Source: Candidatus Methylacidiphilum fumarolicum (GTDB lineage Bacteria; Verrucomicrobiota; Verrucomicrobiia; Methylacidiphilales; Methylacidiphilaceae). Taken from it: a stretch of DNA of 64,000 bases. The stretch's first letter is position 1. Each line of letters opens with the position of its first letter. Positions 1-64,000 of this stretch are shown here, one piece after another. The notes below the pieces were generated by a model that saw only the letters and a program-made list of their open reading frames with translations, was not told the origin of the DNA and searched no databases. The DNA lies in assembly GCF_949774925.1 (NCBI RefSeq), contig NZ_OX458932.1, positions 2,294,001 through 2,358,000 on the forward strand, in the 5' to 3' direction. A program made the translations under genes and the position numbers.

Positions 1-1
1 T

Positions 2-1273
2 TCTTCCTCTCTTTCTTTCCACAACCAGATTGACGGGGGCATCGAATTTCGCTTTTTTTCTGACACAGAATATGCAGGCGTATGGCACCAACCAGTCAAT
101 ATCTGGAATTTGACTCAACCGCTGACTTACAACAATTTCACTCCCATCGTCCCTTTTACAGCGGCCATAAGCCCAATCTACCAAAATCCTTATCTTACCG
201 ATATTCCTATTCCTGGATATCCGGGGATGTACTATAATGTTTTTAACTATCTCTCCACAGCTGACACCTTTTCTACTCTCTCCCCGTTCTATCAGCACCA
301 GATCAATTTTACCGACCAATGGAGCCTTATGCTTGCTGGAAGAATGAATGCTTATTTTGTGCAGGCCTCCCCTCCTCCTGGTACCCCCGCTGAAATTTCG
401 CAAGCTGCCCCCTCTTTTGGCCTTCCCCCCTATACCTCTACTTCCATGAACATCGTTCAACCCGAAGTAACTATTAGCCCCAGTTACAAGCCCTTCCCTT
501 GGATGACCAGCTACTTCACCTTTTTCTACGGCCAAACCACGCTCCTCTCCCAGTTCGGCAGCTTTGCCCCAGAATTCCCCTCCGCCTATTACCACCAAAA
601 CAATTTCCTCTACGAAGTTGGCACCAAATTTAGCCTGCTCCATGATAAACTTTTCCTAGGCGTCTCCGGCTACTATCAAACAGGCTACATTCCCGCTCAG
701 GTCATCCCCGGAGGCCCTATAGCTACCGCTCAAGTCGCTATCAAAGGCGCACAGCTAAACGCCAACTATCAGCCTAATAAAAACTTCTGGCTTAACTTCG
801 GCTATGCCTTCATCGCCGGTCAAGAACTCTGGCAGGGACTCCCTCAAGGACCTTTAGCTTTGCAGCCCTATTCTAGTTCTGTTGCTAAACTCTATGGCCT
901 GCCCGTAGATCCATTGGTCAATGAACCCCCTCTCAACTTCCCTTTCATCGGCTTCCCTCATAACTACGGCAACCTAATGGCCACTTATAAGTTCGATAAC
1001 GGACTAGGCGTCTCCCTCTGGGCTTTGGCCGAAAGTGGGAATTTCATCTTTTATACCTACTCCACTCGAATCCCCTCCTGGTATACCCTCAACGCCAGAA
1101 TCTTCTACAGCTCAAAACGATGGGAAGCTAGCCTCTACCTCTATAACATCACCAACGAACATTATTGGCTGCCAGGTGCCCCAGGCTTTAGTGCAGCTAG
1201 AAATTTTAATTATGATTATATTGTTCCTCAACTTCCTTTCTGGATTCAAGGGACTGTAAGAGTATATTTTTAG
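2..1273 (+). CDS. TonB-dependent outer-membrane receptor, 3' part only
   Basis: The frame is open to the left edge, so this is the C-terminal part (at least 423 residues) of a longer receptor; the TTG at 110 is not a real start. The sequence is a run of short amphipathic, aromatic-rich strands, as in an outer-membrane beta barrel. It ends in Phe (VRVYF), as barrel proteins do for assembly by the BAM machinery. It shares phrases with the receptors at 15948, 26594 and 31192: an HNQIDGGIEF-like strand, PPGTP, PFPWMT, and NITNEHYWLPGA near the end. The plug domain and TonB box lie outside the window, so the ligand cannot be inferred. Its stop overlaps the stop of the convergent squalene gene by four bases. 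Confidence 0.9.
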   Translation, partial: SSSLSFHNQIDGGIEFRFFSDTEYAGVWHQPVNIWNLTQPLTYNNFTPIVPFTAAISPIYQNPYLTDIPIPGYPGMYYNVFNYLSTADTFSTLSPFYQHQINFTDQWSLMLAGRMNAYFVQASPPPGTPAEISQAAPSFGLPPYTSTSMNIVQPEVTISPSYKPFPWMTSYFTFFYGQTTLLSQFGSFAPEFPSAYYHQNNFLYEVGTKFSLLHDKLFLGVSGYYQTGYIPAQVIPGGPIATAQVAIKGAQLNANYQPNKNFWLNFGYAFIAGQELWQGLPQGPLALQPYSSSVAKLYGLPVDPLVNEPPLNFPFIGFPHNYGNLMATYKFDNGLGVSLWALAESGNFIFYTYSTRIPSWYTLNARIFYSSKRWEASLYLYNITNEHYWLPGAPGFSAARNFNYDYIVPQLPFWIQGTVRVYF

Positions 1274-3522
1274 ACCGTTTTTTCCGTACAAAAACCAGCT
1301 AAGGTCGATTTTGAAAGAGGAGTTAAAGAATCGATGAATTGTGCTGCTTTTGTGCCGCTTAGAACAGCTCCTTCTATTGTAGCAGGCAGTCCCGTATTTG
1401 TCCAATCCCCTGCAATAACAAAATTTTTCCATTCTGTCTGAACGGGTGGCCTATATTTTAAAGAAGTGGGATCAAATTTAGGGGTAGCACCTAGAGATTT
1501 AAAAAGAAAGCTACCACAAAGCTTTGATTCTATTGAGCGGGGTATTAGCCGGTTAACTTCTTTCCATATGATTTTTTCAACCTCTTTAGAATTCAAACTG
1601 AGGATATTTTTTGGAGGAGCACTAATTACTGCAACATAAGAATAAAAAGGAAAAGACAACAGTTCTTTATCCATTATAAGATTTCTTGAAAAAAGCCATT
1701 GTACTGGAGAATCTAAAAATCCTATAACAGGTTGATCCGTAAAAGGTCGATCAACCCAAAAATACAAGCTTAGAATTGGAGACTGTTCAATAGATTCACA
1801 GTTTTTTCTCAAGGACGATTCCTTCGGCAACAAACTACCCAATATATGCCACGGAAGGGCGCTCAAAAAATAGTCAACGGAATCGGATGCAAACTCTTTA
1901 CCATCGACCGTTTTTATAGACTTCAAATAGTTCTCTTCAAATTCAAGAGAACAAACAGAAGTTCTAAAAAATAATTTTCCTCCACAAGCATTTATAACCC
2001 GTTCGAACTCATTAGAAAATAGCTCACTTAATCCCACGCGGCTAAAAATAAGACTGAGATCTTTTCTTTTGCCTAATATGGTTTTTTTCAGTACAGAATA
2101 AAAGAGCTCTGCTGAAGCTTTCTCTATTGACAAATTTAATGCAGCCACACAGAGGGGCTCCCAAAGGGAGCGGATTAATGCAACACTCTGCTTTTTTCTT
2201 CTTAGCCAATCGGAGACTGATTCTTCTTCAAAGGGTTTTTCACGAAGAATAATAGAGAGGAGGAAAAAAAAGGCTTTAAGCCAATCGCTAACCGAAAGCT
2301 CCGAATAACGAAGGAGAGCTACAAGCAGATGGAAAGGGGCTGGGAGATTCCCAGCCGAAAGCACTGAACTGCCTTTTTCACTAGCAAAACTAAGTTTTAG
2401 AGGATCGATCCATAATAGCTTTGAGCTGATGCCTATTTTCTCAACAAATTCTAAAGTATGGTGATAGCAACCCATCATTATATGTTGACCAGTATCTATT
2501 ATTTGTTTGGTTTGAGGCTCTAGAAAGCTCCCTGCTCTTCCCCCCAATTTTGATTTTGATTCCAGCAGAATTACTTCATGACCAAGGGAGATCAACTCTA
2601 AGGCAGCAGATACCCCAGAAAAACCACCTCCAAGAATCACAACCTTTTTTGGAGGTCCCGAAGGAAGAGTTGAGTCGGTACCAAAAGCATGCTTGAATAA
2701 AACCTTAAGTATAGAAGCAAGCTTTTGAGCCTTGTTTAAGCGAATCGAATGATGAAACACATCAAACTGTTTTGTTTTTATTTTTTCTAAGATGGCTTTA
2801 TAGACTGAACTCATGATCTCTGCAGCCAGTAATTTGGGCTTATCCAATGGATGAATCAGTTTGGAAGATTTGGCAAAGTAATGCTTCGCTCGAAAATATT
2901 GTAGTCTAAAAAAATCGCGGATTTTTGGGCTCCATCTCAAAGAAAGTATCTCTTCTTCAGTAATCCCATGGATTTCCAGCTCATCTAAAGGAAAATAGAT
3001 TCTACCAAAAGAAGAATCTTTGGGAACATCCCGCAGGATATTTGTCAGTTGAAAAGCTGTCCCCAAAGCCAGCGCATAGTCTTTGCTAAGCGCATGGCGA
3101 CAACCAAAAATCTCAATGCTTACCAAGCCTACAGCTCCCGCAACTCGATAACAATATAATGAAAGCTCGTCGAAATTTTTGTATCTTCTTTTTTCTATAT
3201 CCATTTCTACCCCAAGAATAATCTCTTGAAGCATTTCCTGGGACAAATTCCATTTGTGAACGACTTGACTAAGTTCTTTGCCTAATGGGGAAGAAGGAAC
3301 TGAATAATAGATTTTTTCTACCTCTTTTTTCCAAAAAAGGATCCCTTCCTTTTTTTCATGGGGAGAAAGGACTGTTGAATCGGCAATATCATCGATCACA
3401 CGACAAAAGGCATAAAAGACGGTCATGGCCCATCTTTGTTCTTTAGGTAAACAAAAAAAGGAAAGAGCCAAATTTGACTTGCTCTTGGAAGTTACCGTTT
3501 GTCCGATCAATGGAGAGTTCAT
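1270..3522 (-). CDS. hpnD/hpnE: Squalene synthase (HpnD-like) fused to FAD-dependent HpnE-like oxidoreductase
   Basis: One 750-residue protein carries two enzymes. Residues 1-280 form a trans-isoprenyl diphosphate (squalene/phytoene) synthase with the first Asp-rich motif DDIAD at 44-48 and the second motif NILRD at 161-165. Residues 293-750 form an FAD amine-oxidase fold: a dinucleotide-binding GGGFSG at 298-303, then ESKSKLGGRAGSF, and a C-terminal AGDWTNTGLPATIEGAV motif typical of HpnE and carotenoid desaturases. In hopanoid producers HpnC, HpnD and HpnE convert two farnesyl diphosphates to squalene through presqualene diphosphate and hydroxysqualene. A single-chain HpnD-HpnE is the natural reading. 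A phytoene synthase-desaturase fusion is the alternative. No hpnC or squalene-hopene cyclase is in the window. Confidence 0.85.
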   Translation of the reverse strand: MNSPLIGQTVTSKSKSNLALSFFCLPKEQRWAMTVFYAFCRVIDDIADSTVLSPHEKKEGILFWKKEVEKIYYSVPSSPLGKELSQVVHKWNLSQEMLQEIILGVEMDIEKRRYKNFDELSLYCYRVAGAVGLVSIEIFGCRHALSKDYALALGTAFQLTNILRDVPKDSSFGRIYFPLDELEIHGITEEEILSLRWSPKIRDFFRLQYFRAKHYFAKSSKLIHPLDKPKLLAAEIMSSVYKAILEKIKTKQFDVFHHSIRLNKAQKLASILKVLFKHAFGTDSTLPSGPPKKVVILGGGFSGVSAALELISLGHEVILLESKSKLGGRAGSFLEPQTKQIIDTGQHIMMGCYHHTLEFVEKIGISSKLLWIDPLKLSFASEKGSSVLSAGNLPAPFHLLVALLRYSELSVSDWLKAFFFLLSIILREKPFEEESVSDWLRRKKQSVALIRSLWEPLCVAALNLSIEKASAELFYSVLKKTILGKRKDLSLIFSRVGLSELFSNEFERVINACGGKLFFRTSVCSLEFEENYLKSIKTVDGKEFASDSVDYFLSALPWHILGSLLPKESSLRKNCESIEQSPILSLYFWVDRPFTDQPVIGFLDSPVQWLFSRNLIMDKELLSFPFYSYVAVISAPPKNILSLNSKEVEKIIWKEVNRLIPRSIESKLCGSFLFKSLGATPKFDPTSLKYRPPVQTEWKNFVIAGDWTNTGLPATIEGAVLSGTKAAQFIDSLTPLSKSTLAGFCTEKTV

Positions 3523-4108
3523 TCCTGAATTAATGTTCTTACTCTAAGTATTTCACTTAGAACCTTGTGCAAGTCATCCTTAAGGTAAATGGCTTTTGTG
3601 AGCCTAGCAGAAAGTTGATTGAATACCATAATTTTTCAATTCTTGCAAGAAACAGGACAAGGGATGGAGAGAAATTGCATAGCAACAGCTCATAAGGTTT
3701 CTTCTTTCTAATCCGGGAGTCCTACAGTAGATCAGACTTATTAACGGAAACATCACAGGAAAAACACAATGGAGAAAGATCGCATGATCTTTTTTAAAGC
3801 TAATCTGGAACATTCTTTCCTGCAAAGTGCACTGAAAAAGATTTTCCCTCTTTTTTTTGTTGAATAACAGGCATTGCCGGCGGATTTTCTGCTCAATATC
3901 CATATCTTGATCATTCTTTTAATTTCTATTCTTTTCTTATTTTCTAAAGAAACTCTACTAGACAGGTAGAATGGTCATTTTGAATGTATTAAAAAAGTTA
4001 CTTTTCTATTCTACTTTTGGTTTTACGTTAAATTTCGATTCATTAAAATGAAAGTTCTTTCATTTGTTATAGAATCCATTTTCTCTTTCGATAGTTAGGA
4101 GTATAAAT
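3523..4108. other. Intergenic stretch, no convincing gene
   Basis: This stretch separates two divergent genes. A 99-codon minus-strand frame (3604-3903) fills part of it. It is Cys-rich with no recognisable domain and no clear ribosome site, and I do not believe it is coding. The last 150 bases are strongly AT-rich and probably hold the promoter of the gene at 4109, which has a good ribosome site (TTAGGAG, 7 bases before ATG). Confidence 0.4.
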
Positions 4109-5086
4109 ATGAAATCTCAAACAATAAAGCAGTTTATAGATCATCATTTCAGACATTTTAATGCCGCATCACTTAAAGAAGCAGCGAAAGGGTATGTGCG
4201 ACATATTGAATTGGGGGGAAAGATGATGATTGCCCTTGGGGGAGCAATGAGCACTGCTGAACTAGGAATTTCTCTTGCAGAAATGATTAGACAGGATAAG
4301 GTGCATGCCATTTCATGTACAGGGGCTAATTTAGAAGAGGATATTTTCAACCTTGTGGCTCATAACTACTACCAAATGATTCCTCATTATAGAGAACTCA
4401 GTGCGGATGAAGAAGTTGCATTATATGAAAAGCATCTCAATCGTGTCACTGATACGTGCATTCCAGAAGAAGAAGCTATGCGACGGATTGAACGAGTAAT
4501 CCTTGACGAATGGATAGAAGCAGACAAGCAAAAACAACGATTTTTTCCTCATGAATTTATTTGGAAAATCTTAAAATCAGGAAAGTTAAAACCTTTTTAT
4601 CAAATTGATCCAAAAGATAGCTGGGTACTTGCAGCTATGGAAAAAAACCTCTTCATGGTTGTTCCTGGTTGGGAAGATTCTACCCTTGGCAATATGTATG
4701 CTGCCCATTGTCTTCAAGGCCATATTAAAGATCCTATGACAATAAAAAGTGGCATAGAGTATATGATGGAGCTTGCCCAATATTATCTTCAGACAACCAA
4801 AAACCACTCTTTAGGGTTATTTCAAATTGGAGGTGGCATTTCCGGTGATTTCCCAATCTGCGTCGTTCCCATGCTGCATCAGGATATGCAACTTCGTAAT
4901 ATCCCTTTATGGGGATATTTCTGCCAAATCAGCGATGCAACAACAAGCTACGGTTCCTATAGTGGTGCCTCTCCAAATGAAAAAATCACCTGGGGAAAAT
5001 TAGGAAAGGATACTCCGAAATTTGTTATCGAATCCGATGCGACCATTGTAGCACCCTTGCTATTTTCTTACGTGTTAGAAAGTTAA
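4109..5086 (+). CDS. Deoxyhypusine-synthase-family protein lacking the catalytic lysine
   Basis: The 325-residue protein resembles deoxyhypusine synthase (DHS) along its length. It has an N-terminal GGAMSTAELG segment, CTGANLEEDIFN at 70-81, GGGISGDFPI at 241-250 and SGASPNEKITWGK at 285-297, the last matching the NAD/spermidine-site region of DHS. In eukaryotic DHS the lysine that forms the imine intermediate follows the GGG by three positions (GGGVVKHHI). Here that position is Gly246. Bacteria also lack the eIF5A substrate. Some bacterial DHS homologues act in polyamine metabolism, but the missing lysine argues against the standard aminobutyl transfer. It is monocistronic, preceded by a strong ribosome site and followed by a cluster of hairpins. 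Confidence 0.8.
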   Translation: MKSQTIKQFIDHHFRHFNAASLKEAAKGYVRHIELGGKMMIALGGAMSTAELGISLAEMIRQDKVHAISCTGANLEEDIFNLVAHNYYQMIPHYRELSADEEVALYEKHLNRVTDTCIPEEEAMRRIERVILDEWIEADKQKQRFFPHEFIWKILKSGKLKPFYQIDPKDSWVLAAMEKNLFMVVPGWEDSTLGNMYAAHCLQGHIKDPMTIKSGIEYMMELAQYYLQTTKNHSLGLFQIGGGISGDFPICVVPMLHQDMQLRNIPLWGYFCQISDATTSYGSYSGASPNEKITWGKLGKDTPKFVIESDATIVAPLLFSYVLES

Positions 5087-5180
5087 TTGTGATCAAGCGT
5101 CCCAGTAAAAGAATTGGTTCAATGTCAACCTTCCAAAATCTAATACAAACTATTGGAATTTGGCTCGATTTAAAATAGGA

Positions 5181-5293
5181 GCAGTCCTTTTCCTAAGGAT
5201 TTCCTAAGGACTGCCTTAGATAAGGCTACAACAGGGCTGCCTGTCCGCTGTCTTATCTAACACGCTATTCTGCAGTAGTCTGCAGAATAGCGT
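5181..5293. repeat. Three tandem hairpins in a convergent intergenic region
   Basis: Three inverted repeats lie end to end. The first is a 9-bp stem, GCAGTCCTT with AAGGACTGC (5181-5189/5206-5214), enclosing two copies of TCCTAAGGA. The second is a 9-bp stem, TTAGATAAG with CTTATCTAA (5216-5224/5252-5260), with a nested ACAGG/CCTGT stem. The third is a perfect 14-bp stem, ACGCTATTCTGCAG (5262-5275), with a TAGT loop. They lie between the convergent DHS-like and hppA genes. No T-tract follows the last stem, so a simple intrinsic terminator is not an obvious explanation. A bidirectional terminator, a REP-like element or a small structured RNA are all possible. Confidence 0.7.
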
Positions 5294-5506
5294 CAGTCAC
5301 TTTCTGCTTCTAATTTCCATGCCTTAGTTACTAAGAGAGGCTTTAATTTATCCCACTGTCCCTTATTTAGGGGGGGCTGGACAATATCCCATATAGAAGC
5401 TTCGATAAGAATATTTTGATAACATCTATCTACGCATCTATTTCACCCATCAGAATAAGCTTTAAGTGCCTGCTTATTGCATCTGCTCCTAAGCGCTCAG
5501 AGGTTG

Positions 5507-7615
5507 CTAAAGATGCCAATACTTTGCAAAAATGGGAATAATAAGAATGGCTAAAACATTCACTACTTTGATCATTGGATTAATGGCTGGACCGGCAGTA
5601 TCCTTATAAGGATCGCCTACCGTATCTCCAGTTACTGCCGCTGCATGCGCTTCTGATCCTTTCCCTCCGAAGTTCCCTTCTTCTATCCATTTTTTCGCAT
5701 TGTCCCAAGCTGCTCCTCCCGAGGTCATTGAAATAGCAACAAACAAACCAGTAACAATAGTGCCTATAAGTGCTCCCCCTAATACCACAGGACCAAGCCC
5801 AGGAACAATTGCTATTCCCAGCACAGCCAATAGGGGCAAGATTGCAGGAAAAATCATTTCTTTTAATGCCGCTTTTGTCACAATATCAACACATCGCCCA
5901 TATTGAGGCCTATCGACTCCTTTTAATATACCAGGGATTTCTCTAATCTGACGTCGAACTTCTTGAACGACGCTCCCTGCCGCCCTCCCTACCGCGGACA
6001 TGCTTCTAGCAGCAAAAAGATAAGGAAGAAGCCCTCCAATAAAAAGGCCTATAATCACTTTGGGATCTTGTAGCTTAAACTGAAGTTCTTGCGCAATAGT
6101 TGCAGAGCTGAAATGCTTGAGTTCTTCTACGTAAGAGCCAAAAAGGACTAAAGCTGCTAAGCCTGCTGAACCAATAGCATAGCCTTTCGTTACTGCTTTC
6201 ATCGTATTTCCAACAGCATCTAACTCATCGGTTATCTGCCTCACCGATTTCGGCAATTGGCTCATTTCTACAATGCCTCCCGCATTATCTGTAATCGGAC
6301 CGAAAGCATCTAATGATATTACAATACCAGCCATACTGAGCATGCAGCGAACGGCAATAGCAACCCCATACAAACCTCCAAGCCAATAGGTTAACATAAC
6401 TGCAGCTCCAATAAAAAGCACGGGCAAAGCTGTCGCTTCCATTCCCGTAGCCAACCCTGCAATGATATTTGTAGCATGTCCTGTTTGTGAAGCATGAGCA
6501 ATAATCTGTACAGGTTTGCGTGTTGTTGCCGTATAGTAATCGGTTATGAGGAATATGGCAGCAGTCATCAACACACCAACAACCGAACAAGCAAAAATGT
6601 TCAGCCAATTAGAAGGGAAAAGGTAATAGGAGAGGGGTAAGAAAAGGGCTGAAGACACCACGCCATTGACCATAACACCGTTAAGAAGCGCTTTTGCTGG
6701 AGGAGCCTTCGAGATGCTTACATAAAAAATCCCAGAAAGAGCCCCCAAAATTGTAACCATACCAACTAAGAATGGATAAGCGGTCGCAGCAGGATCTCCG
6801 CCTAAAACAACGACGGCAACAAGTACTGCTCCGATAAGACTCACCACATAGGTTTCAAAAACATCCGCGGCCATTCCTGCACAATCTCCTACATTATCAC
6901 CGACATTATCAGCAATGGTTGCAGGATTCCGAGGGTCATCTTCGTTAAGGTTTTGTTCTATTTTCCCTGTCAAATCCGCACCAACGTCAGCGGCCTTGGT
7001 ATAAATCCCTCCTCCCAACCGAGCGAAAACACTGATCAGGCTTGCTCCAAGGGCAAGACCAACAAGGGAAGAAGAAGTTTCTGAGACTCCCTGATAATGT
7101 AATGAGAGAGCATAAAAGAGACCGACAGAAAAAAGAGCCAGTCCAACGACAAGCAATCCGGTCACCGAGCCACCAAGGAAAGACACATGCAACGCTTTAT
7201 CTTTACTCTGTGTAGCGGCTTGAGCTGTTCTAACATTTGCCTGAACAGCCACACGCATCCCTATAAGTCCTGCAAGATATGAACAAAACGAGCCCAACAA
7301 AAACCCCGAAGCTGTCCACCAATTTTTAAAAAGCCCAATCAGCAGAAAAAGCACTGCCGCAATCCCAAGGATGGTAACAAGCTGTCTGTTAAGATAAGCC
7401 TTTGCTCCCTCTTCGATAGCTCCGGCAATCATCCTCATCCTGTCATTTCCACTGTCTAGGGATCGAATTCGAAAAGCGAGAATGATTGCCACTAATATGC
7501 CAATCAAGCTAAAACCGATAGAAATTCCGATGGATGAATTGATTAAAAATGTTTGCATAATTTGGACCGAAATTGTAGTTAATGCTGCCCACGAATCAAG
7601 TTCAACAACAAACAT
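5507..7615 (-). CDS. hppA: Membrane-bound H+-translocating inorganic pyrophosphatase
   Basis: This polytopic membrane protein of about 702 residues hydrolyses pyrophosphate and pumps protons across the inner membrane. The family signatures are clear: DVGADLTGK at 210-218 and [16 protein letters not shown] at 236-251 in the Mg-PPi site, and the mirrored [17 protein letters not shown] near the C-terminus. In the subtype-determining segment it reads [11 protein letters not shown], with Lys473 where K+-dependent enzymes have Ala. This predicts the K+-independent class. The start is uncertain: the first ATG (7615) gives a 19-residue leader before Met20 (ATG at 7558), which sits closer to the first membrane helix. 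Neither has a strong ribosome site. Confidence 0.95.
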
Positions 7616-7697
7616 GTTTTACCAACTGAAGCTGAATAAGCCTAGCAATGTGGGCTCATTTTCGTTTCTACTATAAAAATTCAGTTCATAATCTTCA

Positions 7698-7770
7698 TGG
7701 GCAGTGAGGGAATCGAACCCCCGACCCTCTCGGTGTAAACGAGATGCTCTACCGCCTGAGCTAACTGCCC
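7698..7770 (-). tRNA. tRNA-Val (anticodon TAC)
   Basis: Read on the minus strand it folds as a full cloverleaf. The acceptor pairs GGGCAGT with ACTGCCC, the anticodon stem TCTCG/CGAGA encloses loop TTTACAC (anticodon TAC, codon GTA), and the T-arm contains GGTTCGATTCC. The discriminator base is A. CCA is not encoded. It lies between nuoN and hppA. Confidence 0.95.
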
Positions 7771-7776
7771 TAAAAC

Positions 7777-9201
7777 TTATGACAAAACGGCTCCGACTAA
7801 TTTGATAACTGGTTCGGCATAAAATCCAAGTAAAATGGATCCAATGCTTAATATCCAAAGCAAAACTTTCGTGGCTGGGCTTAACACAATCCTTTGAACC
7901 GTTTCTGGTTCAGCCCAAAACATAGCTCGCACCACCCCTATATAATAATATAAGCCAGCCGCAGCGCAGAGCGCACCAATAATCACTAGCAGATGCTGCC
8001 CACTTTCCCAAGCCGCAAGAAACACCATCAGTTTGCCAAAAAAACCCATTAAAGGGGGCAGCCCTGCTAAGGAAATCATAGCAAAGGCCATAGACCAGGC
8101 TAAAAGCCCGTTTTTATGATAAAGTCCATTGAAATCCTTAATGGAAACCCCACTGGGTTGATTCTTTTCAAGGAGAATAACCACAAGAAAAGCAGCAAAA
8201 ATAGCGACAAGGTAAGCAAAAAAATAATAAATGACAGCTGCGCATCCAATTGTATTATGTGCAGATAGCCCCATAAGCAAAAAACCCCCATGACTAATAC
8301 TCGAATAGCCAAGCATCCTTTTTATATTTCTTTGTGGAATAGCTGCCAGATTACCTAAAATAACGGAGAGGAGGGCCATTAGAACAATTAAGGGAATCCA
8401 ATGCTTCTGAAAACTTTGATCATAAAAAGGAAGGTTTAATACTCTTAGCAGAACAACAAATCCAGCAGCTTTGGATCCAACCGCCAAATATGAGGTGATC
8501 GGTGTAGAAGCTCCTTGATAGACATCAGGGGTCCAAACATGAAAGGGCACAGCTGAAGCTTTAAACCCAAGACCAACCAGAACAAATATAAGACCAAGGA
8601 CTAAAGGAGCACTCACTGGGTTGTTTTGAGCAAAACGTGCTACTTCATCAAATTGGGTTGAACCTGTGATTCCAAAAACAAAGGCTATACCCATCACAAG
8701 AAAAGAAGAAGCCAAAGCTCCTATGACCAAATATTTTACCCCTGCCTCCAAAGCCGAAGGAAATTCTTTTTGAAAAGCTACCAATACATAGAAAGAAACG
8801 GTGACAATTTCAAGCCCAACAAACAGAAGAATAAAATCCCTAACTGAGGCTAACAGAGCCATACCAGCAGTAGTTAATAAGGGCAAAGTATAAAATTCTG
8901 CTCTCCCTTTCGTTATAAGACTATTGCTTTCCAAACTTAGATAGGTAACAAGAAATCCAGTTATCAAAAAAAATACTTTCCACAGAACTGCCATTTTATC
9001 CCAGACATACAGTCCATTCCAATAAATACCCTGATTATCAACAAAAGGCAGCAGCAGAACTCCTGAGATCAGATAAGAAGCCAAGACAAGAATGCCCACA
9101 CTCTTATAATTTGGTTTTGCTATGGCTTGCCACAAAAGCAGAAACAAAGCAGACAGGGTAAGGAAACATTCGGGACTACAAAGAACAAATAACGCATTCA
9201 T
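7777..9201 (-). CDS. nuoN: NADH-quinone oxidoreductase subunit N
   Basis: This 474-residue antiporter-like membrane subunit of complex I has about 14 predicted helices. The conserved core reads [20 protein letters not shown], with the Lys/His-bearing helices that form the proton channel, followed by [16 protein letters not shown]. It is the last gene of the nuoI-N run and lies 93 bases downstream of nuoM. The length is normal for NuoN. Confidence 0.96.
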
Positions 9202-9294
9202 CGTAGATAATCCAGACTAATAACTTGTTAATTTCTTTAGAAAAAAGGATTTGCTTTCTGTTTTTACCAAAAATTTCATTGTGTTCTATCGAAA

Positions 9295-10761
9295 TCAATT
9301 TGCAGAGAAATAGTGTTCTACGGTCGGCTTAATAATTGAAAGAAGAGAACTTGGCATCATGCCAATAATGAGAAGAGAAGCCATAAGCAAAAGATAAGGG
9401 AACTTCTTGGCTACTCCTTGAAGATCTTCCACATCTTTCAAATGGGCAGGGAGTTTGCCAAAAAAAACTGATTGAACGGCTCGAAGTTGATAGACAGCCG
9501 ATATGACAATTCCCCAAATTGCCAAAGCAGTAATCCACGGCTGGGCCTGCCATGACCCAAAAAAGATCAGTAGCTCCCCTGTAAAATTCGCCAATCCAGG
9601 AACCCCAATGGAAGCAAAAGAAGCTAAAACAAAAGCCACAGAAATAAATGGCATTCTTTGGCCTAGCCCGCCAAGTTCACTAAACTTTATTTCACCAGTT
9701 CTATCCTTAATTTCTCCAGCCAGAGCAAAAAGCAAGGCGATCGAAAGACCATGAGCTACCATAAGAACCACTACCCCACTGATTCCAATTTTATTCCAGC
9801 TTGCAAGCCCCAAAAAGATATACCCCATATGCATAACACTAGAATAGCCCAACATCGTGGTTAGCTCTTTTTGAACAATCGTCACATACCCTATGTAGAG
9901 AATGTTACCAAGCAAAAGAATATACAACCAGCTTTTCCAATGTTCCAACCCTCCAGGAAGCAGTGGAATAGCCACTCTTAACAACCCATAAAGCCCAAAT
10001 TTTTTTAGTACTCCAGCATGGAGCATTGCTGCGGGAGTTGGAGCTACGGCATAACCGGCTGGCGCCCAAGTATAAAAAGGAAATAGAGAAACCAATGTGC
10101 CAAAGCCAACAAGTAAAAAAGCAAAAGGAACAGCCTCTTTGTTTATAGGCAAAGGATGAGCTTTTGCATAGTCAATGAGCATAGGGATATCAAAAGTCCT
10201 CGCTTCTTGTGGGAGCAATACAAGCAAAGCAAGAATGCCAACAAGGAGAACCAAGCTACCCACCATTAAATAAAGAGTAATTTGAAGACTCACAAACTGC
10301 CTGTTTTCAGATCCCCAAATTCCAATCAAAAGAAATGTTGGAATAAGGGCAAACTCATGAAAGATATAAAAAAAGAATAGATCTAAAGAAACGAAGGCGC
10401 CAATTGCTCCAAGAGAAATAGCAAGAAGATAGCTATAAAATTCCGACTCTCTTTTAATCCCTTCAGGAGAAACAATAATGGCAGCCAGTGTCACAATAGT
10501 TGTTAAAAGAATAAGAGGCAGATTCATGCCATCTACCCCTACATGGTAGTGGATTTCAGGAAGCCCTGGGAGCTGTATCCAACGGATATCTTGAACGAAT
10601 TGAAAGCCTTGAATCTTGGGATCATACTGGAAATAAATCCACAAACTGACGAGCAAATTTAGCAAACTAGCTCCTAATGCAGCTTGACGAGCTGGTACTC
10701 TAAGAATTATAGCAATAAAAGCCAATAAGGGTACAAAAAGAAGAACGCTTACAAATGACAT
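9295..10761 (-). CDS. nuoM: NADH-quinone oxidoreductase subunit M
   Basis: This 488-residue proton-pumping subunit of complex I shows typical NuoM features. These are an acidic HEFALIPTFLLIG helix (the conserved channel Glu), the FPFYTWAPAGYAVAPTPAAM segment of the antiporter core, and TMLGYSSVMHMGYIFLG. A good ribosome site (AAAGAGG, six bases before ATG) supports the start. It follows nuoL after a 137-base gap that contains no gene. Confidence 0.96.
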   Translation of the reverse strand: MSFVSVLLFVPLLAFIAIILRVPARQAALGASLLNLLVSLWIYFQYDPKIQGFQFVQDIRWIQLPGLPEIHYHVGVDGMNLPLILLTTIVTLAAIIVSPEGIKRESEFYSYLLAISLGAIGAFVSLDLFFFYIFHEFALIPTFLLIGIWGSENRQFVSLQITLYLMVGSLVLLVGILALLVLLPQEARTFDIPMLIDYAKAHPLPINKEAVPFAFLLVGFGTLVSLFPFYTWAPAGYAVAPTPAAMLHAGVLKKFGLYGLLRVAIPLLPGGLEHWKSWLYILLLGNILYIGYVTIVQKELTTMLGYSSVMHMGYIFLGLASWNKIGISGVVVLMVAHGLSIALLFALAGEIKDRTGEIKFSELGGLGQRMPFISVAFVLASFASIGVPGLANFTGELLIFFGSWQAQPWITALAIWGIVISAVYQLRAVQSVFFGKLPAHLKDVEDLQGVAKKFPYLLLMASLLIIGMMPSSLLSIIKPTVEHYFSAN

Positions 10762-10898
10762 GCTAACCTCTTTCCATCATCTCGTTTACAAAACAAAAAT
10801 ATTTTCCATATCTGTGTGGTTCCTATTATTTCCATTTCAAAACCACCACCAACTTTCTTTTTCCTACCTTGCTCATCCCACAATTTAGCTACCAAGGC

Positions 10899-12704
10899 TT
10901 AACTTCTGATTAGAAAAAAGACTAATATGGCTGCAGCTCCAGCGCCAAAAATAAAAGCATAACTGCGGATATTGCCGGTTTGAAAAACCCTTAAAAGTTC
11001 TCCTCCAACACTTACCAAAAAAGCCGAGCCTCTAACAATCCCAAAGCCAATGATCCATTCATCCAGCCATGCAAAAATTCCCGCTAGAAGTTGTTGGAGT
11101 TTCAGTAGAGTCAAATCATACAGTTCGTCAAAATAAAACTTATTTTTAAACAATGGGAAGATGACGATTTCTTTTTGTTTCTTCCAATAAGCAAAAGCTC
11201 CTATCCCCACACCAGTAAGCCCCACAAGTACTGACAAAATCATCACATTGAGTTTCGCTGCCTCCGACATAGCTTCATGGGCAGTCCCAAGGGCTTTCTC
11301 AATCCCTACCACAGAATATCCCCCAACCAAAGCAAAGAAAGAAAGAACGATCATCGGCAACCCCATAACAGAAGGTGACTCATGGGCATGTTCAGCAACT
11401 TCCGACTTAGGAGTGCCCAAAAAAGTAACGACAAACAACCTTGTCATATAAAAAGCGGTAAGCCCAGCCGTAAACAAACCAAGCCAAAAGAGCATTTTGT
11501 TTTTTTCACCAACCATCTCAAGGATCGTATCTTTGCTAAAAAAGCCAGAAAAACCAGGAATGCCTGCGAGTGCACAGGTCCCAATAAGAAAGGTAACAAA
11601 GGTCACCGGCATTTTTTTCCATAATCCACCCATCTTCCAAATGTCCTGCTCATGATGCAAAACATGCAAGATAGATCCGGCACCGAGGAATAAAAGGGCC
11701 TTAAAAAAAGCATGTGTACAAAGATGGAACATAGCAGCTATAGTCGCAGAAGAACCTACGGCCATGACCATATAGCCTAGCTGTGACATGGTAGAATAAG
11801 CTAAAATTCTCTTTATGTCATCTTGCTGCGTAGCAGTTAGCGCAGCCACCAGAGCCGTAATCCCTCCTGTCCATGCAATAACTTCTAGCGCCTGTTCCGA
11901 TTGTTCTAACACAAAGAAAATCCTACAAAGCATATAGACACCTGCAGCAACCATAGTTGCCGCATGGATTAAGGCAGAAACAGGCGTAGGGCCTTCCATA
12001 GCATCTGGAAGCCACACATGAAGAGGAATCTGAGCTGACTTGCCGACGCAACCACAAAAAAGCAAAAGTCCCATTATTGTCACTAAGGGATGTCCCTTGA
12101 AATAGGAAGAAAGGGAAGGATCAAACATCAAGCTACCTGTGAAGGTCCAAAACATGATAATGCCTAACAGAAAGCCAAAATCCCCTATTCGGTTAGCTAG
12201 AAAAGCCTTGGTAGCCGCAGAAGCTGCAGAAGGTTTTTCAAACCAAAAACCAATTAAAAGATAGGAACTGACTCCAACAAGCTCCCAAAATATATACATC
12301 ATGATAAAGTTGGTTGCCACAACGATACCAAGCATCGAGAGCATAAAAAGAGAAAGTTCAGCAAAAAAACGACTTCTGCCGGGATCTTCTCCCATGTAGC
12401 CCATCGAATAAATATGAATCATGAGCCCAACTCCAGTTACGACTAGTAGCATGACTTTCGAAAGTGAATCGAAAACCATCCCTAGCTGAATAGTAAGTCC
12501 ACCAATGTCTATCCAATTTATGGCTACCGGTTCATGAATCGAACCCAGAGCAACTCCTATGGCAATAAGAAAACTAATTGCACAAGCCCCCACAGAAACT
12601 ATCTGACTTAAAAAAGGGAAAGGCTTTAAAAACGCCCATATCATAAAAGCTGATAACAATGGAGAAAGTAATAAGACCCAAGCTAATAACGAGGAGGTAT
12701 TCAT
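10899..12704 (-). CDS. nuoL: NADH-quinone oxidoreductase subunit L
   Basis: This is the largest antiporter-like subunit of complex I, about 601 residues. It contains FWELVGVSSYLLIGFWF (channel Glu), PLHVWLPDAMEGPTPVSALI, and AYSTMSQLGYMV. The C-terminus carries the long amphipathic and trailing transmembrane segment of NuoL. I chose the ATG at 12704, with GGA just upstream, over the in-frame TTG nine bases earlier. nuoK ends 17 bases upstream. Confidence 0.96.
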   Translation of the reverse strand: MNTSSLLAWVLLLSPLLSAFMIWAFLKPFPFLSQIVSVGACAISFLIAIGVALGSIHEPVAINWIDIGGLTIQLGMVFDSLSKVMLLVVTGVGLMIHIYSMGYMGEDPGRSRFFAELSLFMLSMLGIVVATNFIMMYIFWELVGVSSYLLIGFWFEKPSAASAATKAFLANRIGDFGFLLGIIMFWTFTGSLMFDPSLSSYFKGHPLVTIMGLLLFCGCVGKSAQIPLHVWLPDAMEGPTPVSALIHAATMVAAGVYMLCRIFFVLEQSEQALEVIAWTGGITALVAALTATQQDDIKRILAYSTMSQLGYMVMAVGSSATIAAMFHLCTHAFFKALLFLGAGSILHVLHHEQDIWKMGGLWKKMPVTFVTFLIGTCALAGIPGFSGFFSKDTILEMVGEKNKMLFWLGLFTAGLTAFYMTRLFVVTFLGTPKSEVAEHAHESPSVMGLPMIVLSFFALVGGYSVVGIEKALGTAHEAMSEAAKLNVMILSVLVGLTGVGIGAFAYWKKQKEIVIFPLFKNKFYFDELYDLTLLKLQQLLAGIFAWLDEWIIGFGIVRGSAFLVSVGGELLRVFQTGNIRSYAFIFGAGAAAILVFFLIRS

Positions 12705-12721
12705 TTTTTCCAATAGGACTT

Positions 12722-13027
12722 CTAAAACTTCAACAAAGTGATATCTTCGGCTTTAGTAGAATGTTTGACACGAAAGAGGGCAACAATTAAGGCAAGGCCT
12801 ACAGCAACTTCAGCAGCGGCTACCGTAATCACAAAAAAAACCAGCACTTGTCCTGAAAGATTAGAATTATATCGACTAAAAGCAACAAGAGCTAGATTTG
12901 CAGCATTTAGCATGATCTCCAAACACATATAGATAATAATCATATCCCTCCTTAAGATTATCCCTGCAATGCCAATCGCAAAAAGGATACCGCTAGCCGT
13001 CAAATAATGAGTTAAACCTATTTGCAT
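12722..13027 (-). CDS. nuoK: NADH-quinone oxidoreductase subunit K
   Basis: This 101-residue, three-helix membrane subunit has the normal NuoK length. The conserved Glu residues are visible in YMCLEIMLNAANLALVAFSR and VITVAAAEVAVGLALIVALFR, which carry protons between the antiporter-like subunits. It lies within the nuo run. 147 bases separate it from nuoJ, more than is usual in this operon. Confidence 0.96.
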   Translation of the reverse strand: MQIGLTHYLTASGILFAIGIAGIILRRDMIIIYMCLEIMLNAANLALVAFSRYNSNLSGQVLVFFVITVAAAEVAVGLALIVALFRVKHSTKAEDITLLKF

Positions 13028-13174
13028 CTTCTTTTCTATCCCACTATGGTTAATGAACTAATCGTAATAAAAAAACAAACGACCTTCTTAAATGTTTTCG
13101 TATCCTATCATTAGCTTTTCTGTAATACCTCTTGCAGCCGATTGATTCTATCACAAAGAGAGTTTTTTCTCATT

Positions 13175-13672
13175 TCAATCCAAGTCTTTTTTGCTCAAAA
13201 TGATCACTCCAATCATTGAAATCAAAAGCAGAACTCCAACAGCTTCAAAGGCCAGAGCATAGTTGCCAAAAAGTAGTTCTCCCAAGGCCTTTATACTGCT
13301 GTTTTGAATCACTTTGTCCGTTTTGCCTACTAAAGAAGTTATATTCTTTCCAGCCAGAAAAAACCCAATCCCAAGCAATAAGACAGTCAGGAGCCCTCCA
13401 ACAATACCCAGCATCCTAAAGTTAGCTAGTTGTTCAGCTTTTAAGTCTAAAAGCATGATAATAAACAAAAAGAGCACCATGACAGCTCCAGCATAAACCA
13501 ACACTTGTACGGCTGCCAAAAAATAAGCACCGAGCAGCACAAAAAGCCCAGCAATACAGATAATCATTAAGACAAGGTTCATGGCGGATGCCACAGGATT
13601 TTTGTTGGCAATGACTCCAATCCCACTGCCAATCATTGTAAGAACAAAGGTCCAAAAAAAGAAATTCTCCAT
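13175..13672 (-). CDS. nuoJ: NADH-quinone oxidoreductase subunit J
   Basis: This five-helix membrane subunit of complex I has about 165 residues. The helix-3 signature LAAVQVLVYAGAVMVLFLFI identifies NuoJ; this segment changes conformation during turnover. The ATG at 13672 is preferred over an upstream TTG six bases away. There is no strong ribosome site. Confidence 0.95.
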   Translation of the reverse strand: MENFFFWTFVLTMIGSGIGVIANKNPVASAMNLVLMIICIAGLFVLLGAYFLAAVQVLVYAGAVMVLFLFIIMLLDLKAEQLANFRMLGIVGGLLTVLLLGIGFFLAGKNITSLVGKTDKVIQNSSIKALGELLFGNYALAFEAVGVLLLISMIGVIILSKKDLD

Positions 13673-13779
13673 GATCAAGTTCGATAATAAAAAGGATTGA
13701 AAATCCTAAAAACTAAAAAATAAAAATCAACTAAAAAACACTTCGGCTGATTCCAAAAGAAAAGCCCCATAATATTTTT

Positions 13780-14298
13780 TCATTTTTTCTCCCATTTTTT
13801 AATGGGTCGAGCATAAATGCCTCCTAGCTCATACAATGTCTTTTTGTCGTGGATAAGCTCTTTTCTGCTATAACCAGATAAAGAATAGATTTTAGGAAGC
13901 AGAAAAATAGCTTCTTCTGGACAGACCTCTTCACACAGTCCGCAATAAATACATCTAGTCATGTCTATAAAAAATTCTTTAGGTGCTTTTTCTACCTTTG
14001 CATATTTATCTTCGAGTGGGATTTCTCCTGGGATGATTCGAATAGCTCTTGGAGGACAGATAAATTCACAAAATTGACAGCTTACGCATTTTTCTCTCCC
14101 CTCTTCATCTTTTACTAACAGCGGAGCTCCCCTTAATCCCTCAGGAAGCTGCGGTTTTTCTTCAGGATATTCAAGAGTGATTTTTGTCTTTCCCCTTACT
14201 CTATCCCAAAAATGTTTTAAAGTAATTCCTAAACCTTGAAGAATACCAGGTAAATAGGTTTTTTCGATAAAACTAAGTGTTGGTCTTTTAACAATCAT
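13780..14298 (-). CDS. nuoI: NADH-quinone oxidoreductase subunit I (2x[4Fe-4S])
   Basis: This peripheral-arm ferredoxin subunit of complex I carries iron-sulfur clusters N6a and N6b. Two complete motifs are present: CVSCQFCEFICP and CIYCGLCEEVCP, each C-x2-C-x2-C-x3-C-P. The ATG at 14298 is chosen; a GTG eight codons upstream extends the frame without adding conserved sequence. In most bacteria nuoH precedes nuoI directly. Here the upstream DNA is non-coding and then carries mobile-element debris, so the operon is interrupted at the H/I boundary and nuoA-H must lie elsewhere. Confidence 0.96.
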   Translation of the reverse strand: MIVKRPTLSFIEKTYLPGILQGLGITLKHFWDRVRGKTKITLEYPEEKPQLPEGLRGAPLLVKDEEGREKCVSCQFCEFICPPRAIRIIPGEIPLEDKYAKVEKAPKEFFIDMTRCIYCGLCEEVCPEEAIFLLPKIYSLSGYSRKELIHDKKTLYELGGIYARPIKKWEKK

Positions 14299-14362
14299 GA
14301 TGCAATATATACAAGATAACACTACTTAATAACAAATAATCGACCCCTCACATCATTTTTTT

Positions 14363-14426
14363 TTAACAAAGAATATTGTTAAAATGTATCATTCTCAATC
14401 AAAATATTCAGGGTCATTCTCAACCA
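14363..14426. promoter_or_regulatory. Inverted and direct repeats upstream of nuoI
   Basis: Two small repeats precede nuoI. One is an inverted repeat, TTAACAA-AGAATA-TTGTTAA (14363-14382). The other is a 13-base direct repeat with one mismatch, TCATTCTCAATCA at 14389 and TCATTCTCAACCA at 14414, with a 25-base period. On the minus strand the direct repeat reads TTGAGAATGA, which resembles half of a Fur box, but there is no full palindrome. A transcription-factor site is possible and unproven. Confidence 0.3.
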
Positions 14427-14439
14427 GATAAATCGGGTG

Positions 14440-14830
14440 AGCTTCTAACTAATATACACGACACGGCTTGTTGGCATCCCCTTTAGGGACCCGTCGACGA
14501 ACCAACGGCAACGGTGCTTGAGGCCATGCTTCAGCTAGATAACTTTGGCCCGTGTCCAGGTTACTACTACTTTCCAGCTGCCGATTATTCATCCCGGCAG
14601 CCTACCCTCTCAGAGCGGTGGGTCACAAATACGTGATGCGTGTTGGATACGCCACCACCTGGCCAGTGGGTGAATATTAACGCCACCTCCCACCTTTCGT
14701 GCATCACCAATTTCGTCCATTCGGCTTATGGTGCCAGCCGTTTCCAGACACCAGCTAGACATTCTGCGCTCATCACCGGTGAAGACACGATGCGGACTTG
14801 ATCTTGCTCCTATATTGAATGTCACATATT
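14440..14830 (-). other. GC-rich, hairpin-rich non-coding island
   Basis: A GC-rich block is sharply bounded by AT-rich DNA. It contains many potential stems on the minus strand: TCACCGGTGA, GGTG...CACC, CTGCCG...CGGCAG, and TCCC-TAAA-GGGGA enclosed by GTTGG/CCAAC. It ends with GAAGCTCACC. No frame looks coding. A structured-RNA relic, possibly the right end or guide-RNA scaffold of an IS200/IS605-type element (these often end in AGTTCAC-like sequence), is a guess. I could not assign a family. Confidence 0.35.
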
Positions 14831-14989
14831 ATATATACATTGTGGAATGTCAAGACATATAGCCGAAATACTTAAGTGGGGCACTTTCACCCCAATTACC
14901 TAAATGAAATGGGTATTCTAGCGCCGATTTTTTAATTTTCTTTTCTTAAGTTTAATATTTAAATTTTTTTTTCATCCTTAGCTAGAAGG

Positions 14990-15320
14990 ATGATCGTGTA
15001 GCTAAACATGTCAACAACCCCTCTCTCAACGAAAGATACTTGTCGGCAACTACAAATCAGGTTGACCAGCGTAAGTTGCGGAGCAGTGGCAATGCAAACG
15101 TGAGTGATAGGCAAGACAAGACCCACTCCAGGGTGCTTCCTTAGTCCCGGACCCTGGAAGGAGGGGATCATGCAGGCAAAAGGCAAAGCACCGAAGGGAA
15201 CCTTCTCCTACATACGCGGATAACCAGTCGCGCACATTCCCAAGGGGATCAAGTAGGGAACACCTACTCAGCTCCATTACTGGCAAAAGCCGGCAAAGGG
15301 AGCGAAAGCTCACAAGTTTT
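14990..15320 (+). ncRNA. Probable omega-RNA (HEARO) upstream of iscB relic
   Basis: A GC-rich, non-coding, stem-rich segment of about 330 bases lies directly before the start codon of the iscB relic. This is where IscB loci carry their omega-RNA (HEARO RNA), which guides the nuclease. GGCAACT can pair with AGTTGC near 15040-15080. A TCCCGGACCCTGGAAGGAGGGGA hairpin region and a GGGAGCGAAAGCTC hairpin at 15300 are visible. Assignment rests on position, GC contrast and structure, plus a general resemblance to HEARO sequences, not on a covariance-model match. The 5' end, where the guide would lie, is approximate. Confidence 0.5.
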
Positions 15321-15321
15321 C

Positions 15322-15914
15322 ATGTTGGACACAAGAAAGCGGCCTCTGGTGGGCTCTCTTCCATCGCTTGAAAGAGACGAGGCTGCCGATCAAGCCTGGA
15401 AGGGTCGGAAGAACGAAGTGGAATCGCAGCAGGCTCTCGATTCCGAAGGCTCACTGTCTTGAGGCGGCAGGCGTTGAGGAGGTTGAATCCATCGAAGGAT
15501 GGAACCGGGGGCTTTTGGAGATCAAGGCGTCAGGACAAGGAAGCTATCAATGCAGCCGGCACGACTAGTATGGTCTCTCCAGAGGCTATCTCGTGCAGCG
15601 GAAGGTGGCTTTTGGTTTTCGGACAGGGGGAAATCGCGAGGGTTGTAGTTCCGACGGGTAAGAAGGATGGTACTTATCTGGATCGTGTCGTCATTCGGGT
15701 CAGTGGCAGTTTCAACATTCAGACCGCAACGGGTCTGATACAAGGCATCCATCACCGATTCTCTACCTTGATACAACGGATGGAGGAGTATGGATATTCG
15801 TGGACCAAGATAGCATTGGAGAAAGGAGAGGGAGAGGCAGGAACAGGGGCGGCTCACGCCGCCGCGCTATCCCCCCACGGCCTGAACACCTGGGTTTCTT
15901 GCGCTATTGGATGA
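15322..15914 (+). pseudogene. iscB: Degenerate iscB (RNA-guided nuclease of IS200/IS605 type)
   Basis: Several fragments match IscB. The frame from ATG 15322 begins MLDTRKRPL, like an IscB N-terminus. The next frame reads WALFHRLKETRLP...GRTKWNRSRL and then SIPKAHCLEAAG, the RuvC-III region. After a stop at 15568 a further frame gives GEIARVVVPTGKKDGTYLDR and SGSFNIQTATGLIQGIHHRF, the IscB C-terminal domain, ending at 15914. The bridge helix, RuvC-II and HNH domains are missing between residue 9 and RuvC-III. This implies a large internal deletion near 15347 plus at least one frameshift. It cannot make an active nuclease. GC content is higher than in the flanks, which fits transfer. Confidence 0.75.
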
Positions 15915-15947
15915 ATTAATTATTAATAAATTTATAGATTTTAGGTA

Positions 15948-18449
15948 TTAAAATTTCCAAGCAAAAGTCCCTTGAACCCAAAAAGGCAAGCCTGGGACGA
16001 TTCCCCCATAGTCATTAGTTCGATCAGGCATAGAGCCAATGGCATAGGGAAGCCAATAATGTTCGTTGGTTAGGTTATAGATCCAAAGGGAAGCTTCCCA
16101 TTTAGGGTGAGAATAAAAAATTCTTGCGTTAAGTAGAAACTGCCAAGGAATCGCTGTTGAGTAGTTATATCCAAGAAATTGTGGGCTCATTACAAGCCCT
16201 CCAAGGGTTAGTCCAAGCCCCAAATCCGTCTGATAGGTCACCATCGCGTTAATCACCTGCTCCGGCCAACCAATAAATGGATAATTACCAGGAGGAAAAC
16301 TTTCGTTATTATTGATGGGGAGGTTAGCTCGAAAGGCAAGGGCGGTAGAATAAGTTTGTGACATGGGAGGACCAAACGGCAAACCTGACCAATCTTCTAT
16401 TCCCTGAGCAAAAAAATAGCCTGCACGCATCCAAATGTGATTGGTAGGCTGATAGGTAAAATTAAGCTCCAAGCCTGTGACATTGGAGAGAGTGGGTGGG
16501 GCATTGACAAAGTTAAAAAGGGGGATTTGCTGAGAAAATCCTGCCATTGATGCATAGAGCTTATCATGCAGGATACTCCATTTAAAGCCACCTTCAAAAA
16601 GTTGCTCTTGAAGATTAAATGAACTGGAAGGCAAGCCAGTTGGATAAACATTAAACCCTCCAACCGCTCCCACATTGGCAACATACAGAAAGTTATAGCT
16701 AAAATAGACGGTCCACCATGGAAATACCTTGTAGCTGACACTCGCATTGATCATTGGAAGTTCCTGAATGGTTTGGGCTTTGATAAAAAGTTCAGGCGGA
16801 GTCCCTGGTGGAGTCTGACTCGAAATGAAATAAGTAGTAGCTCGAGCGCCAAAGAGGACTGATAACCTATCAGTAATCTCTAAATAATGCTGATAGAAAG
16901 GCGCCACTGTCCAGTAGTTGCTATCGGTAGTGCCTGCACTCCCATTCAATGGTTCAAAGTAGACACCAGACATTCCAGGAATCGGCCATTCCCCACCCCC
17001 AGGAGCAATCGGATTACCTATCAGGGACTGAAAAAAGGCGGTTTGAGTAAGGTTCCAGCTTAAAGGGTTAGTACGGAGAATGTCCCAGGCATTCGCGCTC
17101 CCAAAATAAAGTTGGGATTCATAGTCGAGATTATGTTCAAATCCCCATTCGACTCCAGCATCAATCTGGTGTTTGAGAAGTAGTTGACCGAAAAATCCAC
17201 CTTCATGGGAATGATTTTTATTTTGCAGACTCATTGGAGTTGAGAATTGAGCAATCAGCTCAGTACGGTTATCAATCTCATAGTCTCCCATAGCCACTTC
17301 GGTATAATAAGCAGAGGGAACCACGACGGCATTGCGCCCATAGTAGGCAAAGGTATTGTTACGAAGCTGAATATTTTCTCCGAGTTTGAGCCTCTGGACG
17401 AGCTGTACAAACCCTGTGTATGCTCTTCCTTCCGTTTCTGGATTATTGGCAACCAATCGCCGACTGATGGGCTCCAAAGGTCCAGCATAGGTAGCAAAAC
17501 CTGGATTATTAACTGTTCCAATCTGAATCTGGGATAAAGGCAAAGCACCCGTATTGTAAAACCCATTCTGGATAAGAGCTGAAGTCGGTCTATTCATCCA
17601 GGCCATCATTGGAGTAAAATCATAGGTTCCAAAATCGGAAAAAAAGTCTACTGCGTAGGTTTCAGAAGGCCTAGCTCCTAGAGCTAGATAAATATTTTGT
17701 TGGTCATTATGCACATTCGGCTGATAGTAGCTCCCATTTTCAATACCCATGTAGCTCAACCTGTAGGCGCTCTTATGAGCTTTATCGATTGGACCACCCA
17801 TATCGACTCCCCACATGTAATTTTCATACATACCTGTAGTGTCCCAGATTTGTCCACGAAACTGATCAAAGTAAGGCTGCTTTGTTATATAGTTGACTGT
17901 CCCGCCAGCAGGTTGTTGCTGACCAAACACCGCATTAGCTGGGCCTTCGGTAATGTCTTCTGACTCCACCATATTCCAATTAAAAGGTGTCAGTGGCATA
18001 CCCGATTGAAGAGCCGTGAATTGAATACCATTGATGTATGGTTGTGCCGCCATGCCACGGACTGAAGGGGCAGCCATCAGTGCTCCACTATTTTCGCTAA
18101 TCGCTCCAGGAATCAAAAAAGCGGTACTCAGTGGATCGATATAGCCTTGGGCAGCCATACCAGAAGAGCGAATAAGAGTCTGGTTGATTGGAGTGATTTG
18201 TCTTGGAGTATCTACCACTTTAAGATCGAGCCCATAGACCGAAGAACTGTCAGTAGGTAAAACATCAGAAAAAGGAGCAGCTGACTCAACTAGAATTTCT
18301 GGTAGGAGGGGAGGATTCTCATAGTTAGGAGAGTTTAACGTTTGGCTCAGAAGTGTTGAAGAAAGGGAAAGAAAAAGAATCGTTCTTAGAAAAAGATTTC
18401 CAATAAGATTTTGACTTGTATGCCGCAAAGAACTAATACTAGCAAGCAT
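15948..18449 (-). CDS. TonB-dependent outer-membrane receptor
   Basis: This is a full-length receptor of about 833 residues. A signal peptide (ISSLRHTSQNLIGNLFLRTI, then a hydrophobic stretch ending LLSQ) precedes a plug domain with DTPRQITPINQTL, NWNMVESEDITEGPANAVFG and NYITKQPYFDQFRG, followed by a 22-strand-type barrel. It ends in Trp-Lys-Phe. The start at 18449 is chosen because AGGAAGG lies eight bases upstream; the longer frame (18467) lacks a ribosome site. It shares the WDTTGMYENYMWG phrase with the receptors at 26594 and 31192, so they are recent paralogues. The ligand is unknown. No Fur box is visible upstream. Confidence 0.93.
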   Translation of the reverse strand: MLASISSLRHTSQNLIGNLFLRTILFLSLSSTLLSQTLNSPNYENPPLLPEILVESAAPFSDVLPTDSSSVYGLDLKVVDTPRQITPINQTLIRSSGMAAQGYIDPLSTAFLIPGAISENSGALMAAPSVRGMAAQPYINGIQFTALQSGMPLTPFNWNMVESEDITEGPANAVFGQQQPAGGTVNYITKQPYFDQFRGQIWDTTGMYENYMWGVDMGGPIDKAHKSAYRLSYMGIENGSYYQPNVHNDQQNIYLALGARPSETYAVDFFSDFGTYDFTPMMAWMNRPTSALIQNGFYNTGALPLSQIQIGTVNNPGFATYAGPLEPISRRLVANNPETEGRAYTGFVQLVQRLKLGENIQLRNNTFAYYGRNAVVVPSAYYTEVAMGDYEIDNRTELIAQFSTPMSLQNKNHSHEGGFFGQLLLKHQIDAGVEWGFEHNLDYESQLYFGSANAWDILRTNPLSWNLTQTAFFQSLIGNPIAPGGGEWPIPGMSGVYFEPLNGSAGTTDSNYWTVAPFYQHYLEITDRLSVLFGARATTYFISSQTPPGTPPELFIKAQTIQELPMINASVSYKVFPWWTVYFSYNFLYVANVGAVGGFNVYPTGLPSSSFNLQEQLFEGGFKWSILHDKLYASMAGFSQQIPLFNFVNAPPTLSNVTGLELNFTYQPTNHIWMRAGYFFAQGIEDWSGLPFGPPMSQTYSTALAFRANLPINNNESFPPGNYPFIGWPEQVINAMVTYQTDLGLGLTLGGLVMSPQFLGYNYSTAIPWQFLLNARIFYSHPKWEASLWIYNLTNEHYWLPYAIGSMPDRTNDYGGIVPGLPFWVQGTFAWKF

Positions 18450-18467
18450 TCTTGCGACCTTCCTCAT

Positions 18468-18800
18468 GATTTGTCTTTGTTTTTGAATATTGGGATGAAT
18501 GTAATCTGAAGGTACAAAGATGACTAACTTTAGTTTGTCTGGGTTTTGATTCTATTTTGCTCTATGGGAAGAACCTTCTTAGGGATTTCCATTCCGATCC
18601 GTTTGGAAAGGAATAGATCAATCTAAAAAGAGGGGCCAAGTAGAAAATATTATTAATATTTCTCATGACCTACTACGCGAAGCTAAATTCCATGCTTAAT
18701 TCTGTTTTTAAGAGCATTGTCTATGACTTCGAAATGCTTCTAGAAAATCATTAGATCGATTTTTCTTCATTCTTTACCATGGCCTTGATATATTTTTTAT
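18468..18800. other. Divergent promoter region
   Basis: About 330 bases separate the minus-strand receptor from the plus-strand aldo/keto reductase. Promoters for both must lie here. I see an AT-rich near-palindrome (AAATATTATTAATATTT, around 18645) but no gene, Fur box or terminator that I can defend. Confidence 0.4.
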
Positions 18801-19829
18801 ATGAAATACAGACATCTTCCAGGAACAGAAATCGAGGCATCTGTAATCGGTTTTGGATTATGGACTTTGACTACCGGATGGTGGGGAACCTACACCGAAG
18901 CAGAAGCTATCAGGCTTCTTAAAGAAGCATACGATTTAGGAATCAACTTTTTTGATACCGCCGATGTGTATGGTCATGGATATGGAGAAGAAATTCTAGC
19001 CAAAGCCTTCCCTAATTCCAAGGATGTAGTTATTGCTACGAAGATAGGCTACAATTTCTATAACGAGGTCGATCGTTCGGCTCAACAGGAACTGCCTCAA
19101 GATTTTTCCGTTCCTTTCTTAAAAGAAGCTCTTCACCGATCACTCAAACGACTAAAGCGCGATTACATTGACAATCTTCAACTACATAATATCCGTTTAG
19201 CTCATGTCAAAGATGATGCTATCTGGCAGTTCCTGGAAGATCAGCTTAAGGAAGGCACAATACGCTCTTATGGTGTGGCTCTTGGACCAGCCATTGGTTG
19301 GCTCTATGAAGGACTGGAATCCATTCGCTTACGAAAGCCACACATCGTCCAACACATTTACAATATCCTTGAATCTTACCCAGGGAAAGAGCTTATGAGC
19401 AAAGCTGCATGGGATCAAACTCGTTATCTTATCCGCGTTCCTCATGCCAGTGGCATGCTCGAAGGCCACTATACCCCTCAAACAAAATTTTCTCAGACCG
19501 ATCATAGACGTTTTCGACCAAAACACTGGCTTCAAAACGGTTTAAAAAAAATAGCAACCCTACAGTTTCTGGTCCTGCCGAATCGTTCTTTAGGGCAAGC
19601 TGCCCTGCAATGGATCCTTAATGAAAAAAAGGTGCTGAGCTGTTTGCCTAATATTTACAATAGCACCCAGCTCAAAGAATTTGCTCAGGCTCCTGACTGT
19701 CCTCCATTAACCAAAGAAGAACTTGATAAGATTGATTCGTTAATTGCCTCGAACTTTGGAGTGGAAGAAGAAGCTGAAGCTTACAAGGGAACGATGACAT
19801 TAGAACAGCTTCATGCTGCCAGCCAATAA
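18801..19829 (+). CDS. Aldo/keto reductase
   Basis: This 342-residue NADPH-dependent oxidoreductase has a TIM-barrel fold. The catalytic tetrad is complete: Asp52 and Tyr57 in FFDTADVYGHG, Lys81 in VIATKIGY and His129 in DNLQLHN. The N-terminal MKYRHLPGTEIEASVIGFGL is typical of the YghZ/Tas-like branch. The substrate cannot be read from sequence. It stands alone between divergent and convergent neighbours, without a clear ribosome site. Confidence 0.92.
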   Translation: MKYRHLPGTEIEASVIGFGLWTLTTGWWGTYTEAEAIRLLKEAYDLGINFFDTADVYGHGYGEEILAKAFPNSKDVVIATKIGYNFYNEVDRSAQQELPQDFSVPFLKEALHRSLKRLKRDYIDNLQLHNIRLAHVKDDAIWQFLEDQLKEGTIRSYGVALGPAIGWLYEGLESIRLRKPHIVQHIYNILESYPGKELMSKAAWDQTRYLIRVPHASGMLEGHYTPQTKFSQTDHRRFRPKHWLQNGLKKIATLQFLVLPNRSLGQAALQWILNEKKVLSCLPNIYNSTQLKEFAQAPDCPPLTKEELDKIDSLIASNFGVEEEAEAYKGTMTLEQLHAASQ

Positions 19830-19978
19830 AATCGTAGAGAATGCGAGGATCCGATGATATTTTCTAGATTAAGTAGCAGGAAAACCTTCTACGAACATCT
19901 GAAGTGGTATCAAGCCAGAGACTATTAACCCTTGCGAGATGTCAAGTATTTTTGTGGGGAAGGATCTAGAATTGTAAT

Positions 19979-20326
19979 TCAGCGCTTCAGGCAAGTTGAA
20001 AACTCATTCTTTGCGTTTGCCCTTTCTTTATGAGCAAAATAAAGGTTTCTTGAGTAAGGGATCCAACTAAAAAGATAAGCAAAAATAAACACCGAGTCCC
20101 ATCTATAAAATGCATAAATTAAGAGCAATAAAGAGCCTAAAAGGCTGCAATACCAAAAGGCAAGAGGAACAACTACAGCTTTTTTCTTTTCAGTAGCGAT
20201 CCATTGAATCACAAAACGAGAAAAAAAAAGGATATTCCCTATCCAACCGATTACTTTCATTGGACTCCAATGAATCCCCAGAAAATCAGACATACTAGCT
20301 AGTATACAATAATGATCAGTAAACAT
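19979..20326 (-). CDS. Lipid-A biosynthesis N-terminal domain membrane protein
   Basis: This 115-residue protein has three hydrophobic segments and matches the LAB_N family: GWIGNILFFSRFVIQWIATE, then a PLAFWYCSLLGSLLLLIYAF helix and SWIPYSRNLYFA. In some bacteria this domain is fused to LpxB; alone its role is unclear but tied to the envelope and lipid A. GGGAG eight bases before the ATG supports the start. It lies 61 bases after the DJ-1 gene and may be the last gene of that operon. Confidence 0.8.
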   Translation of the reverse strand: MFTDHYCILASMSDFLGIHWSPMKVIGWIGNILFFSRFVIQWIATEKKKAVVVPLAFWYCSLLGSLLLLIYAFYRWDSVFIFAYLFSWIPYSRNLYFAHKERANAKNEFSTCLKR

Positions 20327-20387
20327 AACTTTTCTCCCAATGCCACTGATTGTCTTCTATTCAATAGCGATTCTTTTTCTTTCCTTT

Positions 20388-20969
20388 TTATTCTTTTCGT
20401 ATCGAACCAAGCATTGGTAGGTTCGAAAGAAAAGAACGATTAACCTCCTTAACCGCTTCTTCTCCAACTAACTGACGAATGATTTCAAAGGAAAACTCTA
20501 TGGCACTGCCAGCCGCTCGCCCGGTGATCAAATTACCATCAACCACAACAGAGCTATTCTCTTCGAGTCTGGAAAGAGGTATTTCTGCTTTAATTGACGG
20601 ATGGCAGGTAAATTTGTTTGAAAGAAAAAGACCGAAGTTGATAAGACAACCTGGAGCCGCACAAATTGCTGCAACCCATCCCCCTTTTAAAATCTGCCTT
20701 TCGAGGAGCTCCTTTATTCGTATATCTTTTTTCAAATTTTCAGCTCCTTCAGCTCCTCCAGGCAAAATAATGCAATCAAAATGTTCTTCTAAAACATCTC
20801 CCAGATCATAATCAGGTATTATTCTGATTTTTCTAGAACCCGTAATGACTCCAGGCAATATGCCCGCTACGACCACTTCAATTTTAGCTCTTCTCAACAA
20901 ATCAATGGGCACAACTGCCTCTATTTCTTCAAAGCCTGGAGCAAGAATCACCAAAGCTCTTTTAATCAT
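20388..20969 (-). CDS. DJ-1/PfpI family protein (YajL-like)
   Basis: This 193-residue protein has the DJ-1 fold. The nucleophilic Cys103 lies in AAICAAPGCL and the partner Glu15 in PGFEEIEAVVPID. Length and motifs match YajL/DJ-1, a family with glyoxalase, deglycase or chaperone activities reported for members; the specific activity is not predictable. Its ATG overlaps the stop of the upstream DUF1802 gene (ATGA), which indicates translational coupling. Confidence 0.9.
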   Translation of the reverse strand: MIKRALVILAPGFEEIEAVVPIDLLRRAKIEVVVAGILPGVITGSRKIRIIPDYDLGDVLEEHFDCIILPGGAEGAENLKKDIRIKELLERQILKGGWVAAICAAPGCLINFGLFLSNKFTCHPSIKAEIPLSRLEENSSVVVDGNLITGRAAGSAIEFSFEIIRQLVGEEAVKEVNRSFLSNLPMLGSIRKE

Positions 20970-21571
20970 ACCCCATTAATTCTAAATAAAATGCTTTTTT
21001 GCATTTCACAAAATTTTTCCTCATCTATTACCGCTTCCTTTTCTAAATTTTCAGAAGGGATAGTCATTTTAATCCAGGATCGACAACCACCCATCGCTTT
21101 CTCATCCCATGCAATCGTAAAAGGGCTACGAGTTCTATACACTCTTACGATGAGCAAAGAAAGCCCACGCTTTTTGCCATAATCAAATCGTTTTTTCAGA
21201 ATTTCTTCTTCCCAAACATGAAAGGCAGAGAGGCAACGTACTTTTTCCCAATCGGTGAGAAACAAAGAGTGATAGACTGTTGCAATATATTTAAGAACGA
21301 CTCGATCCTTTGCCCCTTCTTCTCCAGCAAGCAGAGTCCTGTATTGTGGCTTAATCTGTAGCAGATCTTCATGATAGGAGGTAGGCAGCAGCCAAAAGGT
21401 AGGAGCTTTCAATTGAAACTCTTTTTCTTGGATACCTCCTTTTCTAAAGAGCAGGCATTGTTTGCCTTGACCCAACGCTTCAACGACTATCCGCCAATCT
21501 TTAAAGGCATAGCTTGGGGAAGATTCTGCTGCAATAGTAAAAAGTGGTTTTTTTAAGAAGGACTCATTCAC
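20966..21571 (-). CDS. DUF1802 family protein
   Basis: This 201-residue protein has the family hallmarks AFKDWRIVVEALGQGKQCLL, LFRKGGIQEKEF and FWLLPTSYHED. Function is unknown; these proteins are found mainly in cyanobacteria and other environmental bacteria. The gene overlaps pgsA by 8 bases upstream and DJ-1 by 4 bases downstream, so it belongs to the same transcript. Confidence 0.75.
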   Translation of the reverse strand: MNESFLKKPLFTIAAESSPSYAFKDWRIVVEALGQGKQCLLFRKGGIQEKEFQLKAPTFWLLPTSYHEDLLQIKPQYRTLLAGEEGAKDRVVLKYIATVYHSLFLTDWEKVRCLSAFHVWEEEILKKRFDYGKKRGLSLLIVRVYRTRSPFTIAWDEKAMGGCRSWIKMTIPSENLEKEAVIDEEKFCEMQKSILFRINGV

Positions 21572-22250
21572 ACTTATTTCTAGGCTCCTTGTGGATTAAT
21601 TCCCAATGACGGTAAAAGTAATTCGTTCCAGAAATAATCGTAATAGCCACTGTCAACAACATCATTGGATAGAGCGTATTTTCTAAAATATAATCGAAAA
21701 TTCCAGTTTTTATTTTGGTCTCTTTTAAGCTAAGTGAAACAAAACAAGCAATGATAAAAACCATCTGGGATATTGTCTTTTGTTTTCCCCCCATATCCGC
21801 CCCCATCACTTTTCCATGAATTGCCACTAAGGTGCGCAGCCCTGTGATTAAAAATTCTCTTGCAATCATCGTGATTACAGCCCATAAAGGGGCGTAATTA
21901 AACTGCAGCAGAGATAGAAGAGCGGCACTGATCAATATCTTATCAGCCAAAGGATCCAACAATTTGCCTAGTTCACTAACCAAGTTGTAGTTTCTAGCAA
22001 TCCATCCATCCAAAAGATCCGTAAGGCTTGCCAGAAGAAATATGATCAAGGCTGTGGTGGCCTGAAAGGGCCAATCGATGCTGAGATCAGCCACGAAAAG
22101 CCCACACATTCCTATGCGGGCTAAAGAGAGTTGATTTGGTAAATTAAGCCTAAGGGTTTGCTGCGACACATTTGTTTTCGATTTTTCCTTTGTAGAGAAT
22201 CGCTGAGACTTTATTCCAAACGGACCGCTTATTTGAGAATAGAAAATCAC
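21564..22250 (-). CDS. pgsA: CDP-diacylglycerol-glycerol-3-phosphate 3-phosphatidyltransferase
   Basis: This 228-residue membrane enzyme makes phosphatidylglycerol phosphate, the precursor of PG and cardiolipin. The CDP-alcohol phosphotransferase motif is complete: Asp78, Asp81, Gly82, Ala85, Arg86, Gly95, Asp99 and Asp103 (DLLDGWIAR...GKLLDPLAD). A 40-residue N-terminal extension precedes the usual LPNQLSLARI start. If this part is not translated, the start lies further in. The ATG overlaps the upstream gene by 4 bases. Confidence 0.93.
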   Translation of the reverse strand: MIFYSQISGPFGIKSQRFSTKEKSKTNVSQQTLRLNLPNQLSLARIGMCGLFVADLSIDWPFQATTALIIFLLASLTDLLDGWIARNYNLVSELGKLLDPLADKILISAALLSLLQFNYAPLWAVITMIAREFLITGLRTLVAIHGKVMGADMGGKQKTISQMVFIIACFVSLSLKETKIKTGIFDYILENTLYPMMLLTVAITIISGTNYFYRHWELIHKEPRNKCE

Positions 22251-22585
22251 GGTTGAGTGGAAGGAGAGTGTTTTTTTGCCGGTGTACCAAATTTTACTTC
22301 CTTGGCTTCGAGTTTATCCCCGCTTTTCTTCGCATGCACTACAACCCGCATTCCTTTTTTTAAATTTTCCAAAGAAGATGGATTTCCTTTAAAAACATAT
22401 TGAGTCGAAGAGTTTATTTCTACCGTCTTCGTTTCCCCTTTTTTGGTTTCGATGACAAGTGAGTTGTCAGAAATACTTGTAACGGTGCCCATAATATGTT
22501 CCAAATTTCCATGGGCATAGACAGTAGGCATCGCAAAAATCATGATGAAAAATGAAAAAATGGTAATCCATTGAAATTGTTTCAT
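22247..22585 (-). CDS. Small secreted protein with DUF5666-like beta-barrel
   Basis: About 112 residues: a signal peptide (MKQFQWITIFSFFIMIFAM to the AYA-like cleavage site) followed by a compact beta domain, GTVTSISDNSLVIETKKGET and MRVVVHAKKSGDKLEAKEV, similar to DUF5666/OB-like periplasmic proteins. Function is unknown; metal- or ligand-binding roles have been suggested for similar proteins. The ATG at 22585 has GGAGAA upstream and is clearly better than the longer frame from 22696, which overlaps the cytochrome. It lies 22 bases downstream of the cytochrome gene. Confidence 0.7.
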   Translation of the reverse strand: MKQFQWITIFSFFIMIFAMPTVYAHGNLEHIMGTVTSISDNSLVIETKKGETKTVEINSSTQYVFKGNPSSLENLKKGMRVVVHAKKSGDKLEAKEVKFGTPAKKHSPSTQP

Positions 22586-22607
22586 CTTTTCTTCTCCGTT
22601 TTCTATG

Positions 22608-23231
22608 TTATTGTTCTTGCTGCTCTTTAGAAGCATTCCCCAAAGAATTATCTTCTTCAAGAAATTTTTCTTCTTCTTTTTCTTCCTGAATTTCATGAGG
22701 ACTAATAGGATTCATTTTCTTCATCTTCTCTTCTTCTTCTTTTGTTAAATATGGTAAATGTCGTATAAAATGAACAAGCTTCCAACTATCTTCATCCGGT
22801 TCTTTTGCCTCTCCCCAAGCAGGCATTCCAGTCCATCGAATTCCATTATGAATGATGTAGTAAATTTCACCATCGGACTTTTTCTGTGCCTCTTTCGACC
22901 TCAGATCGGTAGGCTTAGGATAAAGATTTTGTCCTACTGGAGTCTCTCCACTCCCGTTATTTCCATGACATAAGGCACAATGATCCGCGAAGTGATCTCT
23001 AGCTTCATCTAAGACGGCTTGAGAATAAGGGATGGGATTTTTCATCTCTTTGACAGATTGAGGAATAGAAAGGCTAAGAGCGGTTGTAGCAATGATCTTT
23101 TCTAGGGCTGGGGGGGTACTTCTTGCTGTGAATCCTTTGCGGATTAAAGAATAAGCAAAAAAGAGAGATGCCAAAAAGAGGAGATTTAACAATAAGCATA
23201 AGAGAGAAAAAAATCTTTTCACTATTTCCAA
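22608..23231 (-). CDS. Membrane-anchored monohaem cytochrome c
   Basis: This 207-residue protein has an N-terminal membrane anchor (residues 5-30), a class I cytochrome c domain with haem motif CALCH at 85-89, and a likely axial Met in WTGMPAWGEA. It has a long charged C-terminal tail, rich in Glu and Lys, after about residue 155. It probably transfers electrons in the periplasm; its partner is unknown. It heads the compact set cytochrome, DUF5666-like, pgsA, DUF1802, DJ-1, LAB_N. The tail is unusual for the family and may be a flexible docking segment. Confidence 0.88.
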   Translation of the reverse strand: MEIVKRFFSLLCLLLNLLFLASLFFAYSLIRKGFTARSTPPALEKIIATTALSLSIPQSVKEMKNPIPYSQAVLDEARDHFADHCALCHGNNGSGETPVGQNLYPKPTDLRSKEAQKKSDGEIYYIIHNGIRWTGMPAWGEAKEPDEDSWKLVHFIRHLPYLTKEEEEKMKKMNPISPHEIQEEKEEEKFLEEDNSLGNASKEQQEQ

Positions 23232-23340
23232 GAGATATTTATTAATTATTGGCTAATGCAACTTCTCTTTACTCCTCAAAACAAATTCCAGTAAAGAGAT
23301 TTTTTCTTAATTTTCATAAATCATACACAATAGCAAAACA

Positions 23341-23925
23341 ATGAAGAAAAAGCATACCATGAAGCCTCAGTGGATCTTGATCTTCTTCCTATTCAGCTCG
23401 GTCTCCTATGGTATTGATATCAGCCCTAGCAAAAACACCCACCCAGACATTCTTCAGACTCCAAGAAAACATTGGTCTATAATCCCCTTTGCTGATCCCA
23501 AAAGAATCGACAAGGCCAATCAGATAAATTTCCATAAAATTCAGTCCACACTCAAAGTTGAGCCTAACCGGCTCTCTCTTTCTTCACTCAAAGACAGTCT
23601 TACGACACCTTCCCTTCGAGTCGTTCTTACCATTTTCAATAGCGGGCGAAGAACCTACACCTTTAAGTTTCCAGATTCTCAGAGATTCGATTTTAGAATC
23701 AGAAATGCCAGCAACGAGATCATTTATGTATGGTCCGAAGATAAAGAATTCCTTCCTATGGTCGGAACAACTATTTTAAATCCAAATGACACCCTTACTT
23801 ACAGCGAAGTTGTCGCCATAGAAGAACTAGACCAACCACTTCAACCAGGAACTTATTGGATAGATTCGATTTTAGCTAACTATCCTGAAATTAGCACCTC
23901 AACCACTCTAGTCGTTGAACCTTAG
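23341..23925 (+). CDS. Secreted protein with BsuPI-like domain
   Basis: This 194-residue protein has a short signal peptide (WILIFFLFSSVSYG). Residues 90-190 resemble the BsuPI (intracellular proteinase inhibitor) fold: a LRVVLTIFNSGRRTYTFKFP strand pair, SQRFDFRIRN, then WSEDKEFLP and QPGTYWIDSIL. The family name comes from a Bacillus inhibitor; many members are uncharacterised secreted proteins. It is a lone gene with a weak ribosome site. Confidence 0.65.
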   Translation: MKKKHTMKPQWILIFFLFSSVSYGIDISPSKNTHPDILQTPRKHWSIIPFADPKRIDKANQINFHKIQSTLKVEPNRLSLSSLKDSLTTPSLRVVLTIFNSGRRTYTFKFPDSQRFDFRIRNASNEIIYVWSEDKEFLPMVGTTILNPNDTLTYSEVVAIEELDQPLQPGTYWIDSILANYPEISTSTTLVVEP

Positions 23926-24029
23926 ATCTAGTCTTCTTCATTGCCTCTTTTGCCCACTGAGGCAGCCTTTTGAGAGCATAGCGAAGAAAGATCAGCGGCT
24001 AGATGGAGCCAACTTTTTGACAACCATGG

Positions 24030-25007
24030 TTATTGACACCCCTGCATATTTCTTTCCCTAGCGACACGTTCAGCAATCCAAGGATAGGTCAGCTTGAGTC
24101 CTTCTAGAAGGGGAAATTTAGGTCTCCAACCAGTTATCTTGTAAAGTTTGCTATTATCACTGTTCCTACCCCTTACCCCTTGGGGTTTTGATAAATTGTG
24201 TCTAATTCGGATATTTTTATTCGCCACTTTTGCTGTCATCTCCACGAGTTGATCAATCGTTACAAGCTCTTCCGAACCTAAATTTAAGGGCTTAGGATAA
24301 TCAGACTGAGTGATCAAATATATTCCTTCGACACAATCTTGAATATAGAGAAAAGACCGGGTTTGTTTGCCATCACCCCAGACTTCTATTTCTGAAGAAT
24401 CCTCAGCCAGTGCTATTTTTCTACATATTGCAGCTGGAGCCTTTTCCCTTCCCCCTTTATAGGTTCCAAGTGGTCCATAAACATTATGAAAGCGAGCAAT
24501 TCTTGTTTCAATCCCTTTATCTTCTTGATAATACTGACAGAGTTTCTCAGCAAAAAGTTTTTCCCAACCATAGCCTTCTTCGGGATCTGCAGGCATGGCA
24601 TCCTCTTCTTTCAAGGGAATCACATCGACCGATTGCTGTCTGTATGAAGGGTAAATGCAGGCAGAAGAGGAATAGAAATACCGTTTTACTCCATTTTGGT
24701 AGGAAGCCTCCAACATATGGGTATTGATAAGGATATTATTTTTAGCAATTTCCGCATGGTTGCCAGAAATATAACCTATCCCTCCCATATCGGCTGCCAG
24801 CTGATAGACCTCATCAACCCCTTTAGTTGCTTCTAGACAATTCCCCCAATATCTCAAATCCAGAAGATAAAACTCATCGCTTCTACTTTTTTCGTATTCC
24901 GGCTCTTTGATATCAACTCCCCTGACCCAATAGCCTTTCTCTTTTAAAAAATTCACAAGATGATGCCCAATAAAACCACCAGCCCCTGCAACCAGCGCTT
25001 TTTTCAT
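24030..25007 (-). CDS. NAD-dependent epimerase, GDP-mannose 3,5-epimerase-like
   Basis: This short-chain dehydrogenase/epimerase has about 325 residues. The NAD-binding GAGGFIG is at 8-14 and the catalytic Tyr146-x3-Lys150 in GYGWEK. SSSACIYPSYRQ, RFHNVYGPLGT and KGGREKAPAAICRK closely resemble plant-type GDP-mannose 3,5-epimerase. It probably makes a GDP-hexose for surface polysaccharide. AAGGAG upstream fixes the ATG at 25007. Its ATGA overlap with the preceding glycosyltransferase gene shows coupling. Confidence 0.82.
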   Translation of the reverse strand: MKKALVAGAGGFIGHHLVNFLKEKGYWVRGVDIKEPEYEKSRSDEFYLLDLRYWGNCLEATKGVDEVYQLAADMGGIGYISGNHAEIAKNNILINTHMLEASYQNGVKRYFYSSSACIYPSYRQQSVDVIPLKEEDAMPADPEEGYGWEKLFAEKLCQYYQEDKGIETRIARFHNVYGPLGTYKGGREKAPAAICRKIALAEDSSEIEVWGDGKQTRSFLYIQDCVEGIYLITQSDYPKPLNLGSEELVTIDQLVEMTAKVANKNIRIRHNLSKPQGVRGRNSDNSKLYKITGWRPKFPLLEGLKLTYPWIAERVARERNMQGCQ

Positions 25008-26272
25008 TGTAAAACTCCTTGGTGTTCTTGTTGTTTTCTCAAAACCTCCCACACAACCTTTTCCATAGCTTCGAGCACCTTTCCTTTTTCCCAGGTGTTA
25101 AAAGCATATTCTCTGCCATTTTCCCCTAGTCGATTCCGAGTGTCCTTATCCATAGCAAGAGTTCTGAGAGCCTTCGCCATCTCCTTAGGATCTTCAGCAG
25201 GTACAACCACTCCTGCTTGAGCCTCTTCAATTACCTTTGCCACTTCACTATTCTTATTGACCGAACAGACAACTGGTTTGGAGGCAGCTAGATACGTCAT
25301 AACCTTCGAAGGGAAAACAATATCTCCTACTTCCTTTTTTTGCGTAACCAGGCAGAGATCTACAGCAGAAAGTAACGAGAAATACTCCTCTTTAGGAAGC
25401 AAAGAAATGAACTGTAGATTTGGAAGATCCATTTTTTTTGCCTTCTCTTCCAGTCGATATCTATCAGCTCCATCTCCGACCAAAAGAAAAACGATCTCTT
25501 TTTTTTCTTTTAAATCCGCTGCGGCTTCAATAACAATATCCAATCCCTGCTTAACCCCCATATTCCCTGTATGGGCTACAAGAATCTTATTTTCTAATCC
25601 ATATTTTTTCTTAAAATCCAGCGCCTGTTTTTTGTTAGGCAATAAAAATAGATCTGGATCAGCCCAATCAGGGAGAAGAACGACCTTCTCAGCTGGTATA
25701 CCCTTAGAAAGGATCTTCGCCCGCATGGTTCTAGTTAAAGTCGAAATTTTCGCTGCTTTATCATAGGAAAATTTTTCCAATTTATAGAGAATATCGAAAA
25801 AAATACTGGATTTGATCATTCTAAGATCCCTCGCAGCATCTGGCTGTAGATCTGGCACATGAAAGATATAAGGGATTTTCCACAATCGACTTAGAAGAAA
25901 AGCAGTGCCTCCCAAGCCAAGTGGCGGAGAAACAACAAAAAGCAGATCTGGTTTTCTTAGGAAAAGGGCTCTTAGGAAGGAGGAAAAAATAAAAGAGCCT
26001 TCATGGACAATTCTCCTTAAAGTTGTTACTTTTCTTGGGACGTAAATAAAAGAACGGAAAATAGCAACCCCATTACGGCCTTCCGATTGAAAAAACTTTC
26101 TCCGATATTCGGCAGATATTTTCCATAAAGGATAATAAGGGAAAGCGGTAAGAATGGAAACTTTGTAGCCTCTGGCTGCAAAATATTCACAACGTCCGGT
26201 ATTGAAAAGGCTTATGCCCGTTTTTTCAGGCCAGTAGTTAATTCCAAGGAAAAGAATCTGGTAGGAAGGCAT
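25004..26272 (-). CDS. Glycosyltransferase family 4 (WcaI/WbuB-like)
   Basis: This GT-B glycosyltransferase has about 422 residues. The N-terminal ILFLGINYWPEKTGISLFNT and VSPPLGLGGTAFLL match the WcaI/WbuB group that adds sugars to lipid-linked intermediates of colanic acid or O-antigen. The C-terminal domain has HTGNMGVKQGLDIVIEAA and a nucleotide-sugar-binding segment after LVGDGAD. The start at 26272 is inferred: the longer frame runs into the tRNA upstream, so it cannot be right. It is followed directly by the epimerase gene. Confidence 0.88.
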   Translation of the reverse strand: MPSYQILFLGINYWPEKTGISLFNTGRCEYFAARGYKVSILTAFPYYPLWKISAEYRRKFFQSEGRNGVAIFRSFIYVPRKVTTLRRIVHEGSFIFSSFLRALFLRKPDLLFVVSPPLGLGGTAFLLSRLWKIPYIFHVPDLQPDAARDLRMIKSSIFFDILYKLEKFSYDKAAKISTLTRTMRAKILSKGIPAEKVVLLPDWADPDLFLLPNKKQALDFKKKYGLENKILVAHTGNMGVKQGLDIVIEAAADLKEKKEIVFLLVGDGADRYRLEEKAKKMDLPNLQFISLLPKEEYFSLLSAVDLCLVTQKKEVGDIVFPSKVMTYLAASKPVVCSVNKNSEVAKVIEEAQAGVVVPAEDPKEMAKALRTLAMDKDTRNRLGENGREYAFNTWEKGKVLEAMEKVVWEVLRKQQEHQGVLQ

Positions 26273-26364
26273 ATTTGTTATAGGAGAAATCCTACAGGAA
26301 GGAAGCGAATCGAAGTTTAACGGTACGGGAGGATAAAGGTCAATAAGAAAATTTAAGTTGTCTT

Positions 26365-26436
26365 TGGGTCTGACAGGATTCGAACCTGTAACCAAGGGAT
26401 TATGAGTCCCCTGCTCTGCCGTTGAGCTACAGACCC
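26365..26436 (-). tRNA. tRNA with CAT anticodon (Met or Ile2)
   Basis: This is a full cloverleaf on the minus strand: acceptor GGGTCTG/CAGACCC, anticodon stem GGGGA/TCCCT around loop CTCATAA, T-arm ACAGG-TTCGAAT-CCTGT. The CAT anticodon is shared by elongator Met and by Ile2, which is modified to lysidine. The GGGGACTCATAATCCCTTGGT arm looks more like Ile2 tRNAs. CCA is not encoded. Confidence 0.9.
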
Positions 26437-26568
26437 TTCCAATGCAATTGATTCTACTTTAATATCTAAGGTTTTCAAAATAATTTTGAGCCCACTGACA
26501 TATTCCTTCAATTACAATTTCTGCAGCTCCCAAGATCTTTGTACAGTTTTTGTAGTTGACATAAAATC

Positions 26569-26590
26569 TGATAATGATAATCCATTATCA
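26569..26590 (+). promoter_or_regulatory. Fur box upstream of TonB receptor
   Basis: TGATAATG-ATAATC-CATTATCA is a perfect 8-bp inverted repeat with a 6-base centre. It equals the Fur consensus GATAATGATAATCATTATC with one extra C. It overlaps the region just after a TTGACA (26556-26561) and ends three bases before the ATG at 26594. Iron-dependent repression of the following receptor is the expected effect. Confidence 0.8.
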
Positions 26591-26593
26591 AAT

Positions 26594-29017
26594 ATGTTTT
26601 CTGGCCATGGCCCTCTTCTCTATTATTTTGGATTTCTTACTTTGTTCTTTCTAACTCCCCATACAACTCGCGTGGCCGCATCCCCTCAGTCAGAAACTTA
26701 TGATCAACCCTTGACTTCCCTTCCTGAAGTGACAGTGAGCGCGAGCCAACTTTCTCAAGTTTTCCTTCCAGAATCCAATTCTTGTTATGCCACTCCTCTG
26801 CCAGTACTTGATACCCCAAGGGCAGTCAGTCCTATCTCACAAACCCTCATGAAGACTGCGGGGATTGGGTCTTGGGGAAAACTCGATCCTCTCAGTTTTA
26901 CCTACATTAACCCTGCAGCCATGGTCGATCCCTCTCAAACGGGCTGCACTTCAGCTCCAGATATTCGCGGAACTACTGGGCTGACATTCATCAACGGCAT
27001 GGAAGAAACCGTGAATATGCCTCTGCAAGATGTTCCATGGAACCTGAATATGGTGGAATCGATCGATCTGGTCGAAGGGCCTCCAGGAGCCGTTTTTGGT
27101 TCTACTCAGCCTTCCAATGGCTACGTCAATTATATTACAAAGCAGCCTTATTTCGACAGGTTCAGAGGCAATGTATGGGATACCACCGGAATGTATCGTC
27201 AATACATGTGGGGGGCAGATATTGGTGGTCCGATTACCGGAACTAATAACAAGCTTGGATATCGTTTTAGCTATATGGGAATTGAGAGTGGCAGTTATTA
27301 TGATCTGATAAAGGATCAACAGCAAAATTTTTATTTGGCTTTGGGCTACCGACCCACTGAAAATTACCAGTCTGATTTATACCTCGATTTTGGAACCTAT
27401 AGCTACATGCTAGAAGATGTCCTCTTAAACCGACCGACAGCCTCCTTGATTGAGAACGATCTGTACTATCCAGGCTTTCTTCCCCCCTCCGAAGTCAATA
27501 CAGGGACAGTCAATAATCCTCCAGCTTCAAGTTACCTAGGAACGCCCCTACCAATTAGCAGAAGAGCAAATGTCAAATATCCAGGTGATCTAGGGAGAGC
27601 ACAGACAGCCATGGCGCAATGGATCCAGAAATTTCAGGCTACTGATAATCTTCAGATTGTTAACAACACCTTCTTTTGGTACCAGTCGCATGTATCAAGC
27701 GAAGATGAATTTTTCTTCAACGAGGCTTGGATTGGCAACTTCGAGATTGACAACCGCACTGAACTGCGCTGGAATTTCGAAACGGCTGGCTTCAAAGATC
27801 CTATAAGTCATTTTGTGGATACAGGGCTAGAAAGCCGTTATCAATACGTTCTAGCCTATGACTCTTTTAGTTTTGTGGTCCCTAACGGCTGGAGTGTTTT
27901 TGAAAACCCCTACCAAAGAAATGCTATATTTTCAGGAAATTTTCAGGCTTTAATCGCAAACCCTGCTGGTCCTGGAGGTGGTGAGTGGCTTGTCCCAACC
28001 GGCCCATACCCCCTTTATTTTGAGCCATTGAATGGAGCAACTGGCAGCAATCTCACCCGGTATGAGAGAATTTCTCCCTTCTGGCAAGACAACATCCATT
28101 TAACAAAAACCCTTTCGCTCATCCTTGGAGCCAGGATGAATCTCTATGTGGTTTCTTCTGAAACACCTCCTGGCACCCCCTCTTTTTTGTTCGAAAGTCT
28201 GGATACAACCCAACTAGCTCCACAAATCAATATAAGCCCTTATTGGAAACCATACCCATGGTTGAACTTGTATTTTAATTTCAATTGGCAACAAACCACA
28301 GTGGTTGCAGGCGGAGGGGGCTATTCTCCATTATTCGGTCCTTCGGCTTTTCATCTTTTAAACGAGTTAGAAGAATTAGGCGCAAAATTTAATCTTATAG
28401 AAAATCAACTTTTCCTTACTGCAGATCTGTTTATGGAAAACACTTACCTCTTTAATTTTGGACTGCCCCCCACACCAGTTAACATCAAAGGATTTGAGAC
28501 AAGCTTGCAATATCAGCCCTCAAGCCATTTTTGGCTCAAACTCAACTATCTTTTCATGAACGGAGTTGAAAACTGGAGTGGACTTCCCACTGGCCCTCCC
28601 CTAGCTCAAACCTATTCAACAACTCTCGCTAATCTTCTTGGACTTCCTTTGGATAATTCTGGGAGTTTTCCTCCCGGCAAGTATGCACTAATTGCATGGC
28701 CTGAGCAGGTGGTTTCAGGGATGGCGACTTATCAATTTAGAAACGGACTAGGGATTAGCTTTGGAGCCCTATTGATGAGCGACATGTATCTAGGATATGA
28801 GCATCAAGTAAGAATCCCAACTGAATTTGTTCCTAATGCCCAACTGTTTTATTCCAATAAAAACTGGGAAATAAGAACCGCTTTCTACAATTTTACAAAT
28901 GAGCATTACTGGCTTCCAAATGGTTTTGGCTTTACACAAGTCAGAACCCTTAATCTTGATACTATTTTCCCTGGCTGGCCATTCTGGGTTGAGGGTACCT
29001 TATCCTATAAATTCTAA
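26594..29017 (+). CDS. TonB-dependent receptor, probably Fur-regulated
   Basis: This receptor has about 807 residues. The longer frame from 26486 would read through the Fur box, so I place the start at the ATG 26594, which opens a signal peptide (LLYYFGFLTLFFLTP). A TonB-box-like LPEVTVSAS follows. The plug has NWNMVES-like (PWNLNMVESIDLVEGPPGAV), NYITKQPYFDRFRG and WDTTGMYRQYMWG; the barrel ends NEHYWLPNGFGF...LSYKF. Iron control suggests ferric-siderophore or haem uptake; the actual ligand is unknown. There is no clear ribosome site between the Fur box and the ATG. The stop overlaps that of the convergent gene by 3 bases. Confidence 0.9.
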   Translation: MFSGHGPLLYYFGFLTLFFLTPHTTRVAASPQSETYDQPLTSLPEVTVSASQLSQVFLPESNSCYATPLPVLDTPRAVSPISQTLMKTAGIGSWGKLDPLSFTYINPAAMVDPSQTGCTSAPDIRGTTGLTFINGMEETVNMPLQDVPWNLNMVESIDLVEGPPGAVFGSTQPSNGYVNYITKQPYFDRFRGNVWDTTGMYRQYMWGADIGGPITGTNNKLGYRFSYMGIESGSYYDLIKDQQQNFYLALGYRPTENYQSDLYLDFGTYSYMLEDVLLNRPTASLIENDLYYPGFLPPSEVNTGTVNNPPASSYLGTPLPISRRANVKYPGDLGRAQTAMAQWIQKFQATDNLQIVNNTFFWYQSHVSSEDEFFFNEAWIGNFEIDNRTELRWNFETAGFKDPISHFVDTGLESRYQYVLAYDSFSFVVPNGWSVFENPYQRNAIFSGNFQALIANPAGPGGGEWLVPTGPYPLYFEPLNGATGSNLTRYERISPFWQDNIHLTKTLSLILGARMNLYVVSSETPPGTPSFLFESLDTTQLAPQINISPYWKPYPWLNLYFNFNWQQTTVVAGGGGYSPLFGPSAFHLLNELEELGAKFNLIENQLFLTADLFMENTYLFNFGLPPTPVNIKGFETSLQYQPSSHFWLKLNYLFMNGVENWSGLPTGPPLAQTYSTTLANLLGLPLDNSGSFPPGKYALIAWPEQVVSGMATYQFRNGLGISFGALLMSDMYLGYEHQVRIPTEFVPNAQLFYSNKNWEIRTAFYNFTNEHYWLPNGFGFTQVRTLNLDTIFPGWPFWVEGTLSYKF

Positions 29018-30039
29018 TTGCTCACCCTATGATCTCTCCCCAAAAGGATACTTCTCGAAGGATTTTCTGCAATATCCTTTGCAAGGGTAGAGGCTTCTAC
29101 TCCCTTTTTCATTCTTTTGGATAACCAGGGATTATAACGGTGCAGATATCTCTTTGTCTTCAGTTCTCCTGAATCATAACAACAATCTAGAATACTATAA
29201 CCTTTATAGGCACGCACTGTGCCAATAATTCTAAAAAGATTGTTATGTTCCTTTTGAGAATTGTTGGTGGTGGTGTTGGTATTGGATTCCAATACCAGAT
29301 AAGAATAAGCAAGAGAATGCAAGTCTATGCCTAAAAGGTTTTGAGTATAGCTCCAAAATGAACTCTGAAAGATTTCTCGGGGAACAGAAGCAAAAAAATG
29401 ACACCAATTTTTTTCTTGTTCAAGTAACTGGCATCTTTGTTGATGCAGACATGGAGCAATCACCCAAAACTTCTTTCTTAAGATTTCACGGAAATGAATA
29501 AGCTTTTGGGAATAATCTTTTTTTGCAGGTTCTACCCATAGAATGGCTAAAGCATTTTTAGCTAAGGAGAGGATTTCTTCGAAAGCCTCCTCTGTTAGTT
29601 CTCCAAGTACATGACTGAGCAAAAGAATAAATTGTTCAGGAAGCTGTGATTTCTTCAATTCTTTTCTGTGAATATTTGGAAATTCTTTGGAAAAAACGGA
29701 TTGTGCATATTTAATAGCTAAAGGAGAATAATCCCAAAAATAAGAAGATAACACCTTAAAATTATTCGCTATTGCCCAACTACAAAAACTTCTTGCAGCT
29801 ATTCCAGTCCCACACCCCCAGTCAACCAAATGGCTTTGTGGTGGGATCCAACCAAGTAAAGAAAGCTCATTTAAAACACTCTGCCATTTCCACCGAATTC
29901 TTTCTCCAAAAACTTTATCATAAAGGATCAATTCTTCTTCGCTCTTCCAATAAGGCTGTAATTGTTTGCCTCCTGAGAGAAAAATGGCCCTAAGCTTCTC
30001 AAGAATTTCTTCCTCGCGTTTTGTCAATTCTCTCTCCAT
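29014..30039 (-). CDS. Rsm22-like ribosomal methyltransferase
   Basis: This 341-residue class I SAM-dependent methyltransferase has motif I VDWGCGTGIAARSF. The later APCLHQQRCQLL...NWCHFFASVPRE segment is the Cys/His-bearing signature of the Rsm22 family (mitochondrial small-subunit-associated methyltransferases and bacterial homologues). The cysteine set is incomplete compared with the usual APCPH..CPL: the second cysteine is in RCQLL, not CPL. It is convergent with the upstream receptor. Confidence 0.72.
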   Translation of the reverse strand: MERELTKREEEILEKLRAIFLSGGKQLQPYWKSEEELILYDKVFGERIRWKWQSVLNELSLLGWIPPQSHLVDWGCGTGIAARSFCSWAIANNFKVLSSYFWDYSPLAIKYAQSVFSKEFPNIHRKELKKSQLPEQFILLLSHVLGELTEEAFEEILSLAKNALAILWVEPAKKDYSQKLIHFREILRKKFWVIAPCLHQQRCQLLEQEKNWCHFFASVPREIFQSSFWSYTQNLLGIDLHSLAYSYLVLESNTNTTTNNSQKEHNNLFRIIGTVRAYKGYSILDCCYDSGELKTKRYLHRYNPWLSKRMKKGVEASTLAKDIAENPSRSILLGRDHRVSN

Positions 30040-31191
30040 TCTTTAACAATCCATTTCTTGTTATGCTACAAAACCTTTAGTATCTCTGTACTTCTTGGAA
30101 TAGCAGAAAAATTTATGGCTTCCAATGGATTGGATAAAAACTTACCTTCTCTATAGGAAAAAGCTTTCCTTAATTTCGTGCAAAGATAAGCGCTATGTAT
30201 AATTCATTTTCTCACTTTACCAGATTAATGTTTCTTTTGAAGACATCTCAAGTTCTTCCATCTTTCCATAAAACATGGTTTTCTTAACCACTTAAAAGCT
30301 CGAAGGAGCTTTCACCATTAGATTATTAATCCTGCAACAACTACCTTTTTTCTTTTTTAGAGATATACTCGCTTTCTAAGGCTTAAGTATAATAACATAA
30401 ACATGAGCTACCTACTTCTTTTTATAGAAATGAAAGTTTGTGAATCACCCTAAATAATAGTTCAATTGCAATTTATCTTCAGCAAGTGATAAATAAAGGT
30501 CACTTATTAATGATTGCTAGAGTAAATTTGCTCTTTAAGGAGCGCCAACACATTGCAACAATCATCATCGAGAATGGGAGTTGCCCCTTCTAAGCACAAC
30601 TTCCATCTCCTCGTGCGTTTGAGAGTGTTCAACACTGGACCGATGCTCTTCAGGAGTAAACCTTCTTTTGGCGTCGGTGAGATGTCCCATCAAGAGAAGA
30701 CTAATCTTAGCTACAACTCTCTGGCTCTTTCCAAAGCAAAGTTATGTCTATCAAAAGAACCGCATCGAGGGCAGATTTGTGTTTCTGTATTGCAGCTAAG
30801 AGAATCACGCATACTATCGTTCTCGAATGCAGCCTTATACAAAGAATGGATATCCGGATATTTTTCCTTAGACACCGCAGAACGGGGCAAGGACGATTCT
30901 TTTGGAGAAATTTTCCGATTGAAAACCCATTAGAGATGAACCGTTCCTAGATGGATAGTTTTCCTTGTACTTGCGAGGAGTAGGAGCGGCTGCGGATCAC
31001 CTGCTACCATCCCCCACATCATGCTGGTCAACTGTACAAAGAACCGTACTTGGCTGTCGCAGACTCTTCTGGACAAAAACAAAGGTGAAAAGAATAAATT
31101 CGGGTCATTCGTAAGCAGGTTTGAATACGTTCTTTGGAACAATTGTGTATCCCTCGCTCTTTGAAAATAAAAATTCCTATTCGTAATCATA
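30040..31191 (-). other. Gene-poor stretch with traces of a decayed minus-strand reading frame
   Basis: No intact gene is seen in this 1.15 kb. On the minus strand around 30720-30930 a frame reads EKYPDIHSLYKAAFEN...TQICPRCGSFDRH, a zinc-ribbon-like CxxC, then stops. A second frame near 30560-30690 gives LMGHLTDAKRRFTPEEHRSS. Together they look like one broken gene, perhaps a transposase with a zinc ribbon (ISXO2-like), but identity is uncertain. A 6-bp inverted repeat AAGTGA/TCACTT lies near 30490. Confidence 0.3.
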
Positions 31192-33810
31192 CTAAAATTT
31201 ATAAGCAACCGTTGCTTGTATCCAGAAGGCTTGTCCTGGTACTACCCAGTCCGAGTTTGATCCACTATCTGGAGAAACTCCAGCCGCTGCAGCATAAGGA
31301 ATCCAATAGTGACTGTTGAAAAAATTCCAGAAATAGAGATTAAGTTCCCAATTTTTGCTCGAATAAAAAAGCTGAATATTTGCGTAGTCTTGTGCAGGAA
31401 TCCAGGCTGTGTAATTCCAAAAAATAGGGGTAGCATCCATCCATGTTCCGCTAATTGTTATCCCAAATCCATTATCAAATTTATAACTGACCATTGCATT
31501 GGCAACAACTTCCGGAAAAGCAGCCCAAGGCCATATTCCAGGAGCATAACCAAATCCAAACATCCCAGCGTCATCTAAAGGAAGATTATGTCTGAAAGCA
31601 TAACCTGTTGAATAGGATTGTGTTTCAGGAGGGCCAAAAGGAAGATTATTAAAATTAGAAGTGCCCCGCATATAAGCAAAGCCAGCTCTTGCCCAGAAAT
31701 GCCTCGTTGGCTGGTAATTCAAGTTAAATCGAAAAGCCGTCATATGAGTATCTACAGGAGGCAATGCAACATAGCCTTCCTCTAAACGAATTCGAATACC
31801 TGCTGCAGTCAGATAGAGCTTATTATGAAAAAGATTAAATTTTAATCCTCCTTCCATATACTGGTCTAGAAGACGCATATTATTCTCTGTAAAGACGGGA
31901 GCAAATCCACCCATGTCTGCTGCAGCTGTAGAATAAAGCCAGTTAAAATTAAAATAGGCGGTCATCCAGGGGAATGGTCTATAGACTGGGCTGATATTAA
32001 ATAGTGGGGCTAAAGAGGTTGTCCTGAATTGGGCAAACTGATCTGCAGGAGTTCCAGGGGGAGTCACCGCATCGACAATATAGGTTGTTGCCCGAGCGCC
32101 AGCTAACAGACTCACCTTTGGATGAAATTGAATATTCCATTGCATGAAAGGAGCAAATGCCCAGTATTGACTATCAGTTGTGCCAGTGATTCCATTTCCA
32201 GGCTCATAATAATAACCAGGCATGCCAGGTACAGGCACTTCGACTTGTTGAGCCACTAAAGCCTGCCACGCAGGAGTGAGTCTTGCATCCCAAAGCAAAG
32301 GATTTTCATTCATTATATCAAACTCATTGGGAATGTTAAGAAAACTAGTTGAAACGTAATCGACATTCCTCTGGTAATGCCATTCAAAGCCTGTATCTAC
32401 ATAATGAGAAAAAGAAAGACCCTCTTCTGGCTCTTTTTCTTCTTTTTTGCCCCAATGAGTCTTTCTTCCAGACCCACCGCCTACCGGGGTATCGAACTGT
32501 AACCTGATCTCTGTTCGATTATCAACTTCATAATCTCCCATTACTACTTCATCATAAAAATAAGAAGGCTGAATAGCTCTATGGCGAGTGTACCAGACTA
32601 ATGTGTTGTTTACGATATCGAATCCTTCTGCAATATGAGCTCTTTGAATCAACTGTGTCATCCCTTGATAACCAGTTTGTGATGCATTAGGTGGAATAAG
32701 CATCGCTCTACGGTTGACCGGCTCAAGACCAACCCCAGGAAATTGGTTATAAGGAATAGGCATCCCATTAGGAAAAGTAGGGGGAAAACTATTGATCTGA
32801 GAAGGTGGAAGAAATCCTGTATAATACAATCCATTCTGAAAAAGCTCATTGGAAGGCCGATTCATTCCAGAATAACCAAGAGGAGAAGCATCCGCAAATT
32901 CCATGTTAAAATACCAATCTGCTGTATAATTCTCTATAGGTTTGGCACTTAGGGCCGCATAAAAATCCTGTTCGTTATTATGTACATATTGCCACCAACT
33001 TCCACTTTCGGTTCCCATATAGCTAAACCGATAAGCTAATTTATCATTGATAGGACCGCCGACGTCCAATCCCCAAATGTAATTTTCATACATGCCAGTG
33101 GTGTCATAGACATACCCCCTGAACTTATCGAAATAGGGCTGTTTTGTCACATAGTTGATAGTACCATTTGAGCCTTGTGTTTGTCCGAAGACCGCATTGG
33201 CCGGTCCTTCCAGGAGATCAAAGGATTCAATCATATTCCAATTCCAGGGTAGACCCGCATTGCCCATCATAATGTTTGTGAGCGAAAGTTCGATCCCATT
33301 TACATACGGAACAGCCTGAGTTCCAAGTATATACGGAGCATCTGTCATGAAATCCATCACAGATCCAAATGTGGTCGGATTAACGGTCAATAGCGCCATA
33401 GGATTCATCATCCCACCCAGAGCATTGACTCCACTGGCATACATCAATGTTTTATTTACAGGAGTTACCGTTCTTGGTGTATCCATAACATTCATAGGAA
33501 TGCCATAGACTGAATCGATATCAGAAGATGTTGGTTGCATATTCAATTCAGGCTTAGCATACACATTGACCTCAGAAATCGTTGTCGTTGGGGGCGGATC
33601 TGCCTGAGTGCTCGATTTTCTTATACTTGATGTTTTTACGATAGGAATATCATTAGGAGCATTTCCATCTGGAGAATGTAATCCCTGGTTTGTTTCGCTG
33701 GCTTCTGAATTGTTGTTTGAATTGAGCTGAGCTAAAGAAAAACTTGAAAACAAAAAAGTAAAAGTTACACAAAGCCAAAGAGAAGTAAGAGCAACAAAAA
33801 GTCTTTTCAT
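31192..33810 (-). CDS. TonB-dependent outer-membrane receptor
   Basis: This is an 872-residue receptor with a signal peptide (FVALTSLWLCVTFTFLFSSF). A linker of about 70 residues rich in Ser, Asn and Pro precedes the plug. The plug has TTTISEVNVYAKPE (TonB-box region), DTPRTVTPVNKTL, NWNMIESFDLLEGPANAVFG and TKQPYFDKFRGYVYDTTGMY. The barrel ends HYWIPYAAA...VAYKF. Motif sharing makes it a paralogue of the receptors at 15948 and 26594. A good ribosome site (AGAAAGGA) precedes the ATG. The promoter region shares a leader with the receptor at 35589. The ligand is unknown. Confidence 0.93.
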   Translation of the reverse strand: MKRLFVALTSLWLCVTFTFLFSSFSLAQLNSNNNSEASETNQGLHSPDGNAPNDIPIVKTSSIRKSSTQADPPPTTTISEVNVYAKPELNMQPTSSDIDSVYGIPMNVMDTPRTVTPVNKTLMYASGVNALGGMMNPMALLTVNPTTFGSVMDFMTDAPYILGTQAVPYVNGIELSLTNIMMGNAGLPWNWNMIESFDLLEGPANAVFGQTQGSNGTINYVTKQPYFDKFRGYVYDTTGMYENYIWGLDVGGPINDKLAYRFSYMGTESGSWWQYVHNNEQDFYAALSAKPIENYTADWYFNMEFADASPLGYSGMNRPSNELFQNGLYYTGFLPPSQINSFPPTFPNGMPIPYNQFPGVGLEPVNRRAMLIPPNASQTGYQGMTQLIQRAHIAEGFDIVNNTLVWYTRHRAIQPSYFYDEVVMGDYEVDNRTEIRLQFDTPVGGGSGRKTHWGKKEEKEPEEGLSFSHYVDTGFEWHYQRNVDYVSTSFLNIPNEFDIMNENPLLWDARLTPAWQALVAQQVEVPVPGMPGYYYEPGNGITGTTDSQYWAFAPFMQWNIQFHPKVSLLAGARATTYIVDAVTPPGTPADQFAQFRTTSLAPLFNISPVYRPFPWMTAYFNFNWLYSTAAADMGGFAPVFTENNMRLLDQYMEGGLKFNLFHNKLYLTAAGIRIRLEEGYVALPPVDTHMTAFRFNLNYQPTRHFWARAGFAYMRGTSNFNNLPFGPPETQSYSTGYAFRHNLPLDDAGMFGFGYAPGIWPWAAFPEVVANAMVSYKFDNGFGITISGTWMDATPIFWNYTAWIPAQDYANIQLFYSSKNWELNLYFWNFFNSHYWIPYAAAAGVSPDSGSNSDWVVPGQAFWIQATVAYKF

Positions 33811-33901
33811 TATGAATCCTTTCTAAAAGAAAATTTTCACGACTTAAAACCAAACCTTCCTTATCCATAGGCAATAAAAGAGAGAGGTATTTCATGAAAG
33901 T

Positions 33902-33996
33902 ACCCCTTCCCATTAATTCGGGGTAAAAAAACAAAGATTTATTCCACAGAAAATTACTTATATTTTTACTATATTCTCAGTCTTGGAAAATAAAGG
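33902..33996 (-). promoter_or_regulatory. Leader element shared with the receptor at 37811 (copy A)
   Basis: Read on the minus strand: TATTTTCCAAGACT, an AT-rich 30-base spacer, TTCTGTGGAATAAATCTTTG, a T-run, then a hairpin ACCCC (14 bases) GGGGT. The same order of blocks stands upstream of the receptor at 35589-37811 (37822-37907), with the spacer shorter by ten bases. GGAATAA resembles the -35 of extracytoplasmic sigma factors, so this may be a promoter. It lies 92 to 186 bases before the receptor ATG. Confidence 0.6.
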
Positions 33997-34392
33997 AGGA
34001 CAATCTTTATATCGAAGAAATGAAGATTAAATATTTTTCTTGTTTTATACTATAAGCTATTCCATCCAAGTCTGGCGGCTTCTGAATGGAGTGTCCCTTG
34101 GCAAGGTAGGGAAGAAGAAAAAATTCTAGTAGGGATGCATCGTTACTTCACTACTAATTCCTCTCCTAAATTGGTATTAGCTGGGAATCGACTTCTGCGA
34201 TTCAGAAACTGTTTAGCACTTGACATTTAGTCCTTATTCTAAAATGCCTATTTGATGTTTCGCAACCAAGGCTTCATAGCCTATGGATTAAGGCTTAGGT
34301 CATAAAAGATAAGTTTTTGGATTATTTGTGACAATGAGATCCTTTAAAGAAATTCCTTCCCTTTGTAAGGTAAAAATTCTTACGAATTTCGC
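33997..34392. other. Intergenic stretch, nothing recognised
   Basis: I see no reading frame, tRNA or convincing hairpin between the receptor leader and the end of the BNR-repeat gene. The DNA is of average composition. Confidence 0.4.
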
Positions 34393-35601
34393 CTACTGTA
34401 TATTTATTCGAACTATATTCCAACACAGCTGACTGGAATCATTCTTTTCCGTCCAGAGGATTAAAAAACCATCTCTTGTAGCGACGACCCGGGGATGGGT
34501 AGCCCAGATGTTCTTATCTGACATCCTATGTGGCGTAGTCCAAGACCTGCCGTCATCTAAAGAATAGGCAGCAAGGATTTGAGCGGATTTGTCTAATGAT
34601 TCCTCCCAAGCTGCGCAAAGTGCATGTCCACAGGAAGCCAGATCGATAAAACGGCCTCGGCTACTAAGCAATCGAGAAACAGACCAACTCCGCCCTAGGT
34701 TTTTACTTTGAAAGACATATAGCCCTCTACTCCCCAGTTTTCCAGTCTGAACCGCAGCAAAAAGATTTATTTCCTTACCTGAACCCAATAATGTCATCCC
34801 CGATCCCCAATGGGGGCAACCCTGGAATTCCCAATGAAAGTCACCAACCGAACCTAATTGCTCCCAGCTCTCCCCTCGATCCGAAGATCGAGCGAGGGCT
34901 GTATCCCGAGGGGTGTCCATTCGATAAAGAACAAAAAGCCAAGGACCGGACGAAAGGAGGGTATTAGGACAACAAGTACAGGTTTTTGGATCAATCGTTC
35001 GATTCGCTGACCAGTTTTTTCCTCCATCATCTGAATAGGCGGCACGAAGGCCTACTGCCCCATTTCGTTCATCTAGCCACACAATGTGACATCTCCCTCC
35101 TGAATCATAAGCAAGGTCCATAAAACCATGAGCACTATTCACATCCATATCATCCGCTGGATTTCCTCCTGGAAACCAATGACGACCTCCATCAAGAGAT
35201 AATGCGACTCCCATTTTGCCGCGTCCGGCATAGCCAGTGCCTCGTCCAGTCCATACTGCAATGAGTTGGTTGCCACTGGCAGCAATCTGGGGATCATTGC
35301 CACGGTGCCCAGAAACCGGGGGAAACTCCATGGGAATAGGTTTGGGTTTGGAAAAGCTTCTCCCTTCATCTTTAGTAACTAGATATAAAAGCTTAGGGGG
35401 CTCAGTAGCGTTCTCCTCCTCTAGGAGGATATGAATAGTGTCCCGGTCTCGATAAACATCCATACCAGTTATCTCAACCTCCCTCATGGGGGTTGTGTCT
35501 TGATGGATGGATTGCGAGAAAATAGAATTCCTTGGCTTGCTAGTGAGAAGATAGCAAAAGAGAAGGATCAAAAAGCAAAGAGGCGTTTTCACCAGGCCCA
35601 T
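34393..35601 (-). CDS. Secreted BNR-repeat (sialidase-like) protein with CTCC motif
   Basis: About 402 residues from the ATG at 35601; the longer frame overlaps the upstream receptor too far. An N-terminal hydrophobic segment (CFLILLFCYLL) suggests export or membrane anchoring. At least four Asp-box repeats (SLDGGRHW, SDDGGKNW, SSDRGESW, SLDDGRSW) indicate a six-bladed beta-propeller as in sialidases, but the sialidase Arg triad and Glu are not obvious, so an enzymatic role is uncertain. CTCC (Cys208, 210, 211) could bind metal. The gene overlaps the upstream TonB receptor by 13 bases, so the two are probably translated and used together. Confidence 0.78.
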   Translation of the reverse strand: MGLVKTPLCFLILLFCYLLTSKPRNSIFSQSIHQDTTPMREVEITGMDVYRDRDTIHILLEEENATEPPKLLYLVTKDEGRSFSKPKPIPMEFPPVSGHRGNDPQIAASGNQLIAVWTGRGTGYAGRGKMGVALSLDGGRHWFPGGNPADDMDVNSAHGFMDLAYDSGGRCHIVWLDERNGAVGLRAAYSDDGGKNWSANRTIDPKTCTCCPNTLLSSGPWLFVLYRMDTPRDTALARSSDRGESWEQLGSVGDFHWEFQGCPHWGSGMTLLGSGKEINLFAAVQTGKLGSRGLYVFQSKNLGRSWSVSRLLSSRGRFIDLASCGHALCAAWEESLDKSAQILAAYSLDDGRSWTTPHRMSDKNIWATHPRVVATRDGFLILWTEKNDSSQLCWNIVRINIQ

Positions 35602-37811
35602 TGAAACCCCCCGTAGAAAGCTTGAAGTAGCCCTGGATAAAAAACTGCTTGTGCAGCGGTTCCTCCTGCAAGCATGGCATTGGTTACCGGCGTTGCCGTG
35701 GCTGCATAAATTTCGTTTGTGATGTTCCGAGCATCGAAATAAACAGACCAACCATGTGGAGAGATATACCCTAAACGAAACCCTAAAATGGCCCAAGAAG
35801 GCACAAACAGCGTGTTGGCATAATCCACAGGATACGGCGTCATAGAGGCCTCTACATTAGGACCAATGTAAAAGCCAGAAGGATGTTGGTATAATAGTTG
35901 TGCCTGCAGATAATCTATGGGGAAAAGTGGCAATCGGTTATGATCATAGACTGGATCATGGGCGAAGCGAAAGTTACTCCACATAAAGTTGACATTGAGC
36001 AAGAGCTGATCCAAATCAGAAGTACCAGAAAGAAAGAATGGGAGCAAACGCTTGGCAAGGATAAAGGTAAAGCCGGTCTCGACCCCCTGGAGAACGGTCG
36101 GGCTCGCATTAAAAGGAAAGGCGACGAATGGGGCGGTGATTGCAGCAGGATTGGTCACTTGCGCAATGACAGCGGCTGGGTAGTAGAGGAGGATCTGGTC
36201 GTCCATCCAATAGCGGTAATAAGAGATATCCCACTGGAGCCGTTTCCATACACCTCGGGTGCCTATGTCGATACTGGTCCCTGTTTCCGCCTGAAGGGGG
36301 AACATTGCTTGACCTCGAGGAATGATGGTGACCGCTGGAATCAGTTCAGTGAAGTTTGGTGGCTCGAAGACCCGGCTGAAATTGGTATAGAACTGCACCC
36401 CTTTAGTCGCTTGATAAAGGAGACCAAGCTTGGGGTTGATCCCGTAGTAGTCCCGGCTCGAGGAGTTGTCTTGAAAAACTTGGGGGCCGTGGGGCCCGAG
36501 GGGCACCTGGTTATAGGTCTCGGCACTGCGCAGGGAGTAATCGAGCTGCATCCCTGCGATGAGTGCAAGTTGTTTAGTAAGCTGGAGGCTCTCCTGCATA
36601 TAGAGCGGAACGTTCGCCGCAATGTAATATGAGCTTCCAGAAAAGGGACCCTGTGCTGGAGAGGGAAATTTCATGGCGAAAGCCGTTTGCTCTCCAAACA
36701 TCCCTTGCGGGAGAAGCCCAATGATATGGGTTTCGGGAATGCCAAAGAGGGTGGAGCTACCCTGGAGCTGGATCGGTAAAGCAAAATCGTTGTAGTTGAT
36801 GTGTAAAAATGTAAATATAGGATGGTAGAACTGCGAGTTGTCCCAGACCACCCCAAGAGTCAGGGAGGTGTCTGGATCGAGCCGGAGTGCCACCCGGTCA
36901 GCAACACGCAAAAGATCGATATAGCGACGCAAGTCCATGAGGGTATAGGCGGGATTGCAGAAGGTCGGATTGGTGAACATCTGCTCTTCGGTAAGCGTGC
37001 TTGTCAGCTTCTCACGCTGGTTGACATAGGTAAAATAAACGCGATTTTCTGCATCGGGGCTAATCCGATATCCTAAATTCACATTGAGCCGAAGATCGTT
37101 CATTGCGGAGTGAGCTCTGAAACCCTCCGCAGCCACATCAGAAAGAGAGGCGTAGACATCCGCCTTCCCCATCACCTCACCACTAGCTAGCTGCCCTTCC
37201 CAAAATCCGTAGCTTCCCATCTCGAAGAAGGCTAGCGCCTTGGGTGCGGTGTAACCGGTATACGAGGTGAAATTGATGGCCCCTCCCCGGTCAACCGCTC
37301 CAAACTGGAGGGCATCGGCTCCACGCCAAACTTGGACATACTGCATCGCCAGTGGATCGATGTTGGAAAAGCCTAACATTTCTCCGTCCGCCATAGTCCA
37401 GGGCAGTCCGTCCTGCAGAACCAGAATACTGGGTAGTGTCCAGGTCGGTGACTGGAGCCCTGTTCCGCGAATCGATAGCCGGTAATCGTTGGGCTCTCCC
37501 CAGGATTCCTGGATATAGATTCCCGGCTGGTTGAGAAGGGCGTCACGCAAGCCTTGTAGCCTACCTCTGCGATAACTTGAGGCAGGAATAAAGTTGACCG
37601 CACCAGGAACTTGTTCTAGCTCTTGCTTGGCTTTTCCCTCTGAAGGTACAACAAGAGATTTTTCAGTGATCGCCTGAACTGTGATTTCTGGTATTTCATT
37701 CGTATCCAGAGAGACCTGGTTGACCTGAGGCTTCTGCGCCAAAGAAATCCTAAAGAACAAAAAAGTCAATGCTATAGGATAAGAAATAGGAATGGAATAA
37801 ATCCGCTTCAT
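35589..37811 (-). CDS. TonB-dependent receptor, FecA-like branch
   Basis: This 740-residue receptor differs from the other four. A signal peptide (ISYPIALTFLFFRISLA) and TonB box (EIPEITVQAITEK) precede a classic plug: VPGAVNFIP, LRDALLNQPGIYIQ, RLSIRGTGLQ and VWRGADALQFGAVDRGG. The barrel ends in Trp-Ala-Trp, not Phe. The DNA from about 36000 to 37600 looks richer in G and C than its neighbours, which suggests horizontal acquisition. It forms a pair with the CTCC propeller gene. A Cu- or other metal-chelate ligand is conceivable, but nothing here proves it. Confidence 0.9.
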   Translation of the reverse strand: MKRIYSIPISYPIALTFLFFRISLAQKPQVNQVSLDTNEIPEITVQAITEKSLVVPSEGKAKQELEQVPGAVNFIPASSYRRGRLQGLRDALLNQPGIYIQESWGEPNDYRLSIRGTGLQSPTWTLPSILVLQDGLPWTMADGEMLGFSNIDPLAMQYVQVWRGADALQFGAVDRGGAINFTSYTGYTAPKALAFFEMGSYGFWEGQLASGEVMGKADVYASLSDVAAEGFRAHSAMNDLRLNVNLGYRISPDAENRVYFTYVNQREKLTSTLTEEQMFTNPTFCNPAYTLMDLRRYIDLLRVADRVALRLDPDTSLTLGVVWDNSQFYHPIFTFLHINYNDFALPIQLQGSSTLFGIPETHIIGLLPQGMFGEQTAFAMKFPSPAQGPFSGSSYYIAANVPLYMQESLQLTKQLALIAGMQLDYSLRSAETYNQVPLGPHGPQVFQDNSSSRDYYGINPKLGLLYQATKGVQFYTNFSRVFEPPNFTELIPAVTIIPRGQAMFPLQAETGTSIDIGTRGVWKRLQWDISYYRYWMDDQILLYYPAAVIAQVTNPAAITAPFVAFPFNASPTVLQGVETGFTFILAKRLLPFFLSGTSDLDQLLLNVNFMWSNFRFAHDPVYDHNRLPLFPIDYLQAQLLYQHPSGFYIGPNVEASMTPYPVDYANTLFVPSWAILGFRLGYISPHGWSVYFDARNITNEIYAATATPVTNAMLAGGTAAQAVFYPGLLQAFYGGFQWAW

Positions 37812-37821
37812 TATGTAGACT

Positions 37822-37907
37822 CCCCTCCTATAGGAATGAGAGGGGAAAAAATGAAGATTTATTCCGTAGAATATCTTTGCAATATTTGAGTTTTGGAAAA
37901 TAAGGGC
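37822..37907 (-). promoter_or_regulatory. Leader element shared with the receptor at 33810 (copy B)
   Basis: Minus strand: TATTTTCCAAAACT, spacer, TTCTACGGAATAAATCTTCA, T-run, then CCCCTC (12 bases) GAGGGG. The 3' arm of this hairpin contains GGAGGGGAG, which may serve as the ribosome site for the ATG at 37811. The structure could therefore control access to it. The 40-base stretch between TATTTTCC and GGAATAAA is ten bases shorter than in copy A. Confidence 0.6.
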
Positions 37908-37933
37908 AGGCTATGTCCTAATGGAAAGGCCGA

Positions 37934-39250
37934 TTAAATATTTTTTAGCTGGGACACAAGCCATTTAAAGTGTTCGCCGCGTTTTTCAAAATTAAGATAG
38001 CGGTGGTAACTTGGGGCTGCTGGGGAAAAAAGGCAGCTTGAGCCTTTCGTGGTAAATTTACTAGCAATGATAACGGCTTCTTCGAGATCTTTAGCAAAGA
38101 AAATATTTTTTTTGTGGTTTTTACGTTCGAAGAAGGTGCCGATTCGCCAACCGGTCTCAGGAAGGAGAATGATATTCCTTAAGTTTCTTGTTTGACAAAG
38201 CTTCGAAGCAAAACCTTCTAAAGGAAGGCCTCGATCCTGTCCGCCTAAAATGAGTGACTCAACATTTGGAATGGCTTCGATCCCAGCAAGGGTGGCTTCG
38301 GGAACCGTAGCAATGGAGTCGTTATAATAAGAGACTCCCTCAATGGTTGCCACATATTCGAGCCTATGCGGCAGTCCATAAAAGCTAGCAAAGGATTCGG
38401 CTATCTTTTTAGCAGAAATCCCAAATAGAGAAGCTGTTAAGGCAGCAAAAAGAGCATTTCTCTTATTGTGTTCTCCAGGAAGGTGAAGCCTAGAACAATC
38501 GAATGTTTCTTGCCATTTATCATCAACGGCAATCAATTTTCCGGGCATGGGATCAATAGAAGCTAAAAATTCCGATAAAGAGGGATTATCAGCATTATAG
38601 AGAAAAAAATTTTCGGAAGACTGGAATCTTGCGATGTTGCTTTTGGCCAGGCTATAGGCTTCAAAAGAGCCATGATAGTTGAGATGCTCTTGATAGAGAT
38701 TGAGCCAAATGGCAATAGAAGGAGAATGTCGACAATATTCCAATTGGTAAGAAGAAAGCTCAAGCACAGCAATCGCCTTTTCTGAGGCAAATGGGATCAG
38801 ATGAAAAGGAGGAACTCCGATATTCCCTCCAATATAGGCTTCCAGCCCGTTTGTTTTTAGCAGATGATGGATCAACGAAGTCGTCGTACTTTTGCCCTTT
38901 GAACCAGTTATCCCAATAGTTATTCCAGGCCAAAATTGGAGAAATAGATCGGTCTGTAACACTATTTTTTCTTTTATAGAAGGTTCTATGGCTAGATGGC
39001 TTGTGCGAATCCCAGGGCTCTTAACAATCACATTGAAACTTTCCATGCAGCTAAAAAGATCCTCTTCCTCAATTTGTCCTATCCAAGGACTCTGAATAGC
39101 TTTTAGAGCTGCGGGATTGCTATCGCTAACAAAAAAAAAAGTTTCAGGAAGATGGGCTAAAAGAAATTCGAGAGTGGCCCTTCCCTCTAATCCAAGCCCC
39201 CAAATGAGGATCTTTTTCCCTAAAAAATAATCACGAATAGCCTCAGTCAT
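37934..39250 (-). CDS. murD: UDP-MurNAc-L-Ala glutamate ligase, probably the L-Glu type (MurD2)
   Basis: This 438-residue Mur ligase is cytoplasmic and acts in peptidoglycan precursor synthesis. The ATP-binding loop is GITGSKGKSTT (113-123), with the later HRLEYV and YYNDSIATVPEA motifs of MurD. Canonical MurD adds D-Glu. Here the gene overlaps murL by 8 bases. MurL epimerises the L-Glu of UDP-MurNAc-L-Ala-L-Glu, so this ligase probably adds L-Glu, as the MurD2 of Xanthomonas does. Substrate choice cannot be read from sequence alone. Confidence 0.85.
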   Translation of the reverse strand: MTEAIRDYFLGKKILIWGLGLEGRATLEFLLAHLPETFFFVSDSNPAALKAIQSPWIGQIEEEDLFSCMESFNVIVKSPGIRTSHLAIEPSIKEKIVLQTDLFLQFWPGITIGITGSKGKSTTTSLIHHLLKTNGLEAYIGGNIGVPPFHLIPFASEKAIAVLELSSYQLEYCRHSPSIAIWLNLYQEHLNYHGSFEAYSLAKSNIARFQSSENFFLYNADNPSLSEFLASIDPMPGKLIAVDDKWQETFDCSRLHLPGEHNKRNALFAALTASLFGISAKKIAESFASFYGLPHRLEYVATIEGVSYYNDSIATVPEATLAGIEAIPNVESLILGGQDRGLPLEGFASKLCQTRNLRNIILLPETGWRIGTFFERKNHKKNIFFAKDLEEAVIIASKFTTKGSSCLFSPAAPSYHRYLNFEKRGEHFKWLVSQLKNI

Positions 39251-40676
39251 TAAAAAGAACTTTTATCTTACATTTTTCATTTAGGATCGACAAAAATTTT
39301 TGTGGTAGACGATGTTCTCGATCCGTTTGATCATACAAAGCTTGCAGGGTTTCCATTGTCAACAAAAATTCGGGATACGACTCGATAAGTTTTCTGATTA
39401 AAAGCGGCGGATGCTCCTTGGATTTTCTAGCTTGATACCAAAGAAGGCTTGCCGCCGCTTTAGTTTCTTCCTCAGATCCAACGCATTCAAAAGGCCTATG
39501 GGTTCCTTCACCACAAAGGGACAACAAGAGGCCAAACAATGATTCGTTCTCCAGAAGATCTGATCCAAAAATTACCTCAAGCTCCTTTTGGGGAACAAAC
39601 GGCCTAAGGATCAAAAAGACAAAGAGGCATTTAGGACAGTGTCCACACCATCCTCCAGAACTCCGATTACGATTGCAACTTTGAAAGATGCGTACCGATT
39701 TTGGGATAGCACTAACATGCCTGGCAATTTGAATTTCATTGAGTGGCCGCAAAAAACTAAAGTAGCAAAAAGAAGGACATAAAAAATCAGTCAGATAGTT
39801 TTGGAAATCCTTTTCAAATTCGTAAGACTTTGAATATTGATGATTAATGCCTTTGGAAGGGATCGTAGGCTCGCTGGCGCTAGATTCATGACTAGTGATG
39901 AAATACTTTCTTTTGTGTATGGCCATCAGTAAGACTCCTATAAAGGCTAAGAGCGCCGAAAAAGGAGTGTGACCATTGAGAAAGCCTTTTTTGTTAAGCT
40001 CTAAGAGTTGATCGTCGATTTTCCGTTCCACCACAACGATCTGATTTTGAGGATAGCCGAAATACTCCAAGGTGTCCCATTGAGACTGAACAGGATTCAA
40101 TAAAAAACAGAGATTCTTTTCTTTTTGCTCTTTCAACCATTCCAAGGTTAAAAAGGAATCTTTTCCTCCTCCGATAGGGAGAACATTGCCTTCTAGAAAA
40201 GGAAATTCCACAGCTGGGAATTGCCTCTGCGACCTACATTCAATCTGCATCAGCTCATCAGCAGCTTTTTCAATGCCATTTTGAAAAAAAAATTCTCCTA
40301 ACCCCTTCCAATACAGCTTAGACCACCAGTTCAATTGCTCTAGAGAAAGGAAGGCTGTCTCAATGAGAATATGTGGAGAACAGGTAGCCTTCCAATAGCT
40401 GATGAGCTCGATCATCCCGATATGAAAAAGAAAAGCATCCAGATATTGGCCGAGGTTATTCTTCGGCTCAAGTGGCAGTCCATAAATTTTTAAGTATGGT
40501 CGAAAAAAAATGGCCTCCGTCTTGTCTTTCCCAGTCCAAAACTCATATTCCACATAAAGAGTTTTTTGTCTTATTTCGGAAGAAAAACGGCTAAAGACAA
40601 ACCGAGGAAACAATTTTCTTAACTGGAGGAAATTCCTCTCTGCTGATTTTGTCGGAACATATTCCATGCCTAGCAT
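39243..40676 (-). CDS. murL: UDP-MurNAc-L-Ala-L-Glu epimerase
   Basis: This 477-residue protein matches MurL, which converts the terminal L-Glu of UDP-MurNAc-L-Ala-L-Glu to D-Glu in an ATP-dependent reaction. The evidence is a PP-loop-like PIGGGKDS (167-174), GHTPFSALLAFIG, INHQYSKSYEFE, and a Cys-rich FQSCNRN...GWCGHCPKCLFVF. It forms an operon with murD (overlap) and a sugar nucleotidyltransferase (21 bases upstream). AGGA five bases before the ATG supports the start. It suggests that D-Glu for peptidoglycan is made without MurI, although murI could exist elsewhere. Confidence 0.85.
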   Translation of the reverse strand: MLGMEYVPTKSAERNFLQLRKLFPRFVFSRFSSEIRQKTLYVEYEFWTGKDKTEAIFFRPYLKIYGLPLEPKNNLGQYLDAFLFHIGMIELISYWKATCSPHILIETAFLSLEQLNWWSKLYWKGLGEFFFQNGIEKAADELMQIECRSQRQFPAVEFPFLEGNVLPIGGGKDSFLTLEWLKEQKEKNLCFLLNPVQSQWDTLEYFGYPQNQIVVVERKIDDQLLELNKKGFLNGHTPFSALLAFIGVLLMAIHKRKYFITSHESSASEPTIPSKGINHQYSKSYEFEKDFQNYLTDFLCPSFCYFSFLRPLNEIQIARHVSAIPKSVRIFQSCNRNRSSGGWCGHCPKCLFVFLILRPFVPQKELEVIFGSDLLENESLFGLLLSLCGEGTHRPFECVGSEEETKAAASLLWYQARKSKEHPPLLIRKLIESYPEFLLTMETLQALYDQTDREHRLPQKFLSILNEKCKIKVLFND

Positions 40677-40697
40677 TTAGTCCTAATGCAACTCCAT

Positions 40698-41441
40698 TTA
40701 TTGAAAGGCAAGGTTTGCCGCTTCTAAAGTCTCCTTGCTACCAATATCAAACCACAGGCCTGTCAATTCCCAAACATAGACATCCATTTGAGGATAAAGC
40801 CACTGGATAAATCGACCTGGTTGATCAGTATTTTTTTGCTCCCTCAGATACGTTTTAACCAAAGATAATATCGATTTTGGGAAAAAATAAAGAGCCATTG
40901 CTACCCAACTTGTCGGTGGATTTTGGGGTTTTTCTTCAAAATAACTTAGTTTGCCATTGGCATCGAAACTCACCACCCCATATTTAGAAGCAAGTTGTTT
41001 GTCTTTTAAGTTGTAAACACCTAGCAAGGGGCTATTTTTCCTCTTGGCTTCAGAAACAAAAGAGGTAAGGGAGGCACAAAAAAGATTATCGCTTGCAAGA
41101 ACAATAAGATCATCCTGGAGTTGCATTCTTTCGATAGTAAACTGGATATCTCCGATAGCACCTAGTCGATTCTCTTCTGTGGTTGAACCATCATCCAACA
41201 CTACGATCGGAAATTTTACCAACGCTTCCTCTGTATATCGATGCTTCCACTCGACAAAATGCCCATAAAACTTGTGGTTAGTAACCACATAGATTTCATC
41301 CAATGAAGAAAGTTCAAAAAGCTTATCCATTAGATAATCGAGGATTGGTTTTCCAGCTACGGACAAAAGGGCTTTAGGCTGGTTCAGAGTCAGAGGGTAT
41401 AATCTTGTGGCATATCCAGCAGATAGAAGTAAAGCACGCAT
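40698..41441 (-). CDS. Sugar-phosphate nucleotidyltransferase
   Basis: This 247-residue nucleotidyltransferase of the RmlA/GlmU-N type begins MRALLLSAGYATRLYPLTLN with the signature G-x-A-T-R-L-x-P-L-T and the Lys of QPKALLSVAGKPILDY. FDIGSKETLEAAN closes the domain. It activates a sugar 1-phosphate as an NDP-sugar. Its place upstream of murL-murD suggests an envelope role such as MurNAc recycling (MurU-like), but an ordinary glucose- or mannose-1-phosphate activity is equally possible. Confidence 0.85.
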   Translation of the reverse strand: MRALLLSAGYATRLYPLTLNQPKALLSVAGKPILDYLMDKLFELSSLDEIYVVTNHKFYGHFVEWKHRYTEEALVKFPIVVLDDGSTTEENRLGAIGDIQFTIERMQLQDDLIVLASDNLFCASLTSFVSEAKRKNSPLLGVYNLKDKQLASKYGVVSFDANGKLSYFEEKPQNPPTSWVAMALYFFPKSILSLVKTYLREQKNTDQPGRFIQWLYPQMDVYVWELTGLWFDIGSKETLEAANLAFQ

Positions 41442-41484
41442 GTTTTTTTCTCCGTTGATATTCCAGATTCAGAGATCTTCTGCG

Positions 41485-43248
41485 CTACTGTTCAAAAAAA
41501 CAGGAGGGCAAATAAGACTGAGCAATCATTTTTAAAATTTCAAATGTCTCTTTAGAGGTTTTTGCCTCCCATAGTGGAGATAGACTATTTTTTATTTTAT
41601 CAACATCCAAAAAACGAATCGCTTTTTTCGTTCTTGGAATAAAAACAGAACCCATACTAAGTCGATGGATCCCTACTGCAAGAAAAAATGGTAAGAGGTA
41701 GAGATCACTTGATATTTCCCCACAGATTCCAATCGGAATATTTCTTCGATGAGCCGCCTCTGCAGCCATGCGAATCAAAAGTAGCACGGATGGATGAAAA
41801 GGTTGGTATAAATATTCAACATTATTATTCATCCTATCAACCGCTAGCGTATATTGAATGAGATCGTTGCTTCCAATGCTGAAAAAATCAACCGTTTGAG
41901 CAAGATGCTCTGCGATTAAACAGGAAGAAGGGGTCTCAATCATTACCCCACACTTGATCTCTCCAAAGGGTACCCCTTGATGAAAAAGTTCTTGTTTTGT
42001 TTGTTCAATCATTTCCTTGGCGGCAATAATTTCAGTAAGATCGGTTATCATTGGGAACATTACTGCGACATTTCCTTCGACAGCCGCTCGTAGGATCGAA
42101 CGCAATTGCGTTTTAAACATTTCTTTTTCTTTCAAAGAAACACGAATACCCCTTGAACCTAGAACGGGATTTTCTTCCATCCATCGCCAAGGCAAATAGG
42201 AAACAATTTTATCGGCACCCAAATCCAGAGTTCTAATGACGACCTGATGAGGTTTAGCATGGACGGCAGCATTTCGGTAGGCTTCATATTGCTCTTCTTC
42301 TGATGGGGGATGGTTGGCCTTAAGAAACAGAAACTCTGTCCGATAAAGCCCAATGCCATCAGCACCACTTTTCGTCATCACAGGGATGTCCTCAGGAAAT
42401 TCGATGTTAGCTGAAACATAAACTTTCTTTCCATCTAGTGATTCAGCAAGTTGGTGCAGGATTTTATGATCGGATAATTCTAAATAAGACGAAGGCAATG
42501 TTTTCTCTTTGATCATCGCTATTCTTTCTGGAGAAGGGTTAACTAAAAGGATTCCTTTGAAACCATCAATCAGTACCGTTTGTCCATTGATCACTTTATG
42601 TAAAATACCCTGAATGCCGACAATAGCAGGAATGCCTTGAGACCTAGCTAGAATAACCGCATGGGAAGTTCTGCTCCTATCTTCGGTAACAATTCCAGAG
42701 ACGTGTCGGAGATCTAAAGAAACCAGATCAGAAAGCATAAGAAAATCAGCAATCAAAATCCTTGGAGAATCAAGGATTTGTAGGGAACCTTCTTCTCCTT
42801 TTAGTTTTTTTAAAACTCTTTTTGCGACATCCCGAATTTCAATCGCTCTTTCCCTTAAATATTCATCTTCTCCAACCTTATTCAGTCCAGCAATAAATGA
42901 CCTGATGATGTTTTGATAGACTGCCTCCACACAAACAAGATCACGCTCCAGTTTTTCTTTGACAGCCTGCAAAATCATATCATCTTCAAGAGCCAAAATC
43001 TGAACATCAAAAAGACTTTCTTCTACAGTTAATCCCATGCCACACAGCGAGGCCTTCGCCTTTAACAGATCTTCTTTTGTCTGCAGAATCGCTTTTTCAA
43101 ACTTCTCAAGCTCGCTACGAATTTCGTGAGGTTCTATTTTTCTTTCCCTAATAATTTCATGCTCTTCTTGAAGGATTAAAGCAGATCCAAAGGATAATCC
43201 AGGAGAAGCAGGGCACCCTTCTAATAATGTTTCTTTAAATTCCTCCAT
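41485..43248 (-). CDS. ptsI: Phosphoenolpyruvate-protein phosphotransferase (enzyme I)
   Basis: This 587-residue enzyme takes the phosphate from PEP and passes it to HPr. The active His196 lies in SRTSHAVILARSQGIPA, and the PEP-binding C-terminal barrel has GSRGIRVSL and GIGLYRTEFLF. It lies 44 bases downstream of ptsH. No sugar-specific EII component is present in the window, so a regulatory role with HprK is likely. Confidence 0.95.
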   Translation of the reverse strand: MEEFKETLLEGCPASPGLSFGSALILQEEHEIIRERKIEPHEIRSELEKFEKAILQTKEDLLKAKASLCGMGLTVEESLFDVQILALEDDMILQAVKEKLERDLVCVEAVYQNIIRSFIAGLNKVGEDEYLRERAIEIRDVAKRVLKKLKGEEGSLQILDSPRILIADFLMLSDLVSLDLRHVSGIVTEDRSRTSHAVILARSQGIPAIVGIQGILHKVINGQTVLIDGFKGILLVNPSPERIAMIKEKTLPSSYLELSDHKILHQLAESLDGKKVYVSANIEFPEDIPVMTKSGADGIGLYRTEFLFLKANHPPSEEEQYEAYRNAAVHAKPHQVVIRTLDLGADKIVSYLPWRWMEENPVLGSRGIRVSLKEKEMFKTQLRSILRAAVEGNVAVMFPMITDLTEIIAAKEMIEQTKQELFHQGVPFGEIKCGVMIETPSSCLIAEHLAQTVDFFSIGSNDLIQYTLAVDRMNNNVEYLYQPFHPSVLLLIRMAAEAAHRRNIPIGICGEISSDLYLLPFFLAVGIHRLSMGSVFIPRTKKAIRFLDVDKIKNSLSPLWEAKTSKETFEILKMIAQSYLPSCFFEQ

Positions 43249-43292
43249 ATTAGCGCTGCATTTATACTTTAAAACGTTTGCTCGCTAACCTC

Positions 43293-43610
43293 TTATTGAT
43301 TTTCTCCAAACTTATTATTCACGAGATTGACCAGTGCTTCAACAGCCTGTTGTGCGTCAGGGCCAACAGCTGTAATCTTAAGCTTAGAACCCATACTAGC
43401 TGCCAACAACATCACCCCCATGATACTTTTCCCATTGACTTCTTCGCCATCCTTCTCCACTTTGATGTCTGACTCATAGCGGTTAGCTATCTTTACAAAC
43501 ATGGCCGCAGGCCTTGCATGAATGCCTAGTTTGTTTTGAACAAGTACTTCACGCACTACAGGAGAAAAGCTCGTTTTTTCAGAATCCGATTCTTTCGCTT
43601 CAGGTTCCAT
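43293..43610 (-). CDS. ptsH: HPr phosphocarrier protein
   Basis: This 105-residue HPr has the His31 phosphorylation site in KLGIHARPAAMFV and the regulatory Ser62 in NGKSIMGVMLLAA, the target of HPr kinase. A 17-residue acidic and Ser-rich N-terminal extension is longer than usual (about 88 residues). Its ATG directly abuts the stop of hprK with no gap. Confidence 0.95.
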   Translation of the reverse strand: MEPEAKESDSEKTSFSPVVREVLVQNKLGIHARPAAMFVKIANRYESDIKVEKDGEEVNGKSIMGVMLLAASMGSKLKITAVGPDAQQAVEALVNLVNNKFGENQ

Positions 43611-44591
43611 TTAGCCCTTCCTATGGTTCCTTCCAGTGATTTTAATTAATTTTTCGTTGAATTCGGCTGCCGCATTGTATCCCATCGATCTTAATTTCTG
43701 ATCCAGTGCAGCCACCTCTACAAGGGTCGCCAAATCTCTTCCCGGTCTTATGGGAATGGTGACATGCGGAACACGAATATTGAATATCTCATAATAATCT
43801 TGCTCTAGGTGTACCCTTTCAATTTCCTCTCCTTTCTCCCATTCTTTAAGAGTCGCTACCATATCCAATTTTTTTTCCGGCCGAATCGCTCGCAAACCAA
43901 AAAGAGTGGTTACATCGATGATTCCTATCCCCCTTACCTCCATATGAAAACGACTGATATCTGGAGCCTTAGCCACTAATTCTCTACCCTCCAAACAATA
44001 AATTGTTGTAACATCATCGGCAACCAAAGAATATCCTCTTTCTACCAATGAAAGGACGCATTCGCTTTTCCCAATACCACTTGGACCTTTTATAAGCACT
44101 CCAATCCCCTGAATATCTACCATGCTGCCCTGTTCATTGGTTCGAGGAGCAAAATCCATTTCCAAACAGATGGTCACGGTGTTGATTAACCGCATCGTAT
44201 GAAGTTGTGAGACAAAAAGAGGGACCCCTAACTCCTCGGCTTGTTTAACGATGAAGGAGGGAGGAGTCATTCCACGGGAAAGAATTAGACAAGGAATCTT
44301 TTTTAAAAAAAGCTGTCTTATCCGTTCTTCAGATTCTGCAATGGGAAGACTTTTCAGATAAGACATCTCTCCCCATCCAATAATCTGGACCCTTTGCTTA
44401 GGAAAATATCTTAAATAACCGGAAAGCTGTAAACCCGGGCGATTAATTGATCCTTCTCTAATTAACCGATTAAAACCCTTTTTGCCTGCCACCAGGGATA
44501 AATGAAGCAACTCGCCATGCTGTTTGTAGAATTCGCCAATAGTTATTTTTGGAATGCATTTGGCCGTAAAATTGTTTTTTTGAACTTTCAT
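43611..44591 (-). CDS. hprK: HPr kinase/phosphorylase
   Basis: This 326-residue bifunctional enzyme phosphorylates and dephosphorylates HPr on its serine. The P-loop GPSGIGKS is at 169-176, followed by LVADDVTTIYC and the HprK signature HMEVRGIGIIDVTTLFG. With the adjacent HPr and enzyme I it forms a three-gene regulatory PTS operon. Confidence 0.95.
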   Translation of the reverse strand: MKVQKNNFTAKCIPKITIGEFYKQHGELLHLSLVAGKKGFNRLIREGSINRPGLQLSGYLRYFPKQRVQIIGWGEMSYLKSLPIAESEERIRQLFLKKIPCLILSRGMTPPSFIVKQAEELGVPLFVSQLHTMRLINTVTICLEMDFAPRTNEQGSMVDIQGIGVLIKGPSGIGKSECVLSLVERGYSLVADDVTTIYCLEGRELVAKAPDISRFHMEVRGIGIIDVTTLFGLRAIRPEKKLDMVATLKEWEKGEEIERVHLEQDYYEIFNIRVPHVTIPIRPGRDLATLVEVAALDQKLRSMGYNAAAEFNEKLIKITGRNHRKG

Positions 44592-44643
44592 GAAAAAATC
44601 AGGAAAGGCTTCTTATAAGCATCAAAATTATTTTAAAAAATCA

Positions 44644-45753
44644 TTATTTCAAACAATTCTCAAGAGCACTTTTTATAAAAATTGCTTTTTGTTCCGTTTC
44701 TTCATATTCGGCATAAGGATCTGAATCGTAAGTAATGCCACTGCCGACATGAAAAGTTGCTACTCCCTTTTCAATCACCACAAGCCTTATAGCCATCGTA
44801 AAAGCAGCCTCTTGGGGCATAAAATAACCAATGGCTCCTGAATACAGACCTCGAGGATTGGGTTCCAATTCTTTGATAATTTCTATCGCTCGTTTTTTAG
44901 GGGTACCCGTCACCGAACCTCCTGGAAAGTTAGATAAGAAAGCATCGATCATATCGTAAGCTGAGGAAAGGATCCCCTCAATGGTACAATGCATGTGATA
45001 GAGATGCGGGTGAGCCGTAATTCGCCACAGCTGGCTAACCTTCACCGTTCCATAATGACAAACTTTTCCAAAATCATTTCTCACCAGATCCGTTATCATT
45101 AACAACTCCGCTTTTTCTTTCTCACTTTGAACAAGGTCCAAAAGATTTTTTCTGTTCGAAACCCTATCGCCGTTTCGCGGCCTTGTCCCTTTGATAGGTT
45201 TGCTTGTCATCCTTTTACCATTGATTTGTAAAAACAGCTCTGGACTTGCACAGACTAGCGTTTGTGGAGCATCATCCAAATAACAAATTCCTCCTAGTCC
45301 TTTGCCTTCATGAAGAAAAAAAGCAAGCACCGACAAAGGGTCTGCTTCCCACTGACAAGAAATTTGTCTTGCTAAATTAATGACGTAGATATCACCAGCG
45401 GCAATATACTCTTTTGCTTTTGTAACCATTGAAGCATATCCCTGAGGTCCTATATTAGAAACGAAAGCGGGGCGAATAAAGGCAGATGCTTTTGATTTTT
45501 TTTTGCTTTTTAAAAAAGCAGAGAGCTTGAAACGATCCTTAAACAAAGAAAGGCATGGGTAAAAGCCAAACCAGAAATTCCCTTCGAAGCCTACATAACC
45601 AACTAATCCTAGCTGTTCTTTTTTTATTTTACTTAATTCTTTAAGAACGGATTTAACTTCACCCCAATCTTCCTGATCCCCACTAAGAGTAAAAAGGGGC
45701 TTCTCTCCATAATAAAAGCCTCGATCCTCATTCCAAGTTGGAACAACCACCAT
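44644..45753 (-). CDS. pabB: Aminodeoxychorismate synthase component I
   Basis: This 369-residue chorismate-utilising enzyme converts chorismate to 4-amino-4-deoxychorismate for folate. SKPIKGTRPR has Lys188 in the position that distinguishes PabB (PIKGT) from anthranilate synthase TrpE (PIAGT). EKAELLMITDLVRNDFGKVC, NFPGGSVTGTPKKRAIEII and GSGITYDSDPYAEYEET are further family motifs. It is about 80 residues shorter than E. coli PabB at the N-terminus, where the tryptophan-binding region is reduced. No amidotransferase subunit is adjacent. Confidence 0.9.
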   Translation of the reverse strand: MVVVPTWNEDRGFYYGEKPLFTLSGDQEDWGEVKSVLKELSKIKKEQLGLVGYVGFEGNFWFGFYPCLSLFKDRFKLSAFLKSKKKSKASAFIRPAFVSNIGPQGYASMVTKAKEYIAAGDIYVINLARQISCQWEADPLSVLAFFLHEGKGLGGICYLDDAPQTLVCASPELFLQINGKRMTSKPIKGTRPRNGDRVSNRKNLLDLVQSEKEKAELLMITDLVRNDFGKVCHYGTVKVSQLWRITAHPHLYHMHCTIEGILSSAYDMIDAFLSNFPGGSVTGTPKKRAIEIIKELEPNPRGLYSGAIGYFMPQEAAFTMAIRLVVIEKGVATFHVGSGITYDSDPYAEYEETEQKAIFIKSALENCLK

Positions 45754-45853
45754 ATTCCATATGCTCTTTTAGCTTTCTGTTCTGACCGCAGGGGAGAAGA
45801 ATCAATAGTCACCAAGAAAAGAACAGCCCTAAGCGATCTCTTATTCTAAAGGA

Positions 45854-47014
45854 TTATGAAGACCTAAAGAATCTCTTGGCTTTCTCAAAAAAACTTTCCT
45901 GTTGAGGATGTGTTTTCTGGTCACATGCCGCTGCGAAAGCCTCCAATAAAGATCGTTGTGTCGGTGTAAGATGTGTTGGCACCTCTACATGAACTTTTAC
46001 TAACAGATCGCCAATCCCATGCCCATGAATATCCGCAATGCCTTTGTGACGAAGCCTGAAAATCTTCCCACTTTGTGTTCCAGGTGGAATTCTAAGAATT
46101 TCGTGTCCAGTCAAAGTAGGCACACTTATTTCTCCTCCTAAGGCTGCTTGAGCAAAGCTTATCGGCATCTCACACAACAAATCGTTGCCTTGGCGACTAA
46201 AGAGTTCATGAGGCATAACATGAATGACCACATAAAGATCCCCTGGTGGTGCCCCTGCAATGCCAGATTCTCCATGACCAGAGAGCCTTAACCGATACCC
46301 TTCGTCAATCCCTGGAGGAATTTTGACCTTGAGCTGAGCAGTTTGTTTGATCCTTCCTTCGCCATGACAGCGCAGACAGGGTTTCTCGATGATAGCTCCA
46401 GCTCCATGACAACGAGGACAAGTTTGCGCAATGGTAAAAAATCCTTTAGAAGATCTTATTTGACCGCTTCCCGAACAGACTGGACAACTAATCATTCCCG
46501 AACCTGGGGCATACCCCCTCCCCTCACAACCCGGACAAGTATCCAGTTTTGTAAAGGTTATTTCCTTTTCACAACCTAACGCAGCTTCTTCAAAACTGAT
46601 TTTTAAATCACATCGCAGATCTGCCCCTCTTTGCTGCTTACCTCGCTTTCCTCCTACACCTACGCCAAAAGCCTCCTCAAAAAGGCTTCCAAACAGACTA
46701 TCTCCAAAAAATGTTCCCGAGCCAAAGACCTCTTTGAAAATTTCGAAAGGATCGTGGAATCCAGCGGGTCCAGCAGCCCTTTGATCAAAAGCTGCATGAC
46801 CAAATTGATCATAAGCAGCCCTTTTTTCTGGATCGCTTAACACCTCATAGGCTTCACTTATATCTTTAAAGAGTTCTTCAGCCTGCTTGTTTCCAGGGTT
46901 TTTATCCGGATGATACTTGAGGGCTAATTTTCTATAAGCCTTCTTAATTTCTTCAGTCGATGCCCCTCTTTCCACACCAAGAAGTTCGTAATAATCTTTT
47001 TTAATCTTCGCCAT
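45854..47014 (-). CDS. dnaJ: Chaperone DnaJ
   Basis: This is a full-length Hsp40 of about 386 residues. It has a J domain with the HPD motif (YHPDKNPGN), a Gly/Phe-rich linker, four zinc-binding CxxCxGxG repeats ([32 protein letters not shown]) and a C-terminal substrate domain. I chose the ATG at 47014 over the GTG six bases before. It lies 86 bases after grpE. No dnaK is nearby. Confidence 0.97.
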
Positions 47015-47100
47015 CCTCACTCTTCTCTATTACTGATTTTTTTCAAAAATATTATACAAAATACCCTAAAATCCAATGTATGCCGACAGACTCAGCAAAA

Positions 47101-47739
47101 TTAATCACTAGTCTTTTTGCCTTCTTGGGCAGGAACTTCCTCCTTAGATTCGGCAGAAACTTCCCCCTTAGAAGGAGCCATCGGTTTTTTAGCGACATAG
47201 ACAGCAGCAGCTCTTAACAGCCTACCCTTGTACATATAGCCTTTTCTAAGCTGACTTGCAACATGTCCTTCTTCTACCTCATCGGTTTCAACAAATCCTA
47301 GGGACTCATGAAAATGCGGATCGAATGGTTTACCTAAAGCTTCAATAGGTTCGACTCCTTCTTCTTTTAATATCTGTAAAAACTGAGACAAAACCATTTT
47401 GATTCCCGTGAGAATTGAATTAATATCCGATGCCTTTTGGGAAGATTGAATACCAATTTCAAAATTGTCTATGACAGGCAAAAGGGACTGAAAAATTTGT
47501 GTATTTGCATGCTTTATGGCCTCGTCCTTTTCTTTTGAAATTCTTTTCCGTGCATTATCCCAATCAGCTAGAGTCCTCAGTAGTTTTTCATGCATTTCAT
47601 CAGTCTGTTGAGCTTTTTGCTTCCACTCTGAGAGCAGTCGGGAGCTAACTACAACAAAGGCGGCATTGTCCATTGATTCAACAGCTGGTTCAACCCTTTG
47701 CTGTCCTTCTTTCATATTTGTCTCTGCCATAGCGTTCAT
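47101..47739 (-). CDS. grpE: Nucleotide exchange factor GrpE
   Basis: This 212-residue cofactor of DnaK has a long N-terminal coiled coil (residues 35-90) with DWDNARKRISKEKDEAIKHA, then the beta domain VEPIEALGKPFDPHFHESLG, KGYMYKGRLLRAAAVYVAKK. It is followed by dnaJ, as in many heat-shock operons. No CIRCE element was seen upstream. A second ATG three codons in is also possible. Confidence 0.96.
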   Translation of the reverse strand: MNAMAETNMKEGQQRVEPAVESMDNAAFVVVSSRLLSEWKQKAQQTDEMHEKLLRTLADWDNARKRISKEKDEAIKHANTQIFQSLLPVIDNFEIGIQSSQKASDINSILTGIKMVLSQFLQILKEEGVEPIEALGKPFDPHFHESLGFVETDEVEEGHVASQLRKGYMYKGRLLRAAAVYVAKKPMAPSKGEVSAESKEEVPAQEGKKTSD

Positions 47740-47764
47740 AATTGCATATTCTCCCTTTCTTTCA

Positions 47765-49006
47765 CTAATTTTTTGAAAGGGCCAGGAGGGTCACATCGTC
47801 AAAGGGAGCCGTTTCTTTACAAAACAGTTTCAGTTGCTCAACAATCGCACTTAACACAATATCAGGATCTTTTTCAGACATCTCTTGAACTATTTTTTCT
47901 GCCCTTTCTCGACCAAAAAAGGCTCCTTCTTTATTGACCGCTTCGACAAGTCCATCTGTAAATAAAAGCAAAAAATCACCGCTTTGCAATTTTAGCTCCT
48001 GCTCCTTAACCATTTTGTTGAATATTTTACCTTCGTCAATCCCTAAACAAATACCAGGCAGATCGATTTTTTCTATTTTGCCCTTGCGACAAAAAATGGG
48101 CATTTCATGACCGGCCCTGGCCATGGTTACTGTATTAAGTTTTTCATCTATAAAAAGATAAATTAAGGAAATAATGGTTTTCCCACAAATTTCTGGATAA
48201 AGAACTTCATTAAGTCTACAGAGAATCTCCAATGGCGATCTGATATGATCCACAAGAGAACGAATTGCTGTTCGGCACATGCCACTTATTAAAAGGGAAG
48301 ACAAGCCTTTAGTAGCCACATCGCTTAACACAAGGGCACAGTGATAATCATCTATCCTGATTGAATCATAAAAATCTCCATTAAACCGAGAAGAAGGTAT
48401 GGATCTGGCAGAAACTTTAAAACCCTTCAAGGAGTTTTCTATGTTGGGAAGCCATCCTTTTTGAATTTCCCCAAAGAACCTGATCGTATCCTCTTTTAAT
48501 TCACGCTGTAGACTATGATTTTCTAGGAAAAAAAAGATTTGGTTTATCATCATAGCTATGACTTTTTTTAGCCACTCTTCATCGCCTTCTTCCTTCAGCT
48601 CGGCATAAAAGTATCCAATTGATATTCCATTTTTTTCTATGTTGGAAAAAAGCGTGTCCTTTACCTCTTTTTTTGTTGTCTGCCTTTTTAAATTTGCCTT
48701 CAATTTTTCTAGGGAAATGTCCCCTAATTGATAACAAGATTCCAATAAAGCTCTTTCAGGCATGTTTTCGAGCCGCAACACCAAGCCTTTGGCCGAGATC
48801 AATTTCATAACTAGTTCCAATAGGCTCTGGATATCTTCTGAAAGTGCTTTTTGAGAAGAGAGACTCTTTATGTACTGAATAAAACTCTGATTGTATTCTT
48901 CGCTTTTTGTCAAATTGAGTTGCAACGATTTTCCCAGCAGTTTTTCATATATCCATAACCCCATCACAAGGGCAAGAATGGAAATAAGAATAATACTACT
49001 GAACAT
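47765..49006 (-). CDS. Membrane-anchored SpoIIE/PP2C-type serine phosphatase
   Basis: This 413-residue protein has one N-terminal transmembrane helix (IILISILALVMGLWIYEKLL), a GAF-like middle and a C-terminal PP2C-like (SpoIIE/RsbU) domain. The metal-binding Asp residues are in SRFNGDFYDSIRIDD, LVLSDVATKG, LFTDGLVEAV and APFDDVTLLAL. Such enzymes dephosphorylate anti-anti-sigma (STAS) proteins. The gene overlaps the STAS gene by 11 bases, which supports a partner-switching pair. grpE lies 25 bases downstream, so it may share the transcript. Confidence 0.9.
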   Translation of the reverse strand: MFSSIILISILALVMGLWIYEKLLGKSLQLNLTKSEEYNQSFIQYIKSLSSQKALSEDIQSLLELVMKLISAKGLVLRLENMPERALLESCYQLGDISLEKLKANLKRQTTKKEVKDTLFSNIEKNGISIGYFYAELKEEGDEEWLKKVIAMMINQIFFFLENHSLQRELKEDTIRFFGEIQKGWLPNIENSLKGFKVSARSIPSSRFNGDFYDSIRIDDYHCALVLSDVATKGLSSLLISGMCRTAIRSLVDHIRSPLEILCRLNEVLYPEICGKTIISLIYLFIDEKLNTVTMARAGHEMPIFCRKGKIEKIDLPGICLGIDEGKIFNKMVKEQELKLQSGDFLLLFTDGLVEAVNKEGAFFGRERAEKIVQEMSEKDPDIVLSAIVEQLKLFCKETAPFDDVTLLALSKN

Positions 49007-49523
49007 CTTCTTTAGATGCAGACTTTCCTACCTCTTCTTTCAAGTAATCAACAAGATCTTGAAATTTCGTTTTGTTCCGTGGATCCAAATGGATCAAAAG
49101 CTCATGGGCTTCCAACATTGTTAGTGGCGTATCTTCTTTCCGGAGAGAATGGTTGTCAAAAGGAGCAATGTGATCAGCAAAGGGAGTATTATCCCATTGC
49201 ATCAAAATCTTAAATATCTTATCCAATCCAAGAGTTGCAATCGAATCCAAATTCTTTTTGCTAACATTGACAATTTTCAACTCACCCATGATTTGGTTAA
49301 ACTTGATATGAATTCCCGCCAATGTCCCTAAAAATGTACTGTCCATGTAGGTGCATCCTTGAAGATCAACAATGAGCCGTCGAATGCCACTACTTAACAA
49401 TTGATTGTAAAACAATCTTAAAGAGTTGCATTTATCAAAAGAGCCCCAACCGACTACCTTAATATAGCCGCAATCTTTTGTTAAAGCATAATAGAGCGAG
49501 CCATTACCAACATGAGGAATCAT
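48996..49523 (-). CDS. STAS-domain anti-anti-sigma factor
   Basis: This 175-residue protein has an N-terminal STAS domain (residues 10-105). The likely phosphorylated Ser62 lies in VDLQGCTYMDSTFLGTLAGI, the usual DS site. A C-terminal extension of about 70 residues (to 175) is not found in RsbV; its function is unknown. Overlap with the SpoIIE phosphatase gene points to a switch controlling a sigma factor or another output. No anti-sigma kinase (RsbW) is next to it. Confidence 0.88.
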   Translation of the reverse strand: MIPHVGNGSLYYALTKDCGYIKVVGWGSFDKCNSLRLFYNQLLSSGIRRLIVDLQGCTYMDSTFLGTLAGIHIKFNQIMGELKIVNVSKKNLDSIATLGLDKIFKILMQWDNTPFADHIAPFDNHSLRKEDTPLTMLEAHELLIHLDPRNKTKFQDLVDYLKEEVGKSASKEDVQ

Positions 49524-49729
49524 ATCTAGTTTATCTTTCTAAAAATAAAATTTTCTTATATTTTAATTTAATATAAATAAAATTCATTACCATTCCTATT
49601 TCACCAATGCAATCTCCTTTTAAATTCTTTTTTTCTCCTCCTTTATTGCTACTAAAATGGCTGATAGTTTTTACTTTACGACGGGTCTGTCTCTTGTTCA
49701 AAGAGAACAGTTGATACATTTTTTTTGTT

Positions 49730-50524
49730 ATGCCTTCAACATTGTTAAGACCAAAAGCTATTGTTCTTGGCTCAGGGACTTCTCAAGGGGTTCCAATGAT
49801 CGGATGCAGATGCGCCACCTGCCTATCGACAGATCCAAGAGATAAACGCACACGCTCCTCCCTTTATCTCACCGATGGCATCAGTTCGATTCTCATCGAC
49901 ACTACTCCCGAACTCCGTCTCCAATGTCTCAGAGAGAATATCCAAAACGTCCATGGTATTCTTTTTACCCATCAGCATGCCGATCATATTATGGGATTTG
50001 ATGATTTGAGAAGATTTTGTGATATCATTGGCACTAAACTTCCTATTTATGCTTCTGAAGAGGTCATAGCTACATTAAAAAGAATCTTTCCCTATGCTTT
50101 TGATCCTTCGCTAGAAAAAAACGGCTATCTCAGAGTCATTCCCCATATTATTGAGGGAACTTTCCAAATTGGTAGATTCACCATCCATCCACTTCCCTTA
50201 CCACACGGCAAAATAACCACCTTGGGCTTTCTCTTTGAACAGGAGAAGAAAAAAATACTGGCTTATCTTGTCGATTGTAAAACTATACCTCAAACAATTA
50301 TCGAACGGCTTTTGGATGTCGAAGTTCTTATTATCGATGCTCTAAGAGACGAACCTCATCCCACCCACCTATGTACTTCAGAAGCCATAACAATGGCTCA
50401 ACGCATTGGCGCCAAAAAAACTTATTTTACCCACCTAACGCATCATAAATCCCACAAAGAGAGGCAAGCCTGCTTGCCCCCAAAAATTTACGTAGCTTAT
50501 GATGGACTTGAAATTGATCTTTAA
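49730..50524 (+). CDS. MBL-fold metallohydrolase (PhnP-like)
   Basis: This 264-residue beta-lactamase-fold hydrolase has the metal-binding motif THQHADH (His81, His83, Asp85, His86). Three Cys residues in IGCRCATCLS (26, 28, 31) resemble the extra zinc site of PhnP. It is probably a phosphodiesterase; cyclic phosphate or a related substrate is typical for the PhnP group. It starts a plus-strand run with TatD and ilvD. Confidence 0.88.
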   Translation: MPSTLLRPKAIVLGSGTSQGVPMIGCRCATCLSTDPRDKRTRSSLYLTDGISSILIDTTPELRLQCLRENIQNVHGILFTHQHADHIMGFDDLRRFCDIIGTKLPIYASEEVIATLKRIFPYAFDPSLEKNGYLRVIPHIIEGTFQIGRFTIHPLPLPHGKITTLGFLFEQEKKKILAYLVDCKTIPQTIIERLLDVEVLIIDALRDEPHPTHLCTSEAITMAQRIGAKKTYFTHLTHHKSHKERQACLPPKIYVAYDGLEIDL

Positions 50525-50586
50525 AACTCATTTAATCATTAGGAAATAGTTTTTCTAGAGAACAACCAACAAGACCCTCTAATTTT

Positions 50587-51393
50587 ATGTTTATTGAAAC
50601 GCATGCTCATCTTGATTTTCCACAATTTTCAAAAGATTTGGAAGCTGTCATTCAGCGGGCAATAGATAGTGGCATTGAAAAAATCATTACCATTGGAACT
50701 AATCTTCAAAGTTCAAGAAAGGCTTTAAGCATTGCCGAGAAAATTCCAGCAGTTTGGGCTGCCGTTGGCATCCATCCGCTGGAAGCCCATAAAAGAGCTC
50801 AGCCTTTTGAAAAGGACCTTTCTGATCTTTTGGACCATCCCAAAATCGTAGCCATAGGTGAAACGGGACTCGATTTTCACAAGTTTGATCCATCCTTGTC
50901 TCCAGCAGAAATTGAAGAGCAGAAAAAAATACAACAAGAGTTTTTTTTAAGTCAATTAGAACTGGCTAAAGAAGCCAAACTTAATGTCATCATTCACCAA
51001 AGGGCAGCTTTCAATGAAACCCTCTCTTTGTTATCTCCCTATCAAGGTGTCTTAAGGGGAGTATTCCACTGTTTTGTTGGGACTTCCCAAGAAGCCAGCC
51101 TTCTTTTTAGTCAAAGCCACCTTGTTTCTTTTACAGGAATTATAACTTTCCCAAATGCTCAGGCCCTTAGGCAAACAGTTTTAGAAATACCTCTTGAAAA
51201 TATGATGCTGGAAACAGACTGTCCATTTCTTGCTCCCGTACCTTATAGGGGTAAGCGGTCTGAGCCTTCTCATGTGCGGATCATTGCTGATGAAATCGCC
51301 AAAATAAAAAAAATATCCCTCGAAGAAGTAGCTTCCCAGACCACCCGTACGGCAAGTGAATTTTTTGCTTTTCAAAACTCTAAAAGAAACTGA
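50587..51393 (+). CDS. tatD: TatD-family metal-dependent hydrolase
   Basis: This 268-residue amidohydrolase-fold nuclease has metal-binding residues in FIETHAHLDF (His6, His8), IGETGLDFHKF, NVIIHQRAAF, GVFHCFVG and ETDCPFLAP. Family members are 3'-5' DNA/RNA exonucleases involved in repair and quality control. The specific YcfH or TatD subgroup is not settled. Confidence 0.93.
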   Translation: MFIETHAHLDFPQFSKDLEAVIQRAIDSGIEKIITIGTNLQSSRKALSIAEKIPAVWAAVGIHPLEAHKRAQPFEKDLSDLLDHPKIVAIGETGLDFHKFDPSLSPAEIEEQKKIQQEFFLSQLELAKEAKLNVIIHQRAAFNETLSLLSPYQGVLRGVFHCFVGTSQEASLLFSQSHLVSFTGIITFPNAQALRQTVLEIPLENMMLETDCPFLAPVPYRGKRSEPSHVRIIADEIAKIKKISLEEVASQTTRTASEFFAFQNSKRN

Positions 51394-51414
51394 AGGTTAT
51401 TAAAAAAAATTGTA

Positions 51415-53181
51415 ATGCCTATGAATGCTTCGAACCATTCTCCTTTATCTTCAACTGCCTCAATAACAGAAGAGACCCAAGGGTCATCGCAAGACGTTAA
51501 AAAATCCCTCCACAGAGCCTATTCGTCTGCAATTTTTGATGGTGTTGTTCGGTCTCCCAATCGGTCTATGTTCTATCCGCTGGGATTTTCCTCATCAGAC
51601 ATGGCTCAAAAAGATCTCATTGGGATAGCCTCCACCTGGAGTCAACTAACCCCATGCAACATGCATATTGACAAGCTTGCTAGAGAAGCAGCATCAGGAG
51701 CCACTGAAGCTGGGGGGAAAACTCTGATATTCAATACGATTACTATCTCTGATGGGATTTCCATGGGGACTGCTGGGATGAAATATTCCCTTGTTTCAAG
51801 GGAAGTAATTGCTGATTCCATAGAAACGGTCGTTTGTTGTGAAGGGATGGATGGCATCGTAACCATTGGAGGTTGCGATAAGAATATGCCAGGATGCTTG
51901 ATCGCTATTGCCCGATTAAACAGGCCCGCTGTCTTCGTTTATGGAGGCACAATACTCCCAGGGTGTTATAAAGGAGAGAACATCGACATTATTTCGGTTT
52001 TTGAAGCCGTAGGTTCTTTTTCTCAAGGAAAGCTCTCCAAAGAAGAGCTGCTTGCAATTGAACAACATGCCATTCCAGGTCCTGGTTCCTGCGGGGGGAT
52101 GTACACAGCAAACACTATGGCTTGCGCTATCGAAGCAATGGGGATGTCCCTTCCAAATAGTTCTACACACCCAGCTGTTTCGCTTGAGAAAATCGAGGAT
52201 GCTAGGCGCGCCGGCAGAGCAGTATTACAGATGATCAATCAGGGGATAAGACCAAGAGACATATTAACCAAAAAAGCTTTTGAAAATGCCATCACTGTTG
52301 TTATTGCTCTAGGCGGGTCAACGAATGCCGTCCTTCACCTCCTGGCTATTGCCCATGCTGCTGAAGTTGAACTGAGTCTTGAAGACTTTGACCGCATTGG
52401 ACAGAAAGTCCCTGTCCTAGCCGATCTTAAGCCTTCAGGAAAACATTCCGTTGCCGATCTCTCTCAGATTGGAGGTTTAACTCCATTATTGAAAAGGTTA
52501 CTGGACAAAGGACTCCTTCATGGCGACTGTTTGACTGTGACTGGAAAGAGTCTTGCTCAAAACCTTGAAAATGTTGCGGACTATCCGCCTTTTCAAACTA
52601 TCATTCATGACTTTTCAAATCCGATTAAAAAGGATAGTCATCTAGTCATTCTACGGGGTAATCTGGCCCCAGAGGGAGCTGTGGCGAAAATAACAGGAAT
52701 GGAAGGAAAGACCTTTACGGGCATTGCCCGGCCTTTTGATTCTGAAGAACAGGCTTTGGAAAAAATACTCGATGGGACGATTAAAAAAGGAGATGTTGTT
52801 GTCATTCGTTATGAAGGGCCCAAGGGGGGGCCAGGAATGAGAGAAATGCTTGCTCCTACATCCGCTATTATGGGCAGAGGGCTGGGGAAGGAGGTGGCAT
52901 TAATTACTGATGGAAGATTTTCTGGAGGCACCCACGGCTTTGTGGTTGGCCATATTTGTCCTGAAGCAGCTATTGGGGGCCCTATTGCTCTTGTGGAAGA
53001 AGGAGACCACATTACTATCGATACAGAAAAAAAAGAAATTACCCTGCATGTTACTCCAGAAATCCTTCAAAAGAGACAATCCAAATGGACGTCTCCCCCC
53101 TTAAAGTGCCGCGGAGTCTTATATAAGTTTGCCAAAACAGTAAGCCAAGCCAATTTAGGAGCTGTTACCGATTTGTTGTAG
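51415..53181 (+). CDS. ilvD: Dihydroxy-acid dehydratase
   Basis: This 588-residue Fe-S enzyme makes the 2-keto acid in valine, isoleucine and pantothenate biosynthesis. Cluster cysteines are visible in [20 protein letters not shown] and [14 protein letters not shown]. It follows tatD by 21 bases. The N-terminus to about residue 30 is unconserved. A miniature mobile element follows the stop. Confidence 0.95.
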
Positions 53182-53199
53182 TTTATTCGATGAACTGCC

Positions 53200-53440
53200 C
53201 TTTTACGAGTGAACGCCGGGAAAGCCCACACTTTTAAGAGTGGGATGAGAGGCGGCTTCATTAAGTTGCAAATTTCTAATGGTTGTGGTATAACATTTGG
53301 CCGTAGGGCTGGACCGGTCCGAACTAACGCCTCTGGAGAAGGAGACCGCTGCACGGATACTGGGGAGTAACCCTGCTATTCGTGTAAGTTTCCTTCGGTG
53401 AAAGAGGAATCCCACTCTTATAAAGGTGGGAGGAGGTCAC
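53200..53440 (+). mobile_element. Miniature IS200/IS605-like relic with a tnpB 3' end
   Basis: Two related imperfect hairpins bracket about 200 bases: CCCACACTTTTAAGAGTGGG (53225-53244) and CCCACTCTTATAAAGGTGGG (53411-53430). The second is followed by GAGGTCAC. Between them, 53300-53401 is a short frame of 33 codons plus stop (AVGLDRSELTPLEKETAARI, then LGSNPAIRVSFLR) that looks like the C-terminal tail of TnpB. In IS605-type elements the tnpB 3' end plus the right end encodes the guide RNA. This is therefore probably a non-autonomous, palindrome-flanked derivative. No transposase remains. Confidence 0.5.
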
Positions 53441-53625
53441 TGGGAAGCCTGAAGCCAATCACTCCCACAATATGAACTCTAAAACCCTTGTGCCGTATTT
53501 CTACTTGTAAGCTCTTTTAGTCTATTCTCCTTACAAATCTTCTTTGATGGTAAAGCTAATGAAAATAATCTGAGGTAGAGGAAAATCATTAACTTTTTTC
53601 TAGCCGAGTGTATTTTTCTTTTAGA

Positions 53626-54963
53626 ATGAAATTTTGCTCAGCTAAAGGCATTGTAGTCATTGGAGGAGGGCTTGCAGGATCCGAAGCAGCATGGCAGATT
53701 GCTCAACGAGGGATACCTGTTTTTCTTTATGAAATGCGGCCTTTTATACCAACAGGAGCCCATTCTGGAAGCAATCTTGCTGAAATTGTCTGCAGTAATT
53801 CTTTTGGTTCCAATCTACTGAGCAATGCTTCTGGACTATTGCTTCAAGAATTGAGAATTCTAGACTCTTTGCTTATTTCCATTGCTGATAGTTGCTCGGT
53901 TCCAGCAGGAAAATCTCTTGCCGTAGACAGAGAAAGATTTTCTCAAATGGTTACGCAAAACATTTTAAAAGAGCCCAATATTACTTTAATAAGAGAAGAG
54001 GTAGTAGATTTAGTATTCGATTCGATTTGTATCATAGCAACAGGCCCTTTGACTAGCCCTCGTCTTGCAGCAAGACTGGAAGCGTTGACCCAATCCAATT
54101 CCCTTTATTTTTATGATGCCTTATGTCCAATTGTCGATGCTAGCTCCATTGATTTTAGCTCTGCTTTTAAAGCTTCTCGGTACATGGACCCTGCAAATTC
54201 TGGTGATTATGTTAACTGCCCCCTTACAAAAGAGCAGTATTTAGAGTTAAGTCGAGAACTAGCCAATGCAGAAAGAATCAACCTGCATGATTTTGAAAAA
54301 GAACTCTATTTTGAAGGCTGTCTGCCGATTGAGATCATGGCTAAAAGAGGAGAAGATACCCTTAGATTTGGCCCTCTTCGGCCTACGGGTCTGATCGATC
54401 CAAAGACAAACAAAAGGCCCTATGCCGTCGTCCAGCTACGACAAGACAATTTGGCAGCTTCTCTTTACAACATGGTTGGTTTCCAAACCAATCTTACTTA
54501 CAAAGAACAAGATAGAATTTTTAGGATGATCCCTGCATTAAAAAATGCCGAATTTATTCGTTATGGCCAATTACACCGTAACACCTTTATTAATGCCCCC
54601 AAGCTGCTGCTCCCCACTCTTCAGTTCAAGGACAATCCACTTTTATTTTTTGCAGGCCAACTCGCTGGCTTCGAAGGGTATGCAGCTAACATTGCTAGTG
54701 GATTAGTGGCAGGAATAAATGCCTCAAGGCTTTTTCAAGGGAAAGAACCTATTATTTTCCCAAGACAAACAATGATCGGCGAACTCCTCTGGTATATCTG
54801 TCATGCTGATCCGCTGCATTTTCAACCGATGAAAGCCAATTTCGGATTGTTCGATCTGACCTTAGAAAAGAATCTACCTAGAGACAAAGCTGCTAGAAAC
54901 CTTTTTTTAAGTCAAAGAAGCCTAAGCAATATAGAAGCCTTCGTTCGGACTATCCTTGCCTAA
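53626..54963 (+). CDS. trmFO: Methylenetetrahydrofolate-tRNA-(uracil-54-C5)-methyltransferase
   Basis: This enzyme, about 445 residues, is FAD- and folate-dependent and makes ribothymidine 54 in tRNA. The N-terminal dinucleotide motif is VVIGGGLAGSEAAW. FLYEMRPFIPTGAHSGSNLAEIVCSNSFGS and the C-terminal GQLAGFEGYAANIASGLVAG are TrmFO signatures. The ATG at 53626 is chosen; an upstream in-frame GTG (53608) adds six residues without conservation. Confidence 0.95.
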   Translation: MKFCSAKGIVVIGGGLAGSEAAWQIAQRGIPVFLYEMRPFIPTGAHSGSNLAEIVCSNSFGSNLLSNASGLLLQELRILDSLLISIADSCSVPAGKSLAVDRERFSQMVTQNILKEPNITLIREEVVDLVFDSICIIATGPLTSPRLAARLEALTQSNSLYFYDALCPIVDASSIDFSSAFKASRYMDPANSGDYVNCPLTKEQYLELSRELANAERINLHDFEKELYFEGCLPIEIMAKRGEDTLRFGPLRPTGLIDPKTNKRPYAVVQLRQDNLAASLYNMVGFQTNLTYKEQDRIFRMIPALKNAEFIRYGQLHRNTFINAPKLLLPTLQFKDNPLLFFAGQLAGFEGYAANIASGLVAGINASRLFQGKEPIIFPRQTMIGELLWYICHADPLHFQPMKANFGLFDLTLEKNLPRDKAARNLFLSQRSLSNIEAFVRTILA

Positions 54964-55190
54964 TTTTTTTCAATCGATGTTGCTTAGAAAAAAAAATCCC
55001 CTCGCTGCCGTGTGAATGAGACCTTTCGTCCCTTTATGTACAGAAAAGGACGCGCTCTGAAATCCCGCCTTCCAGTTAAGGCCTGGCGTTCAATCAGCAA
55101 AGCGTTAAGGCCCTAATATTTCAAACATCGGAGGAAAGGCTAACATTCCAATCACGCACAGCGAAGGGAAATCTTTAAAAAAATTCTCCC

Positions 55191-57518
55191 TTATTCTCTA
55201 AAACTACAAGAAAGTTTTTTCCGTAACCCTTCCTTTAGTTTTATTACAATAGCGTTGACTTCTTCATCTGTCAAAGTGCGATCTTTGGCTCGAAAGGTTA
55301 AAGCATAAGCCAAGGACTTTTTCTCTTTAGGAATTCGAATCCCCTCTAGATCTTCAAAAAGATCAAAAAGCTCTACTGATTCAAGAAAAGGAACTTCTTG
55401 GTTTTGAATCTCTGTTAAGATTTCTTTATGCTTTAATTCCTTGTCCACAATCAATGCTATATCCCTTCGAATGGATGGCTGAGTTGGAAGCGGTTTATAG
55501 GTGGGGGGCTCCTCACTTTCCCTTTTCCATCGTTCGAGGGTATATTCAACATAATAACAGGGAAAATCGACTGCTAATCCTTCTAAGTCCTCTGAACGAA
55601 CTAAAAACAACTCTTTACGATCTTCCTCCAAAAAACCCTTTTTTTGTTCTAGAAAATCCACCAGCTGCTTCAAATCATAAAAATCTATTTTTCGTTGTTT
55701 CATTGACCACTGTAGCTTATGTGTTTCCAGCTGATTAGTTTCTCCCCCGACAAGAATGCCTAGCCTTTGCTCTTCACACACCTTCCCTTTATTGTTAAAA
55801 AAAAGAGTGCCGATTTCGAATATCCTTATTTCCTTATTGCCTCGCCTCCAATTCGTATTGGCTACCTCAACCAAAGATCTCAAAAATGATTTTCTCAAGA
55901 CTACATGATAATTGCTTGCCGGATTGGATAGGGAAATTCGATCCTCCTCCTTCTTCTTTTCATCAACCACCAAGGGAATGGTCATGCATTCCTGATATCC
56001 TTTCGATGCCAGCGCTTGTTTAAGCTTAAAGACCTTATCCCATTCCTTTTCTGAAGCTGATGGGGAAGCCAACCCAAAAGGAATCCGCGATGGAATATCA
56101 GAAAGACCACGCAGGCGTACCAGCTCTTCAATAAGATCCTCTTCTATTTCCAAATCGGATCTGAAAGAAGGAGCTTCCCAATAAGATTCCTTCTCTGTTT
56201 GATGCCTTAACAGTAATCCCAAAGACTTGAGTTTTTCTTCTATTACTGCTTGTGACCAAGACAAAGCAGTAAACTCCTCAAGCTTTTGTTTTCTAAGCCT
56301 GATGCTACTTTTTCTTGCTTCAATCGTTCCCTCCACGGTACCTCCAACCAATTTCGCCCCAATGACTTTTTCCAATAGCTCCACAGCCCTGATTCTCCCA
56401 GGAATTACCCCTTGCGGATCTACCCTTCTTGCAAATCGATAAGAGGCTTCAGTCACTATCCCCAGCCTATTCGATGTCTGTTGAATTGTAAAGGGATCAA
56501 ACCAAGCCGATTCTAGGAGAATCGATGTAGTAGAGCTACTGACTGCCGAAGCCTTTCCTCCGATTATTCCTGCAAGAGCTTCTACCTGATGGGGGCTTGC
56601 AATAACCAAATCTCTTTCATCCAGTACATATTCTTTACCATCCAATCCAACAAAAAGCTCCCCTTTCTGGCCATCTCTTACAATAATGTTCTGGGAACCA
56701 AACCGTTCGGCATCGAAAGCATGAAGAGGCTGTCCAGTTTCAAGAAGAACATAATTCGTAACATCAACAACAGCATTGATGGGCTTAAAACCACTCGCTT
56801 TAAGCCTAGAAGCAAGCCAAGTAGGAGAAGGGCCAACCCTTATGTTCTCAATCCAGCATCCAGAATACAAAAGACATTTCTTCTTATTCTCTACCGTCAC
56901 CCTTCCATAACTACTCATTAACCCTTCTCCCATAGATGCTTGTTGAAAAGCTCTTGAAGATTTTAGTTTCCCCACACCAAGAGCTGCAAGCTCTCTAGCA
57001 ATCCCAATATAACAGAGCAGATCGGACCGGTTCGGAGTGATCTCCAAATCAAGAATCGTGTCTTTTGGAAATAAAGAGCTAAGGTTAGTACCTATTGCAA
57101 CTTCTTTTGATAAAACCATTATCCCTTCAGATTCTCCCGACAATCCAAGTTCCTTTTCAGAGCAGAGCATCCCGTAAGAAGTTTCGCCACGTATTTTTCT
57201 TACTCCAATCTGCAGACCTCCGGGCAAAACAGCCCCAGGCAAAGCTAAGACGACTCGATCTCCTACATCAAAATTTTTAGCACCACATACAATACTGAGC
57301 TTATCTAAGCCAGTAAAGACCTCACACAACCTTAATTTATCGGCGTTCGGATGGGGCCTCCAGCTCACTATTTCGCCCACTACTATCTTTTCATCTTCAA
57401 TTCCTATCTCATTAACTTCCTCAACTTCAACTCCTCCTAATGTCAATTTTTCGACTATCAGAGCCAAAGGCTGTTCCAATTCAAGATAATCTTTAAGCCA
57501 ATTAAGAGATATTTTCAT
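55191..57518 (-). CDS. pheT: Phenylalanine-tRNA ligase beta subunit
   Basis: This 775-residue subunit has domains in order: the N-terminal tRNA-binding OB domain (residues 40-150), B3/B4 editing domain (AVVDVTNYVLLETGQPLHAFD), B5, the catalytic-core-like region, and the C-terminal ferredoxin-fold anticodon-binding domain (YALTFRAKDRTLTDEEVNAI). Length is normal. pheS is not in the window, so the pair is split here. The 227 bases between its stop and trmFO hold no gene that I recognise. Confidence 0.95.
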   Translation of the reverse strand: MKISLNWLKDYLELEQPLALIVEKLTLGGVEVEEVNEIGIEDEKIVVGEIVSWRPHPNADKLRLCEVFTGLDKLSIVCGAKNFDVGDRVVLALPGAVLPGGLQIGVRKIRGETSYGMLCSEKELGLSGESEGIMVLSKEVAIGTNLSSLFPKDTILDLEITPNRSDLLCYIGIARELAALGVGKLKSSRAFQQASMGEGLMSSYGRVTVENKKKCLLYSGCWIENIRVGPSPTWLASRLKASGFKPINAVVDVTNYVLLETGQPLHAFDAERFGSQNIIVRDGQKGELFVGLDGKEYVLDERDLVIASPHQVEALAGIIGGKASAVSSSTTSILLESAWFDPFTIQQTSNRLGIVTEASYRFARRVDPQGVIPGRIRAVELLEKVIGAKLVGGTVEGTIEARKSSIRLRKQKLEEFTALSWSQAVIEEKLKSLGLLLRHQTEKESYWEAPSFRSDLEIEEDLIEELVRLRGLSDIPSRIPFGLASPSASEKEWDKVFKLKQALASKGYQECMTIPLVVDEKKKEEDRISLSNPASNYHVVLRKSFLRSLVEVANTNWRRGNKEIRIFEIGTLFFNNKGKVCEEQRLGILVGGETNQLETHKLQWSMKQRKIDFYDLKQLVDFLEQKKGFLEEDRKELFLVRSEDLEGLAVDFPCYYVEYTLERWKRESEEPPTYKPLPTQPSIRRDIALIVDKELKHKEILTEIQNQEVPFLESVELFDLFEDLEGIRIPKEKKSLAYALTFRAKDRTLTDEEVNAIVIKLKEGLRKKLSCSFRE

Positions 57519-57800
57519 TATTCTATTATCCTAAAACCTATACCATTTTTTTTCCTCTAAATCCTTTCCCTATTTTATACTTGATCACAGATTTACTAAA
57601 GCATTACTCGCTATTGGGCTTCATTTTGTTCAAAGCCATGCATTAAACTAAAGAAAAATTAGTCATAATCCCTAGATTAAAATTCCGGTAATTTTGTTTT
57701 GATTTTTTTTAAGATTAAGAGATAAAGTCTACAAGATTAAAATATGATTTATTTTAAAGAATCATTAAAATAATTAATAGAATATTAAGAGGAGGAAAAA

Positions 57801-58571
57801 ATGAAAAAAAATACAAAGCTTGCGGTTTTGAAAATCTTACGGTGTGCTCTTCTTTGCTTAAGCATTGGATTTGGTTTTTCTGCTCTGCATCTGAAAGCCG
57901 AAGACAATGCCTCGACCCTAGCGGAAGGAGATGAGATAGCGGTAGATAAAGATCATAGTTCAAAATACTTGGAAAATAAAAAGGCAATGGAAAAAGCTGG
58001 TGCTGAATCGAAGCGAATCGTTGGAGCATGGTATATTGCCGGAGGAGCCGGAACCGGTTTTGTAGGCGCTAATGATGGATTTGTCAATCCCGGCGGACCC
58101 ATTACGGTCAACACCAACTTCAGCACTGTTCTTGGAATACTTGGTGGTTATCATTGGCTTGATACTGAAACCCATCTCGCATGGACAGTTGATGCTGAAG
58201 CCGCTTACATAGGCACTGGACATTATCTGAGCCTTCCTAATATGAATACTGCTCTGAACATTGGCGCCTTTATGGTGAATGGCACTGTGGGGTATCATAT
58301 TGGCAATTTTGAACCGTATATTGGTTTTGGAGTGGGAGCCGTTGTTGTCAACGCCGAAGTAGCCAGTGCCAATATTGGGACTAATTGGGCTTTTGCCTTT
58401 CAACCCATAGCCGGTGTTCGCTATTTCATCACTGCCCACTGGATGGCAGCCGCCCAATTTGAGTGGATTTGGACGGATACCCTTTCAGGATATAATCTTG
58501 GAGCCACTCAGGTTACTGTTGGTCATGCTATGATTCCATTAGGACTCTTAGCCATTGGTTATGCTTTCTGA
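57801..58571 (+). CDS. Outer-membrane beta-barrel protein
   Basis: This 256-residue protein has a signal peptide (LKILRCALLCLSIGFGFSAL, cleaved near LKA-ED) and a short charged linker (residues 35-70). It continues with eight or so amphipathic strands such as GYHWLDTETHLAWTVDAEAA and FEPYIGFGVGAVVV, and ends in Phe (IGYAF). It resembles small OmpA/opacity-type barrels. The GAGGAGG ribosome site five to seven bases before the ATG is very strong, which suggests abundant expression. Function is unknown. Confidence 0.8.
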   Translation: MKKNTKLAVLKILRCALLCLSIGFGFSALHLKAEDNASTLAEGDEIAVDKDHSSKYLENKKAMEKAGAESKRIVGAWYIAGGAGTGFVGANDGFVNPGGPITVNTNFSTVLGILGGYHWLDTETHLAWTVDAEAAYIGTGHYLSLPNMNTALNIGAFMVNGTVGYHIGNFEPYIGFGVGAVVVNAEVASANIGTNWAFAFQPIAGVRYFITAHWMAAAQFEWIWTDTLSGYNLGATQVTVGHAMIPLGLLAIGYAF

Positions 58572-58598
58572 TTGTAGAAAGAACAATCAACTGAAGCT

Positions 58599-58663
58599 GA
58601 AAGGGGCATTTACAATGCTGTTTTTTTTATCCATAGCGCCTGATAACAAAGGATGCCCCTTTC
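58599..58663. terminator. Inverted repeat, possible bidirectional terminator
   Basis: GAAAGGGGCAT (58599-58609) and ATGCCCCTTTC (58653-58663) form an 11-bp perfect stem with a 43-base loop. The right arm lies inside the last codons of trmB. Convergent position between the barrel gene and trmB suggests shared termination. The loop is long, so confidence is limited. Confidence 0.4.
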
Positions 58664-59254
58664 TTTAAACCTTTTTTGGAATAGGCTTTCAGGATATTCG
58701 GAAGGCAATGCTAGTGGTTTTTCTTCAAAATATCCTGAAAGATGAAAAAGTTTCTCACTCCAAACAAAATATTCTCTGTTATCCGTTAGTAGTCGGCATA
58801 TCCCATTGGGTTTAAGAACGTCGGCTATTGCTTGAACAACCGGAGCTTTGATGGATCTTCGCTTATGGTGCCTTCTTTTTGGCCAAGGATCAGGGAAAAG
58901 AATATGTATTTCGTCGATTGAAGAAGGCATACAATGCCTTAATAAAAATTGTTCCCAGCAACAATGAATAACCCTAAGGTTTTTTAAATTCAAGCGTCTA
59001 GCTTTTGAAGCTATTTTTCGTACCCTGCTAATTTTTTTTTCTATGGCAAAAAGACAGGCTTGGGGATTTTTGATTGCATAATCAATAATAAAAGATCCTT
59101 CTCCAGCCCCTAAATCCAATATCAAAGAGCCGTTGGCGCCAAAGATACTGGAAAGGTCCATCGGCCCCTCAGCATGGGGCGTAGAAAAAATCCAATAATC
59201 TAATGGAGGGATGTTGCCCACCCTCTCCAGACTGTCGCAACCCCCCTCTCCCAT
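58610..59254 (-). CDS. trmB: tRNA (guanine-N7)-methyltransferase
   Basis: This 214-residue SAM-dependent enzyme makes m7G46 in tRNA. LILDLGAGEGSFI is the SAM motif, and HILFPDPWPKRRHHKRR (118-134) is the diagnostic TrmB signature. The N-terminus is short but complete enough. The 3' end overlaps the arm of an inverted repeat. Confidence 0.93.
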   Translation of the reverse strand: MGEGGCDSLERVGNIPPLDYWIFSTPHAEGPMDLSSIFGANGSLILDLGAGEGSFIIDYAIKNPQACLFAIEKKISRVRKIASKARRLNLKNLRVIHCCWEQFLLRHCMPSSIDEIHILFPDPWPKRRHHKRRSIKAPVVQAIADVLKPNGICRLLTDNREYFVWSEKLFHLSGYFEEKPLALPSEYPESLFQKRFKERGILCYQALWIKKTAL

Positions 59255-59343
59255 TCTTTTCCTTCTTTTCTTAAAAAATTAACCCTACAAAAGAAAAATT
59301 AAAAATGTGATACAACATTCAGACTCATACTAAAGATGAAAAA

Positions 59344-59724
59344 TCAAATATGCTTGCAATCGTTTTCATCTTTAAAATGATACCCTTCGTCGATCCTTTT
59401 TACATTGACCATATGTTTTTTGTGATAGGCTTCGAAAAGATCTTCTGGACTCATCCCTAAAAGTTGCGCTGTGGAAACAAGAAAGTGCAACAGATCGATG
59501 ACCTCCACACGGGCATTCTGTAAGTCAAATTTTTGATATTTTGCCCACCATTTCCATGGAATACTGTCAACCAGTTCGGCCAGCTCCTGCCCAATCGCTC
59601 GAGTATAATTCAAAAGCCACTGTATTCGAGTTTCCTGATCCATAGTAGTAGGATCAACCCCTATTTTTAGATTCAGTTTTTTTTGCAGTTCAAATATTTG
59701 GTCTAATTTGTCTTGACTTTGCAT
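59344..59724 (-). CDS. Dimeric all-alpha dUTPase
   Basis: This 126-residue protein matches the dUTPase_2 (all-alpha, MazG-related) family. ELAELVDSIPWKWWAKYQKF carries Glu residues for metal binding, and ARVEVIDLLHFLVSTAQLLG adds Glu74 and Asp77. It would hydrolyse dUTP to dUMP and so limit uracil in DNA. The family is also found in phages and some protozoa. It stands alone between trmB and the DCC gene. Confidence 0.85.
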   Translation of the reverse strand: MQSQDKLDQIFELQKKLNLKIGVDPTTMDQETRIQWLLNYTRAIGQELAELVDSIPWKWWAKYQKFDLQNARVEVIDLLHFLVSTAQLLGMSPEDLFEAYHKKHMVNVKRIDEGYHFKDENDCKHI

Positions 59725-59757
59725 TTTTATTATTGTGGCAAAGTGAGTCGAAGAGGA

Positions 59758-60204
59758 TCAATCAAAAAAATATTTTCTTTGCTCTTGATTCAGAAAACGG
59801 CAATTTTTTTCTTTCCCAAAGAGCTTGTATCGATTTTTGGCAATTATTCTATAGAGTTTATTTAAAAATGAAGTGGGGAAAAAAGAAAGCATAAGTCCTA
59901 ACAAATAAAACCCGGTAAGGCTTTTCAGTATCTCCACAACGGCTTGCGATTCAATGAAAAATTCCCATTTATGCTTCTTATCGTTATAACGGCATAGGAC
60001 TATAGAATCGGCCATTTTCGCCTCAGGACTCATGAGCCATTGGAATTTTTCAAACAATTTTCCTTGTCTTGGAGCAAACAAAAAAGAATGGTTTTTATCT
60101 TTTCTTAAAACAAAGGATACAAAAGAATTGCATAAAACACATATTCCATCAAAAAAGATAATTTGTTTGTCTTTTTTTTCAGAGACAAAAGCATTAAAAT
60201 CCAC
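59758..60204 (-). CDS. DCC-family thiol-disulfide oxidoreductase (DUF393)
   Basis: This 148-residue protein has FFDGICVLCNSFVSFVLRKD: the Asp19-Gly20 plus Cys22-x2-Cys25 motif of DCC (DUF393) proteins. LFAPRQGKLFEKF and SQAVVEILKSL follow the family pattern. A thioredoxin-like role is assumed from the family and unproven. Confidence 0.85.
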   Translation of the reverse strand: MDFNAFVSEKKDKQIIFFDGICVLCNSFVSFVLRKDKNHSFLFAPRQGKLFEKFQWLMSPEAKMADSIVLCRYNDKKHKWEFFIESQAVVEILKSLTGFYLLGLMLSFFPTSFLNKLYRIIAKNRYKLFGKEKNCRFLNQEQRKYFFD

Positions 60205-60349
60205 AATCTATAATATCTTAGTGAAGATTCAAAAGAAAGGGGGGGAGAAAAAATGGCATGAGCTGTTATAAACTAGCAAAGCAAGAAAATTATCGAAACA
60301 ATCGAAACAAAGAACTTCCATTTTCTTTTTTTTAATTGCAATTATTTCC

Positions 60350-61102
60350 ATGACCATATTCAGTGTTGTTCTGCCGGTCTATAACGAAGAGAAAATCATT
60401 CAAGAGGTCTCTCGATCTATCTGCCAGTTTTCTATACAAAATCCTCGATACGAATTTGTTTTTGTTAACGATGGCTCTACAGACAACACTGGAAATTTAC
60501 TGAAAGCTGTTTTAAAAGAATATGCCTCTGCTCATGTGCAACTTATCGATTATAAAACCAACAAAGGCAAAGGTTATGCTATAAAAGAAGGCTTCCGGCA
60601 CACCCGTGGAGACAATTTCTGTTTTCTAGATGGGGATTTAGCTTATCCGTTAGATTACCTGCCTTTGTTTGAAGAAAAACTACAAAGTTGTGATATTGCC
60701 ATTGGCAGTAGAATATCGGAAAAAAAGGGTTTTTGTTTGGAACGGAGTTTAAGAAGAAAATTTCTTGGCTACTGTTTTAACAAACTGGTTGGCTTTATAC
60801 TTGACCTGCCTTATTCGGATACACAAGCCGGACTGAAAGCTTTTCGAAGAACTGTAGCTGAAAAGCTATTTAAATTGCAAAGAATTGAAGGTTTTTCTTT
60901 TGATGTGGAACTGATTTTTCTTGCAAGAAAATTGGGTTATAAAGTCGAAGAAATTCCTGTTAAAGTCTCTGCCACACACTCTTATAAGCATTCTAAAATC
61001 AAACTTTTTGGGGACTCTCTTCGGATGTTAAAGGAGTTGTTGCAAATCAAATATCTTGCAAACAAAGGGGAATATGATCGGCAAAATCTATTTGAACTTT
61101 GA
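60350..61102 (+). CDS. Glycosyltransferase family 2 (dolichyl-phosphate-mannose-synthase-like)
   Basis: This 250-residue GT-A enzyme has VVLPVYNEEKIIQEV, FVFVNDGSTDNTG (nucleotide binding), KGYAIKEGFRHTRGDNFCFLDGDLAYP (DxD-type metal site) and DTQAGLKAFRR. It probably makes a polyprenyl-phosphate-linked sugar. It overlaps the deacetylase gene downstream by 29 bases, forming an envelope-glycan operon. Confidence 0.9.
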   Translation: MTIFSVVLPVYNEEKIIQEVSRSICQFSIQNPRYEFVFVNDGSTDNTGNLLKAVLKEYASAHVQLIDYKTNKGKGYAIKEGFRHTRGDNFCFLDGDLAYPLDYLPLFEEKLQSCDIAIGSRISEKKGFCLERSLRRKFLGYCFNKLVGFILDLPYSDTQAGLKAFRRTVAEKLFKLQRIEGFSFDVELIFLARKLGYKVEEIPVKVSATHSYKHSKIKLFGDSLRMLKELLQIKYLANKGEYDRQNLFEL

Positions 61103-61862
61103 TCTCGAAGAATTTGATATTCCTTGCGAATACGGGCATTACTTAAAAGAGGAAGAACAGATTCAGGTGTCCAATGAAGGCGCAGAGGCTCTCTTGGAGT
61201 TACTCCAAAAAAAAGCGCTAAAAGTCACTTTTTTTACAACGGCTTCTTTTGCTTTAAAAAAAACCGAACTTCTTAAAACTATTCTAGCGTCCGGACACGA
61301 AATCGCATCGCATGGATTAAGCCACAATCCTATCGGGAAAGATGAAGAACTTCCTCTTTCAAAGAAAATCCTAGAAGATATCTGCTCGGTTCAAATTCTT
61401 GGGTATCGAAGTCCTAGATTCAGAGCTGTAAACTACCAATCACTTATTTGTTCTGGGTATAAATACAACTCATCGATCAATCCTACCTGGCTACCTGGTA
61501 GATACAATTATTTATCATTACCAAGAAAAATTTTTTGCGAACAGGGCCTTGTTCAAATACCAATTTCGACTACTCCCTTGTTTCGTATTCCTCTTTGTTG
61601 GCTGACCTTTAAAAATATCCCTTTATCCTTATTCAAAACATTTTCCCTATGGACATTACAGGAAAAAGGTTATCTCAATATTTTTTTTCACCCATGGGAA
61701 TTTACCAATATCCAGAAATATCCTATTCCCAAAGTAGCAAAAGCGATTGATGGTCTAGTTCTTTTACAAAGACTCGAGGTATACATTTCTTGGCTGCAAT
61801 CTTTAGAGGTAAGGTTTTGTACCCTAAATGATGTTATTCAGAAAGAAAGGCCTGTAGAATAA
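61074..61862 (+). CDS. Polysaccharide deacetylase (NodB-like)
   Basis: About 262 residues from the ATG at 61074, which has AAAGGGG upstream. NodB-type motifs are present: NFDLEEFDIP (first Asp), SHGLSHNPIG (the His-x3-His metal site), GYRSPRFRAVNYQSL and a C-terminal FFHPWEFTN. It probably removes acyl groups from a surface or lipid-linked sugar. The overlap with the preceding GT2 suggests the two act on the same glycan. Confidence 0.85.
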   Translation: MIGKIYLNFDLEEFDIPCEYGHYLKEEEQIQVSNEGAEALLELLQKKALKVTFFTTASFALKKTELLKTILASGHEIASHGLSHNPIGKDEELPLSKKILEDICSVQILGYRSPRFRAVNYQSLICSGYKYNSSINPTWLPGRYNYLSLPRKIFCEQGLVQIPISTTPLFRIPLCWLTFKNIPLSLFKTFSLWTLQEKGYLNIFFHPWEFTNIQKYPIPKVAKAIDGLVLLQRLEVYISWLQSLEVRFCTLNDVIQKERPVE

Positions 61863-61864
61863 TT

Positions 61865-63034
61865 ATGAAAAGTTCTTATTGGGCCTTTGCCAGCATTGTC
61901 CTTTGGTCAGTTTTAGTTGTTTCCCTCAGCCTTCTTATATTCCATAATCCAACAAGTCGAACCGTTACTCTGGCTTATGTTCAAGCCTCTACAAGGTTTT
62001 TACAAAAAGTCCCTCTTTACGAATCTAGTGGAATTCATGGGTTTCTCTATTTTCCTCATTTTGCCATTTTTTTTACTCCCTTTGCCCTTCTGCCTCCTAT
62101 TCCAAGAGAAATATTATGGAGAATATTTTCCCTTTTGATATTTGTTGGGGCACTCCGAAAACTCACGACCTCTTTTTTCCCACTCTATCCGGATAAGATC
62201 TTTTTCTATTTTTCCCTACTTATATTGTTCAGTGCCCTAGCATCGATCCGAAATGGACAGACTAATCTAGCTCTTAGCGGCTCCTTAGTGCTTTCATTTT
62301 TGGCCTGTGGGGAAAAACATTGGCTAAAAGCAGCTTTTTTTTTCTTCCTAAGCTTGATCTTCAAACCCATCGCGCTGTTTCCTTTTGTTTATGCCACCAT
62401 TTTCTATCCTTCTTTCAAAAAAACTGCTTTTTGGCTCTTCCTGCTCTTTGTCCTCTTCCCCTTTTTCTTTTGCTTAGATCATCCACTCTACATTGTCGAA
62501 CAGTACCTGCTTTTCATGAAGCGGATGACGACGGTTTCCCAGCCAAACGAAGCAAACTTTGCAGATATTCAAGGACTCTTTCATGTCGTACATGGGGAAC
62601 TTCCTTTTGCCCTTTCTCTTGTGATCCGCAGTTTAGCAGCGATAGGAATAATTCTTTTGGCTTTTAGGCTTAAAAGATGGAGTAAAAGTCCATTATTTTT
62701 TTCCATGCTTCTTTATTCTTTTTCTACTGCCTATTTACTCCTCTGCAATCCTCGCACAGAACTGAATTCCTATGTCTTTCTTGGACTCTCGCTGGGTTTC
62801 TTCTCCCTCTACTTTTTATTTGTTGAAAAGCAAAACGCAATTGGACTCTTCTTGCTAGCTTTGCAACCTTTCCTAGGCATAGAAGCCTTTGGAAAAAGAT
62901 GGGTAGAGATGGGACTCTGGCTTAAACCACTGATCTGTCTTTTTTCTCAGATTCTTTTAAGCTGGCAACTCTTTAAAGCACAAACAAAACCTAACGTCGA
63001 ATCAGATCCGAATAGCCAATCCTCTCTCCTTTAA
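61865..63034 (+). CDS. Polytopic membrane glycosyltransferase (GT87/DUF2029-like)
   Basis: This 389-residue protein has about ten hydrophobic helices. A loop with SSGIHGFLYFPHFAIFFTPF and later ASIRNGQTNLALSGSLVLSF is characteristic of GT87/DUF2029 mannosyl or arabinosyl transferases that use polyprenyl-phosphate sugars. The GT2 upstream may supply that donor. It starts two bases after the deacetylase stop. The last 33 bases overlap the convergent hisF gene. Confidence 0.8.
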   Translation: MKSSYWAFASIVLWSVLVVSLSLLIFHNPTSRTVTLAYVQASTRFLQKVPLYESSGIHGFLYFPHFAIFFTPFALLPPIPREILWRIFSLLIFVGALRKLTTSFFPLYPDKIFFYFSLLILFSALASIRNGQTNLALSGSLVLSFLACGEKHWLKAAFFFFLSLIFKPIALFPFVYATIFYPSFKKTAFWLFLLFVLFPFFFCLDHPLYIVEQYLLFMKRMTTVSQPNEANFADIQGLFHVVHGELPFALSLVIRSLAAIGIILLAFRLKRWSKSPLFFSMLLYSFSTAYLLLCNPRTELNSYVFLGLSLGFFSLYFLFVEKQNAIGLFLLALQPFLGIEAFGKRWVEMGLWLKPLICLFSQILLSWQLFKAQTKPNVESDPNSQSSLL

Positions 63035-63775
63035 GTACTTTTTTAACTCGGCTATATGGATTTCACCACGGTGGAATACGCCGGCAGCTAGGACAGCATC
63101 TGCTTGGCCAATTTCCAGGGCTAGTGCAAAATCCTCCATTTTCCCTGCTCCTCCGCTGGCTACTACTGGAACCGAGACTGTACGTGATAAACTCCTAATT
63201 AAATCTAGATCGTATCCCTCCTTCATTCCATCTGCATCAATGCTATTAATAACTATTTCTCCAGCCCCCATTTCCACCCCTTTCTTAGCCCATGAGACAA
63301 CCTCCCATGGCGTTTCTTTTCTACCGCCATGACTGAATACTTTCCATTCATTAGTTTGTTTCCGTTTAGCATCGATAGATAAAACAATACATTGAGAGCC
63401 AAATTTCTTTGCTCCATCTTCAATGAGTGACGGATTTTCCAAAGCTGCGGTATTCAAACTGACCTTGTCGGCTCCAGAAAGTAAAACCTGCCTTATATCT
63501 TCTAGGGTTCGAATCCCACCGCCAGCAGTGATGGGGATGAAGCAGCGGCGCGCTACCGATTCTAGAACGTTCAGTAAAGCCCCTCTGCCTTCATGACTAG
63601 CCGTTATATCATAAAAGACGATCTCATCTGCCCCCTCTTCATTATATTTCAAAGCCAAAAGGGTCGGGTCTCCTACATCAGTCAGTTCGCCTAATTCGGC
63701 TCTTCCAAATTTTTTCCCACGCGTAACTCTCCCCGCATGAACATCCAGACAGGGAATAATTCTTTTTGCAAGCAT
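63002..63775 (-). CDS. hisF: Imidazole glycerol phosphate synthase cyclase subunit
   Basis: This is a TIM-barrel cyclase of histidine biosynthesis, about 257 residues. MLAKRIIPCLDV carries the catalytic Asp, and VVASGGAGKMEDF, DITASHEGRG and NSIDADGMKEGYD carry the phosphate-binding and Asp130-type residues. I place the start at 63775; the longer frame would overlap the neighbouring methyltransferase gene. hisH is not adjacent. Confidence 0.95.
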   Translation of the reverse strand: MLAKRIIPCLDVHAGRVTRGKKFGRAELGELTDVGDPTLLALKYNEEGADEIVFYDITASHEGRGALLNVLESVARRCFIPITAGGGIRTLEDIRQVLLSGADKVSLNTAALENPSLIEDGAKKFGSQCIVLSIDAKRKQTNEWKVFSHGGRKETPWEVVSWAKKGVEMGAGEIVINSIDADGMKEGYDLDLIRSLSRTVSVPVVASGGAGKMEDFALALEIGQADAVLAAGVFHRGEIHIAELKKYLKERGLAIRI

Positions 63776-63819
63776 ACAGGAAAAATAATGTTGAAAACAA
63801 AGCCTTTGTCTATCTATTC

Positions 63820-64000
63820 CTAGCACAAAGCAGAGATTTTTTTTCGAAGCAAGTTTTGCCTTATGGCTTCATAAAGGATGATTGAGACACAATTAGCTAG
63901 ATTGAGGCTACGCACGGAAGGGTTGAGAATAGGTATCGAAAAAATGGACTGAGGACTCAAAGAAAGAATCCTTTGGGAAAGGCCCTTTGTTTCTCGTCCA
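63820..64000 (-). CDS. tRNA 2'-O-methyltransferase (SpoU/TrmL-like), C-terminal part
   Basis: The minus-strand frame is open to the right edge and ends with TAG at 63820. It encodes GRETKGLSQRIL, then SIPILNPSVRSLNLANCVSI and ILYEAIRQN, the SPOUT knot and motif 3 of TrmL-like enzymes that methylate the wobble base of tRNA. Only about 59 residues lie in the window. TrmL is the best match; another SpoU protein is possible. Confidence 0.8.
   Translation of the reverse strand, partial: GRETKGLSQRILSLSPQSIFSIPILNPSVRSLNLANCVSIILYEAIRQNLLRKKISALC

Follow-up and report, generated by a model that had tools for sequence, protein, structure and literature searches.

The DNA analysed here is a 64-kb stretch (the window) of a complete genome of 2,476,671 bp. 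Between nuoI and a TonB-receptor gene it holds the pieces of a collapsed iscB gene behind an RNA block, and the locus raises the question of whether this RNA still serves an IscB encoded elsewhere, has been taken over by the host, or is simply a relic. The locus was delimited as an IscB (ISC/OMEGA) element of 901 bp at 15010-15910 (hereafter, the window copy), followed by ATGA at 15911-15914. The preliminary description had set the bounds at 14990-15914; the end was correct, and the start was about 20 bases too early because the element begins at 15010. We consider the window copy to be, with a probability of about 0.88, a dead IscB transposon (an ISC element with an OMEGA system). All of its features discussed below are on the plus strand.

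Remains of the iscB gene

Three iscB remnants were found in three different frames. The N-terminal remnant MLDTRKRPLV (15322-15351) runs up to a deletion junction near 15350. A RuvC-III remnant in a different frame (15350-15568; WALFHRLKET...GRTKWNRSRLSIPKAHCLEA...), terminated by TAG, matches from residue 269 the full-length IscB encoded at another locus of the genome (L002). The C-terminal, TAM-interacting remnant (15627-15833; GEIARVVVP...SGSFNIQTATGLIQG...) occupies the third frame and corresponds to residues 361-434 of L002 IscB. The peptides named in the preliminary description, MLDTRKRPL (from 15322), GRTKWNRSRLSIPKAH and SGSFNIQTATGLIQG, were all located, one in each frame. When L002 IscB was compared with the locus, it matched 15341-15730 (E 1.4e-35, 53% identity, with one TAG and one TAA inside) and 15618-15833 (E 2.3e-20, 58% identity). 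The view of a collapsed iscB with broken frames was confirmed by the stops and the frame change, and neither outcome named beforehand as speaking against it, a missing covariance-model match or a better fit of the fragments to an unrelated family, was obtained.

Of the 440 codons, approximately 10-268 have been deleted, so that codon ~9 is now followed by codon ~269 and the window copy is without RuvC-I, the bridge helix, RuvC-II and HNH. The earlier statement that the middle third, with HNH and the bridge helix, had been lost was right on both parts and underestimated the loss, which includes RuvC-I and RuvC-II. The RuvC and HNH catalytic parts of a functional IscB were accordingly not found within the window copy, and a Pfam scan of its three iscB fragments gave no match because the RRXRR and HNH parts are absent. 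The window copy shares the lack of HNH with IsrB (IscB relatives without HNH); unlike in IsrB, the deletion that removed HNH here extends over RuvC-I, the bridge helix and RuvC-II as well, is not domain-precise, and is accompanied by broken frames.

State of the ωRNA block and its possible uses

In a local scan, the HEARO model (Rfam RF02033) matched 15010-15255 over its full length (1-211) with 47.3 bits (E 4.4e-8). The ωRNA block is thereby at its expected place, 5' of the iscB pieces, as in known ISC/IscB OMEGA transposons with HEARO, in which the scaffold is directly 5' of iscB. The match is sub-threshold: a default Rfam scan was silent at the window copy because 47.3 bits is below the gathering score of 83, and we counted this low score against the dead-copy reading. 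Homologous HEARO matches elsewhere in the genome reach 94.9 and 88.4 bits.

The preliminary description had regarded the ωRNA as likely preserved, which its fold contradicts. The HEARO pairs of the L002 match were scored in an alignment of nine genome copies against random placement of the same changes, and the window copy keeps 41 of the 58 pairs, with 42.2 expected from random mutation. The counts for the eight other copies lean upward because the pair consensus was built from those eight: 58 and 57 in L001 and L002 (P 0.002 each), 54 in both L003 and L004 (P 0.05 and 0.02), and 50-54 in L005-L008 (not significant). The first 60 nt of the window copy fold at -7.6 kcal/mol (z -0.5); the corresponding values are -31.5, -26.8 and -23.0 kcal/mol in L001, L004 and L006 (z -6.3, -4.5 and -4.2, respectively). 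Aligned with the eight other copies, the window copy also lacks 10 nt of a conserved ωRNA segment, and its RNA block is 71-75% identical to the sister copies, while the short copies are 77-86% identical among themselves. The outermost GTCAAC/GTTGAC stem is intact, which was counted against the dead-copy reading. With its pairs kept at the random level and its 5' hairpin domain unfolded, the window copy does not have the ωRNA fold of a functional IscB system, and its ωRNA is recognisable but decayed.

A takeover of the RNA block by the host, such as a role as regulatory RNA for an adjacent gene, is in our view extremely improbable. Nothing specific speaks for this beyond the persistence of the block between nuoI and the TonB-receptor gene, and against it stand the pairs kept no better than random, the lack of a start codon after the window copy (ATGAATTAA) and the downstream gene being on the other strand. 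A promoter and terminator scan gave nothing above chance that placed a promoter at the window copy, and no evidence of the co-option proposed earlier was found at the locus.

The preliminary description had also suggested that an intact IscB could use the RNA in trans. The genome search that it called for found a single full-length IscB open reading frame, that of L002 (1822-3141 of the locus). L002 retains the RuvC-I Asp and the RuvC-II Glu. Its HNH motif is IDYIHP vs IDHIHP/IDHIRP in the relatives L044, L045 and L046 (catalytic His to Tyr), and its zinc knuckle is GREGVYC vs RKCAYC in the same three (a zinc Cys lost). In RuvC-III it has PKAYCLDA vs PKAHWIDA/PKTHCLDA in L044 and L045 (His to Tyr; L046 ends before the motif). 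When each of the four proteins was compared at the positions that are invariant among the remaining three, 30 of 161 were changed in L002, 23 of 154 in L044, 25 of 156 in L045 and 12 of 143 in L046. Judged by these residues, L002 IscB appears to be either nuclease-deficient or in decay.

The guide region of the window copy is, by position, the 16 nt directly 5' of the element (14994-15009; guide length inferred), and this guide followed by ATGA was not matched elsewhere in the genome at ≤3 mismatches. It is therefore highly improbable that the locus still makes an ωRNA that guides L002 IscB in trans: a full-length IscB frame is present and the HEARO model still recognises the RNA, but the fold has decayed, the guide has no genomic target, and use by a cutting IscB is unlikely here because the HNH His, the RuvC-III His and the zinc Cys are missing from L002. 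The idea of use in trans fits better with seven sister copies that consist of the ωRNA only.

Nine copies, their ends and their mobility

In total, the genome has nine copies: L002 with a full-length iscB, seven with an ωRNA and essentially no iscB, and the window copy. Among the seven, L001 keeps IscB residues 1-19 and 412-439 only, and L003-L008 are short copies of 462-467 bp without iscB. All copies begin with a common first base (GTCAAC in eight, GTCATC in L004) after unrelated left flanks, and all nine stop directly before ATGA. The right element end common to the six short copies was recognised in the window copy at 15790-15910 (86% identity to a short-copy query at 15789-15915), where it stops before the TAM-like ATGA at 15911-15914. 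As a separate observation, the right ends of L001 and L002 carry GAGGAG shortly before the ATG, which provides the downstream gene with a Shine-Dalgarno-like sequence and is missing from the short copies.

Uninterrupted sites consisting of flank and ATGA were read by eye in the genomes G001 and/or G004 for L001, L003, L005, L006 and L008; at the L004 locus, 24 bases between two ATGA motifs are absent from the window genome. Since the sister copies lie between host sequence and ATGA and such uninterrupted sites exist, the left flank has the position of the guide and ATGA that of the TAM, as in known ISC/IscB OMEGA transposons. The empty site of the window copy was not found in the sister species because the TonB/nuoI neighbourhood is not shared, and we counted this against the dead-copy reading. 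The ATGA flank fits the TAM of the related IsrB, measured as NTGA, with ATGA targets cut (PMC9581776).

With HEARO upstream of iscB, IscB coding pieces and defined ends next to ATGA, the window copy has the parts of an ISC/IscB relic; it differs from known ISC/IscB OMEGA transposons in its internal deletion, frameshifts and lost ωRNA fold. An IS200/IS605-type Y1 transposase supplied in trans would once have moved the element, RNA-guided cutting of empty sites would have helped to keep it while IscB was active, and the locus would now yield neither IscB nor a usable guide. That the window copy is instead a still movable non-autonomous transposon, served by a Y1 transposase in trans, is in our estimate very unlikely. 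Both of its ends and the ATGA flank are recognisable and full-length Y1 frames are present in the genome, but its left subterminal hairpin is unfolded, its RNA block is further from the sister copies than the short copies are from each other, and a similarity search found no second copy of the iscB-deleted form in the genome.

We judge the window copy itself to be an unremarkable relic that belongs, as a dead member, to a known kind of element; its family is moderately interesting. L003-L008 resemble non-autonomous IS200/IS605-related elements (MITE/PATE-like) in being short and ORF-less with both ends in common; they differ in carrying a full HEARO scaffold and a site-specific guide position, and the window copy differs in still holding iscB pieces. 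The relatives of the window copy are a naturally occurring collection of IscB guide RNAs for which sister species carry exact empty sites, and the same family offers a nuclease-deficient-looking full-length IscB (L002) and a genome with ωRNAs and no detectable IscB. It thereby becomes possible to test whether elements reduced to the ωRNA are served by IscB in trans, and what maintains the fold of the RNAs after IscB loss.

Insertion at start codons and elements without IscB

Among 30 elements in four genomes, the right flank is ATGA in 29 and ATGG in one. In 20 of the 30, and in seven of the nine in the window genome, a frame of 70 aa or more starts at this ATG (counted by eye); the frame after L002 has 161 aa. 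The 64-kb window, used as background, has 621 ATGA on both strands, of which 97 are intergenic, and 24 of its ORFs contain ATGA in frame close to their start. Against this sample with its rough gene calls, 7/9 at start codons has P 4e-9 relative to all ATGA and 3e-4 when insertions are assumed to be tolerated at intergenic and start sites only, and 20/30 has P 3e-8 under the latter assumption in a pooled test that treats the four genomes as alike. An integration site of the ATGA type and copies without an ORF are reportedly mentioned in the 2009 HEARO paper.

In three cases, elements of two species occupy the start codon of the same gene: an ADH gene (L008, L037), a small conserved gene (L003, L031) and a GGTGGK gene (L026, L052). 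The elements are 53% identical for L008/L037 and 68% for L003/L031 (L052 was left out), the reference being the range given above for the short copies of the window genome and 91-95% for the four G001 copies compared. In other relatives, these start codons are free of an element. The low identities together with the empty relatives point to separate insertions at preferred sites; by chance, 0.13-0.24 co-occupied sites would be expected, and three has P 0.0003-0.002 in this estimate, which was set up after seeing the data.

The single-contig congener G003 has five HEARO elements with 88-104 bits (L024, L028, L030, L033 and L037), four of them directly before a gene start, and gave no match with the IscB protein or RRXRR. 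In the structure predicted from its five sequences, ten pairs change on both sides, and these two-sided changes may date from before the loss of IscB. With strict filters, a HEARO match was found in three genomes of a phylum sample of 388, two of them in this genus. A speculative scenario, which we regard as unlikely, is that ωRNA-only elements enter ATGA start codons such that the host 5' leader becomes the guide and the element the new 5' leader, in which case the well-folded G003 copies, persisting as gene leaders where IscB is not detectable, could be guide RNAs of a Cas9 ancestor retained as host leaders.

The abundant full-length Y1 element of the window genome was considered as the mobiliser and rejected, as its copies have no common ATGA/TCAT flank. 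In a second Y1/TnpB group, which shows a similar end, the copies read carry TnpA in two separate frames. Two TnpA/TnpB element copies, L135 and L136 (G000:C1, ~2134200 and ~577900), are 98.7% identical, and each has its Y1 domain distributed over two frames, which may reflect either a programmed frameshift or a broken copy spread in trans. At one of its ends, this element is similar to the right end of L002, the full-length IscB element.

Upstream of the window copy, a sequence of about 410 bp (14415-14826) has some 20 further matches in the genome, mostly at 67-78% identity, and a longer copy of it adjoins the 3' side of a TnpB gene. It is probably what remains of the right end of a TnpA/TnpB element of the IS605 type, and several of the matches cover query positions 23-205 only, as if a short form existed.
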